32,248 nt of DNA. It comes from a virus. The DNA is taken from positions 1 through 32,248 of IMG/VR virus record IMGVR_UViG_3300028773_000015. One strand, written 5' to 3'. The notes under the pieces are model-generated. The model worked only from the letters and a program-made list of their open reading frames with translations. It had not been told where the DNA came from and ran no database searches. Positions 1 to 32,248 of this stretch are shown here, piece after piece (the stretch's first letter is position 1; each line of letters begins with the position of its first letter). The translations under genes and the position numbers were made by a program.

Positions 1-45
1 ATCGAAAGCTGCCTTGTTTTCTGCGAACCGATCTGCTCGGCGCAC
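1..45 (-). CDS. Possible start of a gene cut off by the window edge
   Basis: A GTG codon sits two bases after the TAG stop of the EndoVII-like gene and opens a frame that runs off the left end, reading MRRADRFAENKAAFD. The packing matches the other junctions here. Only 15 codons are visible, so no function can be assigned, and the frame could be open by chance. Confidence 0.3.
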   Translation of the reverse strand, partial: MRRADRFAENKAAFD

Positions 46-46
46 C

Positions 47-475
47 CTACTTACGTTTGAGTCCACTCTTACCTTTCGTTACTTTCGTTATCTTCATTCC
101 AGCCAAGATCTTAGCCCTAACCTTCGTACCAATACGCCCTATGGCTGTAAATATCCTTTTCCCTAAAGCAATAGCTGCCGGAGGGTTCTGAACGTATTGG
201 GCTGCGTTTATAACTAAAACATCGTTATCTCGAAACTTGCCAAGAGCACGATTGCAAGTAAAACAAAGCAGGCCCCTTAACTCACCTGTAAGATGATTGT
301 GGTCTACTGCGAAGTCATTTTTGAAGTCTGATCTTGGACGTTTACATATACCACAGCAACCATCTTGGGACTTGAATATTAGCCGGTAGTCTGCGAGTGT
401 AATGTGAAACTCTCGTTGTAGACGAAGATCTTTGGCTCGTTCCTTCGGTGTCAACTTACTTAGTTTGATGGACAA
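47..475 (-). CDS. Recombination endonuclease VII-like HNH nuclease
   Basis: A small nuclease of the endonuclease VII type, which cleaves branched DNA or acts as a free-standing homing nuclease. The zinc and active-site core is clear: a CGIC pair, then DHNHLTGELRGLLCFTCN, which supplies the histidines of the beta-beta-alpha-metal fold and the second CxxC pair. The C-terminus is strongly basic (KVTKGKSGLKRK), suiting DNA binding. I prefer a TTG start at 475 because AAGGA lies eight bases upstream; another TTG at 499 has no ribosome site. Either start overlaps the end of the kinase-like gene, so translation is probably coupled. Whether it is a resolvase or a homing enzyme cannot be decided from sequence. 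Confidence 0.85.
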   Translation of the reverse strand: MSIKLSKLTPKERAKDLRLQREFHITLADYRLIFKSQDGCCGICKRPRSDFKNDFAVDHNHLTGELRGLLCFTCNRALGKFRDNDVLVINAAQYVQNPPAAIALGKRIFTAIGRIGTKVRAKILAGMKITKVTKGKSGLKRK

Positions 476-990
476 GTTGTGTTTCCTTCGAGGAAGCAAC
501 CCATGTCAATAAGCTTCAAGTTCCCGTCTTTGTCTTCCGCCCAATTGCCAGCATTATGCAAGTCAGAGTCTTCGACACCATGGTAGCGGTTAACAAGATA
601 TTCGAGTTTCCTGATAGTATCTGAATGCCTCTTGTGACCGACTCGCTTGTATTTCGGCATAACGATTGTACCGTACGTGTGATTGAAGTACAGAATCTCT
701 GGCATAAGGGGCTTGAACATCTGCCATCTCTTTGCCTTTGACTTCATGACCTTTCTGATAGCGTCGACCTCAAGCCAGCTATGCTCGATACTGTATTCGA
801 TACGTTCTATGGACTGACCCTCACACCTCGGTAATTTGATGATCAGGTCCGTACCGATGATCTGGTACGCGTCTCTGTACGCGCCCCCGCCGACAGGCCG
901 TAGGCTGAATCCACATTGCACCATCAGTTGCCTCTCCGTCTTTGGGTGATGATAGCGTATTGCTTCGAGGGCGCTTTCACGACGAGTCAT
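460..990 (-). CDS. Miniature protein-kinase-like / phosphotransferase-fold protein
   Basis: This 176-residue protein carries the landmarks of the kinase/aminoglycoside-phosphotransferase fold in order. There is a glycine-rich loop (GGGAYRDAY, about residues 34-42), a lysine in a following strand (IIKLP, K52), a catalytic-loop motif DLHNAGN (D143 to N149) and a DFG-like IDMG (D162). It ends shortly after that motif, so the usual C-lobe helices are missing and the protein is much shorter than ordinary kinases. Its ATG overlaps the TAA stop of the primase-helicase (TAATG), so the two are translationally coupled. Substrate is unknown; it could phosphorylate a host protein or small molecule, or be a pseudokinase. 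Confidence 0.65.
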   Translation of the reverse strand: MTRRESALEAIRYHHPKTERQLMVQCGFSLRPVGGGAYRDAYQIIGTDLIIKLPRCEGQSIERIEYSIEHSWLEVDAIRKVMKSKAKRWQMFKPLMPEILYFNHTYGTIVMPKYKRVGHKRHSDTIRKLEYLVNRYHGVEDSDLHNAGNWAEDKDGNLKLIDMGCFLEGNTTCPSN

Positions 991-3083
991 TAGATGCCGA
1001 TCTCCTCAGTCTCTTTCGGTTCCTCAGCTATCGTCTCAGATGCAGTTGCGTCGACGGAAGCTGGTGCGGTTTTCTCTACGGCCTTTTTGAGACCGGCGAG
1101 GTTCTGGTTTTGTATCTGTGCAGCGTGGCCGACGTTGTGGTTGGCCATTGCCTGAATGACTTTCTTCTGATGCTCCGACATCTCACTTACGGTCGAGGTA
1201 GCTCCGTTCATGTGGAGTTCACACCGGCCACCAGAGCTATAGCGGCTCAGGCCTACGGTCAGAAGCATACGATCAGAGAACGTCGCCTCTTCTTCCATCG
1301 GCGCGCCGCTGTCGAACTGCATGACGTCGGCGGTATTGTTGTTCGCGATACGTGGGCGGTGCAGCGTCAACATGCAATCGCAGTCCTTCGCGATCTGTGA
1401 CGAGCCGTCTACGTTATCGGTTGACACCATCCCACCGCCCTGGATACGGTTCGGCTGGAGGATGCGAATAATCTGGACACCGTAATCTTTCGCGATCTGC
1501 GAAATAACCTTGCTGATCTCCGATAGGTGCTCGGTACGGTTACGGCCTTGGCCTCGCGGCGTCGTATCGGCCAGTCGTTGAATGTTGTCGATGGCAATCC
1601 ACTTTACTCCATAGCGTCGGATACAGGCACGCATCAGGTTATAGATGTCTTCGCAGTTCTTGTACTGAGGATAGCAGAAGTAGAAGTCTCCTTCACGATC
1701 CTGTACTTCCTTTTGAAGCTTCGGCACTGCCTCTTTGAACTTCGCGAGGAGAGCATGGGACTCAGCTTCGTCCTTTGGTAGGTTGTCTTCGATACCTGCC
1801 TTGTGCGAGACCCACTTACGGGCCATGCGCGCTCTGGTCATTTCGAGACAGATGAACACACCGTCTTCACCGTATGTGGAGCACATGTGCTCCATCAGGT
1901 TCATCGCATAGGTAGTCTTTCCAACCTTCTCAGGTGCGAGGATGTCAATGACATCACCCTCGTCAAATCCCACGAGCTTATTCTGGCTAGGCCAAGCGGA
2001 CTTATACTTCGGTTCCAGGCCGCTCTTCCCTTCGAGCTCGTCCATAAACTCAGAAAGCGAATCCTTGGAACTCGCAACGCCATCAACGTCAAAGAGAACA
2101 GCTTCCTCTTTGAGCTTCGCGAACGATTCTGCTGTACCGCCGCCGAACGTGAAGTATTCATTCAAGTCCTTCCCGAGGCGTTCAGTGCCATCGTCTTTAG
2201 GTACCATGAAGTCTGGTAGAGTAATCTTCCAGCACTTCTCAATGCCGATCTTCGCTGCGAGAGTCTGCGCTGCTTTCTGGCCCACTTTGTCTTTGTCATA
2301 GCAAATGTATATCTTTTCCAGTTCGAGTTTATCGAGTACGTCGATCCACTCGGCCTTCTTAAAGTTAGCGCCTGGTACACCACAGATGTCTATGACAGCG
2401 TGATCCATTGCTGAGATACAGTTGGCCTCACCTTCGACCATCACGATCTCTTTGAGGCCTTCCTTGTTCAGAGCCTCCTGATTGTACAGCGGCACCGTCC
2501 AGCCCATCGGAGAGCTAAACGCCTTCGGTACCTTACCAGGATTGTCCATGTCAGGGCAAGTCCGGTAATGTACGAAGACACTGTTGGAATTAACCAAGTA
2601 CGGGTAGATGATAGCCGGAACCTTACCGGTTTCACGGAAGTACCGTTCTGGTGTGTATCCTAGTTTCTGCTGCTCGATGATGGCGCGCGAGAAGCCGCGA
2701 CCGTTCATCAGGTAGTCCATTGCGTTTGCGTTTTCGAGGAGGGCTTGATGAGCCTCTTCTAGATCAGGTAGTTCTTCTGTCTTGCGTCCTGTGTCGCCTG
2801 AGTCCTTGCGCGATTCGACTTCAGGGATAGTCACTCCTAAATGCTGCTTCAGGCTGGTTAGATTGCCCTGCTTACCACACTTCATGCAGGCGCACAAACC
2901 GTCCCTGTTTGCCTGCGAGTCATCTGCACCATGCAGAGACATCCTAAAATGGTACCCATCTTTGTCGCAGTAAGGGCAAGTCTCAATCTCATATTGTGGA
3001 GGACCGGCTGATCTCCAATTCCAGCCCCGAGAGGTAATAAACTGCATCGCCTTGCTTGTTACTAGTTCACTTGGTACAGTCAT
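990..3083 (-). CDS. Bifunctional DNA primase-helicase (T7 gp4/Twinkle-like)
   Basis: Replicative enzyme that primes and unwinds DNA at the phage fork. An N-terminal zinc-binding domain has cysteines at about 36, 39, 66 and 69. A Toprim domain follows with VEGE (E217) and YDKDK (D263, D265). The C-terminal RecA-type helicase has a P-loop APEKVGKTT (383-391), an LEM segment typical of DnaB-family helicases, a Walker B strand IAIDN (about 496-500) and the later GSSQIAKDCD element. The 697-residue length suits a fused primase-helicase. The tail is acidic and ends ETEEIGI, resembling the SSB-like protein's tail. The ATG lies only 11 bases after the -10 box and has no ribosome site, so the message may be almost leaderless. 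Confidence 0.95.
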   Translation of the reverse strand: MTVPSELVTSKAMQFITSRGWNWRSAGPPQYEIETCPYCDKDGYHFRMSLHGADDSQANRDGLCACMKCGKQGNLTSLKQHLGVTIPEVESRKDSGDTGRKTEELPDLEEAHQALLENANAMDYLMNGRGFSRAIIEQQKLGYTPERYFRETGKVPAIIYPYLVNSNSVFVHYRTCPDMDNPGKVPKAFSSPMGWTVPLYNQEALNKEGLKEIVMVEGEANCISAMDHAVIDICGVPGANFKKAEWIDVLDKLELEKIYICYDKDKVGQKAAQTLAAKIGIEKCWKITLPDFMVPKDDGTERLGKDLNEYFTFGGGTAESFAKLKEEAVLFDVDGVASSKDSLSEFMDELEGKSGLEPKYKSAWPSQNKLVGFDEGDVIDILAPEKVGKTTYAMNLMEHMCSTYGEDGVFICLEMTRARMARKWVSHKAGIEDNLPKDEAESHALLAKFKEAVPKLQKEVQDREGDFYFCYPQYKNCEDIYNLMRACIRRYGVKWIAIDNIQRLADTTPRGQGRNRTEHLSEISKVISQIAKDYGVQIIRILQPNRIQGGGMVSTDNVDGSSQIAKDCDCMLTLHRPRIANNNTADVMQFDSGAPMEEEATFSDRMLLTVGLSRYSSGGRCELHMNGATSTVSEMSEHQKKVIQAMANHNVGHAAQIQNQNLAGLKKAVEKTAPASVDATASETIAEEPKETEEIGI

Positions 3084-3094
3084 TTGCTAATTCA

Positions 3095-3123
3095 AATATA
3101 CAGTAAAAAGGGCCGTTTGTCAA
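3095..3123 (-). promoter_or_regulatory. Sigma70-type promoter of the primase-helicase
   Basis: Minus-strand TTGACA, a 17-base spacer and TATATT: a perfect -35 with a five-of-six -10. The -10 box is 11 bases from the ATG, leaving a leader of only about five bases. Confidence 0.8.
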
Positions 3124-3125
3124 GC

Positions 3126-3707
3126 CTAAATTTCATCATCTCTGAAGAGTCTTTGTTGCTGCTCTTTAGTAGACGCCATTGCATCTAATCTCTGTAAAAA
3201 CATTTCCATCGGATCGGGGGCCATATTCGCAGCACGCTCGTCATCATCATGTCGTAAAGTAAGCTTTACTTCTATGCTGGCGAACTTGGCCATGAGGTCG
3301 CAGATCTGACCCGCCGATGGAGGCGCTTCCTGGTCTTCTTTTGAACGGCCTTGGTTCCAATCAGAGAAAACCTTTGAAGCACGGATCAGTCTTGAATAGT
3401 AAGAGGTATCTCGCGTAGGAGATTCTATCTTACCCTCTTGCACTTCCTCTTGGTACTGCTGACCGATAGACTTTGGAAAAAAGGCTTTCATCTTGGCATA
3501 CCAATCGCCGGAGAACGTAGCCTCATTGGTGGTAACCGTGGCGTCACCCATCTTTAGTTCGACTTCGGTGCACGCACTGTCTACGTCTAACTTCGCCAAC
3601 TTCAACCTTGCCCACTCAGGTAGTTTTGGACCTTTGCTTCCCGAGAATGGTAGCGGAGACGTGTGAGTTAGTTTGTCGCTTTTCTTGGAAAACTTATTCT
3701 GTCCCAT
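3126..3707 (-). CDS. Hypothetical protein with FRDDEI C-terminal tail
   Basis: A 193-residue soluble, charged protein with no family I recognise. The first 30 residues are basic and serine-rich (GQNKFSKKSDK) and look disordered. A middle section carries YYSRLIRASKVFSDW, and the C-terminal half is helical and rich in Asp and Gln. It ends QQQRLFRDDEI; nearly the same final segment closes unrelated proteins at 9205, 19301 and, in looser form, 19572 and 23808. Its stop lies directly before the primase-helicase promoter, and its ATG abuts the stop of the exported protein at 3708, so it is the last gene of the preceding transcription unit. Confidence 0.75.
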   Translation of the reverse strand: MGQNKFSKKSDKLTHTSPLPFSGSKGPKLPEWARLKLAKLDVDSACTEVELKMGDATVTTNEATFSGDWYAKMKAFFPKSIGQQYQEEVQEGKIESPTRDTSYYSRLIRASKVFSDWNQGRSKEDQEAPPSAGQICDLMAKFASIEVKLTLRHDDDERAANMAPDPMEMFLQRLDAMASTKEQQQRLFRDDEI

Positions 3708-3959
3708 TTATATCTGCACCATCACTATGTACCGTGATCGTCCCTTAGCTGCGAGAATGGCTGACAGGCAAGACTTCTTAGAGAAGCTTACACCGAACGT
3801 AGGCGAGTAGTAAAACCAACCCACCTCCGGTACCTCAGAGCAGACGTTATCATCCGGTGTCAGCGGTAGGATCGGATCAGGCGTTGGCGTGCTGACTTGA
3901 GCTGCCATCGGGATAGCAAGAAGGAGCGGGAGTAGGATTCGACTTCGCATGTTTGCCAT
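3708..3959 (-). CDS. Small exported or membrane-anchored protein
   Basis: An 83-residue protein starting MANMRSRILLPLLLAIP, a basic N-terminus followed by a hydrophobic stretch and an AQVS region that could be a signal peptidase site. The mature part is proline-rich (TPTPDPILPLTPDD), then has two cysteines that could form a disulfide in the periplasm. I chose ATG 3959 rather than the longer in-frame start because it gives a clean signal peptide. It begins inside the last codons of the HhH-GPD gene, overlapping by 83 bases in another frame. No family recognised. Confidence 0.6.
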   Translation of the reverse strand: MANMRSRILLPLLLAIPMAAQVSTPTPDPILPLTPDDNVCSEVPEVGWFYYSPTFGVSFSKKSCLSAILAAKGRSRYIVMVQI

Positions 3960-4536
3960 GATAGTAGTTCCACACCTCAGTGTCAAGTTGTCTTACGGTT
4001 TTATTTTGGTTAACTGCAATGATTTTGAATGCCATTTCTAGTCGATTGTATAGCGTACCTGAAGGAGGGGTAGATGTAGGTACTTTATAGACGCCTTGGG
4101 CGCGGAGGAACTTCAGGATATGCGTGTCGAGCGGAACGCAATCGGCCTTGGGGTTCGTGTAGAGAACGATTAACGAGGCGGTCTTAGGGCCGATGCCGTC
4201 GATTTGCTGGAGACCCTGGAGCGTAATCGGTATGCCCGGCAACGTGACTTGCTTATAGGCCTTTTCGATCCTGGTGTACTGGCCGAACTTGAACTCCTTC
4301 AGTCTGTCCGACAACTGCTTCGTTGTGATGAGGTAGTTGATCTTGGCGAAGGGACCTGAGAACGCCCAGCCCTCGGGCTTGATCGAGTCGAGCAGTGCAT
4401 TCAGTTTCGTCTCTGTGCCCTTCGCGCCCTTACCGGCGACGGCTATCGAGAAAAGGATGAACCATTCCTTTTGTGCATGGGTCAACTTGGCTGGGATGTT
4501 GGTTGGATCGACACTTTGCTTTTTCTTGCTGCCCAT
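3877..4536 (-). CDS. HhH-GPD base-excision DNA glycosylase (EndoIII-like)
   Basis: A DNA glycosylase/lyase of the helix-hairpin-helix GPD superfamily. The hairpin IDGIGPKTAS (about 112-121) carries the lysine (K118) that bifunctional enzymes use as nucleophile. VPLDTHILKF follows with the catalytic aspartate (D137), matching endonuclease III's GVGRKTA and VDTH motifs. There is no C-terminal iron-sulfur cysteine cluster, and the 219-residue length fits a compact version. It may excise damaged bases or bases modified by a host defence; substrate cannot be inferred. It starts downstream of a terminator in an AT-rich stretch with GAGGGCC before the ATG. The last 30 residues are low-complexity Pro/Ser and overlap the next gene. 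Confidence 0.8.
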   Translation of the reverse strand: MGSKKKQSVDPTNIPAKLTHAQKEWFILFSIAVAGKGAKGTETKLNALLDSIKPEGWAFSGPFAKINYLITTKQLSDRLKEFKFGQYTRIEKAYKQVTLPGIPITLQGLQQIDGIGPKTASLIVLYTNPKADCVPLDTHILKFLRAQGVYKVPTSTPPSGTLYNRLEMAFKIIAVNQNKTVRQLDTEVWNYYHGKHAKSNPTPAPSCYPDGSSSQHANA

Positions 4537-4595
4537 TGGCCCTCGTCATATTGCAACTTTAGGTTATAAATCAATTATGTTTATTATGTTTCTTG

Positions 4596-4626
4596 AATAA
4601 AAAGAGGGCCATCACTGACCCTCTTT
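4596..4626 (-). terminator. Rho-independent terminator
   Basis: On the minus strand AAAGAGGG pairs with CCCTCTTT across a ten-base loop and runs into TTTTTATT, ending transcription after the gene at 4665. The + strand also reads as a hairpin with a weaker T tract. The following 60 bases before ATG 4536 are AT-rich and probably hold a promoter (TATAAC or CATAAT), which I cannot fix. Confidence 0.8.
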
Positions 4627-4664
4627 ACTGCTATCACCTCGCCGTGCCTTGTAGGTTGGTAGAT

Positions 4665-5120
4665 TTAGATCTCTACTGTGACCTTCAATGCCTTGCCGCC
4701 CTCGTTTACACGCTTGCGTCCACTATCTTTAAACGCTTTGTCTGCTGCCTCTTCAGTGGCATGGCTGTGGCCCTCGGGACGAGTGGCGTTGTAGATGTTG
4801 AAGTACACATCCTTGGTCTCGACCTTCATGAAGAAGGTGCGGTCCTGTTCCCAATCTGCTCCACTTTTGTTGGTATGGCCTCCAATGGTACGCACAACCA
4901 CTGTACCATTTAAGACGCCAGCAAGTGAAAAACCATCCATGACGCCTTCGAACACCTTGATGTTAGTGACGGGTTTACCTGCTCCTGTAATTACAGGCTT
5001 ACCCGCAAGTGCTGCTGCAAGATCGAAAGGTTTGCAACCTTCCGGGAGCGGCTTGGGTGTTGGTGAAGATGGATAATGTGCGGTATAGATTAAGTTTCCG
5101 TTTTCGAAATTTAATGCCAC
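4665..5120 (-). CDS. Hypothetical protein, probably beta-rich
   Basis: A 151-residue protein starting with GTG, eight bases after a strong AAGGAGG site. No family recognised. It has short beta-prone stretches (GVLNGTVVVRTIGG, KVETKDVYFNIYN) and a lysine-rich end (DSGRKRVNEGGKALKVTVEI). No membrane segment, signal peptide or metal motif is visible. It appears to be transcribed alone, with its own promoter at 5147-5174 and a terminator behind it, which suggests an abundant or separately timed product. Confidence 0.75.
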   Translation of the reverse strand: MALNFENGNLIYTAHYPSSPTPKPLPEGCKPFDLAAALAGKPVITGAGKPVTNIKVFEGVMDGFSLAGVLNGTVVVRTIGGHTNKSGADWEQDRTFFMKVETKDVYFNIYNATRPEGHSHATEEAADKAFKDSGRKRVNEGGKALKVTVEI

Positions 5121-5146
5121 GGTGTCCTCCTTGGACGGGTTATTGG

Positions 5147-5174
5147 TTTATAGTACCGAGCCTGCGGGTGTCGA
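5147..5174 (-). promoter_or_regulatory. Promoter of the gene at 4665
   Basis: Minus-strand TCGACA, a 16-base spacer and TATAAA: five of six at both boxes. It lies 26 bases before the GTG start and leaves room for the AAGGAGG site. The rest of the gap 5121-5247 shows nothing else clear. Confidence 0.6.
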
Positions 5175-5247
5175 GTGTAGCTGGGTTGATCAGTTCCTCA
5201 GCATTGCTCCCTCGCTCACCCGAGGACGATCTTGTACAACTATACCG

Positions 5248-6498
5248 TTACTTGCTGTCCTTGTCAAGGAAAACATTACTGACCACTTTGAGCTGCTTGC
5301 GACCGAGGCCGCGCACACGCTCCTCCTTGACGGTCTTGAGGACGTTGCCCTCACGGATGTTCTTTGCACATGGGACTGCCGAGAGGCCGTCGACGTAAAG
5401 CAGGAGAGCCTGACTGTAAGCACCGAACGTACCTCGGTACAACTCAGGAACCCGTACTGATTCGTCAGGCACAGCAGCAAGGAAAGTATCGTAGTCATAG
5501 AACGTGTGTGTCTCAGGGTTGAAGATGTCGAAGGCCAAGAATTTGACCTCACCTTTCTTCGTTCCGTATGCCCACTTGTCGCCCTGCGTCGGCACCAGCT
5601 CACCCCACAGGACTAAGCCTGGGTTCTCCGCGCACCATGCGCCGATCCAAGGGTTCTGAACGAGAGCCTTGCGGAACTCATCCTTCGAGTCAGCATGCTT
5701 CCACTGTGTCCGTGACCCGGCGTACTGGATACCGTCGAGGTACATGTACCGCGCGTTCGATCCGTGAACCTTCTCAGTCACCACGATCTCATCGTCACCA
5801 GCGAACGTGCCCTTGTAGTTCTTGAAGGCTTCGATGTCGTACGTTGGGATAGCGATGGGCGTGTCGATAGGACCGAGGTGTGTCTGAGGGAATAGCTTGC
5901 GCATGATGCCATGCCATGCAAATCGGACCCAACCCTTCAGAGTCTTCGGACGGCGCGCCTTGCGTGCCGGTGCGGATGCGCTTGGGTCTTCGGGCTTGTC
6001 GGCGTCTGGGTCGTAATGGGTGATGCCGAGAAGGTCAGACACATCATCACCTTCGTTTACTTCTTTGGTATAAAGTGTTACACCACATTCGTGCATGTAA
6101 CCACCAGGAATATACTGAAAGGTGACCCCATCGCTCATAAATCCGAAAGCATTAGAAGAGATGAAGTCACTAACTGGCAGAAGCAGGCCTTCGGAATATT
6201 GACCACGGAACTTGCGAACCGTGATGCGTCTGCGCTTGGCCGGTACCGTACCGTCGATGCCAACGTGACCTTCCCATATGAATTTAAATGGGATCGTCTG
6301 CGGCACGACCGAGTCGGGCTGAATGTAGACAGCGAGGTCACCAATAGCGAACTGTCCCTTACGCACAACAACTTGGTACCCACCGATTACGATTAGTTCG
6401 AGATCGGTTGTCTCAGGATCAGGGTGTGCGAGCACTTCAGCTACACGGACGATGTTGGCTTGATGATTAGACTTCTTAACTTCAGGAGTGGTTGTCAT
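5248..6498 (-). CDS. RNA ligase, DRB0094/Rnl5-like
   Basis: An ATP-dependent RNA ligase of the nucleotidyltransferase superfamily, resembling the Deinococcus DRB0094 type that carries an extra N-terminal OB-like domain. Motif I is TEKVHGSNARY with the adenylated lysine at K243. Later motifs are LVLWGELV, VKFLAFDIF and a C-terminal RKQLKVVSN that supplies the motif V lysine. Residues 1-160 form the extra beta-rich domain, joined by a Pro/Ala/Lys linker near 175-185. It would seal nicked RNA, for example tRNAs cut by host defence nucleases. The start is close behind its own promoter. A second, T4 Rnl1-like ligase lies at 12998, so this phage carries two unrelated RNA-sealing enzymes. Confidence 0.88.
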   Translation of the reverse strand: MTTTPEVKKSNHQANIVRVAEVLAHPDPETTDLELIVIGGYQVVVRKGQFAIGDLAVYIQPDSVVPQTIPFKFIWEGHVGIDGTVPAKRRRITVRKFRGQYSEGLLLPVSDFISSNAFGFMSDGVTFQYIPGGYMHECGVTLYTKEVNEGDDVSDLLGITHYDPDADKPEDPSASAPARKARRPKTLKGWVRFAWHGIMRKLFPQTHLGPIDTPIAIPTYDIEAFKNYKGTFAGDDEIVVTEKVHGSNARYMYLDGIQYAGSRTQWKHADSKDEFRKALVQNPWIGAWCAENPGLVLWGELVPTQGDKWAYGTKKGEVKFLAFDIFNPETHTFYDYDTFLAAVPDESVRVPELYRGTFGAYSQALLLYVDGLSAVPCAKNIREGNVLKTVKEERVRGLGRKQLKVVSNVFLDKDSK

Positions 6499-6507
6499 AG
6501 TTTCCTT

Positions 6508-6536
6508 ATACTACAGCATAATAGGCTATCTGTCAA
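6508..6536 (-). promoter_or_regulatory. Promoter of the Rnl5-like ligase
   Basis: Minus-strand TTGACA, 17 bases, TAGTAT. Only nine bases (AAGGAAACT) separate the -10 box from the ATG, so the transcript would begin within about three bases of the start codon and exclude most of the ribosome site. Confidence 0.75.
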
Positions 6537-6545
6537 GCTGATTCG

Positions 6546-6851
6546 TTAGTTCGGAAGGCCTTTGATCGGTGCCCAGAACTGCATACCGAGCTCGGTCGGT
6601 ACGAATACGCGGAATACTCGCTTCGAGTTGATGGCCGCAAGTTCTTTGGAAAGTCTTTCCTTGAAATCATCGGTCTTTTCTTCGAGGAAGCCCAGGTCTA
6701 CTAGATCCATCAGATCGTTTGATTGGAAGAACATCATCTTGGCCTGCTCTTCCGTGTCCGTAGATACCGTCAGAGGCATGAGTATGACCGGCGATGGAGA
6801 GGCCACGACATCTTTCATTGTAGTGTCTTGAAACTTTGTGATGGTATACAT
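6546..6851 (-). CDS. Hypothetical protein, 101 residues
   Basis: A small, probably soluble protein with no recognised family. It starts MYTITKFQDTTMKDVV, has a hydrophobic strand (SPVILMPLTVS) and a central helical acidic stretch (NDLMDLVDLGFLEEKTDD). The C-terminal strand-rich end is RVFRVFVPTELGMQF. A GGAAGAGG site seven bases upstream supports ATG 6851. It is the last gene of the helicase group and is followed directly by the ligase promoter. Confidence 0.7.
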   Translation of the reverse strand: MYTITKFQDTTMKDVVASPSPVILMPLTVSTDTEEQAKMMFFQSNDLMDLVDLGFLEEKTDDFKERLSKELAAINSKRVFRVFVPTELGMQFWAPIKGLPN

Positions 6852-6934
6852 TTACGCCTCTTCCTTCGGGACATAGCCAACTAATTCCGCTATTTTTGTG
6901 AGCAGCTTTCCATCTCGGCAATTGATTCAACCAT
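6852..6934 (-). pseudogene. Micro-ORF interrupted at an A5 run
   Basis: ATG 6934 follows the helicase stop and reads MVESIAEMESCSQK, then hits TAG immediately after a run of five A on the minus strand (6891-6895). One extra A, or a -1 slip on that run, joins it to IAELVGYVPKEEA, which ends in TAA directly before ATG 6851. That gives a 27-residue helical peptide filling the gap exactly. It is a frameshifted gene, a slippage site, or a sequencing error in the homopolymer. No SD-like site is obvious for the ATG. Confidence 0.4.
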
Positions 6935-6936
6935 AG

Positions 6937-8667
6937 TTATGCCCTTCCTGCAATCATCGAGCTAATCAACCTGCTCGCTTTTCCTTTGTCGATATCTGGT
7001 GGAAATGCGCGGCCAGGGTAGAGCTTCTTGAGCATCTTGAGTTGACCCTCGGTTGCTGGATCTTTGTGCCACGTGGCCTCGCGACTCAGCACCTTCAGGG
7101 CTTCAGATGAAGTAGACCGGATGATACCATCGGCGGCTGTAAAGGCATCCTCGATAGTCTCCCGTTCTCCTTTGTACTTCTTACCCTTGATTGTAGCACG
7201 TATTTCATACCTGTCAAACAAATTCGCTTCGATGGTCACTCGATCTGCGACCTGGGCCGGATTCTGCTTCGGCAGCATCAGGATATAGCCACCGGTCGCG
7301 CTCGGATACCATGTGAAGTCCGAGTTGTTTTCTACCACTGGTAAAAACTTGACATCGAATAGGTTAACTTCTTGGATAAAGTTGTCAATGTTTCCGAAGT
7401 CGACCAGCTTAGTGAAGTCGATATGAGGATACTTCTTGGCCTCCTCTTCGATCTTCTTTGCTGCATCGTATACGCCATGACCCTGAAGGTCTATATTAGC
7501 TGCTAGGCCCATCAAGGTTGGGAGTGTAATGAGGCTTAGCTTATTAGAGCTGTCCACAACATCAATAATTATGCAGTCCTGCTTGAATGGGTATTCTTTG
7601 GGAGGATATCCTGGGGTTAGGTGATCGTGTGCCTGACGCGCCTCTATGAGGTTGCCATAGCCCTCTTCGAGACGTGTCCCTCGGCCTACCATCTGGATGA
7701 ACCTTGAGCTACTCTTGGTGGGTCGCGCGAGTATGATGCAACCTATGCGCCAATCGTCGTATCCTTCTACAAGTACAGAGCAGTTGGTTAGAATCTTAAT
7801 TTTACCTGCGCGATGATCCTCTAGTTTCTGCTTCCGATCAGGATCATCACCCCAGATAGCCTCGGCTACAACACCGGCATTGCGGAACGCTTGTGCTAGA
7901 TCTTTAGCATGTGCTATGTCAACAGTAAAGGCTACAGTCGATCTATTATTCCCTTTAGACTGCCACGCACGCACAATCAACTCATTTCTGATCGGAGTGT
8001 TCACCGTATCAGCTAACTCGTCTAAAGCGTAGTCTCCAGCAATAGTTTTAATGTGGTCGAGGGAAGTACCCGTATTTACGCGCACACCTCTAGGCTGTGA
8101 TAGCCATCCATCTTTTATGCCGTCGCGCATGCTGTATATGTAACTGATCTTTTGGTATATCTGAGATAACCCTTTGCCATCGCCGCGTGAAGGCGTAGCA
8201 GTGACGCCAAGTAACAGGCGTGTAGGATCTTCTAGAATACCAGAAGCTTCATAAATATTTATGTACGTCTGTCCCAAGCTATGATGCGCTTCATCCGTTA
8301 CTATTTTGGTTACGGTCGGCCAGTTGTATTTAGATAACCTACTAGAGTCTTTACGGCCTAAGGAAGCTACAGACGCTACAATACAGTCGGCCAATGATGG
8401 GTCAGCCCTATGCTTAGCCATCTCCTTATCAACACGTAATGTAGGATTAATGAGACGAACTTTGGAGACCATTTGGTCCACTAGCTCTTCGGTGTGCGCT
8501 AGTACTAACATCTGGCCTGGTAGTTCAGGCATGGCATCAGGGAGTTCACTTACTACGTGAGTCTTTCCTAGACCGGTGCCCATCTGGACCAATTGTCTGT
8601 GAGTTCCTTTGGCAAACTCTGCACGTATAGAACTGTGTGCATCTTTTTGGTATTGTCTTTGCTGCAT
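6937..8667 (-). CDS. SF2 DEAH-box DNA helicase
   Basis: A superfamily 2 helicase of the UvsW / type III restriction subunit type. The N-terminus has the Q-like RQYQ and Walker A MGTGLGKT (29-36). Walker B is TDEAHHSLG (D125), motif III is GVTATPSRGDG and motif VI is QMVGRGTRLEEG in the second RecA lobe. The last 130 residues are a separate domain with a RATEGQLKML-style element seen in phage helicases. Such enzymes remodel recombination intermediates and restart forks. Its ATG overlaps the stop of the HNH gene upstream (TAAATG). It has no nuclease domain, so it is unlikely to be a restriction subunit. Confidence 0.9.
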   Translation of the reverse strand: MQQRQYQKDAHSSIRAEFAKGTHRQLVQMGTGLGKTHVVSELPDAMPELPGQMLVLAHTEELVDQMVSKVRLINPTLRVDKEMAKHRADPSLADCIVASVASLGRKDSSRLSKYNWPTVTKIVTDEAHHSLGQTYINIYEASGILEDPTRLLLGVTATPSRGDGKGLSQIYQKISYIYSMRDGIKDGWLSQPRGVRVNTGTSLDHIKTIAGDYALDELADTVNTPIRNELIVRAWQSKGNNRSTVAFTVDIAHAKDLAQAFRNAGVVAEAIWGDDPDRKQKLEDHRAGKIKILTNCSVLVEGYDDWRIGCIILARPTKSSSRFIQMVGRGTRLEEGYGNLIEARQAHDHLTPGYPPKEYPFKQDCIIIDVVDSSNKLSLITLPTLMGLAANIDLQGHGVYDAAKKIEEEAKKYPHIDFTKLVDFGNIDNFIQEVNLFDVKFLPVVENNSDFTWYPSATGGYILMLPKQNPAQVADRVTIEANLFDRYEIRATIKGKKYKGERETIEDAFTAADGIIRSTSSEALKVLSREATWHKDPATEGQLKMLKKLYPGRAFPPDIDKGKASRLISSMIAGRA

Positions 8668-9180
8668 TTATGCCCTTGAAAACTCACCACTGTCGCGACG
8701 GAAAATAGCCGTCATGCTGAACCACTCTCTATAAGAGAATCGGTTGGCCTTAGCGAGGTTGCAGCGAGGACAGCAGACAACAACATTGTCTTTGCTGTAG
8801 CCTAGAGAACTATCCATTCGATCTAGGTTGTAGCGACCACCTCCGTTATACTCAATCCAATTTATAGGAGCGTAACAGTAGTGACAAACTTTTTCTTTTA
8901 CAAATTCTAAAAGGTCTTTGTAAGTTAGCTCCATCGTTATATTCCTACGTGAAGCTGCCTCTTTTATTCTGTTGAATGTGTGCTCAAATGGTCGCATTTT
9001 ATGTACATTTACACACCCACAACTTTGAGTTGGCTTGCCCTTAGTCAAGGATGTGGTCAACACAACCACAACGTTTCCGCAATCGCACCTACACGACCAC
9101 CTACTACGTCTGACTGATAAACGTTCCACAGCCACAAGCTTTCCGAAACGTTTACCTGTCAGGTCTTTTAGCTTAGCCAT
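8668..9180 (-). CDS. HNH homing endonuclease with N-terminal zinc ribbon
   Basis: A 170-residue nuclease with two metal-binding parts. The N-terminal half (LTGKRFGKLVAVERL, then CRCDCGN and SCGC) is the zinc-ribbon DNA-binding module common in phage HNH enzymes. The C-terminal half has CHYCYAPINW, LDRMDSSLGYSKDNVVVCCP and CNLAK, an HNH core in which LDRMD plays the DH role. Its end, FRRDSGEFSRA, loosely resembles the FRDDE tails seen elsewhere, perhaps by chance. It sits between the AEP-like gene and the helicase, a typical position for a free-standing homing endonuclease that spreads next to replication genes. Confidence 0.85.
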   Translation of the reverse strand: MAKLKDLTGKRFGKLVAVERLSVRRSRWSCRCDCGNVVVVLTTSLTKGKPTQSCGCVNVHKMRPFEHTFNRIKEAASRRNITMELTYKDLLEFVKEKVCHYCYAPINWIEYNGGGRYNLDRMDSSLGYSKDNVVVCCPRCNLAKANRFSYREWFSMTAIFRRDSGEFSRA

Positions 9181-9204
9181 ACGTTACTTGTCGGACGGTA
9201 CGGT

Positions 9205-9690
9205 CTATTCTGCAACTTCGTCCCTGAAAAATCTACCTACGGATGGCACCACATCTGGTGGAGGGATGCCTTCTAATTCCTCTGAACGGTCCTTGGGTTC
9301 AAACATAAGGATCGCGTTCTTTACATCTGCTCTTACGGCCATCATGTGCAAGGCCTCACGCTTGTAGTCGGAGCCGAATATAGCTTGCCATGCTATACGC
9401 TCATGGACGGGCATCGATTTGAGTAATCGAATCGTCACGTGGGTGTTCCCACTCTTAGACTGTGTGCGGTAATAGCCTGCTACTATATTGCCTCGACCTT
9501 GACATAGCATTCTGTACACGGTCTGAAATCTATCTGGCAATGGGTCCGTGAACTTCACGTCATCTAGGTCAAGCTGTATTCTTTTTTCATCAGCAACAAC
9601 GATCTCGTAGTTAGGGATATCTTTCTCTGCCAACGCCTTCGTAGCGTCGACAAGATTATCTGATCCGTATTCTACAATCGTTTTGCTCAT
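9205..9690 (-). CDS. Hypothetical protein with AEP primase-like motifs
   Basis: A 161-residue protein of a phage family I cannot name with certainty. It contains IQLDLDDVKF (D41 and D43, a DxD arrangement) and SKSGNTHVTIRL (S80 and H84), which resemble motifs I and II of archaeo-eukaryotic primases. A conserved-looking helix ERIAWQAIFGSDYKREAL follows. Motif III is not clear and the protein is too short for a full primase-polymerase. It ends SVGRFFRDEVAE, one of the FRDDE-type tails. Its position beside a helicase gene suits a replication role, but enzymatic function is inference. Confidence 0.7.
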   Translation of the reverse strand: MSKTIVEYGSDNLVDATKALAEKDIPNYEIVVADEKRIQLDLDDVKFTDPLPDRFQTVYRMLCQGRGNIVAGYYRTQSKSGNTHVTIRLLKSMPVHERIAWQAIFGSDYKREALHMMAVRADVKNAILMFEPKDRSEELEGIPPPDVVPSVGRFFRDEVAE

Positions 9691-9704
9691 ATGGTTTACG
9701 CTAC

Positions 9705-10070
9705 CTACTTGGCGTTGATATCCAACGGATCAGTCACGGCCTGAGGCTGCGCTGCATGGACTTGCTGTTGCTTCTGGAGCTCGGTTACGACGCGGTCATT
9801 GAAGTTGCAGACTATGCATCTAGTCTGACCGTCATTGATACGGATCACGCCATCATTCGATATCGCGATGCGTGCGGCTGGATGGAACACCGGAATGGGG
9901 TTGGTGAATGCGCTGTTGTGGCCGCACGCGTACTCCACGAATACGGGACGTACGGTTGGCAATTGAGGCAGACCTTGCTGGGTCTGCTGCTGCTGTGGAG
10001 CGTTGTTCTTGGATGCGTTTGGGTCTGCCATTCTATTAGGCTCTCCTGGTTTGCGTGCTTCAAAACTCAT
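9705..10070 (-). CDS. Hypothetical protein with CxxC pair and Gln-rich N-terminus
   Basis: A 121-residue protein beginning MSFEARKPGEPNRMADPNAS, with ATG 10070 overlapping the TGA of the HNH gene upstream (ATGA). The first 45 residues are Gln/Asn/Pro-rich and probably disordered. The rest is compact, with YACGHNSAF and RCIVCNF that could bind one zinc through Cys-His and a CxxC pair. A glutamine-rich tail ends PLDINAK. A longer in-frame extension upstream overlaps the HNH gene and is not believed. Function unknown. Confidence 0.7.
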   Translation of the reverse strand: MSFEARKPGEPNRMADPNASKNNAPQQQQTQQGLPQLPTVRPVFVEYACGHNSAFTNPIPVFHPAARIAISNDGVIRINDGQTRCIVCNFNDRVVTELQKQQQVHAAQPQAVTDPLDINAK

Positions 10071-10336
10071 ATTGGTTTCCAATTCTTCACTCTTGTGAAT
10101 TTCACTACTAGATCGTTCGGTAGAACTTCGAGGACTTCCAGCAGCAGACGTCTCTCGTGAATCCCTTGTATGTGGCACTGGTGACAGAGCGTCAATAGAT
10201 TGCTCAATTCGTCTTTGCCACCGTGACTTTTGAATATGACGTGATGAGGATGAAGTCCTGAGCGATTCTGGCAGTGTCGGCACTTCCAACCATCACGGAT
10301 GTAGCACTCACGCGCCCTTCCTTTAGGCAGCGCCAC
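10067..10336 (-). CDS. HNH endonuclease, McrA-like
   Basis: An 89-residue minimal HNH nuclease. ECYIRDGWKCRHCQNRS supplies the first CxxC, HPHHVIFKSHGG the HH catalytic pair, and NLLTLCHQCHIQGIHE the asparagine, second CxxC and final histidine. This is a complete HNH consensus. I place the start at GTG 10336 because GGCGAGGAG lies eight bases upstream; codons farther upstream belong to the previous gene. It could be a homing endonuclease or, as in many phages, a packaging-associated nuclease, though no terminase is nearby. Confidence 0.85.
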   Translation of the reverse strand: MALPKGRARECYIRDGWKCRHCQNRSGLHPHHVIFKSHGGKDELSNLLTLCHQCHIQGIHERRLLLEVLEVLPNDLVVKFTRVKNWKPI

Positions 10337-10340
10337 GGTT

Positions 10341-10715
10341 TTACTCCTCGCCGTTGAGTATTCGTTTGTATTGCTCCTTGGCCGACAGGTCACACATCTT
10401 CAGAGTGGCAAGCTCAGACTCACTCAAAGGCGTAAGGTACTCGTGAACCTTGTGGGCATTAGTCTTGAGGACGTCGATAGGACTGTTGAACTTTGTCGAT
10501 TTGAGGAAACGAGCCAAAGTGAACGGATGAAGATATACCCGTTGTGGTGCGTAGGAAACGCTTTGAATGACTTCAACACCCTCGATAACGATTGCCTCAT
10601 CTTTACTGGTCTTCTCAGTCTGCTGGTCGATAATGAACTTCAGACGATAGGCATCCTCACGCGTAAAAGTCTTACCGAGCAAGATGACCTTGCTGATATC
10701 GTAATTATATGACAT
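10341..10715 (-). CDS. Hypothetical protein, 124 residues
   Basis: A soluble protein starting MSYNYDISKVILLGKTFTRE behind a strong AAAGGAGCAAC site. It has alternating strands and helices (EAIVIEGVEVIQSV, HPFTLARFLKS) and a charged helical C-terminus (SAKEQYKRILNGEE). No cysteine, membrane or nucleotide-binding motif is seen, and no family is recognised. Its stop codon lies within the ribosome site of the HNH gene downstream, so the two are probably translated from one message. Confidence 0.75.
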   Translation of the reverse strand: MSYNYDISKVILLGKTFTREDAYRLKFIIDQQTEKTSKDEAIVIEGVEVIQSVSYAPQRVYLHPFTLARFLKSTKFNSPIDVLKTNAHKVHEYLTPLSESELATLKMCDLSAKEQYKRILNGEE

Positions 10716-10724
10716 GTTGCTCCT

Positions 10725-11216
10725 TTAGAACTTTGCTGGCGGTTGAATTGTCAGCTTGTCGATCAACTTCTTGAAGTTGTCGGCCTCGTAGGGTGTGAAC
10801 TTCATCCCGGCGATAGCCAACGTAGCAGCTTCGACTGTAGTGACCGGAGCCAGGAGAGCGTCGTCGTCGCCTATGATACGTCCTGTGTTCGGAACTACTT
10901 GCTTTGCGCGGTCGTCATAGAGAACCCACATGGAGTAGTCTTTGACACATGTTGCCTTGAGTGGCACACCGATGTGCTTCTCAGTCCAGGTTAGGATAGC
11001 TTCGTACGCGATACGCGCGTCGGCGGTCCTATTAGGCGATCCGTTCGAATAGACACGTGCCGTGAAGATGCGAACTTCCTGACCCTCGGCCAGAAACTTC
11101 TTGACGAGTTTGACCATCCGTGGTACCGGCTCACCGATGATGCCTGGCCCTTTGAAGCCGTCGTACTCGGCGAGTGTCCCGTCTAAATCTATTCCTACCC
11201 AACCATTATTTGCCAT
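10725..11216 (-). CDS. HAD-superfamily phosphatase
   Basis: A 163-residue haloacid dehalogenase-like hydrolase. Motif I is GIDLDGTLAEY with the aspartyl nucleophile and the general acid two residues on. Motif II is VRIFTARVY, and the later YDDRAKQVVP carries the metal-binding acidic pair. The short cap and the DLDGTLAEYDGFKG start resemble phage HAD enzymes that act on nucleotides or polynucleotide ends. ATG 11216 is chosen because the upstream gene ends inside its first codons and AAAGG precedes it. Function beyond phosphatase is unknown; RNA end-healing is possible given the ligases nearby. Confidence 0.82.
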   Translation of the reverse strand: MANNGWVGIDLDGTLAEYDGFKGPGIIGEPVPRMVKLVKKFLAEGQEVRIFTARVYSNGSPNRTADARIAYEAILTWTEKHIGVPLKATCVKDYSMWVLYDDRAKQVVPNTGRIIGDDDALLAPVTTVEAATLAIAGMKFTPYEADNFKKLIDKLTIQPPAKF

Positions 11217-11619
11217 TGCGAACAAACCTTTCCGTCAAACGTTGAACTTTCTTTCCAGCGATATCGAGCTTACCTCTGGTAGCTGCCAGCTCGCGGAGGG
11301 CTGCATACTTTGAGTCCATAGTCTGGTGCCAATTTTTCGTCGCAAGCTTATAGCTCCCGTACCAGTGGTCTTTCTGGTCCTTGAGGATGTCGATGATTTT
11401 CTTAGCTTCTTTAAGGTCATCATGCGCCTCTTGAAGAACCTCTCGATATGAGTCTCCAGTTTCGCGCTTACCGCGCTGCTCGCCGATCATGAAGGCCATG
11501 AAGATCGCTACGAACGCTACTATTGAAGGGACTCCGTAGGCTGCGACCACGATCAGGGATGGGATAAGGATGCCTACCACGCCCCACAAGCCGTGTCTTA
11601 CATTTTCAGGATACGTCAT
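11206..11619 (-). CDS. Membrane protein with coiled coil
   Basis: A 137-residue protein with two hydrophobic helices (VVGILIPSLIVVAAYG and IVAFVAIFMAFMIG, about residues 14-46). They are followed by a long charged helix that reads as a coiled coil (REVLQEAHDDLKEAKKIIDI). This layout suits an inner-membrane phage protein such as a spanin or holin partner, or a membrane-anchored exclusion factor, but no lysis gene is nearby. Its ATG overlaps the end of the gene at 11606 and its stop overlaps the HAD gene, so it is in the same coupled string. Confidence 0.7.
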   Translation of the reverse strand: MTYPENVRHGLWGVVGILIPSLIVVAAYGVPSIVAFVAIFMAFMIGEQRGKRETGDSYREVLQEAHDDLKEAKKIIDILKDQKDHWYGSYKLATKNWHQTMDSKYAALRELAATRGKLDIAGKKVQRLTERFVRNGK

Positions 11620-12343
11620 CTGATTCTTCCTCTTCGACTGCGTTTAGATTGTTTAGATTGTTTAGAGACGCGTAGTCGTTCTGTGGATCGTTCATGTATT
11701 CGATGGCTATGACCTCAATTGCAGAACCGTCTGTTGCGTCCTGACTGATGCCCTCATCGTCTTTGCCTACACTTCCAATATGGGCCTTTGCCAATTCTAA
11801 CGCCGGACGTAATACATTGTCAAGCACTGATTTCTTAATATAGAACTGAAGCCAAACAAGCTCGTTCTCTTCAGTAAGCCCTTTAAGGGTCTTAACGTGG
11901 CCTTTAATCGTTTCCAGGCTTAGGTCTTTGTGACCCTCAACCATTCCTTGAATGAAGACGGTTATCGGCGTTTCCGCTGATGTTTCTGGGTTCTTCCAGA
12001 CTTCGCCCGGTGTGAGAGATGTGATCTCTCGCAGCTTGGCGATACCTACAGGCTCGTATTCGGTACGCTTAATACCTACCTGGTCCATGATCTCGGCTAT
12101 ACGTACAAGATACTGTAACTTGCGTGTCTTGATAGGTAAACTCTTGCCGTACTCTTGAAACGTAGTAAAGCCCCACTTGGCGTAGTAGCCCTTTGACTTG
12201 ACCTTGAACGCTAACTCTGAAATATCAAAGGCCGACTTGTTGACGTTTTCAATCAACCCTTCAAGCTGATTGCGGAGGGTTACATCCTCTCCAGCTACCG
12301 CGTCACCGTGGATAGCGACCGGGGCGTTAAGTACTACATCCAT
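11606..12343 (-). CDS. Putative DNA-binding protein with acidic tail
   Basis: A 245-residue protein with an N-terminal helical region. SELAFKVKSKGYYAKWGF and TFQEYGKSLPIKTRKLQYLV resemble the helix-turn-helix segment of phage regulatory proteins that carry a Y-TF-EY signature. The C-terminus is very acidic (NAVEEEESDDVS) after an Asn/Leu repeat, which may contact a basic partner. The start has AAGAGGCAAC in front. I cannot name a family; a transcriptional or replication accessory role is inference. The gene is translationally coupled to the membrane protein downstream by a 14-base overlap. Confidence 0.65.
   Translation of the reverse strand: MDVVLNAPVAIHGDAVAGEDVTLRNQLEGLIENVNKSAFDISELAFKVKSKGYYAKWGFTTFQEYGKSLPIKTRKLQYLVRIAEIMDQVGIKRTEYEPVGIAKLREITSLTPGEVWKNPETSAETPITVFIQGMVEGHKDLSLETIKGHVKTLKGLTEENELVWLQFYIKKSVLDNVLRPALELAKAHIGSVGKDDEGISQDATDGSAIEVIAIEYMNDPQNDYASLNNLNNLNAVEEEESDDVS
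11642..11668 (+). repeat. Short tandem repeat, three copies of a nine-base unit
   Basis: The nine-base unit GTTTAGATT occurs about three times and encodes LNNLNNLN in the acidic tail of the minus-strand protein. Copy-number changes would keep the frame. Confidence 0.7.
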
Positions 12344-12351
12344 GTTGCCTC

Positions 12352-12744
12352 TTACGATCTACTGCGAACGAACTCAACGATCTCGGGCCAGTTGTTTTCA
12401 AACCGTACCCCTTTGTCGTCTATCATAAAAACTGCGCTGACCTTACCTTTGTCACCGGTATCGATCTCGTCGTACGGAATCCCGTTGTCATCTAAAAAGC
12501 GCACCATTGCTTTGTGGATATCCCGTTCAGTAGCGTGCTTGAACGGCGTGTCACCATAGTAGCATTCCCAATTCCACCCGCAAGACCGGCAGGACGATAT
12601 GATGATCTTGTATCCCATATCACGGAAAGCTTGGAGAGCTTCTTTGGCCCCTGGCTTTACACCGTGGATAGTTGGAAATGTACTGGATACAAGCGTCTCG
12701 TCAAAATCCACTGCTATGCTTTTGGGTTCTGCTGGGTGTGTCAT
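12352..12744 (-). CDS. HAD phosphatase, possibly RNA 3'-end healing
   Basis: A 130-residue HAD enzyme with AVDFDETLV (D13 and D15), a motif II serine in KIIISSCRS and a C-terminal acidic pair in FMIDDKGVRF. The short form resembles phage phosphatases and the phosphatase half of polynucleotide kinase-phosphatases. It lies two genes from the T4 Rnl1-like ligase in the same ATGA-coupled string. That suggests it removes 3' or 2',3'-cyclic phosphates before ligation, as T4 Pnkp does for Rnl1. No kinase domain is fused. The RNA-repair role is inference; a nucleotide phosphatase is equally consistent. Confidence 0.8.
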   Translation of the reverse strand: MTHPAEPKSIAVDFDETLVSSTFPTIHGVKPGAKEALQAFRDMGYKIIISSCRSCGWNWECYYGDTPFKHATERDIHKAMVRFLDDNGIPYDEIDTGDKGKVSAVFMIDDKGVRFENNWPEIVEFVRSRS

Positions 12745-13001
12745 GGCTTCACGACCTTTGTAGGATCGAGTTGCACACAGGAGAAGTTATCTTGAGCGTT
12801 GTACTGGTGACGGAAGCAGATGAACTCCGTGTTCGTCTTGCTGTCACGGAATATCTCGGCGGTCGTGTCTTCATTCTGGAACGTGTTGTAACCCGTCAGG
12901 TATATCCGATGGTTACCGGCTTCGTCGGCCTTGACTGCTGTCAGCTTGAGTGCGGAGAAGATCACAACCGCTAGGGCTACTCCTGCTAAAATGCTCTTCA
13001 T
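12741..13001 (-). CDS. Small exported protein
   Basis: An 86-residue protein with an N-terminal signal or anchor, MKSILAGVALAVVIFSALKL, and AVKA as a possible cleavage site. The remainder is polar, with two cysteines (FICFRH and FSCVQL) that could form a periplasmic disulfide. It overlaps the ligase stop at one end and the HAD start at the other (both ATGA), so it is in the middle of the putative RNA-repair string although its product leaves the cytoplasm. No family recognised. Confidence 0.65.
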   Translation of the reverse strand: MKSILAGVALAVVIFSALKLTAVKADEAGNHRIYLTGYNTFQNEDTTAEIFRDSKTNTEFICFRHQYNAQDNFSCVQLDPTKVVKP

Positions 13002-14179
13002 TCCTTATCCTCGTCAGTCTCATCGTCCTTCATGAAGAAGACGTCCTCTTCGTTGGCGATGCTTTCCTTGATCATCTTCCAGACAACTTTGCCCCAATCC
13101 TTTTCGTCGATCATGGCGAATGCTGCCGACGCGTACAGTACGTTCTCTTTTTTGGCCAGGAACAGTGCCGTCTCCTTACGCGTAGTGCAGCTCGTCTTTG
13201 CCTTGATGACCGTCTCGCGCACCTTGAGGCCAATCTTGCCGAAGGCCTCACTAAACCTCATGAACCATCCGCGCACGAACTGATTAAGTTCAGGGCTCTC
13301 CGTCTCCATCCACCTCTGCACGTCTTCTGCTCGACCATCAATGAGTGCCTGGAGGATGTGTTTCGGTGTCGCGTTGTGGCTGATCTTCTGAATGAGCAAG
13401 AAGCTCTCATGCTTCACCTTGACCTTCAGTGGCGGCTGACCCGTACGTGCCCATGTCAGGACATAGCCCTCTTTATTCTTGCGGTCTTCGTTCAAGACCT
13501 TTCCTACAGTCTTGTCGAAGTGTTCGACACACTGGATGTTGTTTAGCCACGCCCAGTAGCCTAAGTCTATAAGTGATAGTTCCTCGCCGGTCTCATTGTT
13601 GATGCACGCCGTCAGGATTAGCTGATTATCCATAGTCGCGTCGTAGTGGACCGGATGCGATTGAACTTCCTGGGCGATGATCTCGAACATCGGCGTGTAG
13701 CCTTTAGGCCAAGCATGTCCGAAATGAGTCAGTTCTTTACTGCCGTCAATATAGTGCTTAGCTAGCCATGCAGTCGCCCATTCAGCCTGTTCGGAGTGGA
13801 ACGAGCCTTTAGTAGCGATGCCTTCATGGACTATACCGTCAGCTTCTTCATACTTCCAGTACGTGCCCATCGATCCGTCGAGCTTTTCCGTGACGGTAGG
13901 CTGCGTCTTAGGAAGGTTAGTAAGCCATGTTTCTTCACGATACGTCGTAGAAACGTTAAAGAACTTTTCCCACGGCCTAGCGATAATCCTGCCGCTGGTG
14001 CTCTCAACGATCAGGCCCCTTGTGCGCGTTGTCACAGAATCCCAAAGATCATCTTGCATTGCCTTCCGCGAGTAGCAATAGATGACGAGAGGTAGGGTTT
14101 TATGTGAGCGCATGTCTACAAGACCGGCTTCAACGTGGGACTTCAGTTTCTCGATATCTAGGTACTCGTGAATGAACAA
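12998..14179 (-). CDS. T4 Rnl1-like RNA ligase
   Basis: An ATP-dependent RNA ligase of the T4 RnlA family, which rejoins tRNAs cut in the anticodon loop by host suicide nucleases. Motif I is TVTEKLDGSMGTYW; with a TTG start at 14179 the adenylated lysine is residue 99, the position it has in T4 Rnl1. Upstream is TRGLIVE and RPWEKFFN (compare CRGIMFE and RPMEKFFN), then NKEGYVLTW (motif IV) and VKVKHESFL (motif V). The 393-residue length fits. AAGG lies eight bases before the TTG, whereas the more distal ATG at 14236 would overlap the Acb2-like gene by 53 bases. It ends in an acidic tail. Confidence 0.92.
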   Translation of the reverse strand: MFIHEYLDIEKLKSHVEAGLVDMRSHKTLPLVIYCYSRKAMQDDLWDSVTTRTRGLIVESTSGRIIARPWEKFFNVSTTYREETWLTNLPKTQPTVTEKLDGSMGTYWKYEEADGIVHEGIATKGSFHSEQAEWATAWLAKHYIDGSKELTHFGHAWPKGYTPMFEIIAQEVQSHPVHYDATMDNQLILTACINNETGEELSLIDLGYWAWLNNIQCVEHFDKTVGKVLNEDRKNKEGYVLTWARTGQPPLKVKVKHESFLLIQKISHNATPKHILQALIDGRAEDVQRWMETESPELNQFVRGWFMRFSEAFGKIGLKVRETVIKAKTSCTTRKETALFLAKKENVLYASAAFAMIDEKDWGKVVWKMIKESIANEEDVFFMKDDETDEDKE

Positions 14180-14183
14180 TGAA

Positions 14184-14399
14184 TTATCCTTGTGCCTTCT
14201 GGTTATATGGTTCCGATGCCATGCCCTTCTTGGCAAAGAAGGACGCTTCTTCGAGCTTAGTTTTCACGATGGAAAAGCTGCGACCCTGTGGTACGAGGTT
14301 TTCAATCTTCGTAAGGAAGTCGTCAAACTCCTGTGCGATGCGCTTTGCTTTTGCTATTCCCAGATCATTCAACAAGTGTACTTCAAACTCTGCGTGCAT
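14184..14399 (-). CDS. Acb2/Tad1-type cyclic-oligonucleotide sponge (anti-CBASS) candidate
   Basis: A 71-residue helical protein whose body, LLNDLGIAKAKRIAQEF through RSFSIVKTKLEEASFFAKKG, matches the pattern I associate with the Acb2/Tad1 hairpin domain: an N-terminal helix, a PxGR turn and a TKLEEAxxFAK helix. Known members form hexamers that sequester the cyclic nucleotide signals of CBASS (and some Thoeris) defence. ATG 14399 is preceded by AAAGAGGAC; longer in-frame starts run into a structured leader (14458-14532) and are not believed. It ends five bases before the Rnl1-like start. The family call is from memory of the motif and needs a profile search. Confidence 0.72.
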   Translation of the reverse strand: MHAEFEVHLLNDLGIAKAKRIAQEFDDFLTKIENLVPQGRSFSIVKTKLEEASFFAKKGMASEPYNQKAQG

Positions 14400-14457
14400 G
14401 TCAAGTCCTCTTTTATAAATCAGGGAGCTTGTCTCGTGGCCCCCAGCACGCCGCATC

Positions 14458-14532
14458 AGCGGGACTTCAAATTGTCGGGGTTTTGGCTCACGCCGAGGTA
14501 CCCCGCGCACCTCTTGTTCAGTGTCTCCCGCT
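14458..14532 (-). ncRNA. Compact RNA structure with H-type pseudoknot upstream of the Acb2-like gene
   Basis: The 75-base minus-strand segment is closed by a perfect seven-pair helix (AGCGGGA with TCCCGCT). Inside, GAGGT pairs with ACCTC, and the loop sequence CGGGG pairs with a downstream CCCCG, making an H-type pseudoknot. Its long connecting loop holds a GGC-GTGA-GCC tetraloop hairpin and AAAA. Just upstream GTTCAG (14550-14555) could pair with CTGAAC inside the element, an alternative fold. It lies between the SSB-like stop and the Acb2-like start, so it may be a cis-regulator or a processed small RNA. It matches no class I can name. Confidence 0.55.
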
Positions 14533-14566
14533 GGTAGCGAACCTACGGCCTGCTGAACAAGCTTTG

Positions 14567-15478
14567 TTAGATTGCGATCTCTTCCGTCTCAGCCACGTAC
14601 TCAGGTTCAAGTACCTTGGTGTCGCCGGTAGCGATGTCATCCACGGACTGTACGTTTGCTGCGATCTGCTTCGTCTCAACGTCGACACCTTCAGGACCGG
14701 CTGAGGTACGGGCAGCTACGAAGTTAGCGAACACTTCACCGAATTCTTCACGCTCTTCAGGAGTGATGATCGAGAAGTCCTTACCGGCCAGGACGTAAGT
14801 CGTGGTACCGTTATTATTCTTCTCAGCCTTCGTGAACAGTGTGAATGTGCAGTCGAAGTAGTCGGGCTCGATTCCAGTCTGAGACCGGTACTTCAGAAGC
14901 GTACGCGTTACGTTTTCCATGATCGTGTCGAAGGGCTTCTTGCTCTTCGAACGAACATACATCTGCAACGGCAGCTTGAAGTTTCCGTCGATCATGACGA
15001 CGTGGTAGTAAGCATCGCACGGCGGAATGTCGTTCTTGCTCTTCGTCTGACGGTACTTGTCCCAAGAAGCGTTCGGACAACCGGCGCACGTAAAGCTCTG
15101 CGGCACTTTTGCCTTCGCGTCAGGCTGCTTCATATCGCGCGAGAAGCACATCAGGTTCTCAGGAGTACGATTCATCTGACCGTCGCCCTGACCGATGTAG
15201 TAAGCACGCTGCTCGACCGGTTCCAAGAGGAGCGCAACGCGCATTTCTTTAAATTGGTCTCCTGTTTCATGGATACGAAGGTTGCCTTTGATAGCGCCCT
15301 CGGCCTGAGAGTTCGGCTGAACGATGTTGACGGTACCGGGCTTGACCTTTGCGAACTTCGATCCAAAATTGACCTTGCTGCTGAACTTCTGTACTGCTTG
15401 CGCTGCTGGGGTGGTCGCGAGACCTGAACCCTGCGGCTGTCCTACAATTGCGATTTCACTCACTATGTCAGTTTCCAC
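14567..15478 (-). CDS. Single-stranded-DNA-binding-like protein with acidic C-terminus
   Basis: A 303-residue protein that looks like a phage SSB. The central region has a cysteine cluster (MCFSRD, then FTCAGCPN and PPCDAYYH) that could bind zinc as T4 gp32 does, surrounded by beta-rich sequence. The last 40 residues are acidic, ending YVAETEEIAI. I do not recognise an exact family, so the name rests on architecture and on neighbouring replication genes. The first usable codon is GTG 15478; another GTG at 15463 is possible. Neither has a good SD nearby: the strong GAGGAGG lies 35 bases upstream, inside a hairpin, which suggests translational control. Confidence 0.65.
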   Translation of the reverse strand: METDIVSEIAIVGQPQGSGLATTPAAQAVQKFSSKVNFGSKFAKVKPGTVNIVQPNSQAEGAIKGNLRIHETGDQFKEMRVALLLEPVEQRAYYIGQGDGQMNRTPENLMCFSRDMKQPDAKAKVPQSFTCAGCPNASWDKYRQTKSKNDIPPCDAYYHVVMIDGNFKLPLQMYVRSKSKKPFDTIMENVTRTLLKYRSQTGIEPDYFDCTFTLFTKAEKNNNGTTTYVLAGKDFSIITPEEREEFGEVFANFVAARTSAGPEGVDVETKQIAANVQSVDDIATGDTKVLEPEYVAETEEIAI

Positions 15479-15480
15479 AA

Positions 15481-15539
15481 GCCGGTCGCTGCTACCCGGC
15501 GTACCTACAGCTTCCCTCCTCTATTGAGGAGTAGGAGCT
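15481..15539 (-). promoter_or_regulatory. Leader hairpins masking the ribosome site of the SSB-like gene
   Basis: Two hairpins follow one another. In 15509-15539 CTCCTC-AATA-GAGGAG forms six perfect pairs and extends outward to about twelve with two bulges; its 3' arm contains the only strong SD, GAGGAGG. In 15481-15500 GCCGG pairs with CCGGC across a ten-base loop directly before the GTG. If the second hairpin forms, it brings the SD closer to the start. There is no T tract, so this is not a terminator. Confidence 0.5.
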
Positions 15540-15540
15540 A

Positions 15541-15627
15541 GGTGAGGGCGTCAATTGGCTATCCTACCATTGAAGGATAAGATGCTTCGGACTTACCCTT
15601 GCGGTGCCCCTAGACTGGCCCCTCACC
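15541..15627 (-). ncRNA. Structured RNA starting at its own promoter
   Basis: An 87-base minus-strand segment begins at or next to the predicted transcription start and is closed by eight perfect pairs (GGTGAGGG with CCCTCACC). Inside, GTC/GAC and GGC/GCC helices lead to a junction with a six-pair hairpin (TATCCT, loop TCAATGGT, AGGATA) and a smaller CC-GCAA-GG tetraloop hairpin. ACC of the latter could pair with GGT of the former loop. It resembles a riboswitch or regulatory leader for the SSB-like gene, or a separate small RNA. No known class recognised. Confidence 0.6.
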
Positions 15628-15634
15628 TAATACT

Positions 15635-15663
15635 AGCTTACCACATCAGCTCCCAGATGTCAA
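15635..15663 (-). promoter_or_regulatory. Extended -10 promoter of the structured RNA
   Basis: Minus-strand TTGACA, 17 bases, then TGG-TAAGCT: a perfect -35 with an extended -10. The predicted start falls within one or two bases of the 5' end of the closing helix at 15627. Confidence 0.7.
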
Positions 15664-15702
15664 CTACTAAAATTACATTTCCCACCCTCTCAGTATGTTG
15701 AT

Positions 15703-15798
15703 TCATCGCTTCAGCTCCTCTATCTCTTTCTGTGTGGCAGCTAAGGAGGCTTCAGCTAGTTCGGCACGCTCTCTATGCTCCTCGGACACTTCCTTCAC
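15703..15798 (-). CDS. Micro-protein, 31 residues, coiled coil
   Basis: A GTG at 15798 overlaps the TAG of the zinc-binding gene (TAGTG) and opens MKEVSEEHRERAELAEASL, continuing AATQKEIEELKR to a TGA. The peptide is entirely helical with a heptad-like pattern, unlike random sequence, and the stop/start overlap is the arrangement used by other genes here. No function can be assigned. It is too short for standard gene callers and would be missed. Confidence 0.5.
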   Translation of the reverse strand: MKEVSEEHRERAELAEASLAATQKEIEELKR

Positions 15799-16259
15799 TA
15801 ATTCCCACGAGCTGGTTTCACTGCTTCTCCCTTGGCCTGTTGCGGTAGAGGAGTACTTACCTTGCTTTTGTATCCCGTGATGCGCTCACTGTCCCACGGA
15901 TTACCTGAAACTTTAGGACTATGTTTGGGGGCTATACCCTTTACTACGGGGCATATATTGCGCCCTGATCCATCGTTTAGGGTCCATCGCTGACTGCCTT
16001 CGCTGAAGTAAATTGACGCACCACACTTATCGCAAATCTCCTTTGGCGCAGTGCTTACCACTTCAACTGGTTCACACTTGGCAGCTATTTCCGGTTCGCA
16101 CTGCTCGCAGATACCTTGAGCGTTAATAGTGTGCTTGGGCGCTTCAACTGGTTCCAACGGACCTGCGCCACAAGCGACACAGAAGTTGGTCATCACGATA
16201 TGTTTGCAATTCTTCCGCTCGTCACTTATTTGTGCTGGGGAGGCTGGTTTATCGCTCAT
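15798..16259 (-). CDS. Zinc-ribbon protein with three cysteine pairs
   Basis: A 153-residue cysteine-rich protein. CKHIVMTNFCVACG, ICEQCEPEIAAKC and ICDKCGASIYF supply several potential zinc sites, alternating with low-complexity Pro/Glu/Ala segments. ATG 16259 overlaps the TGA of the upstream gene (ATGA); a longer frame from 16310 lies inside that gene. Its first residues (SDKPASPAQ) repeat the start of the neighbour (NKPVPASPAQ), so part of the N-terminus was duplicated. It probably binds nucleic acid or protein; no family recognised. Confidence 0.7.
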   Translation of the reverse strand: MSDKPASPAQISDERKNCKHIVMTNFCVACGAGPLEPVEAPKHTINAQGICEQCEPEIAAKCEPVEVVSTAPKEICDKCGASIYFSEGSQRWTLNDGSGRNICPVVKGIAPKHSPKVSGNPWDSERITGYKSKVSTPLPQQAKGEAVKPARGN

Positions 16260-16441
16260 CGTTGGTTCCTCAATCTCTCCATTGCCGTCTTGTGGATTCT
16301 GCATACACAACTGTGGCCCGTCGAAGGCTCCGGTTGCCAGTTATCGAGATCGCAGCAGCATTGCATCATCTTCTTGACTTCACCCACGATTTCTCTCAGG
16401 GTTAGTTTCTGTGCTGGGGAGGCTGGAACTGGTTTATTCAT
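16256..16441 (-). CDS. Small Cys/His-containing protein
   Basis: A 61-residue protein beginning MNKPVPASPAQKLTLREIV, with AAAGG six bases before the ATG. A helix (REIVGEVKKMMQ) is followed by CCCDLDNW and HSCVCRIHKTAMER, a cysteine/histidine set that could hold one zinc ion. It is coupled to the zinc-ribbon gene downstream by ATGA, and the two share the KPxxASPAQ start. Function unknown. Confidence 0.65.
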   Translation of the reverse strand: MNKPVPASPAQKLTLREIVGEVKKMMQCCCDLDNWQPEPSTGHSCVCRIHKTAMERLRNQR

Positions 16442-16466
16442 TGAGGACCTTTCTTTTTTGACATCT

Positions 16467-17936
16467 TTAGAACCTTGTCAAGCCTAAACGTACACATTCT
16501 GAACAATACCCATACATTGTTCCGTGTTCTGGACAATATACCTCATCGTGTCCGGCTGTCAAGAGCCTTTGAACTGCGCGTACTCGATGCGTGTGTACTG
16601 GACCTGTGGATGGGTACATTTGAAAACCATTAGGAGCAGTGATGACCGGAACCAGTTCATGCATCTGAGGCTTTATAAGTTCCAACAGACTTTTCAGGGT
16701 GTCTTTCTTTAAGGGCTTTACAGGCGCAGTCTTGTTCTCAATCTGAGAACTCTTGATCTCTTTTTGAGAACACCTTGCCTCATAGATCGCTTTACAGGCC
16801 TCGCAAGGTCCGCACGTAGGAGCTTTCATTCCCTTATAGGTTTTACTCTTAGGACAGGCCTTCTTCAGCGCCTCCGTACGGGCTTCCTGCTTCTTTTCCT
16901 TGGCATCCGCGCGTTCTTGGGCCTCCGCTGCCTCCTTGGCGGCTCTGGCGGCGTCCCTGACGGCTTTACGAGCGTCCCGCGCGCGGTCTTCTACGGCTTT
17001 GATCCTGGCTTTGATGGCGTCGACGTGGCGTCCGAGGGTGAGTGCGTCCTTGAAGCACTCGAAATCCTGCTCGTAGTCCTCCAAGGTCAGATGCCACGGA
17101 TCGAACTCAGCGCTGTCTTTGCCTAGCCTGATTACCCAGCGGTCGGTAACACCGTGCTCTGAAAGCCAGTACTTCAGCTCGTTCATCCCTAACCGGCACA
17201 TCTCCATCTCGTTGAACGCGTGCTGGTACGCGGCGGTCTGGAGGAGGTATTCGAGATATAGGTAATTCGACGTCTTCCAGTCGACGATGGTCAGTCGGTC
17301 TTTGAACTCTTTAGGGCAGCATGCTGTGTCGTCACAGGAATCGACGACAGCGAGGCCGTCCATCGTCCCGGCGTACTTGTAGGTACGGCTATAAATCTTC
17401 TGTTCAGTGGCTCGCCATCGGACGTTGTGTTTGGACATCCACTCCAAAGCTGCGAGACAAGCATTCCTGGCTCTTTCATCTTCTGGAAACTTTGCAAGTA
17501 GTTCAAGACGCCGGTTCTCGTTTCCGGCGAGGGTTGCTCTAACGAACCTCTCAATCCAGTCATGGGCCTCGTGCCCAATCCCTCCGGCAGTTTCAAGGTG
17601 CTCATCTTTGGCCTTCTTTCCTTCGAGGACGATCCTCTCGTACTTCGACCACTCCATCTGAGGGACAAACTTCTCCCCGGTAGGTAGCTCGAATGATGGG
17701 GTAGTGTCTAGCACCTTCTGAGCCATGACCTTCACAGCCCAATTCATCAGAACTTCGGACTTGTCGATGATGTGAACGCACTGGGTAACACCATCCTGAA
17801 GCTCTTCTACACCATCCTTGAGTAGGAAATATTTGTGCTTTTTGACGTCGTAACGGAGCACGACCTCGCCTTGATAAAAACTATACTCTTCCGTTACTTG
17901 GCCCCATCGCTGGATAAACTTTTCTGAAATTGGCAT
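16467..17936 (-). CDS. PD-(D/E)XK exonuclease, RecB/Cas4-like, with zinc tail
   Basis: A 489-residue nuclease. The N-terminal 260 residues hold the RecB-type core: GIGHEAHDWIERF (H122), AGTMDGLAVVD (D193), then LTIVDWKTSN (D219, K221), followed by the LLQTAAYQHAF helix with the family's QxxxY. Next comes a long Ala/Arg/Glu/Lys coiled coil (about 300-350) and two cysteine clusters, CGPCEACKAIYEARC and CPEHGTMYGYCSEC. A four-cysteine set near the C-terminus recalls Cas4/AddB iron-sulfur clusters, but the spacing differs and zinc is equally possible. It probably processes DNA ends for recombination. It starts at TAATG overlapping the gene upstream. Confidence 0.85.
   Translation of the reverse strand: MPISEKFIQRWGQVTEEYSFYQGEVVLRYDVKKHKYFLLKDGVEELQDGVTQCVHIIDKSEVLMNWAVKVMAQKVLDTTPSFELPTGEKFVPQMEWSKYERIVLEGKKAKDEHLETAGGIGHEAHDWIERFVRATLAGNENRRLELLAKFPEDERARNACLAALEWMSKHNVRWRATEQKIYSRTYKYAGTMDGLAVVDSCDDTACCPKEFKDRLTIVDWKTSNYLYLEYLLQTAAYQHAFNEMEMCRLGMNELKYWLSEHGVTDRWVIRLGKDSAEFDPWHLTLEDYEQDFECFKDALTLGRHVDAIKARIKAVEDRARDARKAVRDAARAAKEAAEAQERADAKEKKQEARTEALKKACPKSKTYKGMKAPTCGPCEACKAIYEARCSQKEIKSSQIENKTAPVKPLKKDTLKSLLELIKPQMHELVPVITAPNGFQMYPSTGPVHTHRVRAVQRLLTAGHDEVYCPEHGTMYGYCSECVRLGLTRF
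16535..16562 (-). promoter_or_regulatory. Possible promoter inside the Cas4-like gene
   Basis: Minus-strand TTGACA, 16 bases, TATATT, near the 3' end of the nuclease coding region and pointing at the two small zinc genes. The boxes are nearly consensus, but because they lie in coding sequence they may be fortuitous. Confidence 0.4.
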
Positions 17937-18142
17937 TAGCTCTTTAGCTCTCTGATCTCTTCGGCCAGTACTTTCAGCATACGTAATCCGTACGCATATT
18001 TGGTCTCACCGATGTACTCCGCTCTCATAGGCATAAGGCACTGGCTGTCGGTTTCAATGTATCTGGCGATGATCTCTACGACGTCGTCATGGGTATCAGC
18101 CAAAGCAATATCTACTTGAGCCTCTTCTTTGTTTGTCATCAT
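17936..18142 (-). CDS. Hypothetical protein, 68 residues
   Basis: A small acidic helical protein (MMTNKEEAQVDIALADTHDD to LAEEIRELKS) with one cysteine and no recognised motif. Both junctions are tight: the start overlaps the TGA of the gene upstream (ATGA) and the stop overlaps the nuclease ATG (TAATG). That strongly suggests a real, coupled gene even though its function is unknown. Confidence 0.7.
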   Translation of the reverse strand: MMTNKEEAQVDIALADTHDDVVEIIARYIETDSQCLMPMRAEYIGETKYAYGLRMLKVLAEEIRELKS

Positions 18143-18336
18143 GCCAGTTCTATCTCCGATGTCAGCACCTTGGCGCGCCGGGCGGCGGGGTTGCCTCCGA
18201 TCTGTCGCACCCGCACGAACTTGTTTCTACTCTCGTATGACTCTAAATAGCCTACCCTCCAGCCATCATCATAGAACCGGACCAGCGACTCTAAAGGATA
18301 AGTAGCCTCATACTTTGGAGTCGCTGGTCCTCGCAC
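18139..18336 (-). CDS. Small beta-rich protein, 65 residues
   Basis: I place the start at GTG 18336, reading VRGPATPKYEATYPLESLV, because codons farther upstream overlap the Rmf-like gene in another frame and look unlike protein. The body, VRFYDDGWRVGYLESYE, resembles an SH3- or Tudor-like barrel strand set, followed by a basic RRAKV and an acidic end SEIELA. Function unknown. It is coupled to the next gene by ATGA. Confidence 0.55.
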   Translation of the reverse strand: MRGPATPKYEATYPLESLVRFYDDGWRVGYLESYESRNKFVRVRQIGGNPAARRAKVLTSEIELA

Positions 18337-18349
18337 CTTCTGTGTCCGC

Positions 18350-18661
18350 TTACGCGACTGTCCGATACCTGTTGTTGAAGTTTTCGATTCTACGAGGGGT
18401 GAAGCCAGAACTCTGAGCACCCGGTCGCTTGAAATGACGGGGTTTGTCGGATTGCACTGGTCTACCGGTTTCAAAGAACTTTTTGGCACTTCTGTAACCT
18501 TTCTCCCAGTTCTCTCGTTCGTTCTTGGTCTTGTACGGGTTGGCACTCTGTAGGAAACCTGCTTGGAATGATGCTGCTCCGGCGTTGTAGCGGAGGCGAG
18601 GGTGCTTCAGTTCAAACTGTGTCAAACGGGTAGTTCCTTGTGTTGTCTGTTGCTGCTCCAT
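18350..18661 (-). CDS. Rmf/CrpP-like small protein
   Basis: A 103-residue protein whose middle, FQAGFLQSANPYKTKNERE to NWEKGYRSAKKFF, matches the ribosome modulation factor / CrpP pattern (AG, NPY, then W-GY-A). Rmf dimerises ribosomes; phage and plasmid relatives are common and mostly uncharacterised. The N-terminus is Gln/Thr-rich (MEQQQTTQGTTRL) and the C-terminus basic and Arg/Asn-rich, consistent with RNA binding. ATG 18661 is preferred over an in-frame TTG slightly upstream; no strong SD is seen for either. It could alter host translation, which is inference. Confidence 0.65.
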   Translation of the reverse strand: MEQQQTTQGTTRLTQFELKHPRLRYNAGAASFQAGFLQSANPYKTKNERENWEKGYRSAKKFFETGRPVQSDKPRHFKRPGAQSSGFTPRRIENFNNRYRTVA

Positions 18662-18818
18662 CTGTCGAGTCAACGATCAGTCTGGGCTTTGAAACTAAAT
18701 TATTGTGACTGCCACTGGCCATCCCCTTAGAGATGCACGAGTTCGAGTCGTGAACAGCTACTAGGTCTACCGGGCGCGCCCCTCGACTTTTCGGTGCGGC
18801 GTAGTACGGTCTAGACAT
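18612..18818 (-). CDS. Hypothetical protein, 68 residues
   Basis: The first gene behind the promoter at 18859. ATG 18818 has AAGG six bases upstream and reads MSRPYYAAPKSRGARPVDLV; an in-frame GTG five codons earlier is possible. The sequence is basic then polar, without a recognisable motif. Its last 50 bases overlap the Rmf-like gene in a different frame, so it may be shorter than drawn or may serve mainly as a coupled leader peptide. Confidence 0.5.
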   Translation of the reverse strand: MSRPYYAAPKSRGARPVDLVAVHDSNSCISKGMASGSHNNLVSKPRLIVDSTDGAATDNTRNYPFDTV

Positions 18819-18858
18819 CCTACGCCTTGCCACAAGATACTGCTGTGTTTACTTCTTT

Positions 18859-18887
18859 ACAATAACACGTATACCCCAGGCTGTCAA
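18859..18887 (-). promoter_or_regulatory. Promoter of the 18818-to-16467 gene string
   Basis: Minus-strand TTGACA, 17 bases, TATTGT: a perfect -35 and five of six at the -10, in the short gap after the gene at 18898. Confidence 0.75.
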
Positions 18888-18897
18888 GTCTTTTTCT

Positions 18898-19314
18898 TTA
18901 CCATCCCTTCACCGTGGAGTGTTCGATCTGGGGTCCGTACTTCTCCTGCACGTAGTCGAGTTCCCACTTCTGGAGGATCATCCGTAGGTCACGCCTACTA
19001 TCAGTTGTGCATGTCATATCCGACACCACCATATCATGTGTGGTTAGTACATCTGTCAGTCGATGCTGATAAAACCGGATCGCACGCTTATTGCCTTGGT
19101 TCAGGTCCAGTTCTTTACGCGTGACGTCGAGCATCTGACCTTTGATGCGACCCATGAAGACCGGACAAGATTCGACGTACTCGGTAGGCCGGGCGGCATG
19201 GAAGGTAGTCTGCGCCGAGCACTGAGAGGCTAGGAAGAGAAGAGCTAGGACGATGATTGCTGTCATCACGATCATCAAGGCCGGACTGTGGGTTGGTACT
19301 TTACGCTTCGTCAT
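18898..19314 (-). CDS. Exported or single-pass membrane protein
   Basis: A 138-residue protein starting MTKRKVPTHSPALMIVM, followed by a hydrophobic helix (TAIIVLALLFLASQ) and CSAQTT, a plausible signal peptidase site. The cysteine is not in a good lipobox because the residue before it is Gln. The exported part has cysteines in ESCPVFMG and MTCTTD and a helical end. ATG 19314 has GGGAGG nine bases upstream and overlaps the previous gene by 14 bases. Function unknown. Confidence 0.65.
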   Translation of the reverse strand: MTKRKVPTHSPALMIVMTAIIVLALLFLASQCSAQTTFHAARPTEYVESCPVFMGRIKGQMLDVTRKELDLNQGNKRAIRFYQHRLTDVLTTHDMVVSDMTCTTDSRRDLRMILQKWELDYVQEKYGPQIEHSTVKGW

Positions 19315-19582
19315 CACGAAATAGCCTCCCAGCTGTAGCTTCGACATCTGGTCCGTCTGGGTCCACCTTAGCAAGAATCCTTGATAAAAGCAAGTTAGTT
19401 CCGATTGTCTCACGTAGTTGCAAGAGACCTAACCAATGAGCACGATCCTCGCTGCCATGCGATACTTTTACCTTTTCGGATGCGGCATCAAGAAGCTTCT
19501 GGCAATCCTCGCATCTCTTTTTGTAGAATACAATGCGCTTACTAGTCAGCATAACCTGTTTCCCGTCTGCATCAAATCTCAT
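19301..19582 (-). CDS. Hypothetical helical protein with FRDDEA tail
   Basis: A 93-residue protein with a CxxC pair (KRCEDCQKLL) in an otherwise helical, charged sequence. It ends TAGRLFRDDEA, almost identical to the end of the unrelated protein at 3126. AGGAGG stands six bases before ATG 19582, and that ATG overlaps the TGA of the long frame at 19582-20034 (TGATG). The final codons overlap the start of the exported protein downstream. Function unknown; the tail suggests a shared partner. Confidence 0.75.
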   Translation of the reverse strand: MRFDADGKQVMLTSKRIVFYKKRCEDCQKLLDAASEKVKVSHGSEDRAHWLGLLQLRETIGTNLLLSRILAKVDPDGPDVEATAGRLFRDDEA

Positions 19583-19895
19583 CAGAATCCTCCTGACGAA
19601 AGTGGCGCACTGTGCCGCGCGGAGGGGAGGGAGGACGTGAGGCTAATACTTTCTCTGCAATTATGGCCCTCGTCTCCGCTGAGAGCTGCCGCGTCTCTAG
19701 CTCCTTGTTCATAGCTTCTTTGTAACGTTCCAGCGTACGGATACGCTTGTCGATGTAGATCAGAGCGTTGCTCAGATGAGGCACTGACATCTGTATGAGG
19801 CGCACAGGCTTCTTGTTTTGATCCACCCATATCGTCGGAAGCTCTGGCTCCTTCAGCTTCGCTTTGCGTGCCTTCTTGCCCTTCGGGTTCTTCAT
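19572..19895 (-). CDS. Basic helical protein, inner frame of a dual-coding pair
   Basis: A 107-residue protein starting MKNPKGKKARKAKLKEPELP, with AAGGA eight bases upstream. A lysine-rich head is followed by VRLIQMSVPHLSNALIYI and long amphipathic helices (RTLERYKEAMNKELETRQL). It ends TVRHFRQEDSDEI, a relative of the FRDDE tails. Nearly all of it lies inside the frame 19582-20034, read one base apart. Both frames look translated, but this one has the more protein-like composition. Function unknown. Confidence 0.7.
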   Translation of the reverse strand: MKNPKGKKARKAKLKEPELPTIWVDQNKKPVRLIQMSVPHLSNALIYIDKRIRTLERYKEAMNKELETRQLSAETRAIIAEKVLASRPPSPPRGTVRHFRQEDSDEI

Positions 19896-20034
19896 ATAGC
19901 GATTCCTTGAACTCTTGGTATCTCGTATTTAGCTCAGCCTGCGTATCAGCCTGATTCCGTTTGTGGTACTTCCAGCTTACAACTATGAGATACATCAGTA
20001 CCGTGCCGACCACTGCGTATATCGAGAAGATCAT
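19582..20034 (-). CDS. Membrane-anchored protein, outer frame of a dual-coding pair
   Basis: A 150-residue frame starting MIFSIYAVVGTVLMYLIVVSW, a clear N-terminal membrane helix, then a charged helix (NTRYQEFKESLYEEPEGQ) and a low-complexity Ser/Ala/Glu tail. The tail overlaps the gene at 19572 for 314 bases. The start overlaps the recombinase TGA (ATGA) and the stop overlaps the next ATG (TGATG), so translation through the whole frame would couple both neighbours. The membrane part is likely real; the tail may be tolerated filler. It is not an Rz/Rz1 pair because the inner protein is not a lipoprotein. Confidence 0.5.
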   Translation of the reverse strand: MIFSIYAVVGTVLMYLIVVSWKYHKRNQADTQAELNTRYQEFKESLYEEPEGQEGTQSEAEGARASDDMGGSKQEACAPHTDVSASSEQRSDLHRQAYPYAGTLQRSYEQGARDAAALSGDEGHNCRESISLTSSLPSARHSAPLSSGGF

Positions 20035-20549
20035 AGGTACTCGAACGCTTTCTCCGTTGCCTTTGTGTCGTCAACATTGACGTAGTAGCCGGTCGAGGCG
20101 ATGTTCTTGTGACCGAGGTACGTACGCGTGAACTCGATGCCGCCCTGGATCATGGCCATGCCGGTAGAGTGCTTAAGTGCGTGAGGGTGGGCGAGATGCT
20201 GAGGGATACCGGCCTTGGCGCAAGCCTTCCGTATCTGATAGCCGAGGTCAAACCGCGTCCAGCCTGGGAAGAGCCGGTCCTTTGCTTTGAGCGTCTTGGA
20301 CAATGCCACGAGATCGGTGAACTCATCGAAGTCTGGGTCCGAGGATGACTTGAAACGCTGGACGGTCTTGTTGGAGCCTTTGAGACGCTGAATGGACAGG
20401 AACCCATCGCGGATGTTTGCTCCTGTCAGGTTGACGACTTCTGAACATCTCAAACCGTGATTATACGCAACTTTCACCATCAGCTTCGCCTGTACATCGG
20501 CAGTAGCTTGGATCAGAGCCTTGAGCTGTGTTTTACTGAGATGCTTCAT
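20031..20549 (-). CDS. Minimal tyrosine recombinase
   Basis: A 172-residue protein comprising only the catalytic domain of a tyrosine recombinase. NHGLRCSEVVNL gives Arg I (R34), LKGSNKT the lysine (K57), HPHALKHSTG the box II region, LGHKN the His (H147) and STGYYVNV the tyrosine (Y155 or Y156). In box II the usual HxxR reads HALK, so the second arginine is lysine (K126). The N-terminal core-binding domain is absent. ATG 20549 has CGGAGGA six bases upstream. It may resolve dimers, invert a segment, or be a catalytically weakened relative. Confidence 0.85.
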   Translation of the reverse strand: MKHLSKTQLKALIQATADVQAKLMVKVAYNHGLRCSEVVNLTGANIRDGFLSIQRLKGSNKTVQRFKSSSDPDFDEFTDLVALSKTLKAKDRLFPGWTRFDLGYQIRKACAKAGIPQHLAHPHALKHSTGMAMIQGGIEFTRTYLGHKNIASTGYYVNVDDTKATEKAFEYL

Positions 20550-20566
20550 AAATCCTCCGTGAAACA

Positions 20567-20595
20567 ACAATATCGAAAGACCAGCTTTATGTCAA
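20567..20595 (-). promoter_or_regulatory. Promoter of the recombinase gene
   Basis: Minus-strand TTGACA, 17 bases, TATTGT, leaving a leader of about 12 bases with CGGAGGA. Confidence 0.78.
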
Positions 20596-20612
20596 GGGCT
20601 TTGTGTTGCCAT

Positions 20613-20621
20613 TTTTCCACA
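20613..20621 (+). other. DnaA-box-like nonamer
   Basis: TTTTCCACA on the + strand, one change from the consensus DnaA box, followed by GG as in the minus-strand copies in the promoters at 24928 and 29117. It lies between a terminator and a promoter. One isolated copy here may be chance. Confidence 0.3.
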
Positions 20622-20633
20622 GGTAGAGACGAT

Positions 20634-20671
20634 AAAAAAAACCCTGCCAGTTTTTCATTCCCTGGCAGGGT
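20634..20671 (-). terminator. Rho-independent terminator
   Basis: On the minus strand ACCCTGCCAG pairs with CTGGCAGGGT over an 11-base loop and is followed by eight T. It ends the transcript of the gene at 20688 and insulates the recombinase promoter. Confidence 0.92.
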
Positions 20672-20687
20672 GCGCTTCTGGTTGAGG

Positions 20688-21455
20688 TTACAGAGCCTCT
20701 TCAAGCTCCTTACGAGTCTTCGCAATTACGTCTTCAATTTCTGCGAAGGTGGAAGGTACCGGTACACCAAGGGCATTTGCAGCTTCGAGGAACTTTCCGC
20801 CCTCAGAGCCATCACCAGCGGTAGCGGTCATAACCTGGGTCAATTCATTGCGGAATCTGACCATCTCTGCGTCCAAGGACTCCCGCGTCAATTCGTTGCC
20901 GGAGCGAACTGAGAACAGGAGGCGGATAATCGAACGCTTCAATGAGCCGACAAGCTCCGCCTCGTCAGATTGACCCGGCTCAGCGTCAGGTACCGTTGAT
21001 CCTCCAAGCTTCGACAATAGATCAGCGATGCCAGCCGGTGCAGCAGGGGCTTCCGGAGTTCTGCCTTCGCCGCTGATGTCAGCCGCGTCCGACTCCTGAC
21101 TCTCGGGTTCAGGGACCGGAAGGGTGGCGAGACCGCGCTCTGCGATGACGTTGATGAGTTCTTCCATCTCTTCGCGCGTAGGAATTTCCAGACCCTCGAA
21201 GTGAGTGCAGCCGTCGACGACCTTGCAGTCATCGGCGATGAATATATCGAGCGAGTGCAAGATGACCGCCGTGGCGCGTTCGGAGAGTTTGCGGGTTTCT
21301 GCGAGACGGTATGCGGCCTCAAGGATAATGTTACCGGAGTTCTGCTTGCCGAGGTGGTCGCGGACGATGTGGCCGATTTGGTGGAGACCGTCTGCGAGTT
21401 CGCCTGTAGGGAGTGCAGCGATGACGGATTGTGGGATGATGGTAGACTTTGACAT
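20688..21455 (-). CDS. Hypothetical protein, 255 residues
   Basis: A soluble protein with two helical halves. The N-terminal half (ADGLHQIGHIVRDHL, SERATAVILHSLDI) and the C-terminal half (LVGSLKRSIIRLLFSVRSG, AEIEDVIAKTRKELEEAL) are separated by an acidic Pro/Ala/Ser linker (about 113-150). No motif or family is recognised. It is monocistronic, with promoter 21522-21550, a roughly 60-base leader carrying an SD-in-loop hairpin, and a strong terminator behind it. That isolation implies separate control and perhaps high expression. Confidence 0.75.
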   Translation of the reverse strand: MSKSTIIPQSVIAALPTGELADGLHQIGHIVRDHLGKQNSGNIILEAAYRLAETRKLSERATAVILHSLDIFIADDCKVVDGCTHFEGLEIPTREEMEELINVIAERGLATLPVPEPESQESDAADISGEGRTPEAPAAPAGIADLLSKLGGSTVPDAEPGQSDEAELVGSLKRSIIRLLFSVRSGNELTRESLDAEMVRFRNELTQVMTATAGDGSEGGKFLEAANALGVPVPSTFAEIEDVIAKTRKELEEAL

Positions 21456-21463
21456 ATTGTTTT

Positions 21464-21476
21464 GCCCTCCTGGGGC
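21464..21476 (-). promoter_or_regulatory. SD-in-loop leader hairpin (copy 1)
   Basis: GCCC-CAGGA-GGGC just before ATG 21455: four pairs with AGGA of the ribosome site in the loop. The same design stands before the genes at 22344 and 23142. Confidence 0.5.
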
Positions 21477-21521
21477 GGTAGTGAATAGCTTGAATAGGTT
21501 GTATGATTACGAACTGGTTGT

Positions 21522-21550
21522 AGACTATCGTAGTGTGAATACGATGTCAA
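21522..21550 (-). promoter_or_regulatory. Promoter of the gene at 20688
   Basis: Minus-strand TTGACA, 17 bases, TAGTCT. The start would leave a leader of about 60 bases. Confidence 0.7.
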
Positions 21551-21563
21551 GAACTAAATGCTA

Positions 21564-21848
21564 CTAAATGCTACTTTCTGAAATAATCTGTGCTTCGGTT
21601 TTGCGGCGTCCATCTGGTAGATGACCTACGTGCCAGCCGAAGCAGGTATTGCACTTGTAACTATTGAGCGTGCGGTGCGGCTTTTTGTCCGTACCGTTAC
21701 GCTTGATACTTTCGATTGCGGCCTCAGCACTGCCATGACCGAATCGCTTTTCATACCTCTTCTTCTTCTCGCATCCACGGAACTGCTGATAGATCGCAGG
21801 CTGGATGGGAGTCGGAGCGAGGTTGTGGACCATCCGTTTGATAGCCAT
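21564..21848 (-). CDS. Small phage protein with CxxC-WHxGH motif
   Basis: A 94-residue basic protein. KCNTCFGWHVGHLPDGRR supplies a CxxC pair and two histidines, a compact zinc-finger-like end common in phage small proteins where arginine-rich sequence follows a WHxGH segment. Upstream, FRGCEKKKRYEKRFGHG is strongly basic, so nucleic-acid binding is likely. AGGAG precedes ATG 21848 by seven bases. No precise family name can be given. Confidence 0.7.
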   Translation of the reverse strand: MAIKRMVHNLAPTPIQPAIYQQFRGCEKKKRYEKRFGHGSAEAAIESIKRNGTDKKPHRTLNSYKCNTCFGWHVGHLPDGRRKTEAQIISESSI

Positions 21849-21867
21849 ACACTTGCTCCTTCCCGAG

Positions 21868-22344
21868 TTAAAGTGCGTTTACATCTCCGTCCACTTCGAG
21901 AAACTTCGTCCACATCTTTGCGAAAACTTTGACGCGTCCTTTCTGTGTCTTGGCTTTGTTGTACATGTTCCGATACTTTGGTAACCATCCTATACCGACG
22001 CTACCGAACAGTGGCTTGTAGCTAGCAAACGTCGAGTCATCTGCGTTCGGAAGGCCGAGTATAGTAGCAGCCTCATATGCCCAGGTTACCCTGGGCGCAT
22101 CACATATGTCTACTATGTCGATTTGTCGCTTACGGTCGTAGCCTTGTTTCACAAGGTCTGCAAACTTTCGCTTGCTTTGGAGATAGACGATGTGACCAGC
22201 GGCGCAGTAAGGCGTTTCACATACTGGGCTAATGTTGTCTGGGAAAGCGTTCTGATCGAGGAGTTTTGGCTCGTTGGTTACTCGCTCGATCATCGCTTCT
22301 ATGATCCTGCGTGCCGGTGCTTTGAGAGTCTTCTTGGTTGCCAT
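21868..22344 (-). CDS. Hypothetical phage protein with CxTxxCxAGH motif
   Basis: A 158-residue protein with VCETPYCAAGHIVYL near residue 43-55, a motif I have seen in small phage proteins of unknown role that could form a metal site or disulfide. The rest is helical and basic, including RKVFAKMW near the end. The leader carries the SD-in-loop hairpin (22352-22365), preceded by a 19-base repeat and the tRNA, so transcription probably runs through the tRNA into this gene. Function unknown. Confidence 0.72.
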   Translation of the reverse strand: MATKKTLKAPARRIIEAMIERVTNEPKLLDQNAFPDNISPVCETPYCAAGHIVYLQSKRKFADLVKQGYDRKRQIDIVDICDAPRVTWAYEAATILGLPNADDSTFASYKPLFGSVGIGWLPKYRNMYNKAKTQKGRVKVFAKMWTKFLEVDGDVNAL

Positions 22345-22351
22345 TGAATTT

Positions 22352-22365
22352 GCCCTCCTTTGGGC
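22352..22365 (-). promoter_or_regulatory. SD-in-loop leader hairpin (copy 2)
   Basis: GCCC-AAAGGA-GGGC directly before the gene at 22344; the loop presents the AAGGA ribosome site. Confidence 0.5.
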
Positions 22366-22398
22366 ATCGCTGCGGGTTGTGATGCGTTGATGTTGTGA

Positions 22399-22469
22399 TA
22401 AGCCGATGGGACTCTAACCCACAACCTCCCGTTTATCTGTCGGGTGCTCTGCCATTGAGCTACGGCCTA
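22399..22469 (-). tRNA. Aberrant tRNA, anticodon reads GAT (Ile)
   Basis: A 71-base cloverleaf on the minus strand. It has a seven-pair acceptor stem (TAGGCCG/CGGCTTA with one G-T), TA at positions 8-9, D-stem GCTC/GAGC with GG in its loop, anticodon stem CCCGA/ACGGG with an A-A mismatch, and T-stem GTGGG/CCCAT. The anticodon loop is CAGATAA, so the reading would be GAT, but the near-universal U33 is A. The T-loop TTAGAGT has A instead of C56. No CCA is encoded. It may be a decayed gene or a deliberately non-canonical tRNA. Confidence 0.7.
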
Positions 22470-22491
22470 CCATGTCGATGTCCGCCAGATA

Positions 22492-23142
22492 TTAGGCAGT
22501 GATAAACCTCCGCCGCAGCATGCCTGCTGCGCCCAGCGCACCGGAGCCGAGGAGTAAGATGCTGCCGGGCTCAGGTGTTGGAGCCATAGGAACCGCCGCT
22601 TCGGTAAGGAAGTCCTGAGCTGTTCCGCCGCTGCTCTGAGAGCCTGATACCGCCGTTTCCAAAGTGAACTGGTTGAAGAAAGCATTTCCCCCGATGTCGT
22701 CAAGACCAGCCAACTCGTAGTAGTGTAGCTGGTCGACTTCCGCCTGTGTCAGGCCTACCGCCGCCGTCGCGTCGTAGTCTAGGAGAGACCAAATTTCGAG
22801 CTGCGCATCCACCTGACTGATCGCGCCAAGTTGAGCTGCCGCGATGACTTCTGCCGCTGCCTTTAGATCGCCGGAACTGTCGACGGAAAGAGTAGAGCGG
22901 GTTGCGCTCCAGGTCTCGCCGACCGTGATCTCGTTGTCGATGTCGATACAGTACATGCTGACTGGAGTACCGTTTACGCCGATGCTATACGGACCCACAT
23001 AATCCGCGCCGTTGGGGGTTGTCGCGCCGTTACCTACTCCCACAAGGGAGAGCTGATCGGCGTGTGCGACTGCCGGAAACATAAGGCTGGCAGCGGTGAC
23101 TAGGATATAAAGTCCTGATGCGATGCGTCGGGTACTAATCAT
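22492..23142 (-). CDS. Exported PEP-CTERM protein
   Basis: A 216-residue secreted protein. The N-terminus MISTRRIASGLYILVTAASL continues through a hydrophobic core to AVAHA, a clear signal peptide. The C-terminus has the sorting signal PTPEPGSILLLGSGALGAAG followed by a basic MLRRRF tail, the substrate of exosortase/archaeosortase systems. Between them YVGPYSIGVNGTPVSMYCID and EITVGETWSAT recall PEP-CTERM proteins I associate with Acidobacteriota. ATG 23142 is chosen for its AAGGAGG and signal peptide; the frame stays open upstream through the hexanucleotide repeat. It would be placed in the host envelope. Confidence 0.9.
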   Translation of the reverse strand: MISTRRIASGLYILVTAASLMFPAVAHADQLSLVGVGNGATTPNGADYVGPYSIGVNGTPVSMYCIDIDNEITVGETWSATRSTLSVDSSGDLKAAAEVIAAAQLGAISQVDAQLEIWSLLDYDATAAVGLTQAEVDQLHYYELAGLDDIGGNAFFNQFTLETAVSGSQSSGGTAQDFLTEAAVPMAPTPEPGSILLLGSGALGAAGMLRRRFITA

Positions 23143-23145
23143 AAT

Positions 23146-23158
23146 GCCCTCCTTGGGC
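23146..23158 (-). promoter_or_regulatory. SD-in-loop leader hairpin (copy 3)
   Basis: GCCC-AAGGA-GGGC before the PEP-CTERM gene. It begins four bases from the ATG, so the loop AAGGA is the ribosome site. Confidence 0.5.
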
Positions 23159-23171
23159 GTTGTAAGAGCTA

Positions 23172-23188
23172 CGTTGAGGTTATGCTGG
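23172..23188 (+). repeat. 17-base leader repeat, copy upstream of the PEP-CTERM gene
   Basis: CGTTGAGGTTATGCTGG on the + strand, identical to 23719-23735 and related to 22385-22399. Each copy lies in the leader of a minus-strand gene (23142, 23690, 22344). Confidence 0.7.
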
Positions 23189-23228
23189 AGGGTACCTTTT
23201 GCAGTACCCTCCCACGTATTTATACGGT

Positions 23229-23390
23229 AGACCCAGACCAAGACCCAGACCGAGACCAAGACCCAGACCGAGACCAAGACCCAGACCGAGACCCAGACCA
23301 AGACCCAGACCGAGACCAAGACCCAGACCGAGACCCAGACCAAGACCAAGACCCAGACCAAGACCCAGACCGAGACCGAGACCGAGACCG
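23229..23390 (+). repeat. 27-copy hexanucleotide repeat AGACCN
   Basis: Exactly 27 units of AGACC plus one variable base fill the gap between the PEP-CTERM gene and the gene at 23424. The last base is C, A or G, never T, in a near-periodic order. All frames stay open: on the minus strand the PEP-CTERM frame continues through it as Val/Trp/Leu-rich sequence. Unit gain or loss would preserve frame. It is not a CRISPR array because there are no spacers. Confidence 0.97.
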
Positions 23391-23423
23391 CCATCTCATC
23401 TTATTGGAACGTGGCATTTTAGC

Positions 23424-23690
23424 CTACTTTCCGAGACCGAAAGACTCGATTGCAGAGGTCTGTACATACCAGACACTTCCCGGTAGTTTCTGGGCATCTG
23501 TGTATCCGGCCTTGTCAAAAGAACCTGTCTCGTATACGAGACGCGCACCCTCAAGTTTCACGAAGGTAGAGTTTACACCCACCAGTTTTCCAGCATAGAT
23601 GTAATTGAGTCCGAAGAGGAGAACGTCCTGTCCAAGTAATGACTCAAGGCCTTCCCCTTCTACTTCTGTAACTGTCACAATTTGCTTCAT
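23424..23690 (-). CDS. Small beta-barrel-like protein
   Basis: An 88-residue protein starting MKQIVTVTEVEGEGLESLLG, with AAAGAGGA upstream. Short alternating strands (DVLLFGLNYIYAGKLVGV, FVKLEGARLVYETG, SVWYVQTSAIESFG) suggest an SH3- or Sm-like barrel. No catalytic or metal motif is seen, and I cannot name the family. It is preceded by the 17-base leader repeat and a hairpin region, and followed by the hexanucleotide array. Confidence 0.7.
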   Translation of the reverse strand: MKQIVTVTEVEGEGLESLLGQDVLLFGLNYIYAGKLVGVNSTFVKLEGARLVYETGSFDKAGYTDAQKLPGSVWYVQTSAIESFGLGK

Positions 23691-23718
23691 GAAAAATCCT
23701 CTTTTCCTGTTCTTGATG

Positions 23719-23735
23719 CGTTGAGGTTATGCTGG
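23719..23735 (+). repeat. 17-base leader repeat, copy upstream of the gene at 23424
   Basis: CGTTGAGGTTATGCTGG, identical to 23172-23188. The flanking GATG is shared with 22381-22399 (about 16 of 19 positions match there). Confidence 0.7.
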
Positions 23736-23737
23736 GT

Positions 23738-23779
23738 GGAGTGCGCTGCTACTGTCGTTGGCGACTAACCCGCTACTCC
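23738..23779 (-). other. Intergenic hairpin region
   Basis: GGAGT...ACTCC with inner GCG/CGC and GTCG-CCAA-CGAC makes a bulged hairpin; a CCCC/GGGG hairpin (23782-23796) precedes it. There is no T tract, so terminator function is doubtful. It may be an RNA processing or leader element between the genes at 23808 and 23424. Confidence 0.4.
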
Positions 23780-23807
23780 ATCCCCGCTCCATGGGGTGTC
23801 TAATGGT

Positions 23808-24890
23808 TTACCCCTCTATCGCGATGTCTGAGGACGCCAGCTCGTCGTCATCGTCGCGAAACTTGCGGTTAGCCTTGATCTCAATCATATCACCAAGGTT
23901 AGCGGAAACTTTTTCTATGCCCTCCAACACCTTGCTGCGGAGCTCATCGGATGATTTGATGGTCGGTGCGGATACGCCACTCAGGAGTTCGCGTACCTGC
24001 GCCACCACTGCTTCGAGCTCGGTGTCGTTAGTGACGTTACGGAGGGGGAAATCGTCAAGGAACTTTTGGACGTTGACGATAGCGGACTCTTTGAGGATTT
24101 TCTTACTGCCATCGTCGCCGGGCGTGAGCTTGTCTTGCAGGTTGGTCACCACCTTGTAGAGCGCGGTGCGCATGAGGTTGGTGATCTCTTCTTGGGCGGA
24201 TGAGTAAGACGCCTCGAACTTAGCCTTCTCCTTGTTGAACAGGTCAGTGGAGATGTGCTTCAATGCATCCGGCGTGCCAAGGTTGACGAGTCCCCATGAG
24301 AAGTAAAACTTGCCCTTGAGGATGTCGACGTGCGGGTAGTCGCTGGGGTTGTATTGACTACCGAGGTGCTTCTGTGCCTCCGCCTGTAGAGCAGGGTACG
24401 CTGCGATGAATGCATCGACAAGTACCTTACGCTCGCCTTCGTAGGCCTCAAGCTTCTGTACCGCCTTATCAATCAAGCCGATAGGCAGGAGACGGAGACC
24501 GGAGTCGAAGGGCAAGCAGGTATTGTCGATCCATTTGCGAATCTTCTGATCGGCCTTAGAGATGGCCGATAGTTCTTCGGAGTCAAGGAGTTGCTTCGAC
24601 ACCTTCATCAAGGACAAGTCGGCGTCCGTATTGAGTACGGCTGAGCCTGGGACGCCTTTGCTGTTGCCGACAAGGCCGAACTGGAAGCGAACGAGGATGG
24701 TCTTGGATACTATGCCGGAGATATCCTGCGCCGTCTTGCCTTCGACGGTGATCTCTTTGGGCAGGAGCTCTTCGCCAGTCGCGCTGTCAGAGAACTCAGG
24801 AGAAGGCATCACTAAGGCTGGTGGAACGGCAAAGGTACCGTCCTCTTGCTTGAACTCTTCCAGAGTGTCGAAGATTTGAGTGTTGCTCAT
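23808..24890 (-). CDS. DUF3150-like protein co-regulated with the AAA+ ATPase
   Basis: A 360-residue soluble, mostly helical protein. The pattern of the first 200 residues (SKTILVRFQFGLVG, ADLSLMKVSKQLLDSEEL, then FDSGLRLLPIGLIDKAVQKL) resembles DUF3150 phage proteins that accompany MoxR/CobS-like ATPases; this is from memory and tentative. The C-terminal half is coiled coil and ends NRKFRDDDDELASSDIAIEG, containing the FRDDE-type motif. CAAGGAGCAAC precedes the ATG. Its promoter shares a composite element with that of the AAA+ gene, the best evidence that the two work together. Confidence 0.7.
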   Translation of the reverse strand: MSNTQIFDTLEEFKQEDGTFAVPPALVMPSPEFSDSATGEELLPKEITVEGKTAQDISGIVSKTILVRFQFGLVGNSKGVPGSAVLNTDADLSLMKVSKQLLDSEELSAISKADQKIRKWIDNTCLPFDSGLRLLPIGLIDKAVQKLEAYEGERKVLVDAFIAAYPALQAEAQKHLGSQYNPSDYPHVDILKGKFYFSWGLVNLGTPDALKHISTDLFNKEKAKFEASYSSAQEEITNLMRTALYKVVTNLQDKLTPGDDGSKKILKESAIVNVQKFLDDFPLRNVTNDTELEAVVAQVRELLSGVSAPTIKSSDELRSKVLEGIEKVSANLGDMIEIKANRKFRDDDDELASSDIAIEG

Positions 24891-24927
24891 AAAAGTTGCT
24901 CCTTGGTTCGATTTAGCTGCTGTGTGA

Positions 24928-24964
24928 CTGAGATAACTCTAACAGACAAACCTGTGGAAAACTA
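24928..24964 (-). promoter_or_regulatory. Composite promoter element A (DUF3150-like gene)
   Basis: On the minus strand TAGTTT (-35), the overlapping nonamer TTTTCCACA plus GG, extended -10 TGT-TAGAGT, then TTATCTCAG. The same parts at the same distances occur at 29117-29153. The nonamer resembles a DnaA box, or could be an operator overlapping the -35. Confidence 0.65.
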
Positions 24965-24967
24965 TCT

Positions 24968-25450
24968 TTATTTGGGAAAGTTTAGAAAGGCAAATTCCCC
25001 GAAGTGTTCGAAGGCTGCTATATCATACATCTTTGCTGCTGTAATCTCACACTTAGAGGAGCCGATGTACTTTTGCTTGCTGTGCAGGTGAATGACAACG
25101 CGCCAGCTTTTCTTTCTCCACGAAACTCCTTTGTACTTACTTGTAGTTGCAGCTCCTTTTCGCGTAGCATACGGTCGTTTATTCATTTGCTGCTGGTGCT
25201 TTGTGGCCGGTCTGAAGTTGTTCTTCTGGTTGTTGAGTCCGTTATTGTTGATATGATCCACGCCTACTGCACCGCTTACGAACTGATGCATTCGGATAGT
25301 TTGAGTCTTGCCATCTACTCTTCGTGTGCGCTCTGCATATCGCAACCCATTACCGTAGTCATGTACATGCCACGTCAAAGCGTTCACTTTGTCGTAGTCT
25401 TCGTCATCTACTAAGGCCTTGTGGCCCTGCGATAGTTCTATCTCTTTCAT
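24968..25450 (-). CDS. HNH-AP2 homing endonuclease
   Basis: A 160-residue site-specific nuclease. The front part (MKEIELSQGHKALVDDEDYD, LTWHVHDYG) and VDHINNNGLNNQKNNFRPAT form the HNH_3 catalytic core (DH...N...N). The rear SKYKGVSWRKKSWRVVIHL and KYIGSSKCEITAAKMYDIAA form an AP2 DNA-binding domain. This pairing is typical of phage homing endonucleases. ATG 25450 overlaps the upstream TGA (ATGA). It has inserted between a leaderless gene and the DUF3150-like gene's promoter, interrupting the co-regulated block. Confidence 0.92.
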   Translation of the reverse strand: MKEIELSQGHKALVDDEDYDKVNALTWHVHDYGNGLRYAERTRRVDGKTQTIRMHQFVSGAVGVDHINNNGLNNQKNNFRPATKHQQQMNKRPYATRKGAATTSKYKGVSWRKKSWRVVIHLHSKQKYIGSSKCEITAAKMYDIAAFEHFGEFAFLNFPK

Positions 25451-25773
25451 ATAAAATTGGCGTTCAACCATTCAACTTCAGCCTCTATGGCGTCCTGTCT
25501 GCTGTAGAACACTTCATCGAGCAAAGGCCCGTTAGAGGGAGATAAGTCCACACGCCAAGCACAAGGCCACTTGCGCGTGAACTCTCCCACTAAACCTTTT
25601 TCACCGAACATTGCGCGCAGTGCATGAAAGGCTATGCGCAGAATGTAGCTGTCTGGATCGACATGCGACGCTCTACGTACGACGGAGTTATCCTCTAGTA
25701 AACAAGCTGTTGTGTCATTTACTAGAAACCTCACGTCTCCATCTTCAGAAAGTGTGATGACGATGTTTTCCAT
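25447..25773 (-). CDS. Hypothetical protein from a leaderless transcript
   Basis: A 108-residue protein starting MENIVITLSEDGDVRFLVND. It has an N-terminal beta section, a helical middle (YILRIAFHALRAMFGEKG) and a C-terminal helix ending EVEWLNANFI. No family recognised. The promoter's TATAAT ends six bases before the ATG and no SD exists, so the mRNA should start at or beside the start codon. That promoter lies in one arm of a 19-base inverted repeat. It is coupled to the HNH-AP2 gene by ATGA. Confidence 0.7.
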   Translation of the reverse strand: MENIVITLSEDGDVRFLVNDTTACLLEDNSVVRRASHVDPDSYILRIAFHALRAMFGEKGLVGEFTRKWPCAWRVDLSPSNGPLLDEVFYSRQDAIEAEVEWLNANFI

Positions 25774-25779
25774 AACGTG

Positions 25780-25809
25780 ATTATATTCTCCCGTCTGCTC
25801 ATAAGTCAA
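25780..25809 (-). promoter_or_regulatory. Promoter giving a leaderless mRNA
   Basis: Minus-strand TTGACT, 18 bases, TATAAT (perfect -10), then CACGTT and the ATG. Transcription should start within a base or two of the A of ATG. Confidence 0.8.
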
Positions 25810-25935
25810 TCATGATCTGCGCCGACCCGGTGACCTTCTCCACGTATTCTGGGCTTATTGCAATAGGTTATCCAGACCCCGCTTCACTGACCGTCATTAT
25901 CCAGTGCATCGACTTAGACTTATGAGCAGACGGGA
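25789..25935. repeat. 19-base perfect inverted repeat flanking 109 bases
   Basis: TCCCGTCTGCTCATAAGTC at 25789-25807 is the exact reverse complement of 25917-25935, and similarity continues for about 15 more bases on the outer side. The left arm contains the spacer of the promoter at 25780; the right arm makes a partial promoter-like copy on the + strand. The interval holds no credible gene. Confidence 0.92.
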
Positions 25936-25947
25936 AAATATCTCCCG

Positions 25948-26136
25948 TTACTTCGCGACTACGTTGCACACCTTCTGCTTGTACTCTGGCTTCTTGATGC
26001 TGGTGGATACTTCGCCCAATTCCTCGAACATGTGGGTAATAGCTGCGCACCCAACACCCTCGAACCCGTTGAGGTCGACGCTGAAAGCTCCGTTATCTAA
26101 GTCCAGCTCTACCGTGATTGTCTTCGCCTTTGCCAT
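25948..26136 (-). CDS. DUF2997 protein
   Basis: A 62-residue protein matching the DUF2997 pattern: an N-terminal strand pair with DxG-type turn (TITVELDLDNGAFSVDLNGF), then EGVGCAAITHMFEELGEV with the conserved cysteine and helix, and KKPEY near the end. In cellular genomes such proteins stand beside DUF1257 (Ycf35-like) and a Ycf46-like AAA ATPase, as here. Biochemical role unknown. GGGAGATC precedes ATG 26136. The DUF1257 gene is the next gene upstream, separated by a tRNA-like sequence. Confidence 0.82.
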   Translation of the reverse strand: MAKAKTITVELDLDNGAFSVDLNGFEGVGCAAITHMFEELGEVSTSIKKPEYKQKVCNVVAK

Positions 26137-26180
26137 GATGCGTGATCTCCCGATCTGAATTTTTTGAATCTAAGCTTGAA

Positions 26181-26247
26181 GGTTTGGAACGGGACTCGAA
26201 CCCATGTTATCCCTGCCGGGACAGTCTTGCCATCAAACGACCCAAAC
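26181..26247 (-). tRNA. Shortened tRNA-like sequence
   Basis: On the minus strand the acceptor GTTTGGG/TCCAAAC, D-arm GTTT-GATGGCA-AGAC and T-arm ATGGG-TTCGAGT-CCCGT are all tRNA-like, and an extra G-C pair extends the acceptor. Only 17 bases lie between the D-arm and T-arm instead of about 22, and they fold as CCC-GGCA-GGG rather than a normal anticodon arm. No anticodon can be assigned. It is a tRNA with an internal deletion, or a tRNA mimic used for RNA processing between DUF2997 and DUF1257. Confidence 0.6.
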
Positions 26248-26254
26248 CGTATAT

Positions 26255-26677
26255 TTACGCCTTCAAAAATTGGTATTTCACTTTGTTGTTGACGAACTTC
26301 TTGTCGATGAACTTGAGACCGGCGCGCTTAGCTTGACGCATGATGCCTTTGTCGGCGTACGAATTGCGAAGCTTGGCGACCCACTGATCGTTGTGCTTGT
26401 GGCTGTCGTAGTCGCTGATGATAGCTCCGTAGGAACCGTCAACATTCTTCACGAAGCCAATGTCGTTGGATGCACCACCAACGTATTTACGCCGGATGAT
26501 GAGGTCTGCACGCTGCGCACGGAGGTCACCGTGGTAGCCGACGAGCTGTTGGGGGTTGCCGATGTGGTTCTCCACATCCGTGTAACCCATATCTGCGAGA
26601 GCTGCAATTAGCAGGGCCGCGTCCTTGAAGGTTGTTTTTGTTTCCGAGTAGGCTGAAATATAGATACCCTCTTTCAA
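26255..26677 (-). CDS. DUF1257 (Ycf35-like) protein
   Basis: A 140-residue protein of the DUF1257 family, related to plastid and cyanobacterial Ycf35. Landmarks in order: KDAALLIAALADMGYTDVE, RADLIIRRKYVGGASNDIGF, VKNVDGSYGAIISDY, then KLRNSYADKGIMRQAKRAG and a C-terminal strand. This follows the family's ADLVIR...YDIGFVRNEDGSY...L...YA pattern closely. Role unknown in any organism; it often neighbours DUF2997 and a Ycf46-like ATPase. The best start is TTG 26677 without SD, close behind TATAAA, possibly a near-leaderless transcript. Confidence 0.83.
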   Translation of the reverse strand: MKEGIYISAYSETKTTFKDAALLIAALADMGYTDVENHIGNPQQLVGYHGDLRAQRADLIIRRKYVGGASNDIGFVKNVDGSYGAIISDYDSHKHNDQWVAKLRNSYADKGIMRQAKRAGLKFIDKKFVNNKVKYQFLKA

Positions 26678-26721
26678 TTACTTGTTTTATAGTTTCATGG
26701 ATTGATGGTGACTGTCAAGTC

Positions 26722-27453
26722 TTATCCAATAACCGACAGGAAGATGTCCTTTTGCCTTTTTAGAGCGGCGGACTCAGCGGCGGACCAAGCGGCGGACTCA
26801 GCGGACCGAGCGGCGGACCGAGCGGCGGACCGAGCGGCGGACTCAGCGGACCGAGCGGCGGACTCAGCGGACCAAGCGGCGGACTCAGCGGCGGACCGAG
26901 CGGCGGACCGAGCGGCGGACTCAGCGGACCAAGCGGCGGACTCAGCGGACCGAGCGGCGGACCGAGCGGCGGACTCAGCGGACCAAGCGGCGGACTCAGC
27001 GGCGGACCGAGCGGCGGACCGAGCGGCGGACCGAGCGGCGGACTCAGCGGACCAAGCGGCGGACTCAGCGGACCAAGCGGCGGACCAAGCGGCGGACCGA
27101 GCGGCGGACAGTTCTTCTACCGTAATCTTTCCCTGCATGAACAGAGAAGCTGCCTCAATAGCTTGGCGTGGTCTTTCATCTTTGGGAAACTGCTTTTCAA
27201 AGTTAGAAAGAGACTCACTGGCGAACTTGATAGCGAGTTGAGCAATCTCCTGCTTACTGTTCACTGTTGTCGCCTGCATTGCCCAGATGGCATGATTTAG
27301 ACCATTCGACTCAAGGATATGAGATAAAGGTATACGCTTGTTCTCAGACCACTTTGAACCAGATGGAGTAGAAGGTAGCGACGCTGTTAGTGTCCCCATG
27401 CCCTCTGTGCAGGCATTCGCTTTACGAAGAAGTTTTAGTGTTGTATATAACAT
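26722..27453 (-). CDS. Protein with long Ser-Ala-Ala-Arg/Trp repeat tract
   Basis: A 243-residue protein. The N-terminal 115 residues are ordinary helical sequence (MLYTTLKLLRKANACTEGMG, NHAIWAMQATT, DERPRQAIEAASLFMQGKI). The next 115 residues are built almost wholly from four-residue units SAAR or SAAW mixed with SAE, forming a long amphipathic helical rod. It closes with a normal segment, KRQKDIFLSVIG. Similar AAR/AAW tracts occur in bacterial and phage proteins, some called putative immunity proteins; function unproven. ATG 27453 has AAAGGAT upstream. It lies directly between the DUF1257 and AAA+ genes. Confidence 0.75.
   Translation of the reverse strand: MLYTTLKLLRKANACTEGMGTLTASLPSTPSGSKWSENKRIPLSHILESNGLNHAIWAMQATTVNSKQEIAQLAIKFASESLSNFEKQFPKDERPRQAIEAASLFMQGKITVEELSAARSAAWSAAWSAESAAWSAESAARSAARSAARSAAESAAWSAESAARSAARSAESAAWSAESAARSAARSAAESAAWSAESAARSAESAARSAARSAARSAESAAWSAAESAALKRQKDIFLSVIG
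26764..27110 (+). repeat. Coding tandem repeat of 9- and 12-base units
   Basis: GCGGAC-based units (AGCGGCGGACCG, AGCGGCGGACTC and short AGCGGACCA forms) repeat about thirty times and encode the Ser-Ala rod. All units are multiples of three, so recombination changes length without breaking the frame. Confidence 0.95.
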
Positions 27454-27460
27454 AAATGTA

Positions 27461-27489
27461 ATCCTTTCATAGTCCAGAATAGATGTCAA
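27461..27489 (-). promoter_or_regulatory. Probable promoter of the repeat-protein gene
   Basis: Minus-strand TTGACA, 17 bases, with TGA-AAGGAT as a weak extended -10. The -35 is perfect but the -10 matches only three of six and overlaps the SD. Confidence 0.45.
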
Positions 27490-27532
27490 GGAAAAAGAAG
27501 GGCGTCGTCCAGACCGCCCCGGAGGAATAGCG

Positions 27533-29080
27533 TTAGTCTTCTCTCATGGTTCTACCGGTAACCACCTTGGCTTCTGGTAGGTGATCGGCGGAGGTCTCCG
27601 AGTAGTGGTACACGCCGGGCTTCGATGCTGAGAGATACTTGCCCGAACTATTCGCACGCAGGTTATAGATCAGATCAGCCGATGATGTAGTAACCGGGAC
27701 GATGTAGGTCGAGGCCTCAGCAAGGGTCAGGCGCATACGGTGTGCCTTCTTGCAGCACTCCTTGATCTCCGCGCCAGTCCACCCATCATCGTTGAAGTTA
27801 CGCTTTGCGCGGTCTGCGCTGATGGCGTACTTCTTGATGTAGATATCCCAGATGGCTGCACGTTCTTCGCTGCTCGGGCTGTCGAAGAAGAAGATACCAA
27901 GGTTGAAGCGTCGGCGTAGTTCAGGTGGTAGAGCACCGATGCTGTTACAGGTAGCAATCGCCAAGACACGACCGCCAGATATAGCGTCAACTGTGGCCTG
28001 GGCCTGTCGCAGGTTGGCGTTAGACGAGCCGACAAGACCCGACTGCATGCCAGCGAGGTCAAAGTTGATGACGGGCTTGCCGTAGCTGCCACCAGACGCC
28101 TTAGCAAGCTGCGACTTCGACACGCCAGGGAGACCGATGAAAATCACACCATCCATCTCTGTATTCTGCATCCACTGGAGCATGGCACCTGTCAATTCAG
28201 TCTTGACACCAGACGTCTCTGTTCCGGTACCGGCAAATGCTTTCTCGATCTCGTCAATGAAGATGATCGTCTTGGGCGGTTCTTCGCCGTTCATGATCTG
28301 AGTCATAAAATTCTTGACCTGTGTGACTCCGCCAATGTCCTCCAGCTTCTCCTTACCATCCCAGACGCTAAGGCCGGGTGACTGCGAGATAATGTTGCGC
28401 TTACGGTCCCACAGCTCGTGCGTATCGATGCTCTTAGTCTTGCGGTCGATGCACATCGCTACTGCTTGTTCTGCTGGGAATGCAGGGAGACCGATCAATG
28501 CGTCGGTGCAGAGATTCATGAGGTCTTTGTCCGCCGCATCTAGACCAGCAGCGTCGAAGGTTGTGTTGACGACCGCCTCTAGTTGCGCCAGTGTTGGCAG
28601 TGGTTCGTCGAGGGTCAACACATCCGACACGAGCTCAGTAGGAATCTGCGAACCTGGAGCAGTAAGTAGCACTAGCATGTTACCGTTGGCCTTGAAGTCA
28701 TCGCGTAGATTCCAGATACCTTGGATCGCGGTCGACGCATCACCGGTCCATTGCAGATGGGCATTCTTGATGATAAGGATGAGGTCTTTGGTCGCACGTT
28801 CCGCCATCTCAAGGGTAGACGTAAACGGTACGCTTGCGGTTTGCTCCTGCGTCTCGCGCGACACCTTGTCATAGAGCAGGACTTGCAACTGCTCCTTGCC
28901 CTTGGCAGTAGCCGAACGCATACCGTGTACGCAGTCCCATTCAATGATCGGTGTCTCCTCTAGCTTCTTGCCGAGGATGGACTTGATGTTAGCGACTGTG
29001 GACGCTGCATCGAAAGTGTGGATATTTATCAATGGTGTACTTACACGCCGCGCCGCTTGAAACTGCTGTACGAAGTTCAT
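27533..29080 (-). CDS. Ycf46-like AAA+ ATPase with permuted core
   Basis: A 515-residue ATPase. Residues 1-240 resemble the N-terminal part of Ycf46-type ATPases (ILIIKNAHLQW, LVLLTAPGSQIPTEL, LPTLAQLEAV), including a degenerate first ATPase-like domain. The active domain is out of order: Walker B TIIFIDEIEKAFAG (271-284) and the helix LTGAMLQWMQ come first. Walker A IGLPGVSKS (315-323), VINFDLAGMQSGLVGSS and the sensor-1 strand IATCNSIGALPPEL follow. The P-loop has Ser where Gly normally precedes Lys. An arginine pair RRRF and a lid domain complete it. CAAAGGAG precedes ATG 29080. Confidence 0.9.
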   Translation of the reverse strand: MNFVQQFQAARRVSTPLINIHTFDAASTVANIKSILGKKLEETPIIEWDCVHGMRSATAKGKEQLQVLLYDKVSRETQEQTASVPFTSTLEMAERATKDLILIIKNAHLQWTGDASTAIQGIWNLRDDFKANGNMLVLLTAPGSQIPTELVSDVLTLDEPLPTLAQLEAVVNTTFDAAGLDAADKDLMNLCTDALIGLPAFPAEQAVAMCIDRKTKSIDTHELWDRKRNIISQSPGLSVWDGKEKLEDIGGVTQVKNFMTQIMNGEEPPKTIIFIDEIEKAFAGTGTETSGVKTELTGAMLQWMQNTEMDGVIFIGLPGVSKSQLAKASGGSYGKPVINFDLAGMQSGLVGSSNANLRQAQATVDAISGGRVLAIATCNSIGALPPELRRRFNLGIFFFDSPSSEERAAIWDIYIKKYAISADRAKRNFNDDGWTGAEIKECCKKAHRMRLTLAEASTYIVPVTTSSADLIYNLRANSSGKYLSASKPGVYHYSETSADHLPEAKVVTGRTMRED

Positions 29081-29116
29081 GAAACTCTCCTTTGAGTGAT
29101 ACAGGGTGAAATTGAG

Positions 29117-29153
29117 CTGAGATAAGATTACCATACTGCCCTGTGGAAAACAA
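29117..29153 (-). promoter_or_regulatory. Composite promoter element B (AAA+ gene)
   Basis: On the minus strand TTGTTT (-35), overlapping TTTTCCACA plus GG, extended -10 TGG-TAATCT, then TTATCTCAG. The element and spacing duplicate 24928-24964, including AAATAAA farther upstream. Confidence 0.68.
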
Positions 29154-29180
29154 TGTTTATTTTAGGCTTATCCGCCAGTT

Positions 29181-29441
29181 TTAGACCGCCGCTCCTTGAG
29201 GGTATATTCTGTTTCCGACGCGTTCGCCCCATACCGGGAGCGTGTATGCGATGCCGTACACTGGATGTGTACCCTGGGACACGAGGGAGCGGTACACTAA
29301 AACACTGCTGCCTGTTGCGTCTGCCCTACGTTGTGCCGAAGCCTGTACAGCTTCGAGTGAGAGTGTCATCTCCGCCACAGGCGTGCCGACTTCGTACGTG
29401 TCGGTAATTCGATCAAGAGATATTGCGCCTTTATCCTGCAT
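29181..29441 (-). CDS. Hypothetical protein, 86 residues
   Basis: A small soluble protein starting MQDKGAISLDRITDTYEVGT, with GGAGATCG before ATG 29441. A helix (EAVQASAQRRADAT) is followed by strands SVLVYRSLV and YGIAYTLPVWGERVG. No motif or family recognised. Its start overlaps the end of the frameshifted zinc-ribbon gene by 11 bases. The composite promoter of the AAA+ gene lies just beyond its stop. Confidence 0.7.
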   Translation of the reverse strand: MQDKGAISLDRITDTYEVGTPVAEMTLSLEAVQASAQRRADATGSSVLVYRSLVSQGTHPVYGIAYTLPVWGERVGNRIYPQGAAV

Positions 29442-29623
29442 GGTATTCGATCTCCTCTGTATTGTCTACCACATCCGCCGCTCCGCCGTCAAATGCCCGG
29501 TAGTAAGCGCCAGTCCATATCTCAAACCGTTGGCTAGTGATGCACGACGGGCAGACCGGGCCATCCGGCCAAAGCAGCTTCTCCAGATAGACTCGCGCAG
29601 TCTCCTCATCAGGGATCGCTCAT
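29431..29623 (-). CDS. Zinc-ribbon protein read through a +1 frameshift at CCC-TGA
   Basis: ATG 29623 overlaps the stop of the gene upstream (ATGA) but reads only MSDP before TGA. A +1 shift at CCC-TGA continues as DEETARVYLEKLLWPDGPVC, then PSCITSQRFEIW and a tail ending EEIEYHAG. The result is a 63-residue protein whose WPDGPVCPSC resembles the N-terminal zinc ribbon of IS1595-type transposases. The +1 frame has no ATG, GTG or TTG before its conserved part. CCC-TGA is a known +1-prone context, as in release-factor-2-type recoding. A one-base sequencing error is the alternative. Confidence 0.6.
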
Positions 29624-29928
29624 TTGGTAGCCGATTCATGGATCGGAGATGTTTTCGATTGACCGCAAACGCAGTCATCGGAATAAACCGCTTTGAAATA
29701 GGCGTGAGGCGCGGCCATAACATCGGCAAGGCTAACGGTGGTGTCTATGTACTTGCCGCACGCCTCGCATATTGCACCTTCCTCCGCATCGTCGTTTTCG
29801 CTGGAGGATGTTGGCCCATCAACACTGGCGCGAGACGCACACTCCCCATTGCAATACCAGTGAATCCGGGTCGCTTCATCTGCTCCATGTTCGCCGATTG
29901 GTTCCAGTTCATAAATTGCTTGTGCCAT
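29620..29928 (-). CDS. Small zinc-binding-type protein
   Basis: A 102-residue acidic protein with YCNGECASR, AICEACGKY and DDCVCGQS, enough cysteines for one or two zinc sites. It starts MAQAIYELEPIGEHGADEAT with GGAGGAAAC before the ATG and its own promoter upstream. The end, SPIHESATK, runs into the ATGA junction with the frameshift gene. No family recognised. The abundance of such small cysteine proteins is a feature of this window. Confidence 0.75.
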   Translation of the reverse strand: MAQAIYELEPIGEHGADEATRIHWYCNGECASRASVDGPTSSSENDDAEEGAICEACGKYIDTTVSLADVMAAPHAYFKAVYSDDCVCGQSKTSPIHESATK

Positions 29929-29950
29929 TGTGTGTTTCCTCCATGCACCA

Positions 29951-29980
29951 ACAGTACATGAGTCCCCTACTATTTGTCAA
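29951..29980 (-). promoter_or_regulatory. Promoter of the gene at 29620
   Basis: Minus-strand TTGACA, 18 bases, TACTGT. The -35 overlaps the stop of the gene at 29977. Confidence 0.65.
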
Positions 29981-30159
29981 GGGACTAATCTATATAAATC
30001 CCCTACTTTCCGCCATCCCTGTATCGTGTACGATTCGCCGGGGAAATAATCAGTTGCGAATCTATCCGAGCTGTGCTCTGAGAACATGCCATCGACCGCG
30101 TCGGTTAGGAGCATGCTGTTCAATACAACTTCCGCCAGTACATTCGCCGATACTTGCAT
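29977..30159 (-). CDS. Hypothetical protein, 60 residues
   Basis: ATG 30159 reads MQVSANVLAEVVLNSMLLTD and ends YTIQGWRKVGDLYRLVP. I prefer it over ATG 30201, which would add 14 residues, because the preceding GGGATGGCGAACC resembles the sequences before the genes at 30801 and 31085. The protein is compact and acidic in the middle (SEHSSDRFATDYFPGE). It has no recognised motif. Confidence 0.55.
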   Translation of the reverse strand: MQVSANVLAEVVLNSMLLTDAVDGMFSEHSSDRFATDYFPGESYTIQGWRKVGDLYRLVP

Positions 30160-30237
30160 GGTTCGCCATCCCTTCATCGTTAGCCTACAATCAACCGCCA
30201 TGCGACCGCCACAAGGCGACCGCCAGATATCCGCCGG

Positions 30238-30441
30238 CTATTGAGCGGGTAGCGCGTATACGTACACTTGAGAGTCTTGGCCGATGTTCCACTTATTGAC
30301 GGTCTGGTATGCCTCAAGTATCGGCATCCCCGCCGCTATAGCTGGATTGACTCCCGCCGCGATGTAATGCGCGCGCTCGAAGCGTAACTCTACAATGTGG
30401 CCATTGACTACATTGCGCCTTAGATATGTACGTTTTAGCAT
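30238..30441 (-). CDS. Small basic protein, 67 residues
   Basis: Starts MLKRTYLRRNVVNGHIVELR, with GAGGAATAGC before ATG 30441. A basic N-terminal strand is followed by a helix with AHYIAAGVNPAIAAGMPILE and a closing strand VYVYALPAQ. Nucleic-acid binding is possible from the charge. No family recognised. Upstream lies a region of two strong dyads. Confidence 0.6.
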   Translation of the reverse strand: MLKRTYLRRNVVNGHIVELRFERAHYIAAGVNPAIAAGMPILEAYQTVNKWNIGQDSQVYVYALPAQ

Positions 30442-30453
30442 GCTATTCCTCAC

Positions 30454-30510
30454 TCTGCTAGTAGCAGACTAACCCGCGCGTATCAGTACGTATCAGCACG
30501 ACCGCGCGGG
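30454..30510. other. Intergenic region with two dyads
   Basis: TCTGCTA-G-TAGCAGA (30454-30468) and a perfect eight-pair CCCGCGCG/CGCGCGGG (30473-30510) flank two copies of CGTATCAG. Neither is followed by a T tract. It may be a leader structure for the gene at 30441 or a protein-binding site. Confidence 0.5.
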
Positions 30511-30522
30511 ATGAGTCCGACG

Positions 30523-30801
30523 CTAGATGAGCTCTGAGTCAATTAGCTGAGCGGTGACTAAAACGGCATCTTGTTTATTATAGTCGCGAATCTTGGCCGC
30601 TATGCCTTTTACAATCTTCGCCACATCATCACCTTGCACGGTGATAATCTCAACTATCAAGGATTTTTCCTGTTGATCTCCCCAATGACCATCCCCTTTG
30701 ATGATGGTGAAGTTGGAAAATTGCTCTGCCACTAATCCAATGATGTTCTCCCGGTTGATATCTTCGGTATAGATGCGATAAAGAACTCTAATGCTTTCCA
30801 T
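30523..30801 (-). CDS. Hypothetical protein, 92 residues
   Basis: Starts MESIRVLYRIYTEDINRENI, a YRIYTED opening I have seen in small phage proteins, followed by FTIIKGDGHWGDQQEKSLIV, strands and a helical end LVTAQLIDSELI. The HWG-EKSL-VEI arrangement suggests a ferredoxin-like fold, but I cannot name a family. ATG 30801 is preferred over one eight codons earlier because of the shared GAATGGCGG leader; either is possible. Confidence 0.65.
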   Translation of the reverse strand: MESIRVLYRIYTEDINRENIIGLVAEQFSNFTIIKGDGHWGDQQEKSLIVEIITVQGDDVAKIVKGIAAKIRDYNKQDAVLVTAQLIDSELI

Positions 30802-30917
30802 GATTGACCGCCATTCTTGCGCCATTGACGCGGTTTGAGTAATCGCCAGTATACGACTGGCACAAACTAAAAGCAAGTCGATTGTAGCACGTCCGAACCG
30901 TCCGCACGCTCCGCCAG

Positions 30918-31085
30918 TTACTCCTCTGGAGAGTCTAAGCCGAATCCCCCACGATGCACCTTCGCTTTATCGTGGTGTGCATCCAACCATTGCACCGCGT
31001 CTGCTTCATTGTCGAAGCGTTCAACCACAACAACTTTACCATCCTCTATAGTTTCAACGTCTACAATTGTCCACTGTCCGACCAT
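30918..31085 (-). CDS. Hypothetical protein, 55 residues
   Basis: ATG 31085 reads MVGQWTIVDVETIEDGKVVV, then ERFDNEADAVQWLDAHHDKA, a short two-strand and one-helix protein ending GLDSPEE. GGAATGGCGGAAAAC stands before it, as before the genes at 30801 and 30159. The frame extends upstream, but that part lies in the gap after the truncated gene at 31157. Function unknown. Confidence 0.6.
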   Translation of the reverse strand: MVGQWTIVDVETIEDGKVVVVERFDNEADAVQWLDAHHDKAKVHRGGFGLDSPEE

Positions 31086-31156
31086 GTTTTCCGCCATTCC
31101 TGCGCCGTTAGCGCATGCTGTATATCCGCCAGTGTATATCACCCGGCACAAATTAG

Positions 31157-31372
31157 TTACAGGTAGATTGAGAGTATCGCGCATACAGCCGCGCGTTTTT
31201 CAAACGTCCAATCCGGCGCGATTGTAGCGAGCGTCTGAGATGCATACGGATACCATGCTATCCCGTCCACGATACCCGCTGCAGTAGCACGGCTAAAGAC
31301 TTCTAGTATGTTGCGCTCATACTTGTATTGACGGCGCAACCATTGGATTTTGTTCAATCGTTCGATAGCCAT
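31157..31372 (-). pseudogene. Possible truncated protein of a YPYA-type phage family
   Basis: A 71-residue product with EVFSRATAAGIVDGIAWYPY and ASQTLA, then EKRAAVCAILSIYL and a stop. In relatives I recall, this AxxIxxGxxWYxxA segment is followed by AAxIAALSP and another 80-100 residues. Here the LSP step reads LSI and the protein ends at once, so it looks truncated. Downstream no continuation is visible in another frame. Its ATG overlaps the upstream stop (TAATG). Truncation is inferred from remembered family length. Confidence 0.45.
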
Positions 31373-31614
31373 TACCGCGCCTCACGTAATTCAGGATGAG
31401 CGGCGAATGCATTATGCGCTGACGCAATAGCATGGGCCTTGATTACATCTAGATGTGAAGGATTATTTTTTATATCGTATCGTACGATACGCGAATAGTG
31501 GCGCGATAAAAACTCTTTATTACTCACACATACAGGGCAGTCTACATGGTAACTCATACCATGTAGTCTGTTATGGATACGCCTTTTTGTGCTGAAGATG
31601 CAAACATATGTCAC
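31372..31614 (-). CDS. Small protein with CPVC motif
   Basis: Up to 80 residues. HVDCPVCVSNKEFLSRHYSR holds one CxxC pair, followed by a helical HLDVIKAHAIASAHNAFAA. The start is uncertain: GTG 31614 gives the full length, whereas ATG 31557 (MSYHVDCPV) gives 61 residues beginning next to the motif. Neither has a clear SD. The stop overlaps the next ATG by TAATG. Function unknown. Confidence 0.55.
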   Translation of the reverse strand: MTYVCIFSTKRRIHNRLHGMSYHVDCPVCVSNKEFLSRHYSRIVRYDIKNNPSHLDVIKAHAIASAHNAFAAHPELREAR

Positions 31615-31656
31615 CTCAAACTAGATCGATTATCTGCGATTACTTGCAGAGTAAGA

Positions 31657-31675
31657 CGCATGTCACACTCATGCG
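31657..31675. other. Small hairpin between genes
   Basis: CGCATG and CATGCG pair across a seven-base loop in the gap after the gene at 31696. No T tract; it may be part of the next gene's leader. Nothing else is evident in 31615-31695. Confidence 0.35.
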
Positions 31676-31695
31676 CCATGACTCCATTAGTAGTC

Positions 31696-32205
31696 TTAGT
31701 ACTCGACTTGCACGCCATCCAAAGTCTTAGGGAATGATGCAACGTCTAATCCCCATTTTTCGAGTAACCAATCTTTAGCGAATGCGCGTTGATCATTAGG
31801 GAACGTGCCATGTTCGGCGAAGTATTCTCCCTGCCCATTGACTTCACAATCGACTAGAGCGACCCATCGTAGTTTGTCTTTAGCAGATGGACCATTCAAG
31901 AATACTATTTGATCCATTTGACGATTAGCTGCGATGCGCTCACCCGATGGTGAAAAATCTGCGTTAGCAGCGATATGCTGTGAATCGTGCCATGCTCTAA
32001 ACTGCCAGTTTGTAGACGGCGCGCCGAATATCGTCTTATCGGAATGTTCGACGTTGATCGAGAGATATCCGGTATTCTCGAAGTCTTGTTTCATCGCGGT
32101 AAAATCGGCGTACTGACTAGCCGTATACCGTACGTTCTTTGGTGCGAGTATTGAAACGATGTAATCGAAGGTTGGATCAATTCCTGATAGTGATATGCCG
32201 AACAT
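31696..32205 (-). CDS. Hypothetical phage protein, 169 residues
   Basis: Starts MFGISLSGIDPTFDYIVSIL with AAGAG five bases before ATG 32205. It contains RAWHDSQHIAANADFSPSGE followed by RIAANRQ, an HDxxH-type pattern I have seen in uncharacterised phage proteins, which could be a metal site. An internal cysteine stands in LVDCEVNG, and a helical end includes FAKDWLLEKWGLD. No enzyme can be assigned. It is the rightmost gene; 32206-32248 holds only its leader. Confidence 0.7.
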   Translation of the reverse strand: MFGISLSGIDPTFDYIVSILAPKNVRYTASQYADFTAMKQDFENTGYLSINVEHSDKTIFGAPSTNWQFRAWHDSQHIAANADFSPSGERIAANRQMDQIVFLNGPSAKDKLRWVALVDCEVNGQGEYFAEHGTFPNDQRAFAKDWLLEKWGLDVASFPKTLDGVQVEY

Positions 32206-32248
32206 TAGAGCTCTTTTCTCGCGCGTAGGTGCGTGTAACCTTGTATTA

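Follow-up and report, generated by a model that had tools for sequence, protein, structure and literature searches.

AAA+ ATPases rank among the best-studied molecular machines. The order in which Walker A, Walker B, and sensor 1 follow each other is normally taken as fixed, with profile methods and annotation pipelines relying on it. Along the canonical chain, β1 (Walker A) is followed by β2, β3 (Walker B), and β4 (sensor 1), and the strands of the AAA+ sheet lie in the order 5-1-4-3-2. The closest described systems for the protein reported here are the Ycf46-like AAA ATPases of bacteria, plastids, and phages, which we compared using the canonical proteins L096 to L169, Catdawg gp97, L338C gp50, and phrog_8638. 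They resemble it over their full length (N-terminal domain, helix α0, P-loop unit, Walker B unit, sensor 1, and lid) and have a DUF1257 neighbour, with DUF3150-like genes also found near the closer relatives. The open-access literature that we searched gave no pointer to a known function for Ycf46 or DUF1257. Here, we describe a viral Ycf46-like protein whose core runs Walker B, Walker A, sensor 1 (B-A-C) instead of A-B-C. Its gene lies in a 32,248-nucleotide stretch of DNA (IMG/VR record IMGVR_UViG_3300028773_000015), all of which was analysed and which is referred to here as the window. We regard it as very likely, with a probability of roughly 0.85, that this order reflects a genuine permutation of the β3-α3 unit in a protein that has retained the AAA+ fold.

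Motif order and catalytic residues of the window protein

The gene and its parts are as follows.

27533 to 29080, minus strand: gene of the permuted Ycf46-like AAA+ ATPase, encoding 515 aa, plus stop (AlphaFold2 pLDDT 92.3, pTM 0.86); coding part 27536 to 29080, stop codon 27533 to 27535
28346 to 29080, minus strand: N-terminal domain, residues 1 to 245, degenerate ATPase-like and common to canonical Ycf46-like homologues
28292 to 28324, minus strand: helix α0, residues 253 to 263, in its canonical place before the core (model secondary structure and alignment)
28154 to 28285, minus strand: moved unit B, β3 (Walker B) plus α3, residues 266 to 309 (profile mapping, block order, segment alignments, model)
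28241 to 28270, minus strand: Walker B TIIFIDEIEK, residues 271 to 280
27977 to 28153, minus strand: unit A, consisting of β1, P-loop, α1, β2, pore loop 1, and α2, residues 310 to 368 (profile mapping, model, segment alignments)
28112 to 28135, minus strand: Walker A GLPGVSKS, residues 316 to 323
27944 to 27967, minus strand: β4/sensor 1, residues 372 to 379, ending in ATCN (N379 invariant; model)
27908 to 27910, minus strand: putative arginine finger R391, invariant, its role inferred from where it lies in the second region of homology
27536 to 27976, minus strand: sensor 1, α4, β5, lid, and C-terminal tail, residues 369 to 515 (alignment to canonical homologues)

A preliminary description, made from the sequence alone, had read the core as B-A-C, with the Walker B segment TIIFIDEIEKAFAG at residues 271 to 284, Walker A (IGLPGVSKS) at 315 to 323, and sensor 1 (IATCNS) at 375 to 380. 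Both the order and the positions held in the open reading frame, in profile mapping, and in segment alignments. The protein scores 49.7 bits against the Pfam AAA profile (PF00004; cut-off, 21.2), and when it is cut up, the B piece aligns to profile positions 45 to 96 and the later A piece to positions 1 to 50. The same exchange is seen with phrog_8638, which matches the window protein with an E value of 3.6e-32: the B piece aligns to positions 365 to 405 and the A piece to positions 307 to 364. Five segments compared with the canonical homologues L096, L328, and L333 gave z scores of 12.7 to 34.8 over shuffled controls (15.5 to 24.5 for the N-terminal domain, 25.3 to 34.8 for the C segment, and 12.9 to 16.8 for the C-terminal segment), and only A and B were exchanged.

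The junctions fall in loops just before strands: the linker after α0 now leads into β3 (formerly β1), α3 into β1 (formerly β4), and α2 into β4 (formerly β3). The rearrangement is thus the transposition of one β-α unit and not a circular permutation; the N-terminal domain, α0, sensor 1, and the lid have not moved.

The catalytic residue set is complete. G316, G319, K322, G351, N379, and R391 are invariant in 102 aligned rows, in which the window is counted twice, and so are D276 and E277 (102/102). Since the DNA search patterns included DEIEK, the invariance of D276 and E277 is partly a selection effect; the other residues are unaffected by this. Immediately before the P-loop Lys, the family has G in 51 rows, A in 41, and S in 10. 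The Ser that the preliminary description had singled out at this position is therefore real but represents one state of a relaxed site, a sub-clade detail. It is conceivable that this relaxed P-loop, with A or S before the Lys in half of the proteins, means altered nucleotide handling. In a separate observation, this residue in the relatives (within 28112 to 28135) is one partner of the second strongest coupling of the alignment, the other being V252 of α0.

The relaxed position could also be taken to support a rival reading, in which the permuted protein has lost ATP hydrolysis and either forms a nucleotide-dependent scaffold or inhibits host Ycf46-like ATPases; the existence of a related family in cells, with partner genes that are similar, likewise speaks for it. 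However, the Walker B Glu, Walker A Lys, sensor 1 Asn, and putative arginine finger are all invariant at a mean identity of about 40%, and we regard this reading as very unlikely. We instead infer that the enzyme, an AAA+ ATPase descended from Ycf46-like proteins, is active, although there are no biochemical data.

Distribution and single origin of the B-A-C order

Close searches returned one IMG/VR contig and gp103 of the cultured Tunturiibacter phage Tunturi_3, whose host is Tunturiibacter psychrotolerans X5P2, each 44% identical to the window protein and each B-A-C. When the N-terminal domain alone was used as the query in cultured phages, Tunturi_3 was the sole match. Searching IMG/VR with a profile brought up 201 related stretches; we retained the 80 best, and two extra scans with distant members enlarged the set. 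With separate hidden Markov models for the A, B, and sensor 1 blocks, 255 distinct cores were classified: 101 distinct proteins have the B-A-C order, and 154 relatives that share the N-terminal domain are A-B-C. The B-A-C proteins comprise 95 viral ones, including the window and Tunturi_3, and 6 on contigs binned into metagenome-assembled genomes (MAGs) of Acidobacteriota, Bryobacterales, Nitrospirales, Armatimonadetes, and Myxococcales. The permuted ATPases form a large family of soil and water phages, with almost all members on phage contigs. The A-B-C set was drawn from bacterial and archaeal genomes, viral contigs retrieved with Planctomycete queries, and cultured phages, among them Rhizobium phage L338C, Agrobacterium phage JP1, Rhodobacter phage RcMenchie, and the satellite phage Javan368. 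As the canonical sampling depends on the query, 101 versus 154 should not be read as natural frequencies. Two Acidobacteriia MAG contigs (L103 and L106) each carry two canonical Ycf46-like genes a few kilobases apart.

None of the 255 classified cores had both orders, a duplicated A or B block, or an intermediate arrangement, and no second Walker B-like motif was present after Walker A in 89 permuted open reading frames. Trees were built from the N-terminal domain and the region from sensor 1 to the C terminus only, the swapped blocks being left out to guard against circularity. The order changes once (SH-aLRT, 100) on the tree of 70 permuted and 53 canonical rows and likewise on the larger one, which has 98 permuted and 153 canonical rows. 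The trees are quick searches with SH-aLRT support only, rooted on a distant canonical row. All permuted proteins lie behind one branch, and the nearest canonical rows are the Planctomycete proteins L096 to L098 (from Neorhodopirellula, Planctomyces, and Rhodopirellula) and the viral L328 and L333; the genes neighbouring L096, L328, and L333 are similar to those of permuted loci. We take the change to have run from canonical to permuted because the canonical order spans the other AAA proteins. The presence of two orders without intermediates, together with the single branch, therefore points to one ancient, non-circular transposition of β3-α3 in a Ycf46-like AAA+ ATPase.

Apart from the oddity of the block order itself, nothing speaks for an error of assembly, an artefact of frameshifting, or decay of the gene. 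Against them stand 101 distinct proteins with this order in intact open reading frames, found in independent metagenomes, six MAG contigs, and the cultured phage Tunturi_3 (gp103), as well as the invariance of the catalytic residues; we consider this explanation all but excluded. The view that the B-A-C order is a genuine permutation and not decay, as the preliminary description had proposed, is thereby upheld by the 101 proteins, a tree that shows one origin, and the invariant catalytic residues. So is its statement that Ycf46-like relatives are A-B-C, the nearest relatives being full-length Ycf46-like homologues in canonical order. Homologues with the same order, which it had suggested seeking by profile search, were found in the 101 proteins, and the second Walker B after Walker A that would have refuted it was absent from the 89 reading frames.

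Predicted fold and probable reconstruction of the ATP site

The AlphaFold2 model of the window protein (64-sequence alignment; mean pLDDT, 92.3) shows the expected elements in the new order, with unit B forming a strand at residues 271 to 275 and a helix at 292 to 306. The model of the canonical homologue L096 (pLDDT 88.5, pTM 0.84) has the same elements in the old order. In VIA-align comparisons, the permuted AAA module matched p97 D2 (6g2v) with a Z score of 16.4 (2.8 Å over 202 residues) and Vps4 (6oo2_C) with a Z score of 16.5 (2.7 Å over 208 residues), and alignments of the whole model span p97 D1 into D2. The canonical control matched the same chains over 232 residues (2.4 Å) and 252 residues (2.7 Å), respectively. 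The permuted module thus falls short by 30 to 44 residues, roughly the 44-residue length of the moved unit, which is what a sequential aligner should yield when everything else is in place; the moved unit apparently lies outside the sequential alignment to p97 D2 and Vps4. The best matches in a viral structure library were phage proteins named ycf46 (TM of about 0.6, large rmsd), and no recognizable permuted precedent was found there.

Two of the features by which an AAA+ protein is recognized are present: the fold of the core plus helical lid (Z of 16 to 17 over about 200 residues at 2.7 to 2.8 Å) and a conserved set of Walker A, Walker B, sensor 1 Asn, and arginine finger. The third, the canonical chain order, is not, with B-A-C in 101 proteins. 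We therefore refer to the protein as a permuted derivative by descent and not as an ordinary AAA+ member.

Further support comes from a mean-field coupling analysis of permuted sequences only (about 85 effective sequences). The most strongly coupled pair of elements is α3-α2, followed by β3-α2. Among 26,335 residue pairs, K270-G369 ranks 8 and T271-S368 ranks 19; these pairs represent the two sides of the former α2-β3 loop, adjacent in the canonical chain and now about 100 residues apart. The signal was lost when one column was shuffled. As β3-α3 is still coupled to α2, the active site has very probably been rebuilt in its normal three-dimensional arrangement. The permuted and canonical coupling maps correlate significantly but only slightly (r = 0.096), and hence we relied on the top couplings. 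Since shared ancestry may add false couplings and the maps agree weakly, coevolution is supporting and not decisive evidence.

In the mechanism that we propose, β3-α3 (the Walker B strand, loop, and helix) moved once, in a common ancestor, from between β2-α2 and β4 to a position before β1. That the chain still folds into the usual sheet is an inference with good support. Both new crossovers (β3-α3-β1 and β2-α2-β4) run across the sheet in the same direction as the old ones, so that the helices can keep to the same face; only three loops would thus have to be reconnected, with the ATP site assembled as usual. A ring like that of p97 or Vps4 is inferred with moderate support, from a monomer prediction only.

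Alternatively, β3-α3 could be swapped between neighbouring subunits, with the ATP site completed in trans. Subunit exchange could in principle satisfy the changed connectivity, and coevolution cannot separate contacts within a subunit from those between subunits. However, the monomer prediction is confident over most of the moved unit (block means of 97, 96, 80, 92, and 96 across residues 261 to 310), β2, whose only partner in the canonical sheet is β3, is still assigned as a strand, and in canonical homologues a single domain contains all the blocks. We consider a trans site very unlikely and favour reconstruction within one chain.

Three structural expectations of the preliminary description can be assessed. 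The AAA+ fold was borne out by the match of the module to p97 D2 and Vps4, with the placement of β3 inferred rather than measured. It had also supposed that the nucleotide site is rebuilt with different connectivity, and the evidence favours reconstruction of the same site. Nothing in the monomer model shows the change in oligomerisation that it had raised. A bolder reading remains possible, though we hold it to be less likely than not, namely, that these proteins are a permuted AAA+ subclass in which the new wiring alters more than chain order and affects signalling of the ATP state to the pore or the neighbouring subunit; in this wiring, the Walker B helix leads directly into the P-loop strand and the pore-loop-1 helix into the sensor 1 strand.

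Gene neighbourhood and comparison with known systems

Three neighbouring genes recur with the permuted ATPase.

23808 to 24890, minus strand: DUF3150-like gene, conserved partner (gene cluster in 78/87 permuted loci; profile in 82/88)
26255 to 26677, minus strand: DUF1257 (Ycf35-like) gene, conserved partner (Pfam PF06868, E 9.6e-12)
25447 to 25809, minus strand: small conserved protein of about 84 to 120 aa (profile in 38/88 permuted and 3/80 canonical loci)

With a broad profile, a DUF1257-like gene was detected in 80/88 permuted and 26/80 canonical loci, and 77 of the 88 permuted loci have both DUF1257-like and DUF3150-like genes in flanks of up to 6 kb. Members of the DUF3150-like family reach the Pfam DUF3150 gathering score, and the window copy matches weakly; no Pfam family matched the small protein. 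DUF3150-like genes lie near 11/80 canonical relatives, in Verrucomicrobia and Planctomycetes, and DUF2997 is found beside the canonical gene in both phages tested. A cluster of canonical Ycf46-like, DUF1257, and DUF3150-like genes occurs at eight mostly Verrucomicrobial loci (L112, L116, L121, L124, L130, L153, L164, and L165), and clusters of this type appear to be a cellular version of the phage module. No published function for DUF3150 was found in the open-access literature searched. By analogy with p97/Vps4-type modules, the ATPase may use ATP to remodel proteins, its partners being adaptors or substrates, a reading for which we see as much room for doubt as for belief, there being no evidence of a substrate. 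In the proposed mechanism, a remodelling or threading machine would work with the DUF3150-like and DUF1257/Ycf35 proteins during infection, an inference with moderate support.

Several other genes of the window, all on the minus strand, are also of note. Directly downstream of the ATPase gene, the C-terminal half of the open reading frame at 26722 to 27489 is a long A-A-R/W-S-A-E-S low-complexity repeat. The protein encoded at 22492 to 23394 ends in a PEP-CTERM-like sorting tail (PTPEPGSILLLGSGALGAAGMLRRR), preceded in the same frame by a V-W-V-L-V tandem repeat; related genes occur in three other permuted loci. A primase-helicase with DnaG- and DnaB-like regions (990 to 3083) is in keeping with a phage genome that has a replication module of its own, and the open reading frames at 5248 to 6498 and 12998 to 14236 appear RNA ligase-like by eye.

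As a Ycf46-like protein, the window ATPase qualifies by full-length homology, including the N-terminal domain and the C-terminal tail 'LRxWASGRxLxAxxxGxY' common to both groups, and by its DUF1257 neighbourhood, a frequent association rather than a strict definition. It does not qualify by core order, the 154 canonical relatives being A-B-C. The canonical proteins further differ in their GxxGxGKS P-loop, an arginine-finger region that is slightly longer (RKGRFDE, compared with RRRF in the permuted proteins), and, in most, a longer α0-β1 linker. The classical AAA proteins p97/Cdc48 D2, Vps4, and spastin resemble it in the AAA module (2.7 to 2.8 Å over about 200 residues), Walker A and B, sensor 1, arginine finger, and lid and differ from it in how the core units are ordered. 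Pore loop 1 of the permuted proteins reads roughly (K/Q)-(G/S)-x-x-V-G, whereas that of classical AAA proteins contains an aromatic residue. Models of the IetA/IteA anti-phage ATPases showed only weak AAA-level similarity of separate pieces, and defence-system libraries gave generic AAA matches only; an identity with IetA was rejected (34.4 bits versus a curated cut-off of 510).

In the literature searched, which was open-access only and may lack major AAA+ classification papers, we found no precedent for a permuted AAA+ protein. An inverted Walker order (B-A) has been claimed for OppA of Mycoplasma hominis (PMC3179953); this protein differs in being a substrate-binding lipoprotein with short motif matches that was not described as having an AAA+ core. 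A phage case of a known fold acquiring a new topology is the HK97-like capsid fold of a Bordetella phage (PMC3863775).

Taken together, nature has apparently rewired an AAA+ engine without breaking it, exchanging two core pieces and keeping every catalytic residue. A clade that breaks the order with intact catalytic residues offers a natural experiment on chain connectivity in AAA+ function and a test of how internal β-α units can transpose without loss of the enzyme. In practical terms, collinear searches split permuted homologues into fragments and may misannotate them. Rearranged motif order is also a feature of the circularly permuted P-loop GTPases of the YlqF/RsgA type. Those proteins are circular permutations, whereas in the phage ATPase a single internal unit changed place between domain ends that stayed fixed.
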